Source: Antedon mediterranea
Taxonomy: Eukaryota; Echinodermata; Crinoidea; Comatulida; Antedonidae
Reading direction: 5' to 3'
Assembly: GCF_964355755.1 (NCBI RefSeq)
Contig: NC_092671.1
Location: 10,737,001 to 10,801,000, forward strand
DNA: 64,000 nucleotides
Of this stretch, positions 1-64,000 are shown in pieces. The position numbers and the translations under genes are program-made. Under the pieces are notes generated by a model, which was not told where the DNA came from, made no database searches, and saw only the letters and a list, made by a program, of their open reading frames with translations. Every line of letters starts with the position of its first letter. Position 1 is the first letter of the stretch.

Positions 1-669
1 CTGCTACTTAATGTATATTCTTCAGTTTTTCTTGGAGCCTGACTTATGAACATTGTCGATTCCATTGCAATGTTATCTCATTTTCATGATCCTATTAGGT
101 CTCTATTCATATAGGTTAATGTAGCAGGTATTCGTTCTTACTTCGGCGCCAAGCTTTCCCAAAATGCCAATTATGTTACCAAATTAGAAACGAGCCAAGA
201 AAATAGGAGGCCGTGATTTGAATTCAAATATATCCAACGAGCTCGTTGCAATATGTGATTTGTGTCGTGTTTGTTGTCAGATCGAAATTTTAAATCAAGA
301 TTTTAATTCTTAAAGCAGTATACAGTTACCGGTGACTAATTCAGTATAATCACACTTAATATGCTTCAATCGCATGTTAAAACTATCGTCATCTTAACTT
401 TCGTAAGGATAATCCTTTGAAATTCATCCATAAAAAATGCTTGCGTAACCATAATTTATGACCATTTCAAAACATAACTAACCAGGTAAATCAATAACAT
501 CAAGAAAACTTCTGTAACATTTAATGACATTCGTTCCGTTCCACCCCTCCACTAAACCCCTATTCTACTTTCACGTTCAACGAAAGTGTTCGTGAAAACT
601 GTTAATTGAGGATAATTCAAATACATGCATAAATATTATAATGGAGTAATATGTAATTTGAAATATACA
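1..669. other. Gene-free AT-rich flank
   Basis: I see no ORF, splice pattern or RNA gene here. The sequence is AT-rich and unremarkable up to the repeat that begins near 670. Confidence 0.5.
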
Positions 670-872
670 TAAAATTTTAATATTATAATAAAGTTACCAA
701 AATTAATATTTTGTAATATGTAGGCCTACGGTATAACACATTTTAATATTATAATAAAGTTATCAAAATTAATATTTTGTAATTATACATAGGCCTAACA
801 TATTTTAATATAATAAAGTTACCAAAATTAAACAAAAACAAAATTAATATTTTGTAATATGTAGGCCTACAG
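670..872. repeat. Short tandem repeat, three degenerate copies of about 75 bp
   Basis: Three successive blocks share ttttaatattataataaag, then a/ttcaaaattaatattttgtaat, and two of them end with tgtaggcctac. The third copy carries a small insertion (aaacaaaaac). No coding potential is visible. The next 570 bases (873-1439) hold no recognisable feature. Confidence 0.7.
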
Positions 873-1439
873 TTTGTAGCCTAGTATTTTGCTTTAGTTT
901 AGCATAAAGGAAATCATAAAAGGGCTCGTCCATAACATCGAGCCTTATGGGCTAGTCCAGCATTAATAGGTATTACGGAGAAACTAACTTACAATATTAT
1001 TATCTTACGTATTTAAATATATAAAAAAACTGAGTGCGTCTAAAATTAATTATAAAAGATATAATTTTGCTTTATATCCGAAATGTCTTTATTTCACATC
1101 TATTAGGATGGAGAGGATTAGACAGGTTGGCTTCAGACGATTAATTGCAAGATTACGTCTCTAACATAATTGAACATTATCATTAAAATAAACTACATTT
1201 TAATCCTTTTGGCATAGATACTGAGACAAATTTACAAAAGCGCGCCTACCATTCGTTTGCAAGATTTGCTTGGAAAACACATTGGTACGTTACAGCAGCA
1301 GGGCGAAGAATTACAGCTACAAACGATATTCTTGTCGATATTAATAATGGCGCCAAAAAGCAGACGATACATATTTTGTAGAAGAATTGATGGATCATCC
1401 GAACTGTTGCCTGTGATTGGCTACTAATTCCGTTTAAAA

Positions 1440-3860
1440 AAATTGGTAAATTTCGACCTTTTTTTTTCTCGATATAACTGGTTACTATAAAATAATTGAC
1501 ATGCGCAGAATACATTATTCGACTCTGCGCATGTTAAATATGATATAGTAACCAATTATGCAAAAAACTAAAAGGTTCGAAAATTTGGCAATTTTTAGGA
1601 AATTTCGCTGTAGACCTACTATACTAAAGAGATTTTTTTCAAAAAGTAGGCAAATTTCGACCTTTTCATATATATTTCGATATAACTGGTTAAAGCATAA
1701 TTGACATGCGCAGAACACGTTATTCGAAAATTTCCTTGTACTATAGCACAATTAACATGCGCAGAACCCATTAGTCGACTCTGCACATGTTTATTATGCT
1801 ATAGGAACCATTTATGTCAAAACTGGTTACATAGCACAGTTGACATGCGCAGAACCCATTATTCGCCTCTGCGCATGTTTATTATGCTATAGTAACCATT
1901 TATGTCAAAACTGGTTTACTGTAGTACTATTGACATGCGCAGAACCCATTATTCGTCTCTGCGCATGTTTATTATGCAATAGTAACCATTTATGTCAAAA
2001 AATAAAAGGGTCGAAAATCGGCCATTTTTTCGAAAATTTTCCTGTGCTATAGTACAGGGTTTTTTCAAAAAATGGACAATTTTCGACCTTTTTATTTTTC
2101 AATAAAACTTGTTCTATAGCACAATTGACATGCACAGAACCCATTATTCGCCTCTGCGCATGTTTATTAAGCTATAGTAACCATTTATGTCAAAACTGGT
2201 TACTGTAACACTATTGACATGCGCAGAACTTATTATTCGTCTCTGCGCATGTTTATTATGCAATAGAAACCATTTATGTCAAAAATAAAAGGGTTGAAAA
2301 TCGGCCATTTTTTGAAAATTGACATAAATGGTTACTATAGCACAATTAACATGCGCAGAAACCATTAGGGATTTTTCAAAAAAAGGCAAATTTTCGACCT
2401 TTTTCTTTTTCAATAAAACTGGTTACTATGGCACAATCAACATGCGCAGAACCCATTATTCGCCTCTGCGTATGTTTATTATGCTATAGTAACCATTTAT
2501 GTCAAAACTGGTTACTATAGCACAATTGACATGCGCAGAACCCATTAGTCGACTCTGCGGATTTTTATTATGCTATTAGTAACCATTTATGTCAAAACTG
2601 ATTACTGTAGCACTATTGACATGCACAGAACCCATTAATCGTCTCTGCGCATGTTTATTATGCAATAGAAACCATTTATGTCAAAAAATAAAATGGTGGA
2701 AAATCGGCAATTTTTCGAAAATTTCCCCGTACTATTGTACATGGATATTTCAAAAAATTGCAAATTTTCGACCTATTTATTTCGATAAAACTGGTTACTA
2801 TAGCACAATTAACATGCGCAGAACCCATTAGTCGCCTCTGCGCATGTTTATTATGCTATAGTAACCATTTATGTCAAAACTGGTTACTATAGCACAATTG
2901 ACATGTGCAGAACCCATTAGTCGACTCTGCACATGTTTATTATGCTATAGCAACCATTTATGTCAAAAGTAACCACTTTTGACATAAATATATATATAGC
3001 ATAAATATAGCATAATAAACATGCGCAGAGTCGATTAATGGGTTCTGCGCATGTCAATTGTGCAATAGTAACCATTTATGTCAAAAAATAAAAGGGTCGG
3101 AAATCGACCATTTTTCGAAAATTTCCCCTTTTTTACATAACTGGTTACTATATCATAATTAACATGCGCAGAGTCGAATAATGGGTTCTGCGCATTGTGC
3201 TATCATAACCACTTTTGACATAAATGGTTACTATAGCATAATTGACATGCGCAGAACCCATTATTCGACTCTGCGCATGTTAACTACGATATAGTAACCA
3301 GTTATGACAAAGGGACGAAAGTTGGCCTTTTTTAGAAAATTTTCCTGTACTAGGACTATAGTATAGGGATTTTTTCAAAAAATAGGCAAATTTCGAACTT
3401 TTTATTTTTCGATATAACTGGTTACTAAAGCATAATTGACATTATTCGACTTTGCGCATGTTAACTACGATATAGTAACCAGTTATGTCAAAAAATAAAA
3501 GGGACGAAAATTTCCCTATACTAGGTCTATAGTATATGGATTTTTTTCAAAAAATAGGCAAATTTCGAACTTTTTATTTTTCGATATAACTGGTTACTAA
3601 AGCATAATTGACATTATTCGACTTTGCGCATGTTAACTACGATATAGTAACCAGTTATGTCAAAAAATGAAAGGGACGAAAATTGGCCTTTTTTCGAAAA
3701 TTTCCCTGTACTAGGTCTATAGTATATGGATTTTTTCAAAAAATAGGCAAATTTCGAACTTTTTATTTTTAGATATAACTGGTTAGTAAAGCATAATTGA
3801 CATACGCAGAACACGTTATTTGACTCTGCGCATGCCATACATATGCAGAACACGTTATAT
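1440..3860. repeat. Cluster of interleaved palindromic repeats (two unit types)
   Basis: Two imperfect palindromes alternate many times. Type A (about 90 bp) has the arm ggttactatagcac, then aattgacatgcgcaga, a short centre such as acccattattcg, and the inverted arm tctgcgcatg...gctatagtaacc. Type B (about 130 bp) has the arm aaataaaagggtcgaaaat, a centre close to cctgtactatagtacagg, and the inverted arm attttcgacctttttattt. Copies vary in length and some lack one arm. The small ORFs seen here (cysteine/leucine-rich peptides repeated several times) come from the repeat and are not genes. The arrangement could come from a MITE that amplified in place; no transposase is present. Confidence 0.8.
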
Positions 3861-5149
3861 GATTCTATATATTTCATAAATTGACAAAATTCAAACCTTT
3901 CTATTTTCGACAAAAACTTACAACAAAACACAATCACATTGTGATGTTTATTTGACGTCCATGTTATTAACAAGAGAGCTACAAACCTTTTCAACCCAAT
4001 CAAAGTTGTCTTTAATATTGCTAAAGAACTGTAATACTTCAAAATGTTTAGTCTATAAACATTTATACCTATAATATCAAAATAACAGCATACGACGAAT
4101 TGATAATACAGTATATCATATTAACTCTCTATCCATACTATTTTAGTCTATTACAAGCTAGCTATATGCCTATTTAAAGAAACACAGTAGATGGAATAAA
4201 ATGGACACATTTTAAACATTAAAAAAACATAAATTTCTATTTATTAATAAAACGTGTGTCCTATTTAATATACATACAGCCGTCTGTTAAGACTGCCCTT
4301 TAAATTTAGAATTTAATTATATTTTTTCTAAAGTCTAAATTACAATGATAAGTATAAATAAATATTATTTTCTGCTTTGTAGTTTGTAAATCATCACAAT
4401 TGAGCTCTCAATAGCAAAGTTAAAAGCGATCTATTATTTTTAAAAATGTCTACAATTATCGAAAAAGGTATTAAATCACGGCCGTAAACTCCACACTAAT
4501 TGCACAGTGCTATTACTTTTCTCACTTTTAAAACAATAACTTTACTATTTTCTGTTAGTATTTTATAATTATTAAAAAAAATTTATTGTGAATCACATTC
4601 ACAGTAATTCTAATGTTAAAATAATGGTGTATAACCATATAAAACTTTATCAACCAAAATATAACTTTTATTTTAACTTTGGGCCTGCCCACAAATCAGT
4701 GCTGAAGCCACAAGAATTGAAGTTGTGCGGTGCGTCGTAAGAAAAGGAACAATTCCCCTGTGCAGGCCACAGAGGCCTCTGTCAAATGTGGTCAAGTTGA
4801 AACCCTACCAACCGTACCCTGGCCCTGCCAGTTATGTAAAACTCAGCACCCCAAGACATTTATTATATGTCTATCTACAAATTATTAATAATAATATAAA
4901 AAGATGATCAATATACAGTAACATAAATTACATGAAAATTCACAAATAGATTGTTCTGTACAAATTTGTCCAACAAAAGTATTATTTGCCTATTTTAAAA
5001 TACAGATTCATTTTTATATACAGTAAATTTTAAACTTGATCAATATACAAATATCAAATGTCCAGAGCTGCTTTAATGTCACACAATAAAAATATAACAA
5101 ATAAATGTTGTTGGAGTATTTCTTTCGTACACTTGTACTAGGCTTCAAT
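3861..5149. other. Intergenic DNA and 3' flank of the PSTPIP-type gene
   Basis: No gene is visible. On the minus strand a canonical AATAAA lies at 4859-4864, about 290 bases past the PSTPIP-type stop codon, and is a plausible poly(A) signal for that gene. Confidence 0.4.
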
Positions 5150-8100
5150 CTATAGTCTTGTACCTCCGTTTGTGTCAGTTACCAGTTCAGTGAGAATATA
5201 ACCTTTGGTACCACTTTCATTCTTTGCCAAAATGTAACCATTTTGTTCTCTTTCTATAACTGTTAACAGTTCACCTGCGCAAAGACTTAGTTCGCCTGGT
5301 CCCTGAAAACGAAATTAACAGAAATAAACACTCAAATGAAGGCAAATAAACAGCCTAAAACGTCTCACGGTATTTGGTGGTAGAATAAATTAGAATCCTT
5401 ATTAAGGGAACACCTTCAGGACCATTAATATCGGTTTATATTAGTGTCAAAACCTATGTTTCCCATTTTACAGGAAAGTATAACTAAATAGGGGTTCCTT
5501 AATGACTGTTTTAGACAACTTACAGTATGCTTAAGCTCTGTCAACACTATCAAAATTTATGTGACAAAAAAATGTGATGTGCCTATATACGATGTCATGT
5601 TACTACCATATTTGGCCACATAGTGTAGACAGAGCTTTAGTGTTCCTAAACATGCGAAGCTAGTGCATTACAAAATCCATTAAGCAAAAAACATAGTATT
5701 TCAACAAATATAAACATTAGTTTAAAGTTTAGTTAATACCTTTTTAAAGCTCTGTCTACACTCAAACTTTATATGAAAAAAAATGTGTGAAGTGCCCATA
5801 TATGGACATGATGATGTCACATCACTACCACATTTGTGTATATCACTACCATATTTGGGCACATCACACATTTTTTTGTCAAACTAGTTTGATAGTGTAG
5901 ATAGAGATTTATGGTATACCTACCTGTGCTTGGTAGTCCCTTTTTGCTTGAATATACTCACAAGGTAGATTTGGATTCACTGAAGCATACATGGGATCTA
6001 TATACGTCACATGAACGCAAGAATTACTATTGTTTTGTTGTTGCAAACATGTTATTCTTGTTAATTATTTAATACAGTATATTATTAACATTTTATTGTT
6101 AATATTCATAGCTCATTTTTGTTACTACTGTAGCACAAAGTAAACTAAAAAATAGGAAGTACAGTATTAATTATTTTGTTTATAAATTAATATTCTCTAA
6201 TGTAAATATTTTGATTGCATGAGTCGGATGGTGGAATCTTCCACTACCTCGAGGAAGAAAGGTTGTTGAGATTGTATACAGGGTTAGTAATAAAGCGAGC
6301 CATGAATATTTAAACTTGTATTTGCATCACATGATAGTGGTGTTAAAAATGACAAATGAGTCAATTATGCAAATCAACAGACAATTAGTAATGTGCCAAA
6401 CAGTGTATACTACCAATAGCTTAATGACCCATATAAGACAATTGAAAAGATGAAAACAATGGTTGTTGTCTTATCTTTCTGATTGGTTTAACCATGGAGA
6501 AATCAGTTAGCTGATTTCTCCATGGTTTAACTAACTGGGATGAGAGACACTTTATAAACCATAGAGGGCTCTATACTTTTTTTGGGGAGGTGTGTGTGTG
6601 TCAGTAAGCTATTGGTACTAACACTAGTATTATTTTTACAGTACTGTATTATTTTAACAATTTATTTCATACACATCCAACAGAAAGTACAGGCCCGTAG
6701 CCAAGGGGAGGGGGTTTTATGATTTGAGCAAATCCTCCAATTCTGGATTCAATTACAAGATGGATAAACTATATCTCATTTGTGTCACAAATCACAACCC
6801 TGGCACTAGGTCAGGATTGAACCCTGGCACTAGGTCAGGATTGAACCCTGGCCCTTGGGATTAAAAGGTAATAATGTTAAACATGCATCGAGCTACAGCT
6901 CTACTATCAATTCAACATCACAAATTGATTATTTGTGTACTATTTACCATCTATAGATCCATTTCGTGCAAGCAGTCCTCGTTGGATTGGAACAGGAGGC
7001 TGACCTGATGGCGGCGCTGGTCTGGGCATACGGCTACCGTTTGAGTTTCTTTGACGGTCTCGATAGTAACATTCGTAATTGATTGGAGCTACATGAAAAT
7101 ACAATTTTATTATGAAAAAAATTAGATTAGAAAAAGAGTGGCCAAGCGGTTAAGACAGTTGTACCGTAATTACGTAATCATAACATCGGCAAGGGTTCTC
7201 ACTCGCTCAATGGTTCTGGTGGTAGAACGAGTCTTCTCGGATAAGGACTATAAACTGTAGGTCCAGTTTACACATCTAGAACCTAGTACATCTTTCGAGA
7301 GGGGGTTACCCCGGTGTACTAGTACATCACAGCCACTGATCATAACTGGGCTCTATGGGAGACCTGTCTTTGACTGAAGAGGTTGCCTAGTATAAATAAA
7401 ATAAAATGATGTTCTTGTCTATTACCATGTGAAATGTTGCCAGCATAAAGCATCTTTGTTTTAAAAAAAAAAATAATTGAAAATGAACTCTATTTTCATG
7501 TCTCTTCTGTATATTTTAAAACATATCTGACGTCTAAAAGGGTTAAATTCTTCAATGGTAAAGGTTTGTTCCGACTAGAACACAAGTAATTTGACAGTGG
7601 ATGCATATTTTTTTATATTTACAATTAAAACAGTCTACATTGGTATGGTTGTATATGACAATTAAATCAATGTTACCAGGTTTTGCTGATCCTGTTCTTT
7701 TAGAATTGATAAATGAATCAATGTCTTCTTTATCACTGCATTTTTCTAATGAGTCCCGCATTCTTTCATAAAGCTGAAAAAGAAAGGAATTAAACTTACT
7801 AAATTTCCATGTGAACATTAAAACAATGTTAATACACAGAGCAATGCCAATATTAATAATAATGAATTGGAAAAAAGTCAATGATGTACCGGCCTTCGGA
7901 TGGGACTTTGTGATGTTCAACTTTACATATAGAAACTGTATCATCAGTTTACATACTATATTACTATACTGGTGATGGTATAAAAAGAACAATTTTGCTA
8001 TAAACACATGGTCTAGGTTACAATAAAGATATTTTATCAATCTTGAAGACATTTTCACATGCTAAATCATAAACATGGTTAGAGAAATCAACTACATTTT

Positions 8101-11100
8101 AAGCCTCAGGTATATTAAGCTCACACCCTTCTAACCATAATTGCACCTAATCTTATGCTTAACGAGAGTGGATTAAGTATGGTATAGAATACCTTGTCAT
8201 CTGTACAGCACTGTATTGATGCTACGTTGGTATATACCCACATACTGTTCCGTAAATATTTTATTCTGTCTTGTTCAAGTGCTTGTGTTTTCTGAATAAA
8301 GAAAACCAAATGTCATAATTAGTTAAAGCTCAGCAAGCTAGATCCTAAGGGTACATACTACTACATACCTTTACCATCAAATTGAATGGACAAAAAGTAT
8401 CAACAATAATTTGTGTGATTGATACTGCAATTGTGTACTTCCAAAACACTGTCAAAGGTGTCTGGAACAATTAACCAATCAATACTGAGAGAATTACATC
8501 ATCTCACCCCTACCTCCAAACACCCACTCTTCATATCATGTATACCTACATGCTTAGTTAGTTTAGTTTTTTTATTAGTTTTCCACAAATAATACATATA
8601 TTTTCTTAATAAATATTTATAAATGTGGATGGTGGTCACAATAAGTCTAGATGTAAGCAGAGACCACCATTAACAAAATAGAAAAACATTACAATAAGAT
8701 TACTGAACAATAATTACATAGAAACATAAAGATAAAATAGTTTTTGACATATATGTGGCTGTACATGTAATAATTCAGCTGAGAAGGGTAATCCTTTAGT
8801 TTTAAAACCCAATAAGTTGGTGATGTTTAGTGTGGAAAGTATAAATGTTGTGTGATACAACATGCATGACCCTTCCTCCCCTCCACTCTGTCGTCATTTA
8901 GGGGTCCCATTCATGCGGGTTAATAATTAAAGTAGTCTTACTACACAGAATGTCGCCATTTGCTTCTCCCAATCTTTTCTAGTGACCTCCAGAGCATCTA
9001 CTGCAGCTTTATATTGGTCATCTGAAAGGATCAATTTTACTTCAAGTTATGAAACTTTGTGAAATGTACATTGAATAAACTTGACATAAAACACCAAAGC
9101 ACCAAGGACTGGCAAGAGTGAAAAGTGGTTTATTTCCCATGACAAAGATAATATGCTCACACAAATAAAGCTTTGAAACGGATCTATAAACGGTCTTAGC
9201 GCTTAGCCGGCTATAATTTGTGACGTAGCAAGTAGTCTTTATTATATATATATATATTTGCTATACTGCGGTCTAACCTGTAAATGGTCTTTAAAATTAA
9301 AGCCTACTTGAAGGAGTCTTAAAACAGTCTTAAACCTCTCTTTTTATTGCTTTTACGTATTATTTTTCGTCAAAGACAACCACTTAAACAAGTTTTAAGT
9401 GTTAAACCAAATAATAACGGTGATTTTATTCTTATATAGGCCTAGAATAGATTTTCTTGCATAGAAATGTACATACTGTTATGATTGAGAATTTAACAAG
9501 CGTGACGAACATTACCTTATTTGTTGGTATTCTACACGCAAAGTACGCCCTCAATTTGTTACTTTACGCGGTCTTATCTAAGACTGTTTTATAGCAATGG
9601 TCTACAGGGTGGCTTTAGTAAGACCATCTATCTGATAAAGCTGACTTTAATCTGTTTTATAGCAATCCGCCCAAGGAGTTAAACAATCTTAGAGGATTTG
9701 AACCCAAGACCCAGGGATTGGTATCCAAGCATCCAAACCACCAACTTCCCCTCAATATATATCATTGTCTGTAATTTATTAAATTATAAATATTTCTATT
9801 GTTTTGTACACAAACCTGCAATTTCTGCATATGATCGCGTCTTATCTTTTTTATTTGTTAGTTTTTCAATTTCCTTAGCATTTGGCGATTGTCTGGCTCT
9901 AAATGCTGATTCCTCAGCCTGATCGGCTTCTTTGCACTTTGATTCATAATTCTTCTTGCTCTACAAAAGAATATCTTTACAATAATATCTCAGTATTAAA
10001 AGCTTGCCAATTCTAAATGATCTTTACTTTAATGTCTCTGACAATCAAGGTTTAGGTAAGTAAATCTGAGGGACACTTTCTTGTGTAACAAAACCAAAAA
10101 GTCAATAAATGTTTTAACACTACAGTCAACTTTTATTCAAGGGACATCCCTATCAAAGGGCCCTTTTGTTGGTTGTTCTACTTTAGATACACACATTCTA
10201 AAGCACACCCTCTATAGTAAATGATATCACACACAAATTAAAAATTACGAAAAAAAAACACCTTACATTTATCACCCTACTGTAGGAATCTTTTTTTTGC
10301 GATTGCATCTTCTTGACAAGCTCTTCTTCCCGCTTTCGTACCTCACGTTGCGTTTCACGAAATTCTTCAACCTTCTTTGCTTCTTCTAATAATCGCTGAT
10401 GCATGTTATTGTGAGAATTTCCAATTGTTTCTGTTTGTGCTATGACCTCATCAATTGATCTCCGTAATGTACTGCAAGAAATTAGAAAAGAAGGAAGTGT
10501 TGTAGGTGTTCAGGAATGATACATATTTATTTTCATGAATAAAGTGTAATTTCACACATAACAAATTGATATGCTCTCAAATTTCATAATGTTAATTCAT
10601 GAGGTGGGATCTAAGGGATGCTTTTTTATACACATATATATTGTAAATTTACAGGCATAAAAGAACTCTTAACCACTGTGCTGTACTGTAAATTAATAAA
10701 AGTCCTCCCACACCCCCCCCCCCCCCCCAACCAAAATTCAAATTGGAAACTTCTGCTTGACATCGAATTGTTCTCCTCTTAAATACAATACAAAAAAGTC
10801 TATAAATGTGTATGTTCACAAAAATAGGGAGTGCCTAAACACACAAGAAATGGTTGTTTGCAATTGGTTGTTAAATATGGTACTTTTAAAATCATTTGCC
10901 ATCTATCTATGAAGGGCCTATCAGAGCACAGCAAAGTGCAAAAAAAATGAGGAATTTCTAAGAATTAACTAATTTAAAATATGTATATCTACAAACGGTC
11001 ATAAAAAAACTGTACAGTTTGGTAGCATATTTCATTCTGAAACCATTTCCTGTTTATATTTCAATGCATTATTGTGAAATTTATAATTAAGCACAAAAAA

Positions 11101-14100
11101 GAGCCAATCATTGTGAAACTAACAGTACAGTAGATGTTGTTTGATTAAAAACAATAATATGGAAACTAGACTTGTTTCAATTTACAGTGATTACTCCAAC
11201 AAGATAGATAAGATAATCAAGATGATTACAAACCCATCAATTTCCTCCTTAAATGTTAATTTTTTAGTTAATCGTATTAAGGTTTGAGCGTAGAGTTCTT
11301 CAGCCTTTGCCCTGAAATGCAATAATTTTAACATTGTTACCACCACAAGAAAAAAATAATTCCAAAAATATTTACTTAATAATAATTGTAATAAGTAATG
11401 TACAATGGTTAAAAAAACAAATAGACTTTAGTCTTAATTGTACTGTAAACAGCAAAATGAGGAAACACTGGTCCAAGTAAGAGACTCCTTGATTGGTCTA
11501 TGTGCTGCAAGTGGCCATTAATCGAAATGTGTAGACACTGGTCCAAATAAAGCGGACACTTGTATAGCTATTAAATAAATTTAAAGTATAAACAATAAAA
11601 TTGTACATTACCTTTCTTTTAAAAACTTTTCATATTCTTTACAAGCTTCTCTGCCATCGTGAAGTCGTTTCATTATTATGTCAAAACCCACAGTACTGTT
11701 AAACTCCACCTCCTAACAAATATAATATATTACATAATAATATAATAAAATAACAGCAGAACCTTAAACACCTGTCTACACTAATAAACTTTATGTGACA
11801 ACAAAATGTGATATGGACATGAGGACTACCATATTTGGGCAAATAACACATTTTTTGTCAAACTAGTTTGATAGTGTAGACAGAGCTTTACATATACAGT
11901 AACGTATGAAAACAACATTGTCATCTTAATAACAGATCTAAAAAAACATTATTTTAAAATAGAATTTATATACGATCAGAGGTTTTATGCTGTTGCATCA
12001 AAGATGTTTACAGTATTGGTTTATTCATACATACGTATAACACAATGTCTATAGGAATACCGTGTTGCCTCAAACAAATTATTTCTATATATATTGAAAT
12101 GTACTGTACACATTGTATTGATAAAGTACTTTCTTCGTAGTGGTGCATTGTACTACATTTATATACATTTGTATACAATAACCAGTAAAAGTGGATTCAA
12201 ATGTATTTTCAGGAAGTTATTCTCAATATTATAAATCATTGAACCATTCCAGGAATACTGTAGTTAATATAAAACTGGTGCATTTCTTATTAAAGCTGAA
12301 ATAATTCATTCTAAAAATACTATATAAAGATATATAGTAGTACATTTGTTTTTTCAATCAACATCCGACACTTACATAATGGAGAATAGGCCTAAACACA
12401 ATGAAAACAAAAAGAAGATAAATTTAAAAGGTTAAATGTAAATAAATGAATTAAACCATCTACAGTAGGTAATAAACTAATAAATCAATTTTGAAGAATA
12501 TGAAATCTAGAGATTTAGTAAATGTCCGATGACTCTAAGTTGTTAGATTTTTTTTCTTTTAAAGATTTGTTCAGCGGGAACCACTGTTAGTATGCTAACT
12601 TTGATTGATATACGCATTTAGACTAGAGGCGGCTTTGTCCCGACAAACATTTAGGTCCGTTGTAATCAAGTAAAATCAAATAAGCGTAGTATTTTTGTAT
12701 GACTGTATGCTACAGGATGGATTTCTACCCTCTCACCAAAACCAATACAATGGTCTAGGTATACTCGATATATTGTTTTATCAACATATAGGATTAAAAC
12801 TGTTAGTAATCTTATCAGATACAGTAGGTAGAGTTTTAAGGACGTAACAGTATGCTAATCACAATAAAAGGATGCATTGTTATTCCACATAATTGACTCT
12901 AAATGTTTGTTTTATCATTTGACATTCAGAAATTAATTTTCATTTCATTTCCTTCAAGTCAAGAATACTTAGCTCAGGATATTAATTGTTAAAAGACATT
13001 ATTAATTGTACTAAATGAGAGATGAGGCGGTAGATATACAATTTACAACATTTAACTGTACATCAGTAATTTTTTTTAAAGTTGGCTATCTTGTTAAATA
13101 TTAAAAAATGTAATCCATCCATTTCTGATGGAATACATCAATCAGATTCATATATTAAATATCACTAATACAGTTGTATAAGTGTTAATTAACGATTTTT
13201 TAGCTGAATACACTCAGCAAAGGATATAAAGATCTATCAGTATTATCTGGCAGCGGCAAGAATGTATTATTTTTCGTTTGACCATTGTAACATAATAATA
13301 CAAATTTGCAAATAGTTTTCAATTATACCACAGTTTGTATTAAAAACTATTGAAAGTAAAACTGAAAGTTTTGATTAGAATCACACATCATCATCGGCGA
13401 CAACTTTAAGTTGCACTTGCATTTCACTTCTATTTTCTGGATAAATTCAATCAATGGTCCACTGATATTATATATAATTTGAAAGGCAAATTACTGAAAA
13501 TAATGACAATGCTGTGGCTGGATCTCAATGGAGCTATACAAAATAAAATAAGCAAAAAGATGAATGAAAACAATAAGTAAAACAGCCAGAAAATGAACAC
13601 CTTAGCCCAGGGAGTTGTAAACAACTCCCTGCTTAGCCCTTCATCAGTGCAAGTGGTATGAATGATATAACAAGAACCTATAATTTACAACCCAGAATAA
13701 TAATACCATAATTACAGAATTTTAATATTTACATTTCCCATATTCTGTTGTTTTATAGTAGTAAAGATGACTACAGTCATAGTATTAGTTGTTGCTTTTG
13801 TTTAACAGTAAATATAGATTTTTAAATATGGGAAGCAAAACCATTTAATCTTAATTGCGTAGCAGAACATGTAAAAGGGGATTGGCAGAGGAAAACCAGG
13901 GCTTCCTGTCCAGAATCCTGGAGTTTTAAACCCCATTATATATATATATATGTATATATCATACATCACATGGCCATTGATTTCTTTTTTAATGTATTAA
14001 AAAAGAAATCGCATTTCATTTTACCACAATTATCATTTACAGTTGGATGAAAATTAAATACAGGTAGTATTTGTTTTGAGTTTAGTTTAAATATTAACCT

Positions 14101-14908
14101 GTCAAAATGATGACAAAATAAATTTTAAACCAAAAGATAACCCATTTTTTGTCTACAAAGGGGAAATGAAATAGAATATTATTAATATATAAAAGGCTAT
14201 TTTTGACAATGCAGATATTAACAATACATCAGGGTCTGTGTAAATATTGAGGACACTGATACAGTACAAATTATAAAATAGGTACGTACAGTACGTACCT
14301 ATTTTATAATTCGCTCAATATAGGACTACTGTATTATATTTACGCCAGTCTCAGAGGGTTTTTTTTCCTCTTGTGTGGCGTTAACCACTATTTATTCATT
14401 TGATCTTAAACAGATAAATACAGTTATTGAATATTTCTGTGATAATAATAATAATAGTCCAATAGTTTAGCTTTTAAAGCCTAAGAGTGTTAGAATTTGA
14501 AATGGGTTTACTTTATCCTTGTTATAAACAACAAATTGTACCTTATAGTATATTGTGTATAAAGATATAAATGAGAGCATATTATAGTATCTTTGGACTT
14601 TCCCCGAAAGGAAACGAGTTGTCCATTTGGTAATAAAAGTGGGTTTGGATTGGATGCAAACCCACGTGTTTGTGTGTAATGGGAAGTCATATAAAAGAAA
14701 GGGAAATCTATAGGAATTACAATACTGCTGGAAAAGATTAATCAAGTTGAAACTACAGTATATGTGACACAGTATACCATTTAACACCTTTTCTATGATA
14801 ATTTGTTTCTTGGTTGTTTTAAAGTTATAGATTAAAAAAAAATAATCATTTGGTTCACTAACAAAATAAAGGTATACTTACCCAAAAATTATCTACAAAA
14901 CGAGCCAT
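5150..14908 (-). CDS. PSTPIP: PSTPIP1/2-type F-BAR and SH3 protein (11 coding exons, 399 aa)
   Basis: Proline-serine-threonine phosphatase-interacting proteins bend membranes through an F-BAR dimer and link tyrosine phosphatases and WASP to cortical actin. Exons, 5' to 3': 14908-14882, 11712-11612, 11311-11234, 10471-10267, 9960-9816, 9021-8942, 8291-8193, 7773-7677, 7088-6948, 5997-5924, 5302-5150. All junctions are GT/AG and phases agree (1,200 nt). The start MARFVDNFW matches the family N-terminus. F-BAR spans about residues 5-275, with KKNYESKCKEADQAEE, YLRNSMWVYTN and EDIDSFINSKRTG at the family positions. Exon 6 was ended at GTA|gtaaga because the extra valine restores family spacing. 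A proline-rich linker (about 285-325) precedes a C-terminal SH3 (about 340-395). The SH3 keeps DY and GELSL but lacks the usual tryptophan and proline. A vertebrate-style 1-versus-2 assignment is not possible. Introns carry MITEs and SINE and PLE fragments. Confidence 0.93.
5533..5640. mobile_element. MITE copy 1 (agctctgtc termini)
   Basis: A 105-bp non-coding element with inverted termini AGCTCTGTC/GACAGAGCT, flanked by TTA on both sides. The interior contains tgtgacaaaaaaatgtgatg and ccatatttggccacat. Two relatives lie at 5746-5908 and 11764-11890. It sits in the last intron of the PSTPIP-type gene. Confidence 0.7.
5746..5908. mobile_element. MITE copy 2, same family
   Basis: Starts AGCTCTGTCTACACT and ends with the inverted, slightly mutated agtgtagatagagat. 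Carries an internal duplication of the cacatcactaccatattt segment, which makes it longer than copy 1. Same intron as copy 1. Confidence 0.65.
6490..6527. repeat. Perfect 17-bp hairpin
   Basis: aaccatggagaaatcag and its exact inverse ctgatttctccatggtt are separated by four bases (ttag). It lies in an intron with no neighbouring repeat that explains it. Confidence 0.8.
6800..6912 (-). mobile_element. tRNA-derived SINE fragment
   Basis: On the minus strand a tRNA-like head is visible: an A-box-like tagctcgatgc, then cccaagggcc and a B-box-like GGGTTCAATCC. The B-box end (caccctggcactaggtcagg type) is tandemly duplicated by about 27 bp. It is too degenerate to be a working tRNA gene. Confidence 0.45.
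7128..7400 (+). mobile_element. tRNA-derived SINE
   Basis: Starts with a Leu/Ser-tRNA-like A box (tggccaagcggttaagac). The body contains tggtggtagaacgag and ggataaggactataaac. A related body (tggccatagaacggtcc, gagataacgactatac) is found at 59,660-59,700, so this is a dispersed family. It lies in an intron of the PSTPIP-type gene. Confidence 0.55.
9660..9750 (-). mobile_element. SINE head fragment
   Basis: The minus strand reads as a tRNA 3' half: ataccaatccctgggtc followed by the B box gggttcaaatcct. No 5' half and no cloverleaf could be built, so it is called as a SINE remnant, not a tRNA. Confidence 0.4.
11764..11890. mobile_element. MITE copy 3, same family as those at 5.5 kb
   Basis: Left end cctgtctacactaataaac and right end agtgtagacagagcttta, with interior ccatatttgggcaaataac and tgtcaaactagtttgatag shared with the other two copies. 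It lies immediately upstream of exon 2 of the PSTPIP-type gene. Confidence 0.65.
13488..13665 (-). mobile_element. Penelope-like element terminal fragment
   Basis: Contains aaggcaaattactgaaaa, gacaatgctgtg, ggctggatctcaatggag and agcccttcatcagtgcaag. These also occur, in the same order, in both arms of FB1 (25,870-26,026 and 28,597-28,760). In place of the usual loop it has a stem of cagggagttgt/acaactccctg. It is a solo end piece; no RT coding sequence accompanies it. Confidence 0.6.
14270..14312. repeat. 43-bp palindrome, 21-bp arms, one central base
   Basis: The arm aattataaaataggtacgta(c) is followed by one adenine and then its exact inverse. It lies in intron 1 of the PSTPIP-type gene. 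It could be a MITE core or an unstable hairpin. Confidence 0.85.
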
Positions 14909-15643
14909 CTTTTAGATTTTTTTTTTCTTGCGAAACTGATCTTGAATTTCGATATTAACCTGTTATGGATAAGGAGGAAATGAAAAATATAATAAGAAAA
15001 GCACTCTAAAATTGTTTATGTTTAAACATTATTTTAACAAGAAGAATGACCTAATTATCTTTACTAGTAGGCCTACAATAAACGAATTATTTCAGAATAA
15101 GGCCAGGGGAAATATATTGGTTCTTGTCAGAACCTCTCAAATTTCGGCGCAGGATTTCAGTAAACATTCATCACCGGATTTTAATTGTGAAACAATTATG
15201 CGTCACTTCAGGGTCGATGGCATAGGTATGTAGCAGGCTAGTTAGATACCAGGTTAAGCCTACATTTTTATTTTTTACTATCATTCCAGTAGGCCAACTT
15301 ATATCTTGAAATAAAGAGATGAAAGTTGAAGTTCTTTAATGTGGTGCCAACTATCTATTTCCCAAGGCCTAATGATCAGAAAACATTCAGGGCATGCGAA
15401 ACAACATAGCATTATGTATTTGATGAAAGAACCAAATAGCAATTGAAATACATTTTCAAATAGATGTTGTTTTTAATAGGAATGGGTGAAACCTGCCAAA
15501 ATTAATAAAAATAAGATTTAACTTTGGACAAGACTGTTGTATTTAAAAAAAAGTGGAGGAATTATTTCAAATAAATTCTAAATAATTCCTCATGAAATAA
15601 CACAATCTGAGACGTGACCTAACCGCACTGTTTATTATTTAAT

Positions 15644-15703
15644 TTGTTGACCATTCACCTTTAAGTGGATTTTGAGTGCCACTTAAAAGTGAATGGTCAA
15701 CAA
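15644..15703. repeat. Stem-loop with 25-bp imperfect arms
   Basis: Left arm ttgttgaccattcacctttaa... and right arm ...ttaaaagtgaatggtcaaca flank a 10-base loop (attttgagtg). It lies upstream of PSTPIP exon 1. No coding sequence is associated. The remainder of 14,909-16,929 is intergenic apart from the promoter elements listed separately. Confidence 0.75.
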
Positions 15704-16169
15704 TTGCAAAAAAATATTGAGAAAATAAGAAAAAATGAATTATATTTGGCTTATTATAATGTGTGTAAGACAATTAAATTATAAAGTAATAGAAACATAG
15801 TTTGGCCTACAATCATACAGTCACTGCAGTACTGAAAATGGTGTAGAGTAGGCCAATGACGACACTTAGTTATCAAAAGTCACACTTTTGCGTCAAATCT
15901 TCAGCTTTGGATAAATGAAATGTTAGATCCCAAATCAGTGAATACATTTATGAGTCTCTGAAACCTGTGCAGGTCAGGCTTCACCCCACCGGTTTGCCTG
16001 ACTTAAGGTATTTGTTAGGTAGGTCACTAGCCTACTGTTTAGTTGACCAGAGTATATTGAGGTCTCTCGATAAAGCATCGTGCTTAACAGCCAGCCTAGC
16101 AAAATTAACTTTTCCGAAATAATTATAGTATTACAGGCTGTCAGCGAGCATCAAAGTAAAACATACTTA

Positions 16170-16295
16170 CCGTACATATTTCTTCACTAACTAGGCTACC
16201 CAATAATCGATTTATTTTTCACGATCGTCTGTATCTCTTTTGGGAACAAGGAAGTGTGCACTTAAAACTTTCAATGACGTCTGCGCATGCGCATT
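16170..16295. promoter_or_regulatory. Probable shared promoter area with an NRF-1-type palindrome
   Basis: The perfect palindrome tgcgcatgcgca (16282-16293) matches the core of the NRF-1 site, next to tgacgt (16275-16280, a CRE half-site). It lies between the divergent PSTPIP-type (minus) and NCBP2AS2 (plus) genes. On the minus strand, just downstream, a good donor (acg|gtaagtatg near 16,170) could end a non-coding first exon of the PSTPIP-type gene. It would join an acceptor such as ataacag near 14,960. Promoter activity is inferred from sequence only. Confidence 0.4.
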
Positions 16296-16929
16296 TCAAA
16301 AGCAACTGGATGACTTACTTTATAATTATATTCAGTACATCAGACAAAATGACATTCTTTTTTATTTTACTTTCTAAATAAACTTAAAAATTACATACGA
16401 TTGGATATGTTTCTTTAATACTTAAAAATTACAAACAATAACGATTTTATATGTTTCCCTAATGTTGGTTTTGTTGTGTTGTTGTATGTGTGTTCTGTAC
16501 TAATAAATAATAGGCCTAGACTCAATTAATGATAAACGGTATGCCTATATAGATAAAATATAATAATGGACGAAAGTAAAACTATTTTATGTTTATATAT
16601 ATATATCTATATAAATCAGATAAATACGGAAAATCAATCAGTTATAGTAATACAGTAAAATAATTATTATATTATTCCATAGAGATATTATAGTGAACAC
16701 CGTATAATATCTCTATGATTATTCTAATCGATAAATTAATTCAGTAAAAACTGCGGTGAGCCCTCTATCAGCAGAACCATAGAGCGCCACCACCACAACA
16801 TGTTTTTATGATGTAAAAGGCAAAAAGGTGACGTAATTCTAACTTTCAGCGCTACGTACTTAATAGGAGGTTTCTTTGCTCTCTCTCTGGTGTGGGTAGG
16901 CCCTGGCTGGGCCTAGAGTAGAGCATACA

Positions 16930-18717
16930 ATGATTTTCAGAATTTTAAGGTATTTATAAACCATACACCATAGTTTATTTGCGTTAGTTGTACTAAAATA
17001 TACAACACAGTCTACATAATAGGCCTAATAATATAAAATATAGGCTAGGACTAGGCCTAGGCCTACCTAGCCAGCCCCTCTAGCTAGCCTACTAGATAGA
17101 GAGAGACTAGCTAGAGAGGCTAGTTAAGTTAGGCCTACCGTTCGTATCGTACTAAAAACGTGAACTCTATTCAATAGAATAGGTGGTCTAGGCCTAAGCC
17201 TTTCTAATCTAAGGGCATATCCTGGACTTAGTAGACCTTGTACTGTAGCTACAACTACAGTACTACTGTAGCCTTCCTATGCCTAGTCAAGTCTACTACT
17301 CTAGGCTAAGGCCTAGCTAGAGGGTGAGGGTGAAGGCCATCCCATCATTGGCAATATTAATTAGCCTAATTATTATTAGGCTTTCTTAGCTTATTGTTTA
17401 TAATAATCAATTAATATCATTTTGTTTAATTGTTGATGTATTACTAATGAATAATTTATATATGTCTTTTTATTTTTCCAGGTATCTAGTTCACAATGAA
17501 CAACTTATAGAAAAGGTATTTTTTTACAACTAAAAAAACTATTTTATTATAATATTCAATGTTTGCATTTTATTTACCAACAATTTCTTTAACTTTACAG
17601 CTCTCGGAGTCCCGAGTAATGAGAAGGGTTGCACAGATGACTGTTTACTCCATGAACAAGGCAAATGAAATAGGTATAGACCATGGCAAACAAATAGACT
17701 ATAGTTTTTGTCAGCCTGCAAGTGAAGTTCATCTATTCTTTTTTATCCCCCAAGAAATAAACACAGAAATGGAAAATCTAACATTATCAATTTCTTAAAT
17801 AATTTCTTTGTTACTGTATATATTTTACAAAAACCGAATTTCTGTAAGCCTACACTTGCTAGGCTGCCATTTACCATCAACCTTCAGATGATGTACTGAA
17901 ATCCTTCACCAAAATTTTGAAAGGTGCCGATTAGAACCATAATGTAGTACCCCTGGGATTACCATTTATAAACACATTGCACAATCTACTCTTCCTGCAA
18001 AACCAGTACAGTATTTTCACCCTCACCTTGTGTGAAATAGCGAAAATGATGGAGTGGAAATAACTGTATGCTACCCTTGATCATTCGTCGTGAGCTAATT
18101 TCCCTAATGTAATTTCCGTAATCAAAACGGTACTGGGTTTGTTCTACTAGCGTACAGTAATACAGTACTTTGGACAATAACATTACAGTAATACAGTACT
18201 TTGGACAATAACATTACACACAGTACAGTAATACAGTACTTTGGACAATAACATTACACACAGTACAGTGATACAGTACTTTGGACAATAACATTACACA
18301 CAGTACAGTGATACAGTACTTTGGAAAATAACATTACACACAGTACAGTGATACAGTACTTTGGACAATAACATTACACACAGTACAGTGATACAGTACT
18401 TTGGACAATAACATTACACACAGTACAGTAATACAGTACTTTGGACATTAACATTACACACAGTACAGTAATACAGTACTTTGGACATTAACATTACACA
18501 CAGTACAGTAATACAGTACTTTGGACATTAACACACTTGTATCATTTTAGGGCACGATGCAATAGAGAAAGTGGCCGAATCCGAGAGCATAAAGAAGTTC
18601 TCCGAGACTGAGCCTCAAGACGACAATAGGATTTCATCTTTTAGCAGAACATTTATGAAAGAAATGCAAGAAGGATTAAAAGAAATGAACGACGATATAC
18701 AAAAGAAAAAGCATTGA
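16930..18717 (+). CDS. NCBP2AS2: NCBP2AS2 homologue (4 exons, 97 aa)
   Basis: Exons: 16930-16949, 17482-17515, 17601-17673, 18551-18717, all GT/AG with matching phases (294 nt including stop). The product starts MIFRILRYLVHNEQLIEK and continues LSESRVMRRVAQ, which aligns with the conserved N-terminus of the ~99-residue vertebrate NCBP2AS2 protein. A lysine/glutamate-rich helical C-terminus (FSRTFMKEMQEGLKEM) matches the family's FRDAFTQELRRGL region. The molecular function of the family is poorly defined; the basic, amphipathic N-terminus could be a targeting helix, which is my inference. Exon 1 encodes only six and two-thirds codons. A poly(A) signal AATAAA is at 18812-18817. The gene converges on RPL23. 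Confidence 0.9.
18090..18153 (+). mobile_element. SINE-type fragment shared with 59.54 kb
   Basis: The stretch gtaatcaaaacggtactggg, then tttgttctactagcg, recurs almost unchanged at 59,558-59,596. It lies in intron 3 of NCBP2AS2 immediately before the minisatellite. Confidence 0.5.
18155..18535. repeat. 40-bp minisatellite, about nine copies
   Basis: The unit contains acagtgatacagtactttgg followed by acaataacattacacacagt. Spacing is exactly 40 bp between most copies; the first copy is shorter. Copies differ at few sites (cagta/cagtg, ggacaata/ggaaaata/ggacatta). It lies in intron 3 of NCBP2AS2, ending just before the last exon's acceptor. Confidence 0.9.
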
Positions 18718-18989
18718 ATAAATTATTGACAAAAAGAACATTGTATCCGGGAAGAGTGTTTCCCTGATTGTATATAGACTCACTGTTATATTTTAGTTTG
18801 TAATGAAGTGAAATAAAAAATAAAACACAAAAACTGGAGTCTTGTTGGTTTTTATTTATCTGGTAATGGTATTAAATTTACAATAGACCAAGTAGTGTTT
18901 GAAGAGTGTATTTAAATACACACGACGTTGACAGTTTCTTACACTGTACAGCAGGCTGGAGTGAGGCTGTTTTTTAGATAATGTCGATA

Positions 18990-21040
18990 CTATGCAATAC
19001 TACTAGCATTGCTAGCAATTCTAGGCCACATGTCAGCACATTCTTTACATACTGGTCCTGTGATTGCTGAACCTGAAAAATAAGTAGTTTTGGTCATAAA
19101 TTCAATTAAACATTTTCTTAGTCTAACAAAAATGTTATCGAATACATTTGGCAATAATGTTTTCCAAGAAAATGATAAATCGGTCAATATCATTAAAGGT
19201 TGAACATTTTTTATGAACCTGACAGGGATTGAGTAGTTACTGTAGGTGACAAAATTGTCCTTTGCTAGCTTTATCAACTGTACAGACTCTTTGGGCCTAG
19301 GCTTACTTCTTTTCTCATGGTAAGTTGGTTTCATGGGCTAATTATTAACTTAGATGATTAGGTCCACCAACTTACCTGGGTAAGTAAGCCTGAACAAGCC
19401 CATTGATGTAAAGACGAAGAATGGGAAAATTCTTCCAATAATTAAAGTATTTAATATTTACCCTTCATTTCTCCTTTGGGATTCACTATGACCCCCGCAT
19501 TGTCTTCAAAGTATAAAACGACCCCATCACGTCTTCTGAACGGTTTCCGCTGCCTTATGATGACTGCAGGCATTACTATTACAAACAAAATAATTGTCAT
19601 TAATGCAACTTGTATTTGAAATCATGTAATTAATCAAATGAAATATAGGTAGGTCTAGGTTAGCCTCTACAAAAGGATGGCAGGCATGGTCTTCTCAAGC
19701 ATAGCCATAGCTTTTGAAAGAGGGAAGGAATGGGAATAGGATATTATTACAGTGCCGAATTCTACATTTCAAATTATGATTTGCTCATATTTATTATTTA
19801 CTTTTCTTGTCCCTATACTATGCATTAAAATCCTCAAACACAAACACACATTGTACAATAAACACAATGAATGGTATTGATTTAAATACCTTTTTTTCTG
19901 AGTTCTGGTTTTCCTTTTTTAACTGTTGCTATGATCATGTCACCAGAAGCAGCTGCAGGCATTCGGTTTAAACGACCTTTGATACCCTTTACAGCAATTA
20001 CATATAGATTTTTGGCTCCTACGGGAAAAAAAATGTACCGATTATATATATAGCAGATGAAACCAAATAATAATAATATAATATAGCTATTCTTTTTCAT
20101 GCTAAAAGAAATGAAAATACAATTGTCCAAGGGGAAAGGATTTTTTTGTCTTCAGGTTTATCTAAATAGGCAAAGAAAACACATGTAGTAGTAGTACTAG
20201 TAGTCAATATTAAAAAAAAACTATTTTTACATGGTTGTAAAATATTATATAATTGGAAAAGGCACCAACCTGTGTTGTCGGCGCAATTAACAACAGCTCC
20301 TACTGGGAGACCCAGTGAAATACGGAACTTGGACCCAGCTGAACCACCTCGTCCTAAATAAACAACAAACAAAACAGAAATTTATGGATGGATTAAAACA
20401 TTTTTATTTAAATTAACACAAGATCGGCTGTGCTTACAATCGATGTTATGAAATACAACTATATTTATTAAGATTGGTTTCTGTTTAGGCTAGTAGTAGT
20501 CACGTAGTGGGCCTAAGGTACTAATTACTATTAATAATTATAATATTCATTAGGCATATACACTCACTACCTAGGCTACCCCTTCTACTACGGAGAGGAA
20601 CGGTTTGGCCCTGGAACGATTCCGCCCGGATGTGTGCTTACTTTATTTAGGCCCTAGGCCTAAATGTAGTACTCTACGCGGGTCAAGTTGAAGTGGTGGC
20701 AGTTTTACTAGAATCATAGACTATGAGAATAGAGATGATTTAGGCCTAGGCTTACGCAAGACTAAACTAAAGCCTTCAAACACAATAGTAGTACGTTTTG
20801 CGATACCTGTACTACTATTGTGCCACCCATTATTGACAACAATGATCATACACGACTAAATTTATTCAATCATAACTCGAAAATATATCTATCTTTCCTA
20901 TAAAAAAATATACACAGTATATTCATAAATCTATAGGTATTTCATGTAGGCTCAACGTTAATAAATACAATACACTTATATTACGATTTTAATGGATTGG
21001 TTTCAAACATTATTTCGTAGTACATACCTCTCTTCGACAT
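18990..21040 (-). CDS. RPL23: 60S ribosomal protein L23 (uL14), 5 exons, 140 aa
   Basis: Structural protein of the large ribosomal subunit, bound near the sarcin-ricin loop and inter-subunit bridges. Exons: 21040-21028, 20353-20270, 20018-19890, 19575-19462, 19072-18990; all junctions are GT/AG and phases agree (423 nt, 140 residues, the same length as human RPL23). Diagnostic stretches are [65 protein letters not shown] and [17 protein letters not shown]. Exon 1 holds only MSKR plus one base. The gene appears intact. A poly(A) signal (minus AATAAA, 18856-18851) lies about 135 bp past the stop and only about 35 bp from that of the convergent NCBP2AS2. Confidence 0.97.
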
Positions 21041-21047
21041 TTTGGAT

Positions 21048-21085
21048 GAAAAGGTCAAACAACTTTAGAGGGCGCTATTTTATAG
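21048..21085 (-). promoter_or_regulatory. RPL23 core promoter: TATA box and TOP-like start
   Basis: On the minus strand a TATA-like ctataaaat (21085-21077) is followed about 28 bases later by ccttttc (21054-21048). The C-plus-pyrimidine start is that of a 5' TOP mRNA, as expected for ribosomal protein genes. The ATG is 14 bases further on at 21040. The spacing supports transcription starting at 21054, but this is inferred. Confidence 0.5.
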
Positions 21086-21189
21086 TAAACAACAGAGCCA
21101 TAATGGCTCTGGTAAACAATTATTTACTGTTACCAAAGAAAATTCTTTGCTGTTAACATATCGGAGGGAGGTATACCTCCCTGTACCAT

Positions 21190-21620
21190 ATTATGGCAGG
21201 CCCGTAGCCAGGGGGGTTTTTTATGTTTCGGGCGAACCCCCCCCTTTACAGCGAATCCCCCTTAACCAACTGCGAACCCCCATCCCCGACATGCCCAATA
21301 CCTCACCCTCATCTCCAAAAATCCTCCAAATACGTGCCCCACAGTACAAAAAGTTGTTTGTAAATTGAAAAATTCGTAAACTTGTTCGTGAACCTTCTTC
21401 TCTGTATGAGCGTCAACTAGTGATACGTGTCTGTAAATTTCTAAAAGCTGCAAATGAATTGCCGATTTTAACCTGAAAAATAAATGTTTGGTCCCTGCAT
21501 GTAACATGATATTGACGCGTCTCATAGCGAGCTGGCGCACGAACGATTCGTACAAAGGACACCGCCAGACAACTGCGTACCTATAATTGTTTAGATCACT
21601 GGCAGTCAGGCAGCATGCAT
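21190..21620. repeat. Interspersed repeat fragments
   Basis: caggcccgtagccagggggg at 21,197 also occurs near 6,690 (caggcccgtagccaagggga) and looks like a transposon terminus. The block 21,465-21,620 (ggtccctgcatg, acgcgtctc, gaacgattcgtacaaag, accgccagac) recurs at about 22,770-24,250 and 24,390-24,490. ORFs across it are not supported. Confidence 0.45.
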
Positions 21621-22810
21621 AAAGTATATAGCCTTCCGACGTACATCAGTATTTATGTGTGACTATGAAGTATAATGTATCATAGAGGATTATAGTGAAT
21701 ATTAATATTTTACACTATAATATCTATGGTATCAAGTACTGTAGTTCACATTATGGCATCCGATTATTTTTTTCTAGACCACCAGCCGATACGTATTAAA
21801 ATGTATCAATATCACCTATTTACATATTTATATCAGGGGTGGCGCCAGGATCTTCCCGACGCGGGGGCTACATTCCCCGGCGAGGGGGCTATGCGAGCGA
21901 AGCGAGCATCACTAGGCTGGGGGCCAGGGGGCCGCCAAGGACCCCCGGTGGGGGTCCAGGGGGCGAAGCCCCCGGAAGCAACGCGTTCTAGCGTCATTTG
22001 AGGTCATTTTAATCAGATTTAGGGTAGCCATTTTTTCCATTTTTTATAATGCATAAATAAAATACTGCGTGCAAAAAAACGATGCGCGATGACTGTTTCA
22101 ATCCATATTTTTCAATTTAAAAAATAAAAGTTCAAAGAAAATTTAGAAAAATAGAGTTGGAGGTCCCGGAAATTGGACTTAATATACTTCTAAACATGAA
22201 ACAAAATATATAAGTCCCTATCATGGTTGTGACTGAGCTAAGAAATGTTTGAAAAATAGAGATGTTAGGTCCCGGAAAATGCACTTCTTGTACTTCGAAA
22301 TATGACCAGCTTTATTGTTGGGGCTGAGCTAAGAAACTGTTTAAAACTAGAGCTGCAGGTCTTCAAAAAATTGCATTTTATACTTTGGAAACATCAGGCC
22401 TAGAGGCTTAAAAAACGCAAGCGTAGACCTTTTTCAGTCGGGGAAATAAGTTTATTCCTCCCAAGTGTATGCGTGCGTACTATCTGGACTTCCGAGTGGT
22501 GAGAAATTCATGACATACAGGACATTGAAAATGTAATAACTTAGCTATAATAAGATGTTGGCTAAGCGAAAATGGCATGTTTTTTTGTTTAGTAATGGAT
22601 GAAAATTTTATTTTAGGTGCCCCACGGTACAGAAGGTTACTTGTAAATTAAAAAATTGGTGAACATACGAACAATTAACATAATTCGTTTTTGCTGTAGA
22701 GTGTAGCGTACGTCGACGCAGTACACGACGTAACCGTCAGTAAACTTCGCCTGGAAAATAACTACAGTACATATTTTGGTCCCTGGATGGAACATGATAT
22801 CACGCGTCTC

Positions 22811-24102
22811 CAGGGGCGCAGCCAGTAAAGAATTAAAGGGGGGGGGGGGGGGGGGTCAACCAATATGTGAGTATTTTGCGAGCGAAGCGAACAACCATGG
22901 GCTGGGGGCCAGGGGGCCGTCTAGGGCAATCTAGATCATTTGAATCGGTTTACGCACACACAAATATGACAATGTTAACACTAATAAACTGAAACAAAAG
23001 AAAACAAAAACAACTCTCATTTTCATTACAGAACATTTTTATATTCCAGGCTGCCACAGACAAACACTTTTTTTCTTGCTTGTTTGTTGATTTGTGTAGA
23101 GAGGCTGTAAACTCAGAGGAGGAATTATTTGAATTCCTCCCTTTTCACCAATACAAAAGTTGCATGAAATGAACGTAGAGATGCAAAAGTTTGAAAAAAG
23201 AAATTAGAATGATAGCATGGAGGGAGTGATATTATTAAATGAGAACCGTAAGGTTAGAGTTCATACACTGTGCAAGTCCAAGAAGCTATCTTGGCTCCGT
23301 GTGTATGTGAGACGCTTATCATACCCAGTACATACAATATTTTGTTTAAAAATATACCTATTTTGTTCGAATGTATAATATAGGTGATAGCTTATACATA
23401 ATTGTAATAACTAACTTCTAAATTATTATCATACATTTTAAGTTAGTTACTATAACGGCGCTCTTGACATCGCGTGATGCATCTTTAAACATAAGTTTGG
23501 AACATTCTTCTTGGCTTGGAGACAGAATTCGCGAATGACATTCTCTGTATTAATGTTCATGTTAAAGTGTATGTTCATGAGACACAATCCCGAAAGCTGC
23601 TCATAAGACATGTGATTTCCCAAACAGGTTTTCGTTCTCCATAAAGTCGAAAAACGCCGCTCAGCTTCAGCAGACGTTACGGGCATAGGCCTACGCGATT
23701 AGAAGAAGTGCACGCACATTCGGGAACACATTTGGATCCGCTAATTTTACACAGTCGCTTCCATCACTGAAGCTCGGAATGAAGATGTTCGTGTCTTGGC
23801 AGATCATCGTACCAAATTCAAGTTCCTTGAAGACTTCTTCAACATTACACTTCACTATAGACTCGGGTGCTACGCCAAATATTTTAAAGCATGGCCTGTT
23901 GTTATCGGCAGAAAAACGGGTTTTTAACTCGGTTTGTAATCAAGAAGTTGATTTGGTAATACTGCTCGGTAGTAATCTTCCACAGTATCTCCAGGATGAT
24001 TTGATCTGTATTGTTGTCTCATGTTTTTATTTATTTTTTCTAAAAAAAAAGGGGGGGTCAGGACCCCCGTGACCCCCCCCCCCTCCCCTGGCTGCGCCCC
24101 TG
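22811..24102. mobile_element. hAT-family element with 5-bp duplication and an empty site in the window
   Basis: The termini CAGGGGCGCAGCCAG and CTGGCTGCGCCCCTG are perfect 15-bp inverse repeats, flanked by gtctc on both sides (22806-22810, 24103-24107). A paralogous empty site at 24,420-24,445 (gatatcacgcgtctcgaccc) contains one gtctc, which proves the boundaries. The element carries a transposase remnant on its minus strand and long poly-G and poly-C runs near its ends. Confidence 0.8.
23450..23900 (-). pseudogene. hAT transposase C-terminal (dimerisation) region, broken
   Basis: The minus strand reads DPNVFPNVRALLLIA, then after a frameshift near 23,690 PVTSAEAERRFSTLWRTKT and MSYEQLSGLCLMNIH. 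This is the hAT C-terminal dimerisation signature seen in TTF-type/ZMYM1-like transposases. The catalytic N-terminal part is missing, so this cannot be an active transposase. It lies inside the 22,811-24,102 element. ORFs 23,779-24,151 on either strand are by-products. Confidence 0.75.
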
Positions 24103-24486
24103 GTCTCGACCCAACGTTGAACGATTCGTACAAAGGGATACCGCCATACAAGTGCGAACCTAGCTATTGTTTAGTAGTAAGTTAGGTCGCTGGCAATAAT
24201 GAATGCATATAAAGTGCATAATATCACTCTGACGTACTCTCACTATGAAACGTCGCGGTTTTCTAGGCGCTGAAGCTAGCTACGAAGTGAACGCGAACGC
24301 TTTTTACTGTATATTATATTCCCCGACAAAAAGTACCCGTGTTCCCTTCGGTAACCGTCGGTAAACTTCGCCTGGAAAATAACTACATTACACATTTTGG
24401 TCCCTGTATGGAACTTGATATCACGCGTCTCGACCCAACGTTGAACGATTCGTACAAAGGGATACCGCCAGACAAGTGCGTACCTA

Positions 24487-26026
24487 GACCGGCAGCCCAG
24501 AGACATTTGGTTAGATGAGCTAGGTACCAATATCTGACTATTTAAGTGTGTTGGGGGTCACTTGAAGTGAATGAAAATGGGAGTCTGCCGGGTACCCCCT
24601 GCTGCGTCTAGACCGGGGGGACCCCGAAACGTGCTAAAAAATCGGCACAGGTTAGATGAGAGAGATACCACCTAATTTTACCACCATGGGATGCCCATTG
24701 GCATCCTTATAACAGTATCACAAACGACAGACTTTTTCTCTGCTGCAAAAGGCCCGCCAGACCCCCCCGAGGGAGGGCCTAAAATGGGGTTAGCATAGAT
24801 GAGTGAGGTACCACTCAAAATCAATTCCAAACGAACAAGTTGTGTTCATACAATACTAAATGGATAACAACAGACTAATTGTCTGCTGCACCGCAAGTGC
24901 CAGACACCCTAAAGTTAGACTAGAGGCCCCCCTTCCCCCAACTAACCCAGCTTAGATATTGTAGATACCACCAGCAACCAATGTTATATGATTTAGCACA
25001 TTGTAAGCAATACCAAATGACCTATTACAGACTATCTGAACACTGCCCTGGCCCTGGCAGACCCCTCTAAAGTTAGACTAGAGACCCTCTTTCCCCAACT
25101 AGCCCAGCTTAGATATTGTAGATACCACCAGCAACCAATGTTATATGATTTAGCACATTGTAAGCAATCACCAAATCACCTATTACAAACTATCTGTACA
25201 CTGCCTTGACCCTGGCAGACCCCTCTAAAGTTCGACTAGAGACTCCATTCCCCCAACTGGCCTAGCTTAGATATTGTTGATACCACCAGCAACCAATGTT
25301 ATAATTATGATTTAGCACATTGTAAGCAATACAAAATGACCTATAACAGACTATCTGTACACTGCCTTGGCACTGGCAGACCCCTCTAAAGTTCCCCCAT
25401 TTACCCCAAGTATATAGCTTACCTTAGATATTGTAGATACCACCAGCAGAAACAAAATAACCACCCAAAACAACATGTTTAATTGAATAAAGTTTAACTT
25501 TAATCGAACTAACACAAAACAATTGAAAATATATCACATCAATGACGATAAAATGACCATTACCATTCTAAAGGGGAAAAATAGTTTAAGAGTTTCAATT
25601 AAAACTTATATATTATAAGCCAAATATATATAACAAGTATGGATTCGGGTAAATTTAGCATTCCTTGCCTTTGGATGTCAAAGATACATCCGTCTGTAAC
25701 TCTTGGACATATTTTGAGAGAAAGCTTAGTAATCACCCTAATCAAATTCAGGATTGTAGTAACTTAATCTTAAGTGATTTGATTAATTAATAGTGGGTAA
25801 TTTTAAATGCTGTATATTATAATCTTAATCCTGTATTCATATGTATATATATATATTTATAAATCCAAAGGCAAATTACTGAAAAAATGACAATGCTGTG
25901 GGTATCAGTGGCTGGATCTCAATGGAGATACAAAAAAAAAGCGAAAAGCTAAATCAAAACGATAAAGTAAACAGCCAGAAAAGTTAGCAGAGCTTTCGCG
26001 CAACACTAGCCCTTCATCAGTGCAAG
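24487..26026 (+). repeat. FB1 left arm
   Basis: Matches 28,597-30,156 in inverse orientation. It contains five to six ~155-bp units, then ttaattgaataaagtttaac, a LINE C-terminal remnant and the Penelope-like end (aaggcaaattactgaaaaaa to cccttcatcagtgcaag). Confidence 0.85.
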
Positions 26027-26279
26027 TCTTATATAGATGCGTTGAGGCTGCAAACGTGCTCAATTGGAATCAAGAGCGAATATATATTTTTATAAAGTAG
26101 ATGGAACACGGACGTCTATTACACGGTGTTTCACGTTAAACGATCTTCAGATAGACTGAACAATACCGTATCTCGATCGAAAAAAATATTTAAAAAAAAA
26201 TTATAAATATATATAATTTTTTTTTATGTACTTTATTTATGTAGATATGTAGTACTGTATCTATTAAAAAAGGTATTTG

Positions 26280-28290
26280 AACAAAATTAGAGATCTCAAT
26301 GAGATCCAAATTGACAATTGCCGCAAAATCCTCACTGAGTTTGACGTTGAAATTCACTCTAGAACTAAGAAGTTGAAAAGAGAACTTCCTGCATCCTAGT
26401 TTCAAAACAAATTCAGGATTATCGCCAATGACTGCCGTAAACAATCAACGGTAATGGCCCGAAGGGAACATCACAAATTTGGTCTACCATGCAGACTTGG
26501 TCATTTCAACACAAATGACTCTACCTTCGGATGACTTCAGGGCTTTTAGGAAACCCTGCAGAAGGTTCGTTGGGACATATAACAAGAATCAGAGCAACAC
26601 CTCTGATTCAGTTGTTGAAATTAATTGTCGACTTTCCGAAGGAGAGAAAAAACTTCCTTCCCGAGGACTTAAATTCTGCCCAAAACCAAGGCAGGTCGGC
26701 GCACAACAACTATCTTTGGATATAGAGTCTTTTTCTAGAAGATTACGATTACGTGAATATTTTGCTGATTCAGACAGCAGCACCACGCAAAACGAAGGCA
26801 ACGTTAACAAATTTAAACCAAAAAGTTCCTGGAATCCACCTAAAAATCGTTGTCCAGCTTTAGAAACATTTATCCAGGCTATTGAGGAGGATGTACAAAA
26901 CTACGTCCCGAGTCCAGATAAACGTGACAATCTCAAAACAAGAGAGGCAGGTCATTGCCAAATTGCGTCAGCGTAATGATATCATCATTAAACCCGCTGA
27001 TAAAGGTTCTGCCACTGTTGCTATGTACATCAAATTTTATTAAGAGGAATTCTTAAGACAGCTTCATTATATATCGTAAACTCACAACGGAACCCACCCC
27101 GGAAATTGCGGATAAGGTGGCAAAATCTGTTTCTGTGATGGTAAAAAAAAACACTCCATCGATCCTAAGATTTACAGTTACCAAATCCACTAGTAGCGTT
27201 GATTTTGTGGACACTATAGTGACCATAGAAAATGGTACTCTCAAAAGTGACCTATTCCGTAAATCCACTGATAAAAATATGTACCTGCTCCCTAGCAGTT
27301 GTCATCCCCAACATTGTACTAAAAACATACCGAACAGTAAAGCATTACCTATCAGACGTATCTGTTCTTCAGATTTAGATTTTCAGAATCGTACCGAAGA
27401 ACTAACCGGACATCTCCGGAGTAGAAATTACAAACCTATCAACCTAGGTTGCCTCCATTACGGGGCTGTTAATTTATTGAGAAACATATGCCCATTCTAC
27501 AGTCCACAGAACGTCTCAGGACTGTTTTTCCGGAACCACCCATTATTGCATTTCGTAGACCTCCCAACCTTCGTGATATATTAGTCAGATCCAAATGTAA
27601 GAGTGAAATTAACTCTCATGACAGTCAAAATTTGGGCAGTCACCTTTGCGGCAAATCTTGCAAAACTTGTTCATTGGTTGATTCTACTGAAAAATGTAAG
27701 AGTAACCAAACTGGCCGCATTTTTCGGATAAGACAATCCGCCACTTACAGCTTGGTTTAACAGATACAAAACAATTACAACAACTCAGAAACACTAAAAT
27801 TACGACGAAACAGATAAAGATTGGAATTAAAAATGTCAATATGGGGATGGGCCTGGACTAAACTATTATAATATAAACTTAATCTACTGATGTAACCACT
27901 TTTGAGAACATTGACTCTACAAAAGGGAACACAAAGGATACTATTGTTTCTTAAATTACGGGCGGGAACACGAATACCGAAATAGGTAGGTGTTTGTGGC
28001 AAACAGTACGTCGGAGAAACAAAAAACACTCTCCGTATGAGAATGACACAACACAGATCAGCTATCAACACATTAAAGCTTGTTCAACCTGTAGCCGAAC
28101 ATTTTATTTCATCTGGTCACTCGATAAAAAATTTCAGAGTTATTGCAATATTCCATGTGTCAAATGGAGCGACAAAACTTGCAAAGACAAGGAAAACCAC
28201 TGGGAATTACAACTTAAAACCACAAAACCTGTTGTACTTAACATTAGAAACATACTCCCAGGCTGGTAAAATTATTCCATTGTCTACCTA
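26280..28290 (+). pseudogene. Penelope-like retroelement pseudogene, RT core deleted, GIY-YIG present
   Basis: Reading frames in order encode an N-terminal coiled segment (IHSRTKKLKRELPA), SRGLKFCPKPRQ, the family signature DIIIKPADKGSATV, then DKVAKSVSVMVKKN. At about 27,160 the frame jumps directly to TSSVDFVDTIVTIENGT, KSTDKNMYLLPSSCHPQHC and RRICSSDLDFQNRTEEL, which normally follow the RT palm. Motifs A, B and C (FDVxSLF, GSPxS, YxDD) are therefore missing, and the join is in frame. Downstream come RLRTVFPEPPIIAFRRPPNL and a GIY-YIG nuclease stretch (CGKQYVGETKNTLRMRMTQH). Stops and frameshifts break the ORF, and a LINE fragment interrupts it at 27,775-27,990. It cannot encode an active RT. 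Confidence 0.8.
27775..27990 (-). mobile_element. LINE C-terminal fragment inserted in the Penelope-like pseudogene
   Basis: The minus strand encodes GIRVPARNLRNNSILCVPFC, LKSGYISRLSLYYNSLVQAH and IDIFNSNLYLFRRN. The same peptide stretch, on the plus strand, ends the LINE remnant at 34,330-34,520 (IRVPARNLRK, VNSLVQAHPHID), so both come from one LINE family. Confidence 0.75.
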
Positions 28291-28317
28291 AATTTAAGTT
28301 TCAATATTAACCACCAT

Positions 28318-28460
28318 TTAAGCTGTTTTTAGTCGCGTGGACGCGACTCTATAGTTCACTATGTCGGCGGTCGGTCGGTCTGTCGGTCTGTCTGTCGGTC
28401 CGGTATCACTATGCGTTTTAGCACGCGACTTATGGCTGTTGGCCATGTTTAGTTTCATTC
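28318..28460. repeat. Low-complexity insertion (gtcggtcggt type)
   Basis: A short GC-richer stretch with gtcgcgtggacgcgactc (an inverted pair) followed by imperfect cggt/ctgt tandem repeats separates the GIY-YIG remnant from the FB1 right arm. Origin unknown. Confidence 0.5.
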
Positions 28461-28596
28461 CAAAATTGTTTATACTGTATCTCTACCAAGCTACCTTCTT
28501 TGTTTTCTACTCTTATTCAGACTCCACCCTGTCTCCTTTTGTTGTATTTCTTTTATTCCTGTCCACCCAGGCAGCACTTGCCAGCTCTTATCCTTC

Positions 28597-30156
28597 ACTT
28601 GCAATGATGAAGGGCTAGTGTTGCCCGAAAGCTCTGCTAACGTTTCTGGCTGTTTTACTTTATCCTTTTGATTTAGCTTTTCACTTTTTGTTTGTATCTC
28701 CATTGAGATTCAGCCACTGATACCCACAGCATTGTCATTTTTTCAGTTATTTGCCTTTGGATTTTATTTATATATATAAATATATATAGAGGATTAAGAT
28801 TATAATATACAGCATTTAAAATTACCAACTATTAATTAATCAAATCACTTTGGATTAAGTTACTACAATCCTGAATTTGATTAAGGTGATTACTAAGCTT
28901 TCTCTTAAAATAGGTTGCAAGAGTTACAGACGAATGTATCTTTGACATTCAAAGGCAAGGAATTCCAGATCCTCACAATTCTTAGCAGGAATGCTAAATT
29001 TACTCGAATCCGTACTTGTTTATATTTGGCTTATATAAGTTTGAAGTGAAACTCTTAAACTATTTTTCCCTTTAAAATGGTAATGGTCATTTTATCGTCA
29101 TTGATGTGATATATTTTCAATTGTTTTGTGTTAGTTCGGTTAAAGTTAAACTTTATTCAATTAAATATGTTGTTTTGGGTGGTTTTTTTGTTGCTGCTGG
29201 TGGTATCTACAATATCTAAGGTAAGCTATATACTTGGGGTAAATGGGGAAACTTTAGAGGGGTCTGCCAGTGCCAAGGCAGTGTACAGATAGTCTGTTAT
29301 AGGTCATTTGGTATTGCTTACAATGTGCTAAATCATAATTATAACATTGGTTGCTGGTGGTATCTTCAAGATCTAAGCTAGGCCAGTTGGGGGAATGGAG
29401 TCTCTAGTCGAACTTTTAGAGGGGTCTGCCAGGGCCAAGGCAGTGTACAGATAGTTTGTAATAGGTCATTTGGTGATTGCTTACAATGTGCTAAATCATA
29501 TAACATTGGTTGCTGGTGGTATCTACAATATCTAAGCTGGGCTAGTTGGGGAAAGAGGGGTCTCTAGTCTAACTTTAGAGGGGTCTGCCAGGGCCAAGGC
29601 AGTGTACAGATAGTCTGTAATAGGTCATTTGGTATTGCCTACATGTGCTAAATCATATAACATTGGTTGCTGGTGGTATCTACAATATCTAAGCTGGGTT
29701 AGTTGGGGGAAGGGGGGCCTCTAGTCTAACTTTAGGGTGTCTGGCACTTGCGGTGCAGCAGACAATTAGTCTGTTGTTATCCATTTAGTATTGTATGAAC
29801 ACAACTTGTTCGTTTGGAATTGATTTTGAGTGGTACCTCACTCATCTATGCTAACCCCATTTTAGGCCCTCCCTCGGGGGGTCTGGCGGGCCTTTTGCAG
29901 CAGAGAAAAAGTCTGTCGTTTGTGATACTGTTATAAGGATGCCAATGGGCATCCCATGGTGGTAAAATTAGGTGGTATCTCTCTCATCTAACCTGTGCCG
30001 ATTTTTTAGCACGTTTCGGGGTCCCCCCGGTCTAGACGCAGCAGGGGGTACCCGGCAGACTCCCATTTTCATTCACTTCAAGTGACCCCCAACACACTCA
30101 AATAGTCAGATATTGGTACCTAGCTCATCTAACCAAATGTCTCTGGGCTGCCGGTC
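28597..30156 (-). repeat. FB1 right arm
   Basis: Inverse copy of 24,487-26,026. Small indels distinguish the arms (for example gtattgcctacatg versus gcacattgtaagcaatac), so they have diverged since duplication but remain strikingly similar. Confidence 0.85.
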
Positions 30157-31682
30157 TAAGTTAGATCGCTGGCAATAAATGAATGCATAAAAGTGCATAA
30201 TAGCCCTCTGACGTACTCTCACGGTCAATGGAACGTCGTGGTTTTCTAGGCGCTGAAGCATGAAGTGAACGCGAACGTTTTTTACTGTATATTATATTCC
30301 CCGACAAAAAGTACCCGTGTTCCCCGACGGGGGGGGGGGGGGGGGGGGGCGCTAGGCTCCCCGACGAGGGGGCTAGAGCCCCCGTAGCCCCCCGCTGGCA
30401 CCACCACTGATTTATATTCCTCAACAAATTGCTGTAAATAAATATTATAGATAGAGCTAGCAAATAGCATTTGCCTTCACCCAGTGTGCTTTTTTCGGGG
30501 CTGCTCCTAGATATACGTTCGCATTGAACTTGAACGCAAAACAAAATACGGAGTAAATGATCAAACAATCGGCGGTTCCGCACAGAGCACGCGCATCTAA
30601 CATACGGCAACAAATAGTTATCGTCATTTAAATTATCGACGTGTTGCTGCTGGTGGTATCTACAATATCTAAGGTAAGCTATATACTTGGGGTAAATGGG
30701 GAAACTTTAGAGGGGTCTGCCAGTGCCAAGGCAGTGTACAGATAGTCTGTTATAGGTCATTTGGTATTGCTTACAATGTGCTAAATCATAATTATAACAT
30801 TGGTTGCTGGTGGTATCTTCAAGATCTAAGCTAGGCCAGTTGGGGGAATGGAGTCTCTAGTCGAACTTTTAGAGGGGTCTGCCAGGGCCAAGGCAGTGTA
30901 CAGATAGTTTGTAATAGGTCATTTGGTGATTGCTTACAATGTGCTAAATCATATAACATTGGTTGCTGGTGGTATCTACAATATCTAAGCTGGGCTAGTT
31001 GGGGAAAGAGGGGTCTCTAGTCTAACTTTAGAGGGGTCTGCCAGGGCCAAGGCAGTGTACAGATAGTCTGTAATAGGTCATTTGGTATTGCCTACATGTG
31101 CTAAATCATATAACATTGGTTGCTGGTGGTATCTACAATATCTAAGCTGGGTTAGTTGGGGGAAGGGGGGCCTCTAGTCTAACTTTAGGGTGTCTGGCAC
31201 TTGCGGTGCAGCAGACAATTAGTCTGTTGTTATCCATTTAGTATTGTATGAACACAACTTGTTCGTTTGGAATTGATTTTGAGTGGTACCTCACTCACGT
31301 TTTTTACTGTATATTATATTCCCCGACAAAAAGTACCCGTGTTCCCCGACGGGGGGGGGGGGGGGGGGGGGGGGCGCTAGGCTCCCCGACGAGGGGGCTA
31401 GAGCCCCCGTAGCCCCCCGCTGGCACCACCACTGATTTATATTCCTCAACAAATTGCTGTAAATAAATATTATAGATAGAGCTAGCAAATAGCATTTGCC
31501 TTCACCCAGTGTGCTTTTTTCGGGGCTGCTCCTAGATATACGTTCGCATTGAACTTGAACGCAAAACAAAATACGGAGTAAATGATCAAACAATCGGCGG
31601 TTCCGCACAGAGCACGCGCATCTAACATACGGCAACAAATAGTTATCGTCATTTAAATTATCGACGTGTTTGAGGATGAGGA
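29190..31682. repeat. Tandem duplication of the FB1/hAT right end
   Basis: 29190-30642 is repeated immediately at 30643-31682. The repeat is near-identical and is joined through gtt microhomology. The second copy lacks about 430 bp (equivalent of 29845-30275), with ctca|cgtt at the deletion join. It therefore carries a partial FB1 arm and a second hAT right end, including a second poly-G run (31,351-31,374; first at 30,331-30,349). Two look-alike ORFs (30161-30613, 31291-31761, minus) lie in the copies; their proline runs translate the poly-G and they are not taken as genes. Confidence 0.85.
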
Positions 31683-31689
31683 AAAAAGT

Positions 31690-32690
31690 ACGATCTTTTT
31701 GCTCATTGGTTATATAGCATGCTGCACGATAGTGTCTTTTCCGGCCATCTAGGGGTGTCATTTAACAAAATTCGCTTCGCATCAGGCGATGTCTATTTGT
31801 AATAGAGCAGAGCCCCTATTCGGGACAAAAACAAACTTGTACCCTTAATAGGAGAGATTTAAAAGGGGGAAAACAAACAAACAAATACTGTAGAAAAATG
31901 AACAATCTGAACCAAAAAAATTGAAAAGAATTGAAATTTTAGCCAACGTTTCAAACCCCCCAAAAAAATAATACTTCCAATTTTTATATCCATTTCTGTA
32001 GTAATAACAATATAAATGATTATCTAATCTTTTGTTTTTGATGGAAAAATAGATATATTGTTCCATTTTTATAGCGGCCATTTTCATGTTCCATAATAGA
32101 TTCACTGTGGCCAAAAATTTAACTCTTTTTTTGCCTTTGTTTTTTGCGGAAGTGATTAACTTTATTAAAGCACAAATAAAACAACAAAATGGCCTATTCA
32201 ACATCTGATCTTATTAATCTGGGATGTTTTGGAGGGGACAATACATTTAGAATAGATAATCATGCCATTTGGCACACTCAAACGTATGCACGTCAGTTGT
32301 ACGAACATCAAACATATTAAAATTACAGATATGTTCAGCTATACAATTTTTATGTGTCATACATTCTAATAATTATACCCTATAGATCTATAGTCATGTT
32401 TCATTAAAACAAATTAAATAATATTTTTTATAATGAGGGGATTAATTGTAATTATGGTGCTATTTACAAATAATTATTATATAACCCATGTGAAATTCCG
32501 TTATCTGTCATTAGTTATTGCGTTTCAGTCGTTTAGCCGGGAAACAATACATAGGTATACTAATATTGTATAATTATTATTTTTTTACTTGATAATATAT
32601 TTTCTTTAAATTGTTAAACAATACAATAATTAGAATAGTAGTTTAGCCATGTTTCCACAATCAACAGCTGATAATTAAATATAAATGCCG
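31690..32690. other. No gene recognised
   Basis: AT-rich DNA with a 119-codon minus-strand ORF (31845-32204) that has no recognisable domain and poor coding character. I see no splice-supported gene. Confidence 0.35.
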
Positions 32691-34560
32691 CCATAATTTG
32701 ACCATGAAATTTGAGCTATCTTGAAACGTTCTTTTCAGAATGTGGACAAAACATCACACTTTAAAAATGATTTCATTACGGCCAGAAAAACGTTCAAAAA
32801 GCTTGCCAAAAAGAATTAATCACAATATATCTCACAAAATCTAATCCCAAGCGCTTTTGGACATGGATCCAGACGAAAACCAAAACGTCATCTTATCCTC
32901 CGGCCGTCTGTTTTGAACTACAGGTACAAGGTCGCGGAGAGTTCGAAAGATAAAGCTACTTTGTTCAATTCATTTTTTCATTCTGTTTTTCAAAAATCTA
33001 GATTCACGTATTACTGACCAACATCATGCTTTCCCTGAATCATCTCTTGATTAATTATTTAAGTAATTAAGCCTGTTTACAAATTGATTGCGTCTATCAA
33101 ACCACATAAAGCTTCTGGCTGCGATGAGCTGAGTAACCATGTTTTAACAGTTTGTGCGAAGCCTCTTTCTATTCCTATCTGTTCTATTTTAACAAATCTC
33201 TGACTTTTGGAAAATTCCCATCCTTCTCGAAACAATCTATATGTTGTCCCTATCCACAAATCTTGTTCCAAGAAATCAGTCACTAATTACACACCGATTT
33301 CAATTTTGCCTACCATTTAAAAACTTTTCGAAAGAGTCATGTATAATCACATTTGGTCCCATGTTCATCCTACCATCTCTCCCTATCAGCATGTTTCGTT
33401 CATGTCATGTTTTAGGTCATGTGAAACAAATCTTGCTTGTCTTCTGACTACTGTATACAATGTGACGTTATATAGGCCTATACTGACTTTTCAATTTCAA
33501 GAGCTTTCGATTTGGTGCCACACAATCTTCTTACTTTTAAACTTCAACGACTTGGTTTTAATCCTCATCTTTTGTCCAGGTTTAGAAGCTATTGGGTGGT
33601 AGACGTCAACGTGTAGTTATTGACGGAGAGGCATCGGAGTGGCTTCCAGTTCACTCAGGTGTTCTTCAGGTGTCAAATCTTGCCCCCTCTATTTGAATCT
33701 GTTTGTGAAAGATTCCTTCGCTTTTTCGCCATTTTGTATGTTTGCTGACGAAATAAAAATTATTAAAACTATTAACAGTTATGAAGATTCAGGGAGACCT
33801 TATTAAAGTTAGTTCCTGGTCCATTTTGTGGGGCATAATGTTAAACCTTTCTAAGTGAAATATTTTTTCTTTTACTTTAAATAAAAATAAAATTGTATAT
33901 GTTTATTTCATCGACCTATCAATAAGGTGCATCAACATCGTTATCTCGGTATTATTTTAGATAGTTCCCTTACCTTTTCTTTTCATGTTGATCATCTTCT
34001 TAAAAAATACAATAAGCTGCTTGGGCTGATGTGGCGCAATGGAAAATATCTTAATCTTCCAAAGTTTATCTATATCGCCCTTATCCAAAATAATTTAGAC
34101 TTTTGTTTTGTTATTTATAATTCAATCTCCAAAATACAAGGCTCACCGACTCCACTCTAGATTTGTGCGCTACATCATCCACAATCAGAATAACCTTTAT
34201 AAATGTAACAATCCTTATAATTGTGATGATGAAAACATTTACATTTTAATCTCCCCATTCCTTACGTAGATGTCACAATGATCTTATTTTTCTTTTTAAA
34301 TGCAATTTTATCTCCCAATTTTGATATTCGTGTTCCCGCCCGTAATTTAAGAAAAAACAATCTCCTCTGTGTTCCATTAATAGAGTCAATGTACTTAAAA
34401 ATGGGCACATTAGTAGATTAAGTTTATCTTATAAATAGTTTAGTCCAGGCCCATCCCCATATCGACAATTTTAAATCCAATCTTTATCTGTTTCGTTGTA
34501 ATGTTAGTGTTTCTGAGTTGTTGCAATTGTCTTTGTATCTGGTAAACCAAGCCAAGTGGC
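32690..34560 (+). pseudogene. Non-LTR retrotransposon (LINE) remnant with RT segments
   Basis: Interrupted frames on the plus strand encode LINE RT landmarks: an upstream SSKDKATLFNSFFHSVFQKS, KPHKASGCDELSNHVL, KLFERVMYNHIWSHV, FQFQELSIWCHTIFL in the motif A region, and GEASEWLPVHSGVLQ in the motif B region. A thumb-like segment follows (GIILDSSLTFSFHVDHLLKK) and the C-terminal IRVPARNLRK/NSLVQAHPHID. Many stops and frameshifts; the YADD region is not preserved. It is inactive. Confidence 0.75.
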
Positions 34561-36144
34561 GGATTTGTTTATGCTGTTGTTTCTGGTTTCAAAACAAAAT
34601 GTGGAACAGGGTATAAAAATAACTGAGTTTCATTAAAATCGGTTAATTATCTGATATGGACCGTGATGCAAACAATGAACAGTAGGCCTATCATGGATAT
34701 TAAATTGATTTTTACTAGGCCTACCACACAATAAGGCATAGCTGATTTAATTAAGTCTTATCATCACTAAATGAAACATACAAGACATGACAAATGTTAC
34801 AATAAGAGATAAAAGGTAAGCATTATTAACAAAAAGTCAAACTAAATTGATTAATGAAATGAGGAAAAGAGACAAGTTTAAAAAGAAATATAACAAATCA
34901 CCCTCCTCTCAAGTCTCGAAGGAATTTTAAAAACAAAGACATTCGGTAAATTTGCTAATTAAAAAATGTAAAAAAGTGTATTTTGATGTTGATTTAAATG
35001 TTGTAAACTGGTTCAGAAATTATTTAACTGACCGTAACCATATAACAAATGTAAATGGCTTCTTCTCAGAATCATGTAACAGTGTCTATGGGATAACCCA
35101 GGGGTCTATCCTGGGCCTTTTGTTGTTTTTATTGTATATAAACGATCTTTCAGATGTTGTTAAACATGTTAAACTGAGTATGTATGCAGATGACACTGTT
35201 TTGTATTATATACTGTATATGTATATTACATATCTAAAGATCCCAAAAAAAATTGTTAACAAAATTAATATAATGGAAAATCAAAACTGTACTAGTAGTT
35301 ACTATAAAGTTATGTAAGAATGTAATAAATCAATTGAATTAAGTTTAGGCAGAACACATAAGTGTAATACATCTGCTATGATAATATTCTATATATGAAA
35401 TAATGCTAAACATAAGGTTATACCTATAATAAAGCCATACAATATAAAACTAACAAACAACTAGGCCTATACTAAAACTAGTAAATGATAGAAATAAATG
35501 TATTAGGGTAAAACATAGACTGAAACACACCAACATATAAGTAAACAAACACATGTAAATGGCCAACATAGTAAGAACAGAACTTTTAAGGTTTAGAAAT
35601 AGTGGAATGAAACAAATTTTATACAAGGCCAAAACATAAAAATTAGCATATAATGTGTGTATAATAACTATGTTAAACTGATTCGTAAATGTAAATAGGT
35701 CTATCAATGTGTGTATGGGTGTATATATTTGTAATGGATGTAAAATAAGGTCAAAAGAAAAAAGAAACATACAAATTGTGAGTACTGATTTAAAACATAA
35801 TAAAAGAAACAGCTAATTTGTAATACATTTCTTAATATAAAGTAAATTTAAATGATAAATAGTCGTACTTTTACTATAACTTGCAATAAACATAAAATGT
35901 ACGTTTTTAAAGCATACTTTTACTCCATCGATTTTATGTAGCCTACATGTATAGATATAGTGCCTTTTTAACTAATATATTGAATTTTATTACATTGAAT
36001 AAATTCATCTGGTTCCAAATAATATTTTTGTGGATTTTTACTTTTATGTTGAACCAAAACGAACGAAAAGGAATAAAATTACCTTCGTGACGTTTCGCCG
36101 ACAATCTGTCAGACCTAAAACAGCTGATACTCCTGGAAAATGAG

Positions 36145-37647
36145 GTGATGGTGTCTTTTGACGTCATCTCGTTGTTTACAAAAACACCCACAGGCCAAGC
36201 CTTGGAGGTTGTAAGATCATACTTGGAAAAAGATACAACACTACATAAGAGAACGAAATTAACAGTAGAAGACATCATGGAACTCATCTACCAGTTAATT
36301 AATGCGACATATTTCACATTTCAACAACAGATTTATGAACAGCACGAAGGTATTGCAATGGGATCTCCGGTAAGCACTCTGATAGCGAATATCTATTTAG
36401 AATGGTTAGAAGAGGAAGCCATTAAGAGCGCAGATAGAACCATCAAACCACGTTTTTGGAGACGGTATGTTGATGATGTTTTTGCCATTGTCCATAAAGA
36501 TGCACCTCTCCCCCTCAATCGCCATCTTGATAGCATTGACCCGTCGGGCAACATCAAGTTTACCACAGAAATAATGTCAGAGAAACAAATACCATTCTTG
36601 GACATGATTATCACGATTAAACAAGATAGAACACTCGCTACCAAGGTATACCGAAAACCAACTCACACCGACCAATACTTGGACTTCCACTCTAATCATC
36701 CCTTAGAACACAAACTAAGCGTGGTTAACACGTTAGTGAATAGAGCAGACACAATTGTTAGTGAAGAGAAAGATAAAAAACATGAGTTGGAACACATTAG
36801 AAAAGCATTGAAAATTTGTAACTATCCAAAATGGTCAGTAGACAGAGTCGTAAACAAGAGAAAAGAACAAAAGTCAAAAAACAAACCAGAAGAACGCCAA
36901 AGAAAGGAAATGGAGAAGATGAAAGCTCACATAGGTATCCCATACATACACGGAATTTCTGAAAAGATTCGACGCACTTTTGCTAAGCACAAAGTGAACA
37001 CTTTCTTCATTCCAAGTAATAAATTAAAAAATGGACTGGTCCACCCAAAAGATAGAATAAAAACGGAAGACATGTGCGGGGTTATATACGAAGTGAACTG
37101 TCTAAACTGTGAGAAAGTATATATAGGAGAGACCGGAAGGGCACTGAATACAAGAATTGGGGAACATAAAAAAGACGTATCAACACACAACCAAGTAGTT
37201 AGAACACGCGCAAATAGAAATTCTTCGTCCCAGGTTTTACATAAGTCAGCCATAACTGACCACGCTATAGGGAATGACCACGCTATAGGGAATGACCATA
37301 TTCCAAGTTGGAATGCGAGAGTTATTGAAAAAGAAGCACAGACAGACAAAAGAAAGATAAAAGAATCTATCTGCATAAGAAAAAGACCACATAATATCAA
37401 CAGAAACATTGGTGGGTATGACCTCCCACATACATATGATAGTTTGCTTGAAAAAGTTGAAGCAGGAGGGGGGGCCAGCGGAGACGCTCTATCGTCAATA
37501 CCAACCAGACGGCTGGTGGCGTTGTTCGTCACTTACAAAAAACCAGACCATTCCAACCCAGGCATTAGTCTGAAGCAGCTGACAGATTGTCGGCGAAACG
37601 TCACGAAGGTAATTTTATTCCTTTTCGTTCGTTTTGGTTCAACATAA
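36145..37647 (+). CDS. Penelope-like reverse transcriptase (5'-truncated) with GIY-YIG endonuclease
   Basis: An uninterrupted 500-codon frame. RT motifs: A, FDVISLFT (residues 5-12, catalytic D6); B, GIAMGSPVS (69-77); C, RYVDDVFAI with YVDD at 108-111. A thumb-like region follows (KIPFLDMIITI-type, KVYRKPTHTDQYLDFHSNHP). The C-terminal GIY-YIG domain has VIY at 313-315 and YIG at 326-328 with ETGRALNTRIGEHKKD. Such enzymes nick DNA and prime reverse transcription at the nick. The finger domain upstream of motif A is missing: frame-compatible sequence (LLENEV) runs only a few codons before the inverted end. The first in-frame ATG is therefore an accident of truncation. Residues past about 485 read through the terminal repeat. 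An 18-bp in-frame tandem duplication (DHAIGN twice) is at 37258-37293. Catalytic residues are intact but activity is unlikely without the fingers. Confidence 0.85.
   Translation: MMVSFDVISLFTKTPTGQALEVVRSYLEKDTTLHKRTKLTVEDIMELIYQLINATYFTFQQQIYEQHEGIAMGSPVSTLIANIYLEWLEEEAIKSADRTIKPRFWRRYVDDVFAIVHKDAPLPLNRHLDSIDPSGNIKFTTEIMSEKQIPFLDMIITIKQDRTLATKVYRKPTHTDQYLDFHSNHPLEHKLSVVNTLVNRADTIVSEEKDKKHELEHIRKALKICNYPKWSVDRVVNKRKEQKSKNKPEERQRKEMEKMKAHIGIPYIHGISEKIRRTFAKHKVNTFFIPSNKLKNGLVHPKDRIKTEDMCGVIYEVNCLNCEKVYIGETGRALNTRIGEHKKDVSTHNQVVRTRANRNSSSQVLHKSAITDHAIGNDHAIGNDHIPSWNARVIEKEAQTDKRKIKESICIRKRPHNINRNIGGYDLPHTYDSLLEKVEAGGGASGDALSSIPTRRLVALFVTYKKPDHSNPGISLKQLTDCRRNVTKVILFLFVRFGST
37564..37613 (+). ncRNA. 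Hammerhead-ribozyme-like motif at the PLE2 end
   Basis: Core box ctgaag(c) at 37570-37576 (consensus CUGANGA, the final A replaced by C). Helix II is gctgaca/tgtcggc (37578-37584 with 37588-37594, seven pairs, one G-U). gaaa follows at 37595-37598, a two-pair helix III (ac/gt) and the cleavage triplet gtc ending at 37602. Helix I pairs gt/ac and, past a bulge, atta/taat (37564-37567 with 37610-37613). Penelope-like elements are known to carry minimal hammerheads with very short helix III that work best as dimers. The core A-to-C change probably weakens cleavage. The inverted copy at 36,078-36,119 lacks nine bases between two ctga boxes. Confidence 0.55.
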
Positions 37648-38759
37648 AAGTAAAAATCCACAAAAAAAAATTGAATTTTATTGTTTTATATTTTTACGAA
37701 AATGTATGTATGTTATATAATATACATTTGTAAAAGGAATGAATAAATGTGGGTGACCCCCACGAAAGAGAAAAAAAAAACAAAATTAACAGTGACCTTA
37801 TAAATATAAATAACTGGCTATGCAACAACAAACTAAGCTTAAATGTAAATAAGACAGAGTTCATGTTTACTGGTTGGCATATAAAATTATCAAAGCTACC
37901 AAACAAAGACTTAAATATTAATATAAATGGAATCCCCCTTCAAAGGGTTTCATACTGTAAACACCTAGGTGTTCAAATTGATGAATCTTTAGCCTGGAAC
38001 AAACATGTTGAACTGATTAAAAACAAAGTTTCGTTCTATCTTAAAAAAGCTAAGTTGTTTGTTGCGAAAGCATCTGCAGACAAATGCTATATAAAACAAT
38101 TATAGCACCCCCCCCACCCCCATTTTGACTACTGTAACATCGTATTGGGCAGATGCAATAAACATCTAAATCATAAATTTCAAGTGCTTCAAAATAGGGC
38201 AGCAAAAATAATCACTAAAAAGAAAGTATGACTCAGCTACAGAGGCACTTGGAAAACTTAATTGGAATAATCTTGAATGGAAACTCACCTACAACGAAAA
38301 AGTTTTAATGTATAAAATAACAAATGACTTAACTCCGACTTATCTATCTAATAAATTTACTCAAAGACATTCCTCATATGATACAAGATCTAAAAATGAC
38401 CTATGTCTAGTAAAGCCAAACACAGAATATAAAAAGAAAAGTTGTTTCGTCGTCGTCGTCGTCGAACTTCATTCGATTGTTATTATCTGAGTATTAAGGT
38501 AAATCTACAAGAATCGAGAACCGCACATGTAATGTCATCTATTTTACCGCACATCCGGGGAGGTTTCAGGACCATCTTTGTATCATAAGTGTTCTTTAAA
38601 AGTTATTTCTTCAAAAGATATTCTTTGGTGCCCGACAAACTGCAGAAAGAACAAAAATGGTATAATTAGTTCTCACCAAGTTGAACAATATTAACAATGT
38701 CGGTGTTAGAGAATTGGCATATATTATAACTTTTTTTTAAAATTTCATCTATTGTATAC

Positions 38760-41700
38760 TTACAAATTTATTGTGATATGTTGAGCGTTACTGACACATA
38801 CATTTTGTTTTCCAGTGATATTTAAATGCAATTGGGTACTTTCGATGGTTGTTGGTACGGCTTTTGGTTGATTATCTAATTCTTCTTTCTCTCCTTCATC
38901 TAACTCGTATTCTGTTTCTTCTTGTAAATGTGCATCATCATTCTCCTCATAACTGAACCAATCTACAAAAAACCCTCACATTTTATTATCAAAACAGTGA
39001 CAGAGACATTAACAATTTCTACACTGGTGATTGGGTGAGTTTGATTACCTGGCGCTACTTTATGTTGGTGAGTTCCCGCTAAAGCTGATATGCTTTGGCA
39101 TATCTCCACCTCTCGTACACATTCCTCCATTATCTTTGTGAAATCCTCATTTTCATCAACAGACGACATATGTAACGCAGCCATGTTGCAAACAGTCTTC
39201 TTCAGCTTTGCAGTGAATATCGATGTATCAAGGGCTCTAAAGAGCTTAATACAGGATAGCAGGTACCTAATATCTCTCATATGATTTTGGCCAAAGCGAA
39301 TATGACAGGCTGCCATAAATTTCATCATGAAGTCAACCATAAAATGTATGTAACCTTGCGAGATCCCTCTTCCACCTTCACCAAGATTGTTAATGTACTC
39401 TGCAACTTCTTCACTTGTTCTCATCAATGTACACCAGTCATCCGATCCATACTTAACTTGTTTAGGCCTAATGTTTGGCCTGTCATCTCTGATCTACAAC
39501 AGACAATATTTATAATTGAACGTAATTAAAACAAAATAAACTAGTGTTATGATAGTAGCCTATTTTTTGCTACAAAAGCTAACGAATGTATATTCGGCAA
39601 ACTATACCAATATATTACGATGTGTTCCAATTGGCCATGTCCAATTGGTAACCAAGTACCATTGTATACAGTAAAACAGGAGGTTTACAATGTTGCATGA
39701 TTGTTATCTAGCAGAATAAACAATTTATGGAATATATCATTATAACATACCTGGAAAAGTGAATCTACATATGTTTGCATGATGTTACTGGTTTTTCCGA
39801 AACGACGCATCATGTTCTTATGACTTGCAGCTACACCTTTCAAGGATTTCCAACAGTTTTTCAAAAGAGATTCATTTTCCTCTTTAGAAATATTATTATA
39901 ATGCATAAGATAGCGTTTGAATTCACTAGAAATATTTGTGATCATTCGGACTCTACAGATATCAGCACTGTTCTGTTTGTCTAACTCTGATAAAAAGTAG
40001 TTCATTCCTTTATAGCATCTGGCTTTGTAGTATAGTACAGCAAGTGCAAACAACATTCTCGGAAGGAGAGTTTTTGAAGAATCAAGCCAACCTAAAAAGT
40101 TAGTTGTAAAGACTTTGGTCAGAGGTACGGTACTTATAGAAATTAAGTTGTTTTACATTTGGGTAAATTATGATATTTTTATATTCTTGATCGTAAATAA
40201 TTAACTTCTGTTTCTGGTTGTTCTTCTCCCTCATTTGTCTATAATTTAGAACAATTGTATTTATTTTGTTTTATGTAATTTGGTTCTTATACAAACCTTC
40301 CTGGTTTGCAGAGACCACATTTCAAAAACAAAAACGTTGTATTTTCAGTTATATATTACAAAATTAGACCATTACGATAAAGTGTTCGATACCGAGGTAG
40401 ATAATTAAAATAAGATAACAGAATGCATGGTTACTTCATTTGTTTTGTTCAAACTACAAAATTGTTTCGTTTATGATGACCAGAGTATTATAGCTTGATA
40501 CTTATTTAATCACTATTTTGTTGGAAAAACAAAACATTTTTATTTTGGAACTTACGTCTAATTGATCGCTGCACTTGATCTTCTTGTAGTTTACCAGGCG
40601 CCTTTGCTTTGGCTTTCAGCATCACGAAACGTTTGCGATATCTATTCAATGATTCATAATGCAGAATCTCATTACTGCAAATAGCCGAAGACGAAGTTGT
40701 TATGAGTGATCCATAAACGTGTGCTTTTATATCTGCCCATACATCGGATTTTACCAGATAACTTTCGCAAAATGGGACGCACACCTGAATATAAGGCAGA
40801 AGGCGACTATGCTCGGTTGGAAATAATCGGTTTCTTGTGGCTACAAAGTTATGCATTATTGTTAGGAAAAGCAAGATATGGGCTTTCGATAAAGCCTGGC
40901 CTGCTTTTGGGAGACTCTCAAAGTATCTAACACACAGGTACGACTGATTTATCAGGTTATTCCAAGCTTTAGTCTTGGGACTAAGATCAGCACATTGGAA
41001 TAGCATATCCATTAGTGTGCGGAATTCCGTATTACGATTTTGCCCAATGTGTTCCATCATGTCATTATGGTCGTCAGCTAAAATCAAAAGGTGTCGATAA
41101 GTGGCAGTTTCTACGACAGTTAAGCCTTCCTTCTCAGGAATAGTGTTGCTGTAATCGACACAAGAATTGAATATATACGAAATATTCCCAGCAAACGCCA
41201 ATAAAATATCGCCAGATTGTTCAACACGGACGGCTTCTGAAAGTGATGCAACCATTTCATCTAAGCTAAGTATATGATATTGGTATATAGCAGCAGATAA
41301 AATTTTACTGATTTCTTCACCTTCACCAATAACGTGACCAACGTCAATCGGATGATTCCCTGTAGTATTTTTTCCCCTCCGCTTTCTTTCTACAACTGCA
41401 AAATAAGTAGTGTGAAAATAATAAATCAACCGTGTTATTCAGTGGACATTCTTATAGAATAAAGATTAATGACGAAAATGTGAAGCAGAATATCCTGAAT
41501 TTGGTCTCTGCGGATGTGTACACTCGATAATCAGAATTGTTTTCATTGTCACATTTTAGGTAAAGGTAAAGTCGAAACCTAAGCTAATGCTAGCGGCCGT
41601 GGTGCCCATCTCCATTTCTTTAGCGTTTGGGCCAGACTCCACTAAGTGTGTATGTTTGTGGGGGGTACGCCACTCCTCCCGCACAAACGAGTCTGATTTA

Positions 41701-44700
41701 CCTTCCCAGTACTTTTTACATACCAGTACCCATTTCTGTCACCTGGGTAGGGAGGAACAATGTGGATAAAGAATCTTGCTTAAGGACTCAACACTGCAGT
41801 GACCGACCGGGCTTGAACCAGCAACCTCTTGATTGCAAGTCCAATGCTCTAACCACTGCGCCACAGTGCTCCATTTTATCATTACACTATTCCATAATTC
41901 TATTATTATTTACTTCAGAATTTATTATTTCTCTTTTCGATATTCGCCTAATTATATCAAAATAAATGAATAAAGAATTTAACATATTGATTACATTATA
42001 ATACTTTATATACCTTTATGAAAATGTTGAAGTTGTTGACTCTCCCTAGCATTTTCTACGATTATGGATAGCTCTCTGCATACGTCTCTGTAATACTCAA
42101 GTTCTTTTCTGTTTTCTTCATATTCCAAATAAGCGGTCACCGGCCCATTTCCTATGCAAGCGGCTAAACTGAGTACCTTCATCTCGTAAACTTGATATTT
42201 CAGTTTACAAAACCATTTAGATTTGAATAGATCAGACTGTACTAATTGTACGTTGACACTTGCTAATTTTAGAAGACGTTCTTGGTTCGAAGGATCGAGG
42301 TGATTGTATACGCTCCAAACTTTACAAATAAGCACGACTGCAAGATGTACATAAAGACTCAAAATGCATTTACCGTCTTCATCGACACCAGGTAATATAT
42401 CGGAAACAGCTTCTTCGCTCTTGTCCAATAGTTTGATCCATTGTTCACTTCCGATTACCAAATCATCACATTCAAGAACACACCTTATCCAGTTTTTCAA
42501 ACCCTTGCTGCTAAACTTTTTCATTTTGGTCAATGTACTGCTACAATCCTTCCCGAGCCTTTTCAACATGTCGTAAAACTTGCTCTGCAGGTTACTTTCA
42601 TCATTCTCCAAATTAGCACGGTCATGAAAATCAGAAATTTCAGAATACGTAGAAGATATTTTGCATCCAATATTTAGTTTAAAATCAACTTGTTGTAGTT
42701 CTTCTTCAGCCTTCTCCATTGATTGTCTCATAGAAGTGAATCGATTTGAATAAAAATATTCGACGATTTTCGGGACAATCACGTTTAATGATTTTGTTTC
42801 GAGAAACTTCTTGTCAGATTTCGAACCAGTTCTGTCTTTCTTTCTGTAAGCAACCTCCACTTCTGTTATTTAAAATTGAAATTTTTTGTCTATAATTTCA
42901 GCTTGTATATTACATTTAAACTGAATATCTTCTTTTTTAAGACAAAATGTATAAATAATCATGTTAGAAAAACAGTATCGCTTTTTGATGATGAACAACT
43001 CTAAAATGTATATAGGAAATGTTTTTTTTTTATTTTGTATCTATTATGTTGTGTTTAGTTTTATGTTTTTTATGTAAAAGGGTCCTGCGAAAACAGAAGT
43101 GTAAACTTCTCTATGCAGGATCCTTGCCATCATTTATGCTATGAAACTGTATTTATAAACGATGAGTAAATAAATGTGAATTGAATTAAATTGATTAATA
43201 TCATGCAGTAATATTATAAAATATATTAATGTTTAAAAGTCTAAGAAATTGAGCTCACTATTATTGGGAACGAAATGCCATCAATTGAAAAGCTATAATA
43301 TTCTAACACGTACAGGCTCGGTATTCATGATTCACTACAATTGATTTTTGGTAAAATATATAATTAAATTTACATATTTAAAAAAAATCTAATAGTAATT
43401 TCTTAAAATGTATTCCTATGTTTCTGAAAATAACATTAGTACGCAAACAGTATGAATGCCAAGATTTACCTCTGACATATTTCTCCAATTGCCTCTGCTG
43501 TACTTCTGTACGTTTAGCAGTGATTTTAAAACGTAAACACTCAGCGTATATCTCTTCCAATCTTTGATTCAATTGATCAAAATCTGGTTTGAATTCTACA
43601 GCACTTAATCCGTCGTTTGATATTGTACAACCAAGACTAAGAACCATCATGTCATATGCTATTAATCTGATTTTACCGAAGTATCTAGAAGAAATAATAC
43701 CAGACTCCGACAATGGTAACGTATACGAAGCAAGACGCAGCAAGCCATAGAAATCCCATCTACACAACATATTTCTTAAAGACCATATCACAGATATGGT
43801 CTGCAGAATCATCAGAATCATTGATGTGTTGACTGTGCGCATTGCGCCCATTGGTTTAGAAAAGAAGTCGGTTAAATCAGTTGTTTTTCTGATAATCTGA
43901 TCCCACTCAGGCGATCCGTATTGCAGGTCAGCACCGAGTGCAATGATTTTCCGCAACTGATCAACCCATGCTGCGAGTGGGTCTATGGTATAGGACAGAT
44001 TCAACTTATCCAGTAACTCCTTGTAGCCAATGGAGAGTTTGTCGAACGCATCCAATGCAGTTTTGTTTAAACTCAAGATGTCGGTTATACTCGTATCAAT
44101 TTGGTCGTGAAGAGTACTGAAAGCATTCAGTGAAGTAAGGTTTCCTCCGAATACAAGTCTATATCTAAAAGATTTTGACCTTTCATCCAACTTCAACAAG
44201 GTTTCTTCTGCCTTTTGGTAATCACCTTTGTTAAAGTATGTGTTGGCTAACCCCACTTGAACTGCAAGAATAGATTCGTCTTCTGTTGTGTCTAAATCAT
44301 TTTTCATTTTTCTTTGTCGTTCTTCTAAATAAAAAAAAAAGATGTTGAAAGATTAAGAAACGACTTTAGAGCTGCGTCCAATAACCATAATAGGAAAAAC
44401 TATCTTAATATAAAATCAATACATCCTAGTTAGTCTGTTATTATATTACAAATATCCTGGTGATTGAAAAAACCTAGTAATTAATTGAATGAAAAATATA
44501 CAGTACGATGTGCTTCTAGTGTTATGTTTTACAGTAGCTCACCATCTGAAACCGATTGAAAAGATGATGCCCCTTGATTGGCTATATCACTGAACGTTTC
44601 CATCGACTGATTTTTTCTGGATTGTTTGGTGAGATCTCTTACATCATTGCCTTTTCTCTCTTGCTCACCGTTATTTTCTATCACATCTTCGGTATCTAAG

Positions 44701-47700
44701 GTCAAGATTAATTTACACTGTTTTTCAACATAATGTAATTTAATTTGGCATATAGAAACAACAACCTATTTATAAATAGTATTTATTATTTCAATTTATG
44801 TTTTGAACTGTGATTGTATAATGTGAATATATGGAGAAAAAAACTAAACAAATTTGTGTTGGTGAATATAATCAACTTCCAACCAACATTTCTCTTCTTT
44901 TACGAAGACAAATTGGCCTACACTTTGTATTAGTATTAATATGGATGGAGATATTTGGTGTACTTGCCTACAAAATAGTTTCATTATTGTTATATATTAC
45001 AGCCGATTCTCGCACGATATTATCGTAATTTTAAGATATTATATTAAAAAAGAACAAATAGCATCAAAGAAAATAATAAAGGATGGGTGATTCCCGCAAG
45101 TAAGAAAACAACAAAGTGATTTTAATGAAAATGCCAACCTTTTTTACTCCTTTTTCTATATTGTGTTTTACTAGTCGGCCAGTCTTGATTAAGGTACAGT
45201 TGTCAAGATACGAATACATAAGAAAAGAGTGTATCGTAAAATAAACATACAAATATTCACGAGGCCTATGGTTAGACCAGGAGCCCAGAGGGGTCAACCT
45301 AGCTGGAAAGTTAACCAATTTCTATGCATGTGGCAATTATCTACGTACATATCAATGTATGGAAATGACAGTCTGGCGCGTTTCTTTTGGTGGGTGTGGC
45401 TAGGAGGGACACTGTAAAGGGTAACAAAAATGAGCTAGATCAGCTGAAAAGTTAACCCCATGAAATATTTTGCAAATTGTTTGACATAGAATGAAATATA
45501 AGGAATGGCTATTGCCAGACGATTTTAGTGGTGGGGGGTGCCTGCCAGACCCCCATTCTGGAGGGCCAAAAATGAGCTAGATCAGCTTAAAAGTTAACCC
45601 TCTAAAACTGGTGGGAAAATGTTCAATAAACTCATAACTATCATGAATGACCATTGCCAGACATTTTCAGTGGTGGATTGTGCCCGCCAGACCCCGTCAA
45701 ACACCCCACCCACAAAAAATTGAGCTAGATCAGCTGAAAAGTTAACCCCATGAAATATTTTGCAAATTGTTTGACATAGAGTGAAATATAATGAATGGAC
45801 ATTGCCAGACGATTTTAGTGGTGGGGGGTGCCTGCCAGACTCCCATTTCTGGAGGGCCAAAAATGAACTAGATCAGCTTAAAAGTTAACCCTCTAAAACT
45901 GGTGGGAAAATGTTCAATGTACTCATAACTATTATGAATGACCATTGCCAGACATTTTCAGTGGTGGATAGTGCCCGCCAGACCCCGTCAAACACCCCCA
46001 CTCCCAAAAATGAGCTAGATCAGCTGAAAAGAAGCTAACCTTTTAAAACATGCTGTAGAATGTTCAGCATGATCCCTAGTATAATAAATGACCATTGCCA
46101 GACATTTTAAGTGGTGGATTGTGTCCACCAGGCCCCCTCAAACACCCAACCCCCAAAATGACCCAGATTAGGCCAAGGGTTAACCACTGTAAAACTGGTG
46201 GGAAAATGTGTAGTATACTGTCAAGGATATGAATTGTCATTACCAGACATTTTTATTTGCTCATTATAGAACCACCCCATCCATCCAACCCCTTACCTAA
46301 TTCACAAAAAAAGTAAATCAATTAGTCAATTGGTTTATGCAGTTAAAGGACTTATTTAGAAACTGACTTATCTTCTATAATGGTTCCCTAGAGAATAATG
46401 TTGTTGATTATCATCAACATTTCAAAACAAAGGCTTATTTTATTAAATGCATTTTGATTATGATAGAGAGTGGTACATCATATTTCAAAGTGCTACATCT
46501 GCCAAACGGTAACGGCGGACAAGATTGTATGTTAAGAGCGTTCAGTGAAATGATATGGTCAACTGTAAAGAATGCTGCTGCATTACGTAAGAAAATGAAG
46601 TCTGACAAACATGCTGATACAACAAACAAGGTTTTTCTTATGAAACAACCTAAAAATTCAATCAGCTATCACCCTTTATGTCATAGGTACAGTATTACAC
46701 TGCCGTGAAACAAAACAAAGTAGTGTCCTTCAGAAATCAGATGAGTGTGGCATGTTAAAGGGAACTTGCATATTTTGTGAAAAAGGCCGAAAAAATGGGA
46801 AAGAAGAGAAAAGGCTTAAGATAGCAGCTGTTTCTGGGTGCAAGTCACTTTCCCAGCAGGTAAAATTTAAAAAAAACCAACGTATCAATAGTCTAATTCG
46901 GTGTGGCGTTGATCTGCCGAGTTCAGTTCTTCTAGAAACTGATAAACATGATGGTTCAACAGAAGAGCATTCATCTTATTGAAGTAACACATCTTATGGA
47001 AGTCACAAAAGGGCATTTTCATCCCTACTGAAACCTATTGAATTATTATTAAGTATTGGGAAAACAACGAGCTATACTTGTCTCTGATTTGCTAAGCTTT
47101 TACAAAATCGAATTTGTCAATAATGGAGGAAAACTGATATCAACTCATATTCGTCCCAAAATCTTACAAGGAAAATTCAATAAAAATTTAAAGATGAAAT
47201 CAAAGTAAAACCTGCAGACAGACGAAGAGGTAACTTCATTTATAGATCACTTCTTCTAGGAGAAGAAGCCACTGCTCGACTTTATGATAATTCTGAACAA
47301 TATGTACAGAATAATAAAATAAAATGGGCTGCTCTTCATCTTAGATCTATAATCATGCAGCTCCCACAGACAAAGACCTGCTACAGTTCAAAACTTAAAA
47401 GAGTGTGCTGCCAAGATACCATCACAGTTAGAATTATTCTTTAGGATTCTTCTTGGTGGCATCGACCAAAATGCCAATGATGCAAACAAAGACAAGTTTG
47501 ATAGAAAGGTTATTTCCATTGCATCTGATGCCATCTATAATGTATCTCGTGGAACTGTGAAACCATGGAAACACACTGTCGTTGGTTTATGTTTTACATC
47601 TCTGACAGGATCAAAACTGGCTATGCAAATTTTGACATTGTATTAGTAGTGAAAGCAAAGGCCTTGAGACTGAGTTTGCCTATTCAGTTCAAGATGATGA

Positions 47701-50700
47701 ACGCGACGCCCCAGATGGTATCCGGCTTGACCCAACCTTGGCAACTGCATGTGTATGGGAGAATAATGATACAAATGTAGAAACACTTGATGGTAAAGAA
47801 ACTCTACACGCTACAGTTGGACATACATATCAGAATATATTGCATGACGACCAACTGCTCAATAGGAATACTATTGGATTTCGGGATGGTAGAAACAGGC
47901 GGAAATTTGTTGGAGTTGAAAGAGAAATACCACCTTTTAGGATAGGTATAAATAAAGCTTTGTTTATAAGTTCCAATGCCACATCAACTACAAATGTTAG
48001 AGAATGTAGTACAATCACTGACAAACCAATGGAATACCAAATACCACTGAAGGCATTGGATATGTATTGGTTTTGGAAACTGAATGATGGAGATACACCC
48101 CTACATGCCGGATTCATGAGCAAGTATATCAATAATCATTTACCAGTTCAGTGCATTTGCTACAGGGATCCTATATCAAAATCCCCAACAAACAATGATG
48201 TGGTTAGAGAGAGAAAATGATCCAGACTATGGCTATTGCCAAGGAAACTGGCCAAGACTATGCAGACAAGACTATGCAGTTGTGACATATGATTTGGCAG
48301 TAGCATTAAAAGCTTACTCCATACAAACAATACAATCCCCCCTATTTGATAAGCTTTTAGTATTACAGGGCAATTTTCACACAGAGTTGGCGTTCTACGG
48401 AGCAGTTGGAACGTACATTAACGACAGCGGTATCGAATATATTCTCCAAGAAGCAGATATCTTGGCTGAGGGGTCAATGATGGGTTTCATCAAAGGAAAG
48501 TTTTACAACAGGTGCACTAGAATTCACCAATTGCTTGCCAATGTCTTGGAGCAAAAGTTGTATAAACGCTTTCTTCAAGAAATAAATGCAGAAGATCATC
48601 ACACATTTCAAGAAATAATGTCAACTGCACCTTTGGACCCATCATTGATTGAAGAACATATATCGGATCCTGTTGTAAAATCACCTGCAGAAGTACGAGA
48701 ATTACTTCCAGTCAGTGCTTACTGGAAATATAGGTTCAACAGCACAATTCTGGGCTATTTACATTTTTCTTATTAATCGACTCCATAGAGAACTTCAAAG
48801 ATGTGTGAAAACAAATGATGTCACTGGCTACATTAATGTATTTCCAACCATATTATCTGTTTACTTTGCCCTGAACCGACCTAACTACGCCAGATGGGGA
48901 ACTCTATTCATACAGAAACTGAAAAACGTTGACCTAAAGTACTGGAAAAATGAGCATTTTCCATCAGACGTACAAATAAGCACTACAGTAGATGTTGACC
49001 TTTCCTTAGAACAGACGGTCAATCGTGATTCTTCTTCAAGTATGAGAGGGATTGTTGCCTTTCCTAATTCAGAAAATGCAATGCGCCAGTGGTCATTGAC
49101 TATGAGTCAACGAGCCATGGCAGTCACGGAGCTGAGAACATTTGCTGGTCTTGAATTAGGGGAAACTGCAACAGCTCAATGCCGTCCATCAAGAATAAAA
49201 AAGGACACATTGACAGTGAAACGGAAGAAACAGAGATTGAAGAATCAAGTGATTCTTCTGGCGATGCATGGAGTGAAGAGGAATATATGGATTAATTTAA
49301 GTAATTTGTGCAGAAAAGTCATAGCTTATTAAATAAGACTGTTTTTTGTTGTAACTAATGAAAACTACTGTAGATAGAATAAGGTACTACAGTATATAAA
49401 GTATCATATGCTAAAATGTCGGGTGTTTGATATTTGATGTAGTTCTCATTTTAGCCATTCATGCTGTTTTTTAGTGTACTTAATTGCTCCATATATTTTG
49501 TTTTATAAGTTTAGGTTTTGAGTTGATCTAGTTCATGTTTTTTTTTTTGGGCGGGGGGGGGGGGGGTGGGTGGGTGTTTAATGGGTGTCTGGCGGACACA
49601 ACCCACCACTTTAAATGTCTAGCAATGGTCATTTATTATACTAGGGATCATGCTGAACATTTTACAGCATGTTTTAAAAGGTTAGCTTTTCAGCTGATCT
49701 ACCTCAATTTTTTGGGGGTGGGGTGTTTGACGGGGTCTGGCGGGCACAATCCACCACTGAAAATGTCTGGCAATGGTCATTCATGATAGTTATGAGTTTA
49801 TTGAAGATTTTCCCACCAGTTTCAGAGGGTTAACTTTTAAGCTGATCTAGCTCATTTTTGGCTCCCCAGAAATGGGGGTCTGGCAGGCACCCCCCACCAC
49901 TAAAATCGTCTGGCGATATTCATTCATTATATTTCACTCTATGTCAAACCATTTGCAAAATATTTCATGGGGTTAACTTTTCAGCTGATCTAGCTCAATT
50001 TTTGGGGGGTTGGGTGTTTGACGGGGTCTGGCGGGCACAATCCACCACTGAAAATGTCTGGCAATGGTCATTCATGATAATTATGAGTTTATTGAACATT
50101 TTCCCACCAGTTTCAAAGGGTTAACTTTTAAGCTGATCTAGCTCATTTTTGACCCCCCAGAAATGGGGGTCTGGCAGGCACCCCCCACCACTAAAATCGT
50201 CTGGCAATGGCCATTCCTTATATTTCACTCTATGTCAAACAATTTGCAAAATATTTCATGGGGTTAACTTTTCAGCTGATCTAGCTCATTTTTTTTACCC
50301 TTTACAATGTCCCTCCTAGCCACACCCACCAAAAGAAACGCGCCAGACTGTCATTTCCATACATTGATATGTACGTAGATAATTGCCACATGCATAGAAA
50401 TTGGTTAACTTTCCAGCTAGGTTGACCCCTCTGGGCTCCTGCTCTAGGTAGTACATTGATGAAAATTAAAATGAAAGAGGCGTATTTTTCTATCACGTTT
50501 ACTTTACGAATTAGATGTACAATATCACAAGGTCTATCTGAATAAATAAAATAATTAAATTACCATGAAGTGTTGATTTTCTTTTTGAAGTGCTTTCAGC
50601 AAAAACATCTTCTGGAATACGAATACGACACATTATAACACACGTTTAACATAAAAAGGGTTAATCATTTTGTATATTAATAGTCTAATGTTCAGATGTT

Positions 50701-51878
50701 AATCAAACAGACCAAACAAATATAGACCTAATAATAAAGTGAATTCAAGGCAAATTACTGAAAAAATATATCAGTTGCTGGATGGCAATGGATACAAATA
50801 CATTAAGCAAAAAGCTAAATAAAAACATATAGCCAAAAAGAAAGTCAATTATTATATGTTACTTATAAGTTGTCAGGGTGTAGCTTACCTTCTTTACCAC
50901 TTTCTCTAGATTTCGATTTACTATGCAGCCAGTCTTGATCGAAGGTGCATTTGTGAAAGAAAATACATATAATTTTTAAATAGCGTATTTAAAAGCAAAG
51001 AAAATATATGTTTTATTTGGTAGTAGGCCTATAGTAATCTTGTATCGAGTTTACAAAAAATGTCCTAGATATAATCATGTAGCAATGCTTAAAGTAAAAG
51101 TGGGATACCGTGATGTGTTGATTGTCTTGTTGTGCTTTCACCAAAAACTTCATCTGGAATACGAACAAAAGTAACGACAAATTAAAACATACGTGGTTAA
51201 GTTCATATAAATATAAAAACCAAGTTATTTACTTTGAATAATTAGTTTGATATATATAGTGGGGGCTTTTAGGTCACATAGGGAGTTCACATTTTTGCAA
51301 TAGCAACAAATGGTGTGTGTTGGTTCTTCACCTCATACTCTTTCAATTTCTGCTGGGCGCCAAGAAATTTGACCTCAAGGGAGCACCTAATTTGCATAAT
51401 TAAAAATGGCGGCCATTTTTACAAAAAAATCCTAATATCTGTACAACCAATTGTCATAGAGTTTTGTTTTTTGTTGTCAAATTCTTCAGAGTAGTGACAT
51501 TACTATTTGTTCCAATGAAAAATTTGCAAGATTTTGAACGAAAATATCCCTAACTAACCCTACTAATAGGTTTAATTTGATTAATTTACCATGCTCCCCA
51601 AGCCGACGTGTTTCAACATTCAAATGTGGCTCTCTTCTTTCCGTCGGAACTCCAAGTCCTCTCCATCCATTTTGGATAAGTTTCTTCAGAGTTAGACGTT
51701 CAGCCAACTTAAGATTTGGAATAAGATCTAAACTGGCTTCATCAAGGTTGTAGAGTGATAAGATGTTTACAAAACCGGCTTCTTCTAATATATAAATAGT
51801 TCGTTGTTGCAAACGACATCTTTTCAACTCACGTCGCATGTCATTCAAATCAGCCCATTCATCTTCATTAGACGCCAT
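38760..51878 (-). CDS. Large SAM-like / helical-repeat protein with RHIM-like tail (12 exons, 1,385 aa)
   Basis: I do not recognise a named orthologue. Exons, 5' to 3': 51878-51590, 51153-51109, 50933-50889, 50611-50564, 45183-45139, 44695-44543, 44324-43470, 42862-42014, 41395-40556, 40091-39751, 39493-39049, 38962-38760. Every junction is GT/AG; all phases agree (4,158 nt), mostly phase 1. Residues ~25-70 look like a SAM domain (LEEAGFVNILSLYNLDEASL, KLAERLTLKKLIQ). Residues 97-157 come from four tiny exons, A-B-A'-B'. Four related helical modules follow: 209-493, 494-776, 777-1056 and 1057-1318. Each opens with a TPR-like hairpin (module 1: ANTYFNKGDYQKAEETLLKL) and has GS(P/E/D)xW in its middle (TKAW in module 3). 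An acidic linker precedes a C-terminal NVCVSNAQHITI resembling RHIM amyloid motifs. No signal peptide or membrane segment is seen. The product is probably an intracellular scaffold; function is inferred. Confidence 0.8.
41560..41872 (-). mobile_element. tRNA-derived SINE
   Basis: On the minus strand the tRNA-like head reads gtggcgcagtggttagagc (A box), ttggacttgcaatcaagag, then ggttcaagcccg (B box). It is followed by the conserved body tgagtccttaagcaagattc. The non-tRNA body and loss of a 3' acceptor stem show it is a SINE. It lies in the intron between exons 8 and 9 of the large helical-repeat gene. Short ORFs across it are not genes. Confidence 0.75.
43010..43205. mobile_element. LINE 3' tail fragment
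   Basis: agggtcctgcgaaaac and its inverted partner atgcaggatccttgcc precede aaataaatgtgaattgaatt, a tail repeating gaatt, which is typical of LINE 3' ends. It lies in the intron between exons 7 and 8 of the large gene. Confidence 0.5.
45275..46165 (+). repeat. FB2 left arm
   Basis: Inverse of 49,535-50,444. About six ~145-bp units; unit length varies by a few bases. Ends near ccaccaggccccctcaaaca, after which the two sides diverge. Confidence 0.85.
46440..49332 (+). pseudogene. Uncharacterised transposon-type protein, broken by several frameshifts
   Basis: Successive frames carry one protein's segments: a YHPLCHR box and GTCIFCEKGRK zinc-knuckle-like segment (46,650-46,800), FIYRSLLLGEEATARLYDNS (about 47,240), IASDAIYNVSRGTVKPWKHT (47,520), and VWENNDTNVETLDGKETLHA with TVGHTYQNI (47,750). 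Then come YGYCQGNWPRLCRQDYAVVT (48,220), GNFHTELAFYGAVGTYINDS (48,370) and SAYWKYRF/STAQFWAIYIFLINRLHR (48,715-48,790). The order resembles a family of unnamed proteins repeated in many invertebrate genomes that I associate with mobile DNA. At least four frameshifts separate segments. The D..H/E-rich middle might be an RNase H-like core, unproven. As the only coding sequence in FB2, it is the candidate source of the foldback family's transposase. Confidence 0.6.
49535..50444 (-). repeat. FB2 right arm
   Basis: Inverse copy of 45,275-46,165. Begins at a poly-G run (gggcggggggggggggg near 49,550) and ends GGGCTCCTGCTC before TA. ORFs 49535-50124 are translations of the repeat. Confidence 0.85.
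51240..51589. other. Intron 1 segment of the large gene, unexplained
   Basis: A locally less AT-rich stretch (ttaggtcacatagggag, gctgggcgccaagaaat, gcggccattttt) within intron 1 of the large helical-repeat gene. I find no partner elsewhere in the window and no ORF; it may be an old repeat. Confidence 0.3.
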
Positions 51879-51879
51879 A

Positions 51880-52700
51880 TTTCGAGGCTTAATATAGAAT
51901 TATAATATCACATTATTTTCATCATTATATGTAAAATATACTGATGATTAAATACCGGTACCCTTTGTCTGATATAGATACATGCACACATTGAAAAAAA
52001 GTATACGATAGGCCTAAATATTGCGGTTACTTTTTTTGGTTTCTCAAGCTCAACCGGGTTTTTGGGCACTTGATTAGACCACGCCCATACAGTGCTGTAG
52101 GGGATGATAGTCGTAAATATATTTGAACATTTCTTTTCAAACTATTCAAACGTTTAACACTGTTCAAAATTGTTCTATAACAAACTACTATAACGTCATG
52201 AAATTCACGTGAGCTTGACTCATTATTTACATTCAATACTTTTTATAATAGGATTTTAGATAAGGTTTGTGCATACAGCATTTTATCGCTTCTTACACAA
52301 ATATAACCCCATAAAATGTAGGCATAAACCCGTCTGTGCTTGTGATATATGATAACAATTGTAAATTGTATTTTTAATACATAAAATTGTTAACAAATAA
52401 GGACAGAGAAGACATGACAAACATAATGTGCTGAAATGTTATCTAGAAACAACTTGTTATTAATCTAATGTTTATTTATTTAAAAAAAAAGTATCACGAT
52501 AATAATTTGGGTTGATTAGGCCTATATTGTTGGCCCAAGGAATATTTCTGACTGGCAAAAATGTATTGATTAACTTCATTTCATATGCATTGATATTTTT
52601 ATTCCAGGATCAAAAATAAAATAATACAAAACAAAAAACACAATTTGGGAGAATGGAATTTGATGCAAATAAGCATGGATGTTGAGACATGTAACCTTAC
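51880..52700. repeat. Segmental duplication, copy 1 (5' flank of the large gene)
   Basis: Starts right at the ATG of the large gene. Shared with 56,660-57,330 in the same orientation: cttaatatagaattataata, gattaaataccggtaccctt, ggtttctcaagctcaac, agtcgtaaatatatttgaa, aatgtttatttattt, gatgttgagacatgtaacc. A short exon-1 copy follows at its far end. Confidence 0.8.
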
Positions 52701-52708
52701 AAAATCGT

Positions 52709-52797
52709 TGAAAACGACATCTTTTTAACTCACGTCGCATGTTATTCAAATCGGCCAATTCATCTTCATTAGACGCCATAGTTCGAGGCTTAGGCAT
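52709..52797 (-). pseudogene. Truncated copy of exon 1 of the large SAM-like gene
   Basis: The minus strand encodes MASNEDELADLNNMRRELKR and then CRF before it leaves homology. Exon 1 at 51878 begins MASNEDEWADLNDMRRELKR. The SAM-like part is absent. An upstream in-frame ATG would add MPKPRT. It is a partial tandem duplicate, not a working first exon. Confidence 0.8.
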
Positions 52798-53010
52798 GGC
52801 ATCACAACATCGGTGTAGTGTTGGAAATAATAATTGTTTAGATTGTATATATTCGTAATCTGTATTTAATAAGCTTTAAAATGAGCCGTTGTTTATTAAA
52901 ATTGGCTTATTATATGAAGAGTTATTAATGAAAACATACGAGTCACTTTCTCGCTCAGGAAATCTTCATTTTGAGAAAATCAACAATGAAGTAGCGACGT
53001 CGATTAGCTT

Positions 53011-56000
53011 GGCCTGGCCGCGATTTTTTTTTCGTACATAAGTTGGGGACCCCCTCCAGTCGGGCAGCAAAGTGGTTGACCTCGCGAATTATTACCAAAT
53101 CAAAATTTGAATTGCCGCCATCTTGGAATCGCGATAAAGCAAGTAGTGCGGAATTACAAAATGCAGCAAAAAAAAATGTCAATAACATTTAAATAGCATA
53201 TTCATACAATTAAATTTATATTAATAAAATTCAACTAAGGATTTTACGAAAGATAGGCTACTTAAGAAATACTGCCGAGATCGGTTCCCCCACACGGCGT
53301 AGGGTACCGCAGTGCTAAGGGGCCTAGGTAGGAAAAAATCTGATTTTACCTGTTAAACATGCTTGAACCAAGGCCATTTTAATATATATTATCCAGATTA
53401 TATATCAAAACAAACTGATAAAAGGATTTGTTGATTTGCTTCTGATGAGAAAAGTGCCGGATTCATTTCGCTGACGGCGAATGAATACACGAATTTTCGC
53501 CATTTTCTAGCACTAGCCTTGGGTACCCAGACAGCTGATAACGATTATATTCGATTGTCCAGACGTCTCTGCTACTGGTGCTCAATACTACAGTATGTAT
53601 TACTATGGACCTATAGGTCCATGGTATTACTGTACATAATAATAGTACTGTATGTTTAGTTTTTGCTTTCTTTATGGCAAAATAAATATTTAATTTTTAT
53701 TATTGCTTATTTTGCTTTAACTTTATCCAAGAAGAAGTAAATATTATTATATATATGCATATTACAGTCAAGTTGCAACTGCCACGAATCCACTCCACTT
53801 TGGTTACTAACTAAATAATTAATAGTATAACATCATAACTAAAACAAAACAAACATAACAAATTAACAAGTTAATAAATTAACCACCATTAAATAATTTT
53901 ATTTACAAAAAAGTATTTTACATACAGTATAACATGTAATATCATATTTACATCGAAGTAAAATATGCCTATCAAACTATCTTGCTCAGGCTAAAATATC
54001 AAGTTATATATGTCAATATTTGAGTTAAATCATCGCGATAATAAAAATTTTTATTTTTTTTTTATTTTTAAAGACATCTGTTACGTACATCAATTTACAA
54101 ATATCAAAATAGGATTGTTTTTGCAGCACAAGATGAATCACAAGTTTATAGTTTATTCTTAGAAACCTGAAAGAAAAAAAAAACACCAATAATGAGCTAT
54201 TCATAGTTAAATAATTTTAATGTCAACTTTAGTCATCCTAAATTTTGTCGCCATGATCACTACTATACACAATACTGTATATATAAATATCATATGTACA
54301 ACCATCCAAATTACCTCATCCTACCTACAGTCCTTCCTAGCCTAGCTAGGCTACATTATTGTCATATATTTACAAACCTCCAACAGCCACAACGTATTTT
54401 CTTTTCTTTGGCAAAGAATTTCCCGTAATATAGTCCTAAATTAATTAAATAAAAAGGTCTAGGCCTAGGCCTTTCTTTAAATATCCGACGATATATATCC
54501 ATATTAATCCAGTGGATATAGATTCAACATTTTAAACATAATAATAATATGGCTTCACATTGATTATAATAAGTCGGCGATATGCCACTAAAAACTAGCC
54601 TGCGGCCCTCTCTATCCGCCTACAAATAGCACTGGGTTTCCGTCAAATGGGCTAGGCCTAGCCTAGGCCTAGATAATACTACAAGTTGGGTACATTTTTT
54701 TACAACCAAATAATCTACAATTATATTGCAATATTTACCAAACTAGCACCAAATCCAAAATAATAAAGCTACTAATAACATATTTTGGTATATTAACTGG
54801 TTTAAAAACGGATTGCACATAGTGATTTTGATGGATTGAAATTACTCAACCACACGGCCTGTACTAAACATACGAATCCAAGATGGAGTCTGCTTAGAAT
54901 ATATCCCCAGCTTTGAACGGATATTGAATCCGTCCCACAAGCTGAACCAAGCTTAAACTTTCAGAAAAGATAGATTAATAACCTAATAACCAACCACTAA
55001 GTTTTTATAAAGGTTCCGTGCTGATGAGAAAAGTGCCGGATTCCCTACGAAACCAAACAAATAAATCATGTAGCCTACCTCAACGAACACCTCCATCTGC
55101 ACTTTTTTCTTCAATAAGCTCTGTCGTCCTTTCCTGGGCTATTTATACCAAAATTTTGTGGCGGGAATAATCTTCCATATTAGGAGTAACAATTTCCAAA
55201 TATAGAAAGATATAATTTAACCCGGATGGTGGAAATTGCAGCAGATTTGTAAGGGTATTCCCATGCAAAATGCTTGCCGCGAAGTGAAAAGCGAACCGGA
55301 AGTCACTATAACTTGGCGATGCTCAGTGACCTGCGCAGTTAAAAAACAGCGTTTTAACGGTTAAATGAGCACTTTGCTGCTCGACTGCTCATGAAACGTC
55401 ACAAAATAAACATGAATAATTCATCAGTTAAATTTGTTGTTCCGTGTGCACCCAAGTGTATAGCAACAAGAAGTGATTACATGCACATCAACCATGGATT
55501 AAAGAATAGAATATTCTTTTAATCCATGGCACAACTAAACTGCGATACGATTCTTTCTACAGTAGGCCTAGGATTCTAGGTCAATTCACGTGATTGCCTT
55601 CGCGCACTCTTCTTCACACACACACTACCACTATGCAAAATGTGTCGAGGCTAATCGACAGCTAGGCAAGACATTAAACTAAGTAGTAATTGGACATAGC
55701 CCAAAGAAAGCTTAGACCCACAAGAATAACAAATGTGTATAATTTGTGTACTGTAATTTTTTAATTCTGCTATTTTATTATCAAACAATATGCATGTAGG
55801 CTACTCAAAGGAACTTTAAAAATGCGCGTATATGAACACATGAGATGGGAAGATTAGACCCATGAGAATAAAAAATGTATTTTTGTGTAATGTTTATTGT
55901 TTAATTTTGCTGACTTTATTACTCGGACTGTGTCATACCTAACACACACACACGTCAGTGTCACACACACAGCTACTACTAGAATCCCACGCGGCAACCA

Positions 56001-56174
56001 CAGCGGAGATTAGGCCTAGAATCGTACCGCACTTGTGTAATCACTTCTTGTTGCGATACGCTTGGGTGCACACGGAACAAGAAAATTTAACTGATGAATT
56101 ATTCATGTATATTTTGTGACGTTTCATGAGGGGGTCCCCAACTTATGTACGAAAAAAAAAATCGCGGCCTGGCC
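53011..56174. repeat. 3.2-kb segment bounded by ~46-bp inverted repeats
   Basis: ggcctggccgcgattttttt, ttcgtacataagttggggac and cccctc at 53,011-53,056 recur in inverse at 56,128-56,174. A second inverted pair lies inside (55,391-55,483 versus 56,036-56,128: catgaaacgtcacaaaata, catgaataattcatcagtta, gttccgtgtgcacccaag). A hairpin of ccatggattaaa/tttaatccatgg is at 55,493-55,529. No transposase is visible. The region interrupts the duplicated flank of the large gene. Confidence 0.6.
54159..55096 (-). CDS. Possible small spliced gene (27 aa) with a strong core promoter
   Basis: On the minus strand a TATA box (tataaata, 55147-55140) precedes the ATG at 55096. Upstream lie ttcccgcc (E2F-like, near 55,165) and acttccgg (ETS-like, near 55,298). 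Exon 1 (55096-55079) encodes MEVFVE with donor gag|gtaggc. Exon 2 (54435-54378; acceptor tttag, donor gag|gtttgt) encodes DYITGNSLPKKRKYVVAVG. Exon 3 (from 54166, acceptor tttctttcag) adds GF and stops at 54159, with AATAAA just after. The result is a 27-residue peptide with a basic PKKRK stretch that could be a nuclear signal. I do not recognise it. It could be a true micropeptide gene, the 5' end of a longer gene whose later exons I missed, or chance. Confidence 0.3.
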
Positions 56175-56659
56175 TAGCCAGCCGATCATCGCGACAAGAC
56201 TCTCTTTCAAAACTCGCTATTTTCTTCTCAATAACCGCAAACTAGTCGAAAATATATCACTGTGTGGTACATAATATTATATTTTTTGTTATTTAAAAAA
56301 AATATATGGATAAAAATAACGATTAGCTTCCTAAATATTCACAAAATGTTGAAACGTTCATTCGAGAAACTACGGTGGAAGCCAAGCTTTTCCATCGTAA
56401 ACAAAAGTTTCAGCCAATCAGAGAGCGTAATTGATTTCTATAGCCAATCACAGTCAAGGATTTACAAATTGTTGTTAGAAATTTCAGCAACCTAACACCT
56501 TAAAAAAAACAATTTCCATTGGCTAGATTAAAAAAAATCCCTTAATTAGATTGTTAAAAATTATGGTAGCTGATATATTTTTATAGGTACCAAACATGAC
56601 GTGTTCGGTTAGCGGTTTGTTTACAAAAGCGCTGTAAAGAAAGTTGATTTTTTAGTGAA

Positions 56660-57330
56660 CAAAAATACAATTCGATGCTTAATATAGAATTATAATATCA
56701 CATTATTATCATCATTATTTGTAAAATATACCGATGATTAAATACCGGTACCCTTTGTCTGATACGGATACATGCACACATTGAAAAAAGTAAATGACAA
56801 ATATTGCGATTGAGATTTACCGAATTCGGACAACTGCCAAGTTTACTTTTTTTGGTTTCTCAAGCTCAACCCGGTTTTTGGGCACTTTTTACTTGATTAG
56901 ACCACGCACATACAGTGCTGTATGAGATGATAGTCGTAAATATATTTGAAAATTTCTTTCAAACAATGGTATTTTCAGAGAAATTTTAACCTAGAATTTC
57001 CAAAAGTAATAATGCAATTGGTTGTCTCCTTTGAATATACAGATAGAGATAACTAAATGTAAATATTAAATATATATAATGTTGTTACCAAATAAGGACA
57101 TGGCGAACATAATGTGCTCAAATGTTAACTAGAAACAACTTATTAGTTCAATGTTTATTTATTTTTAAAAAACGTAGCACAATAATAATTTGATTATTGT
57201 TGGTCCTAAGAATATTCATGCATTGACATTTTCATTGCAGGGTCAAAAACATAATACAACACAAAACATAAATTGGAAAATGGAATATGATGCAATAAGC
57301 ATAGATGTTGTGACATGTAACCATACAAAA
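56660..57330. repeat. Segmental duplication, copy 2
   Basis: Same order and orientation as 51,880-52,700 with small indels (for example an extra gagatttaccgaattcggac after aatattgcgattg). It lacks the exon-1 sequence on either side. The ORF 57190-57396 lies partly in it and is not supported. Confidence 0.8.
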
Positions 57331-58180
57331 TCATTACACGTTTATTGGTTTGGATTTGCCAGCTGTGAATACCCATACAAAATAAAAGACATGTAAGAAA
57401 ATGAATACGCTTTTGAGTTATTTTGGTTAATAAAAGGTAATTGACTATTAGGGTACTATATTCTCATCAATGGACAAGTACTTACTGTAAAAACCTTGTC
57501 GACTCATCTAGGACCAATAATGATGTACCGAACGCCATTATTTAATTTATTGGGATTTATTTTATTTTAAATCCTATACAAATAGTTTTTTTTACAATTT
57601 TCGAATTCTTAATATTTATGATTTGAATAACTTGAAATAGCTTCATTATTACAGAGTAAATAAACAAACCTTTCTCTTTCATTCATACAATTTATTCATA
57701 CCTACTCCACAATTATCAGACAAGATTTTCTGAAAACAACTCAATCACCCTACAATTCCGAATACATTCCATATTTCTAACATAGTAAACCATCTTTGAA
57801 CATCTTAAAATGTGTTCTTAAATTTTGTAATTTAATATAATTAATTATAGCCTATATTAAATTAAATTTGATTTGTATTAACAACCTTTATAGATTTGTT
57901 GTGCTCTAGCATCAAACTTAAAATATGCATCCTCCATTTATGCGTCGAAATAATCTAAACAACTAAAGTTGAACTGGACAGGATTCTCAGGATGTAGGTA
58001 GTTTTAATCCTGTAATCTCTTTTAATCCCAATTTATGTAATGTTATCTATTATCTATGTATATTAGTATTTGATAATGATTGTACTTTATTGAAAAAGAA
58101 AGTAATGAGAAGCTTAAATACATTTCGCTACTACCGAACACCTATTACACTTAGTAACTAACTATAAACGTAACCGTAAA
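57331..58180. other. No gene recognised
   Basis: Very AT-rich sequence without splice-supported or long ORFs, RNA genes or clear repeats. Confidence 0.4.
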
Positions 58181-60720
58181 TTTAAGACAAATAATTTTAC
58201 ACGAGAAACAACAAACAAAGATTATCAGAGCTCTGAATGCTAACAATTCCAGAACATTTTGGCAAAAACTAAAAGAAACTAAAAACAACTATGCGACAGA
58301 AATTAAAATTGATCGTTGGTTCAGTCTCTGTTGCAAGATCATGAAAGTACTGGCAAAAACATTGCCGGTAATGGTGATTTAATTATGTTATAGACTGCAA
58401 TAGTATTACTGTTAAACAAATAGTAAAACTGAACAATGATATTACGATAGAAGAAGTCAAAATTGCAATTAAATCTCTTAAATCTGGAAAAGCACCTGGA
58501 AATGATGGTCTATTATGCAAGTTCTTTACCCATGCTCCCATAACATACGTTCACGTAATAACTAATTTTTTCAATACAATTTTTACTTCAGGTAATTTCC
58601 TAAGTAGATGGGCAACTAGTAGGCCGATTTTTAAAAAAAGAAATACCTATTATGTGTAAAATATATTTGAATATCATTAATAACAGAATGTATAAGTGGG
58701 CTGAAGAACATTTTTTCTGTCATGAAAAGGCGGGTTTTCGAAAACAATATACGTATTACTGACAATATTTTTATTTTAAACACTATTATAACAATATATT
58801 TATGCAAAAAGAGAGGGAGAGTTTATATAATATGGCGTTTATTGACTTTAAAAGGGCATTTGATTCGGTTAATCATAATGTTTTAATTTATAAACTTAAG
58901 AGCTGGGTTTGATGGTAAAATTGTTTACACTATTATTTCAATGTACTCTAAATTATCAGCACAAGTTAAAGTTAATAAAGTAACTAGAAACACATTTCGA
59001 TGTAATATTTTATCCAGCAAAGATCAGCACTCTCTGCTTTTCTTTTTAATTTTTATATAAATTACCTCAGTGAGTCTCTAAATCTTACTAGTTCAAGAAG
59101 TAAAATTCAAATTGGTGATATTTATATTAATCATTCACTCTATGCCGATGATTTCGTTTTTATTCGTGATAATGTTTTTAACCTAAAATGTACAATGGTT
59201 TACTGGTTAACATGTCAAAAAACTAAAATTGTTGTTTTTAAAAGAGGGGGTAAATTGAAGAAAAAAACAGAGAAGTGTTTGTACAAAAACAATGAAATCG
59301 AAATCGTTAATTCATTTAAATATCTTGGTATTACGTTTATTTATATTGGTTACTTGGTGAAAACAATCGAAAATAATTATTTACAAGCAAAACTGCCTTT
59401 TTTCTGTAAACACTTTGATATACAAACGCTTTACTAATCTTCCTATTAATATTTGGAATGTTATTTTTGGTTCTGACATCTAGGGTTTTTTAAATATCTA
59501 TATTGGACACTGCTATGAGATGAACAAGTTTTGTCATGAGGTAATTTCCCGATTGATCGTAATCAAAACGGTACTGGGTTTGGTCTACTAGCGTTCCTGC
59601 TCCCAACCAGTACATCCATTCATAGAAGCCTTAATGAAGTAAGCCTACCTGGTGGTGGCCATAGAACGGTCCCGAGATAACGACTATACTTCGGCTTTAG
59701 TCGATAGAAGATTGAATAAATTGTTAGAGATAGAGTATACGATGTTATGATTATGTGTAGATATGTGATTTGTTCTTTTTATTCCAATGATGTTATGTAT
59801 TTAATAAATTTGTTATATCAAATAATTAAATTATCGTAGATTGCATATTATGCGATGAATATTATTTAATAAATTTTTGATATATTATTATTATTATATT
59901 AATAAAAAAGATATTTGTTAGTATAAATTAAAAAATATAGATATAAGGAAGAAAAGCAAAGAGATTATGGAGCGGCTGTACCAGAATATACAACACTAAG
60001 TATTGTAAAGTTAATATATTAAAAATTTAGGCGATCTTGTCAAAGGTCAAGCGCCTTCAGCCTGCCACGTTTCGATATTCAATATTGAACTTGACCTTGA
60101 GAGTAGGAAAACATGCCCCAAATTTTGCAGTACAAGGTGAACTTTACTTGGTAGATTTCCGTTAAAAATTTAGTTCTTTTTAACATTAAAATTCTGGTAA
60201 AGACTTTTAAACTTGGACAAAAATAGAATTTTATACTAATGCAATTTTTTTCAACTAAGAAAGGCAGAAAGAGATGAAGAATGTTGGGTTACACAAATTA
60301 AAAATCTATTATTTTCAATTGGTTTTGGATATGTGTGGTTGCAACAAAATATTGATAACAAAATTATATATGAAATGAAATTACGTTTACAGGATATTCA
60401 ACAACACAAATGTATTGAGAACACTCGCATAGACAATTGTTAACTAAATTTCGTCTAGGAATTCTTGATATTGAGGTGGAAAGGGTAGATGGTATGAAGA
60501 GAGAGAAACCAGAATATGTAAATTATGTAATATAGGAATGAGATAGAAGATGCATATCACTTTCTGTTAATTTGTCCGTTCTTTAAAGAATTACGTTAGG
60601 AGTTATTACTAATTACGTTTTATAATTTCCCTTCTAATGGCTTCCAGAAATATTACTTTAGTCTTAGGCCTGTTCTTAAGCGCATAATGCAAGTTCGTTA
60701 CTTTGTCATATCATAAACGA
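58180..60720 (+). pseudogene. LINE remnant, RT motifs A and C visible, split by a SINE
   Basis: Interrupted plus-strand frames encode KSGKAPGNDGL-type sequence near 58,480, HEKAGFRKQYT, YNMAFIDFKRAFDSVNHNVL (motif A), INHSLYADDFVFI (motif C, 59,130) and VNSFKYLGITF (59,310). After a SINE (59,520-59,760) the C-terminal part continues near 60,260 (DEECWVTQIKNLLFSIGFGY, LRLQDIQQHKCIENTR). Many stops; it cannot be active. Confidence 0.7.
59520..59760 (+). mobile_element. SINE inserted in the LINE remnant
   Basis: gtaatcaaaacggtactggg and ttggtctactagcgttcc match 18,113-18,153. tggtggtggccatagaacgg and cgagataacgactatac resemble the SINE at 7.2 kb. The LINE coding sequence is interrupted exactly across this block. 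Confidence 0.55.
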
Positions 60721-61480
60721 ATAGATTTTCACCTTTCAACAAGGAGTTCTTGTGTGAGGACGACCATTTTTCACGTTCCTCCTTTCCCATCATGGATTCG
60801 CCTCTCATATAATTATGCCTATTTAATTTAATTATTTCTTATCGGAAATAGAATAAGCCGTTAAAAATAATGTTTATCAAAATATACTAACCTTTAAACC
60901 GAAAATGTAATGATCCGATGCATTTAAAACAAGAAGCGTCGATTGGAATAATTATGTTTTATTCAAATAGCACATAGGCATAAACATACCTGAATGTTAA
61001 ACCATCAAATAAGGAGATGTCGTACTAATACCCTTCCTCTAACATATACGCCCAGCAAGAAAAATAATGAAACATTTATAACGCTTGGAAAATTACAAAC
61101 GTTGTTTGGGTTCGGATAATCAACACTCTGATTGGCTGTAAATTTATGGACAACCATATCAAAAATAACATCATTTAACGGTAGAACAAGCTATTTTTAG
61201 CTGTAGGCCTATATGGGAAATTACAGGATTTGAGAATTCATTGTTCTTTCCAATCCATTGTTGCGCGGCCCAATCAGGTCTATAGATATTATAATTGTCT
61301 TGTTCGCACCACTCCTCTAAAAAGACATTTACATACACACACATTTACCTACCATGTCGTGGATTACAACAATAAATATCAATTTTATTCCCCATAATGA
61401 AAATCGACGTCAAGTTGAAGTTTCCAGGCAATATGCAACACCAGTTTCGGGGTGTCACGAAAGCTCAGACCACGAAAGCT
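60721..61480. other. No gene recognised
   Basis: AT-rich DNA. No ORF, RNA gene or repeat with a partner in this window was seen. Confidence 0.4.
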
Positions 61481-61489
61481 CAGACCCCC

Positions 61490-62495
61490 TAAGACCTAAG
61501 ATCACGAAAGCTAAGACCCAACACCTAAGATTACAAATACTAAGATATACTACAGCTTAAAAACAATACTTGTTTATCCATACATAATTTTAAACACAGT
61601 AGGTTTCATTTATTACCATAAATATAATTTAATACTACCGCAAAACATAGATAAACTCACATTATTTTCGCCCGTTGAGTAAATGTATATTTTTTCTTTA
61701 CAACAAACAAACTTGACGGGTTGTTTGTTGGTATATATTTACTCCATTGTGTTGCTTCAGAGGATGTTTTTCTTACGCACCTGCCTTTCTTGTATTTTGA
61801 CTCCAAATTTGTTGACTAACTTTATCCTGAACACCACACTTTAAAATTAGGACTTATAAGTACTTTCAGAAGGAGAAACACATAATAACAAATAAATAAA
61901 TCCTTTAAATTGATGATTTTACAGATGTGTTTCTTTGTATACTGTAATGTAACTCCTCGAGCTCCCCATGCTCAATGTTTTTGTTTCTATGGAACGCCAA
62001 AAGAGCAACAATAATAGTACAAGTATAAAAACAGAAAGAAAACGAAACAAAAAAACTTATCATGATTTTTAAATTAAAATTTATTTGCCAGTATTTATTT
62101 CTTCGTACTTGCATGATTATACTATTATCATTACAATTTTAATTTTACATTGTTCCATCCACACTGTAGATGGACTCCACAGAGTTTTCAGCCCTCTATA
62201 TAATTTTTGCTCTTTTGACGTTCCATAGAAACAAAAACATTGAACATGGCCCATGGGGTAGGCCTACTGTACTGTAGGCTAGTCATTTTGTGTGCGAGAA
62301 AAACGTCTGTAAAATCATCAATTTAAAAATGTATTTGTTACTTTTTATGTGATTCTTTTTCATGAAAGTGCCAATTCTAAGGTGTGGTATTCAGAATAAA
62401 TGTTGGGAGTTAAAATACAAGGCAGGTGCGAAAGATAAATATTTGTAATCTTAGGTGTTGGGTCTTAGATTGTGGCGGGATCTTAAGAACTCGTT
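61490..62495. mobile_element. Inverted-repeat element (MITE-like) with an insertion in one arm
   Basis: The left arm (61,490-62,010) and right arm (62,215-62,490) are inverse copies: cttagacccaacacctaag-type ends, gcacctgcctttcttgtatt / aatacaaggcaggtgc, attgatgattttacag / ctgtaaaatcatcaattt, gtttctatggaac / gttccatagaaac. The left arm has an extra ~235 bp (61,546-61,780) absent from the right. A short tandem repeat, cacgaaagctcagacc, lies at the left edge. ORFs 61354-61560 and 61905-62114 are repeat translations. Confidence 0.6.
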
Positions 62496-63040
62496 AATTT
62501 ACAATTTACACACAAATTAAGTAATACACCTGGTAATTTTTACGTGGTATTATAAAATTGAGGCCTTAGACTAGTTACACAACAGTGCTGTAAATTATTT
62601 TTCTTTTTATATAGCGACAACAGAGGGCGTTAAATTTATTCAGCTCAAGTAAGACACGCCATGTGTGCCAAAGTGATTTCTTTTTGACGAAATCTTTAGG
62701 CCGAATTCGACGAACCTATTGTAGGGTCAATAGTTGTTTCTTTCTCCGATTCTCGAGTACGCCAAGTGAGGCCTACATCTGAATTTACATGGTATCATGA
62801 ATTATAATTGTATGTGAAGTATTTCCGTCGTGTTTAATATAATCGATAAACAAAACCTTTTCGCGGAATTTCTAATTGCGCGATGGATTGAAAAAATTAT
62901 AGTCAATAAATGTTATTCTTTTTACACTAAATAATTATTGATTTCTCGTTGTTTACTTCGTGTAATCATTCATACAGTGCGATCGCCTCCACATTTGTTT
63001 ACGAAATGTCACTATTATACAAGGCAGCCGCTCACGAATA
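62496..63040. other. Intergenic DNA upstream of a possible gene start
   Basis: No feature beyond scattered short motifs (ttatttttc, gcgatcgc at 62,981). The GC content rises slightly toward 63,040. Confidence 0.3.
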
Positions 63041-63085
63041 ATGGATCGACATATCCGACAATTAATGAGTCGTAACTTAGCAAAG
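63041..63085 (+). CDS. Possible first coding exon of a gene running out of the window
   Basis: ATG at 63041 opens MDRHIRQLMSRNLAK and is followed by an acceptable donor (aaag|gtaacatt). The uninterrupted frame continues to 63,259 (72 aa), so it may also be a single short ORF. I do not recognise the peptide, and the remaining exons would lie past position 64,000. The rest of the window shows nothing else. Confidence 0.2.
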
Positions 63086-64000
63086 GTAACATTGTTAGTG
63101 AATAAAATGCCAATAAATATGGTTCATGGTGCATTACTACGCATCACAAGTAAAGAACGATTAGAATGTAGTTTCAATTTCAAGTATTTGAGATCAGCAA
63201 CACAAACAAACATATCCCATGACATTTATATATTGAAGGTTCAACTCAAATTCTTTTGAACGATTACTTTAAACTTTAAACAACGCTTTTTTATCAGCGG
63301 CGCACGCTTATAAAACGGTGCGTAAATGTAATACAGTTACAAAAATAAATCACTCACTAAACGAGAGCTTACACACTTGTTTCTAAACTACGACAGGAGT
63401 TTTAAGCTGTGTTGCTATCATACCCTCTAGTAATTTTAATGTAATCTTATATTAGATGTTGAAATGTCGAGAAAGTCTCGACCTAACCGACTCAAAGGAT
63501 GAGGGGAAATAAATAAGAACAAGCGAGGCAGGATTCTATATAAGTCATGGTACATTATTAATGATCTACGAAAGTAGACCATGCTCAAATAATTCATCTG
63601 TAAAATAAAATAAAGAGCTTTATTGCTATAAACAAACAATTCATAAATAAGTAAAAATATAAGGTCCATAATGGCGACGACCACAATAACGTACCTGGTT
63701 TATAGATATATTTGAAATTCCGTCTAATTTTAATAAAAACAGTTTTCGTGAAAGTGTTATATGTATACGGGATACATTTTTTTAACTGTCTGTTAATGGT
63801 AACTGTCTTATGGGAATGACTAACTTGCATTATTTCATTATGATAACACTGTTTTTTAATTTAACGCCGTTTACAATAATGTTTTATTTCGAGTAACATG
63901 TTTTATACCAAGTTAGTAATTTTTATTGTTTCTTGATTACAGAAATCGAAAAAAAATAATTACATTATTACGAAAGTTACAAACTATTTTTGCTTTTTGC

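Follow-up and report, generated by a model that had tools for sequence, protein, structure and literature searches.

A clustered gene family of Antedon mediterranea in which four homologous helical-type modules are followed by either a Death domain or a short beta-type tail

The gene considered here lies on the minus strand, from position 51878 to position 38760, of a 64,000-nucleotide stretch of Antedon mediterranea DNA (the window). A common chassis, consisting of a small head, a linker and four homologous modules, is shown by this gene (P1) and its paralogues, and two types of C-terminal end follow the module array, each on its own exon: P3, P4 and P5 end in a Death domain, the window gene and P2 in a short beta-type tail. 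The reading that we favour, by a modest degree, is that the product of the window gene is an intracellular signalling scaffold and belongs to a clustered family with different C-terminal assembly elements in its branches.

Structure of the window gene

The window gene is real and intact, with one open frame. Its 11 exons (Table 1) splice to give 1,370 residues with zero internal stops; every intron is bounded by GT and AG and the junctions are phase 1 throughout, except for E9/E10, which is phase 0. The coordinates, strand and single open frame of the initial annotation are borne out by this result. The twelve exons and 1,385 residues that it had proposed are retained only in part, in that the GT/AG junctions and the intact frame stand but the count falls once a 45-nt degenerate copy of exon 3 is left out. 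This copy was rejected as a twelfth exon: its donor, GTTGGC, is weak and its best match in P2 is P2's own exon 3, with no separate counterpart. We infer that it was the additional exon, as its inclusion gives exactly 12 exons and 1,385 residues.

Table 1. Features of the window gene and neighbouring elements, in window positions
Feature	Position	Strand	Description
Exon 1	51590..51878	-	Start codon and small helical head (possibly SAM/HhH-like), residues 1-96
Exon 2	51109..51153	-	Linker exon copy a, 15 residues
Exon 3	50889..50933	-	Linker exon, 15 residues
Exon 4	50564..50611	-	Linker exon, 16 residues; duplicates exon 2
Exon 5	44543..44695	-	Linker, residues 143-193
Exon 6	43470..44324	-	Helical module M1, residues 194-478
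Exon 7	42014..42862	-	Module M2, residues 479-761
Exon 8	40556..41395	-	Module M3, residues 762-1041
Exon 9	39751..40091	-	Module M4, first part, residues 1042-1155
Exon 10	39049..39493	-	Module M4, second part, residues 1156-1303
Exon 11	38760..38962	-	Acidic linker, then the short beta-type tail; stop codon 38760-38762; occupies the place of the paralogues' Death domain
Degenerate copy of exon 3	45139..45183	-	Probably the twelfth exon of the initial annotation; weak donor; excluded from the exon count
Transposable element	45273..50446	.	In intron 4, long inverted ends; outside the protein
Truncated duplicate of exon 1 start	52707..52792	-	93% identity over 86 nt

In a transposon search of the genome, matches to the element in intron 4 were found only on contigs C1-C11 of 18.

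No known family had been recognised in the protein and this is upheld by searches of Pfam and the PDB, in which no significant profile match to a well-known family was obtained. Seven Pfam families matched the window protein at E values up to 10, none of them over its cut-off, and a weak match to SLATT_1 was taken as chance. Sequences and profiles of both the head and the modules matched nothing significantly in the PDB, and no match to the head and module profiles there was better than E 0.15.

The paralogue cluster

Genome searches, in which only the best candidates were scored, placed family matches at five loci, which lie together on a single contig in a region of no more than 260 kb, with a sole match outside the cluster at E 1.19. 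Among these candidates, the family was found only in the one cluster in this genome. P2 has DNA matches to all 11 exons of the window gene, some of them partial (exons 10 and 11, for example). Alignment of exons 5-10 of P1 and P2 contains 10 gaps, two of which fall at the ends of the supplied P2 stretches. Six of the eight internal gaps are multiples of three and the other two, of 2 nt in E5 and 4 nt in E8, break the frame. P2 is therefore frame-broken as assembled, so that the tail-bearing branch contains one intact gene only.

In P3, P4 and P5 the same module chassis is followed by a downstream Death-domain exon. P4 splices to an intact open frame of 1,448 residues, and residues 1-1284 of the window protein align collinearly with its product (29% identity, E 2e-153). 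A 17-nt microexon with both acceptor and donor is present in the alignment of the three paralogues and connects M4 with the Death domain, splicing across it having been carried out for P4 alone. In P3, one extra base in an A run puts the junction that follows M4 out of phase in the assembly. P5 has only a partial M2, carries a LINE-type frame between M3 and M4, and gave no match for its head in the genome search. The best matches of window gene exon 10 in P3-P5 fall outside their fourth module.

Between the window gene and P2 the modules have dN/dS values of 0.30-0.54 (M2-M4, 0.30-0.37), and the near-complete modules of P4 compared with those of P3 and P5 have values of 0.22-0.54. The head is at about 1 in the window gene and P2. 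The tail gives 0.58 over the whole exon; its final 30 comparable codons give 0.83 and its final 21 give 0.57, and constraint on it is weak. The broken frame of P2, the little constrained head and tail, and the large transposon in intron 4 would fit a tail-bearing branch in decay, with the window gene a remnant whose Death-domain exon is gone and whose frame runs on into a last exon without meaning. We consider this very improbable, as the window gene is fully open over 1,370 codons, its M2-M4 have the low dN/dS values given above and the splice sites of the tail exon have been kept in both the window gene and P2.

The two C-terminal ends

The Death domain (PF00531) was over the Pfam cut-off of 22.6 bits in all three paralogue exons tested, at 34.4 bits for P5 (E 2.4e-8), 32.7 bits for P3 (E 8.5e-8) and 29.9 bits for P4 (E 6.2e-7). 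When the domain was compared with the PDB, the best matches, which were weak (E 0.03-0.14), were the adaptors MyD88 and FADD. At the corresponding position both the window gene and P2 encode an acidic linker, followed by the short beta-type tail. Pfam detected no Death domain in the window protein, and a tblastn search for a vestige of one downstream gave no match at E values up to 1 in either the window or the P2 stretch, the latter extending approximately 1 kb past P2's tail. A weak Pfam match to E7 in the acidic tail exon of P2 (E 0.009) was taken as chance.

The initial annotation had described the tail as amyloid-like. In being short and C-terminal and in containing three hydrophobic pairs, the window tail resembles that of the RHIM proteins (RIPK1, RIPK3, TRIF and ZBP1; PF12721). 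In PMC9444067 the core tetrad of the RHIM is given as (V/I)-Q-(V/I/L/C)-G, and the RIPK3 RHIM core is described as consisting of three beta segments and having the tetrad at its centre; according to PMC9835746 no RHIM was detected in nemerteans. The tetrad is absent from both tails, the window tail having VCVS in the tetrad register and P2 having FQIG, with F in first place, in another register. Pfam searches with either 30-residue tail retrieved no family, RHIM included, at E values up to 10. A genome search with the RHIM profile gave, among the best candidates, three weak matches, none over the cut-off and none in this cluster. RHIM membership was rejected on the absence of both the tetrad and a profile match.

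The three hydrophobic pairs of the window tail are spaced by eight residues. This strict pattern occurred in 282 of 200,000 shuffles of the tail exon and in 336 of 200,000 shuffles of the last 30 residues. The P2 tail fits a looser pattern only, as did 3,578 of 200,000 shuffles of it. The window protein has the strict pattern one further time, in its body, and the pattern was found 162 times in the 81,824 residues of background open reading frames, 18 of 1,276 frames having it within three residues of the end; this background was drawn from the window and 14 loci, some of them overlapping, took frames of at least 40 codons and included the window gene. The spacing, unusual in shuffles but not rare in background frames, was consequently rejected as proof of amyloid. 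Together with the weak constraint and the RHIM results, this leaves the amyloid-like tail not established, and a RHIM-like amyloid, as a reading of the tail sequences, is unproven.

The extreme C-terminus is a well-conserved run, the window and P2 proteins ending in ITINL and ITINM, respectively, and an ending of ITIN with L or M fits the class II PDZ ligand pattern. The tail might then be an ordinary short linear motif of this kind, tethering the scaffold to a membrane or junction complex and involving no cross-beta stacking. Such a function would agree with the lack of a RHIM profile match and with PDB searches in which one tail gave two unrelated matches at E 1.3 and the other none. Against it stand the I, G, C and Q positions and the TTIE run, conserved upstream of the last residues, and the hydrophobic pairs, which, as described above, are unusual in shuffles of the tail exon although not in background frames; we regard it as rather unlikely. 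Protein searches for partners sharing the tail retrieved each tail only by itself. Since neither search recovered even the tail of the other paralogue, the absence of such partners is uninformative.

Modules, head and linker

Residues 194-1303 of the window protein form four homologous modules of helical type, in agreement with the four large modules first described. BLASTP E values between them are 4e-14 (M1-M2), 1e-12 (M3-M4), 7e-10 (M2-M3), 6e-7 (M2-M4), 4e-6 (M1-M3) and, for the weakest pair, 0.009 (M1-M4). Module set A3 holds 15 of the 19 module sequences, omitting P1 M4, the P2 M3 piece, P2 M4 and P5 M4; the P5 M2 remnant is in neither the 19-sequence set nor A3. Structure prediction, suggested as a check in the initial annotation, gave an all-helical model of M1 (pLDDT 69, pTM 0.65), but for the head only a low-confidence one (pLDDT 51). 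Structural comparison of the M1 model placed TPR-type chains at the top of the list, with LGN, kinesin light chain, proteasome and IFT subunits included. The alignment with 2hr2 by VIA-align had a Z of 9.9, which is within the chance range for helical models, and an rmsd of 3.7 over 148 residues; families missing from the VIA list are not thereby excluded. The best Foldseek E value with the module model was 0.26. The best TPR match in Pfam was TPR_8, at 16.4 bits against a cut-off of 25.7 and in M1 only (residues 218-243), and no TPR was found by Pfam in the four P3 modules at E values up to 1. In the all-helical model, this weak match and the structural list the window protein may resemble TPR and other alpha-solenoid proteins (LGN, kinesin light chain, Rap/NprR and STAND sensors), from which it differs in having four modules of about 280 residues each with little TPR signature.

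Helical-repeat scaffolds are common outside immunity, and the presence of LGN, kinesin light chain, proteasome and IFT subunits in the structural list would suit a structural or trafficking scaffold of TPR-like type that takes part in neither immunity nor cell death, the Death domain of the paralogues serving some other purpose. That domain is nevertheless over the Pfam cut-off, and the family is a clustered set with broken copies, a combination more typical of immune families. We judge a purely structural or trafficking role improbable.

The SAM-like character first attributed to the head is plausible but unproven. No SAM match was found by Pfam in the window protein or in four heads of the paralogue family, and weak matches of two of the four, the P3 and P4-type heads, to LRR_EndoS (best E 0.0048) were taken as chance. 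The head profile gave only sub-threshold matches in the PDB, with NusA, DisA and RNA polymerase alpha among mostly leucine-rich-repeat and other proteins, and 10 of 11 Foldseek matches of the head model were to RAD51 or RAD51-paralogue entries (E 4.4 or worse). NusA, DisA, RNA polymerase alpha and RAD51-type proteins contain domains that belong to the same fold class as SAM. The head may resemble SAM and helix-hairpin-helix small domains in these matches, but differs in the lack of a significant one, in its poorly predicted model and in the predominance of other proteins in the profile list. The flexible repeated linker is real, as E2 and E4 each match the P2 counterpart of the other in DNA comparison.

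Discussion

In the signalling scaffold that we favour, the module array would form an alpha-solenoid to which a ligand or partner binds, the head may help to oligomerise the scaffold and the C-terminus would nucleate or recruit a higher-order complex. One branch would rely on the death fold for this; in the other the short tail would do so, possibly as a cross-beta element that pairs homotypically. Because Death domains serve as assembly modules in innate-immune and cell-death pathways, the output is proposed to be innate-immune or cell-death signalling. The role in signalling, immunity or cell death suggested in the initial annotation is strengthened by the Death-domain exon after the fourth module of the paralogues, although we infer the pathway from that domain alone. 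It is conceivable, but on present evidence somewhat unlikely, that within one cluster a RHIM-like amyloid tail has taken the place of a death fold on a shared four-module solenoid, so that paralogous proteins would respond to one kind of signal yet nucleate different polymers.

P3-P5 resemble the Death-domain adaptors in their C-terminal domain and in the weak PDB matches to MyD88 and FADD, whereas the window gene has no Death domain; to our knowledge no such chassis occurs in adaptors of the MyD88/FADD type. A literature search found no title matching this architecture, which is not proof that none exists.

The family is a further Death-domain protein architecture: outside that domain, no Pfam family was over its cut-off in the searches made. 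With a Death domain in some members and a beta-type tail in others, it offers a clean paired test of element replacement. If the tail is a mere linear motif the family is still new, but would be a more ordinary clustered signalling scaffold. If an amyloid tail has truly replaced a death fold, the cluster would be a natural case of domain replacement and would show, in a metazoan protein that is no relative of the RIP kinases, that death-fold and cross-beta assembly elements can stand in for each other functionally.

Structure of the window gene

The window gene is real, intact and belongs to an unnamed, clustered family. Its exon assembly comprises eleven exons with GT/AG borders throughout, joined in phase 1 everywhere except at the junction of exons 9 and 10 (phase 0). 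Spliced together, they encode 1,370 residues with no internal stop, which bears out the open frame proposed in the initial annotation. That annotation had counted 12 exons and 1,385 residues; eleven exons were kept, and the twelfth, probably a 45-nt copy of exon 3, was left out of the gene model because that copy has GTTGGC as its donor and, in the paralogue P2, matches exon 3 of P2 itself best. The earlier length would correspond to the 11-exon frame plus this copy. The first part of exon 1 is present a second time, truncated and 93% identical, approximately 0.9 kb upstream of the gene.

Positions of features in the window, the window protein and the paralogue cluster
Feature	Position	Remarks
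Window gene	51878 to 38760	minus strand
Exon 1/head	51590-51878	
Partial duplicate of exon 1	52707-52792	
Copy of exon 3	45139-45183	45 nt; rejected as exon
Transposable element	45273-50446	intron 4; plus-strand coding stretches; ~5.2 kb
Open frame	36091-37644	518 codons
Head	residues 1-96	small
Linker	residues 97-193	includes duplicated short exons
Four homologous modules (M1-M4)	residues 194-1303	M1-M3 one exon each, M4 on two exons
Acidic linker	residues 1304-1370	ends LNITGKQN-VCVSNAQH-ITINL
P2	10.807-10.814 Mb, contig C2	
P3	10.983-10.988 Mb, contig C2	
P4	10.994-11.000 Mb, contig C2	
P5	11.023-11.033 Mb, contig C2	
LINE-type open frame of P5	L011:96-3353	
Death-domain-like stretch near P4	L013:1064-1287	

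The transposable element in intron 4 has inverted ends of approximately 0.9 kb that consist of tandem units, each about 145 or 291 nt long; the main arms are 88-96% complementary. No Pfam family was matched at E up to 0.1 in the three frames scanned; a 218-codon coding piece has at least 68 matches in the genome, where near-identical and diverged copies of the element occur. The open frame at 36091-37644 gives weak reverse-transcriptase and GIY-YIG matches, both under cut-off, and looks like a Penelope-like element.

Anatomy of the protein

A Pfam search of the window protein returned no family over cut-off (the top match was a weak TPR at 218-243), in agreement with the initial statement that no known family fits. 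The repeated linker was recovered as duplicated short exons. The modules, previously described as helical, are homologous repeats, and a structure model of M1, built from an alignment of M1-M3 only, is all-helical (pLDDT 69, pTM 0.65); TPR-type structures head its structural list at Z 9.9, within chance for helical models. The head gave a weak model (pLDDT 51) for which RAD51-type entries make up 10 of 11 Foldseek rows, at E 4.4 or worse, and its profile gave 21 rows against the PDB, all sub-threshold, among them NusA, DisA, RNA polymerase alpha together with leucine-rich-repeat, AF-9 and others. Some of the proteins in these lists hold SAM-like folds, and the head may have such a fold.

The paralogue cluster

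The head and the remainder of the protein served as queries against the complete assembly (354 Mb, 18 contigs). Among the best candidates, which are the only ones scored, matches fell at five loci, the window gene and P2 to P5, all inside approximately 260 kb of contig C2, with a single match outside the cluster (E 1.19). Within P3, M1, M2, M3 and exon 9 each match the equivalent module best (M1 is 34% identical to M1 of P3 and 21-23% identical to second modules), the exception being exon 10, whose best matches fall in other modules. Despite this exception, aligning the full-length protein with P4 gives a collinear match, and the four-module array therefore most likely predates these duplications. 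P5 has no head match and a partial M2, and a long open frame called as LINE-type by eye lies between its M3 and M4.

Comparison with P2 gave dN/dS values of 0.54 for M1, 0.36 for M2, 0.35 and 0.37 for the two pieces of M3, 0.30 and 0.37 for the two pieces of M4, and, in the tail, 0.58 for the whole exon, 0.83 for the last 30 comparable codons and 0.57 for the last 21. The reading frame of P2 is broken by two length differences, so that all values obtained against it blend functional with possibly decaying sequence. Exon 1 gave 1.04, with a dS of 0.11 against 0.41-0.80 for the modules, and this low dS may stem from a recent exchange of sequence by the window gene with P2. Between P4 and P3 the head gave 0.11, and near-complete modules of P4 against P3 and P5 gave 0.22-0.54.

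Alternative C-terminal ends

In P3, P4 and P5 the fourth module is followed by a Death-domain exon (Pfam Death 32.7, 29.9 and 34.4 bits, respectively; cut-off 22.6). A microexon of 17 nt, which has an acceptor and a donor and is seen in the alignment of the three, bridges phase 1 to phase 0. Splicing through to protein, carried out for P4, joins 8 exons into a continuous frame of 1,448 residues; in the P3 assembly, module 4 ends with a surplus base that puts the junction after this module out of phase. Beyond the Death-domain exon of P4 lies another Death-domain-like stretch, which is degenerate and contains a stop. By BLASTP, residues 1-1284 of the window protein align with 1-1303 of P4 (29% identity, E 2e-153), ending approximately 20 residues short of the end of the last module exon in each, and nothing aligns beyond that point.

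In place of the Death domain, the window gene and P2 have an acidic exon with its splice sites kept in both; a Death-domain match is absent from the window and from the P2 stretch up to approximately 1 kb beyond its tail. We use 'swap' as a name for this difference between ends, implying no direction of change. The acidic exon ends in a short beta-type tail, 41% identical between the two. The window tail has three hydrophobic pairs at eight-residue spacing, as do 282 of 200,000 shuffles of the tail exon; the P2 tail fits a looser spacing only, which 3,578 of 200,000 shuffled versions of that tail also show. The tail gave no match in Pfam and no relevant match in the PDB. Aligned without gaps, it lies in the register of the RIPK3 RHIM core. 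As a review describes it, that core has three beta segments, the tetrad (V/I)-Q-(V/I/L/C)-G being the middle one (PMC9444067); the tetrad is missing from the window tail. The initial proposal of an amyloid-like tail thus keeps its octad-spaced pairs and loses force from the missing tetrad, the lack of a Pfam match or a relevant PDB match, the looser spacing of the P2 tail, the frequency of the strict spacing in background ORFs (162 occurrences in 81,824 residues) and the dN/dS values of the tail against P2. Both tails end in ITIN followed by L or M, an end for which a C-terminal PDZ ligand accounts equally well. That the tail is a RHIM-like cross-beta element is a tentative reading, which we consider more doubtful than probable.

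Proposed working

From the observed anatomy and family relationships we infer a probable scheme of binding, assembly, pathway and expression. The solenoid-like module array would be suited to holding a ligand or partner, the head would self-associate and the C-terminus would recruit or nucleate the next component, through a death fold in P3-P5 and the short tail in the window gene. One paper describes Ambulacraria RIPK1 as without a RHIM (PMC11507063), and another calls the RHIM as sole metazoan signalling amyloid an open question (PMC7889193); these papers suggest, by loose links, that there is room for a system of this kind. The family is a variation on the Death-domain scaffold theme, and what is surprising in it is the occurrence of alternative ends on one chassis of head, linker and four modules, rather than the amyloid claim for the tail.
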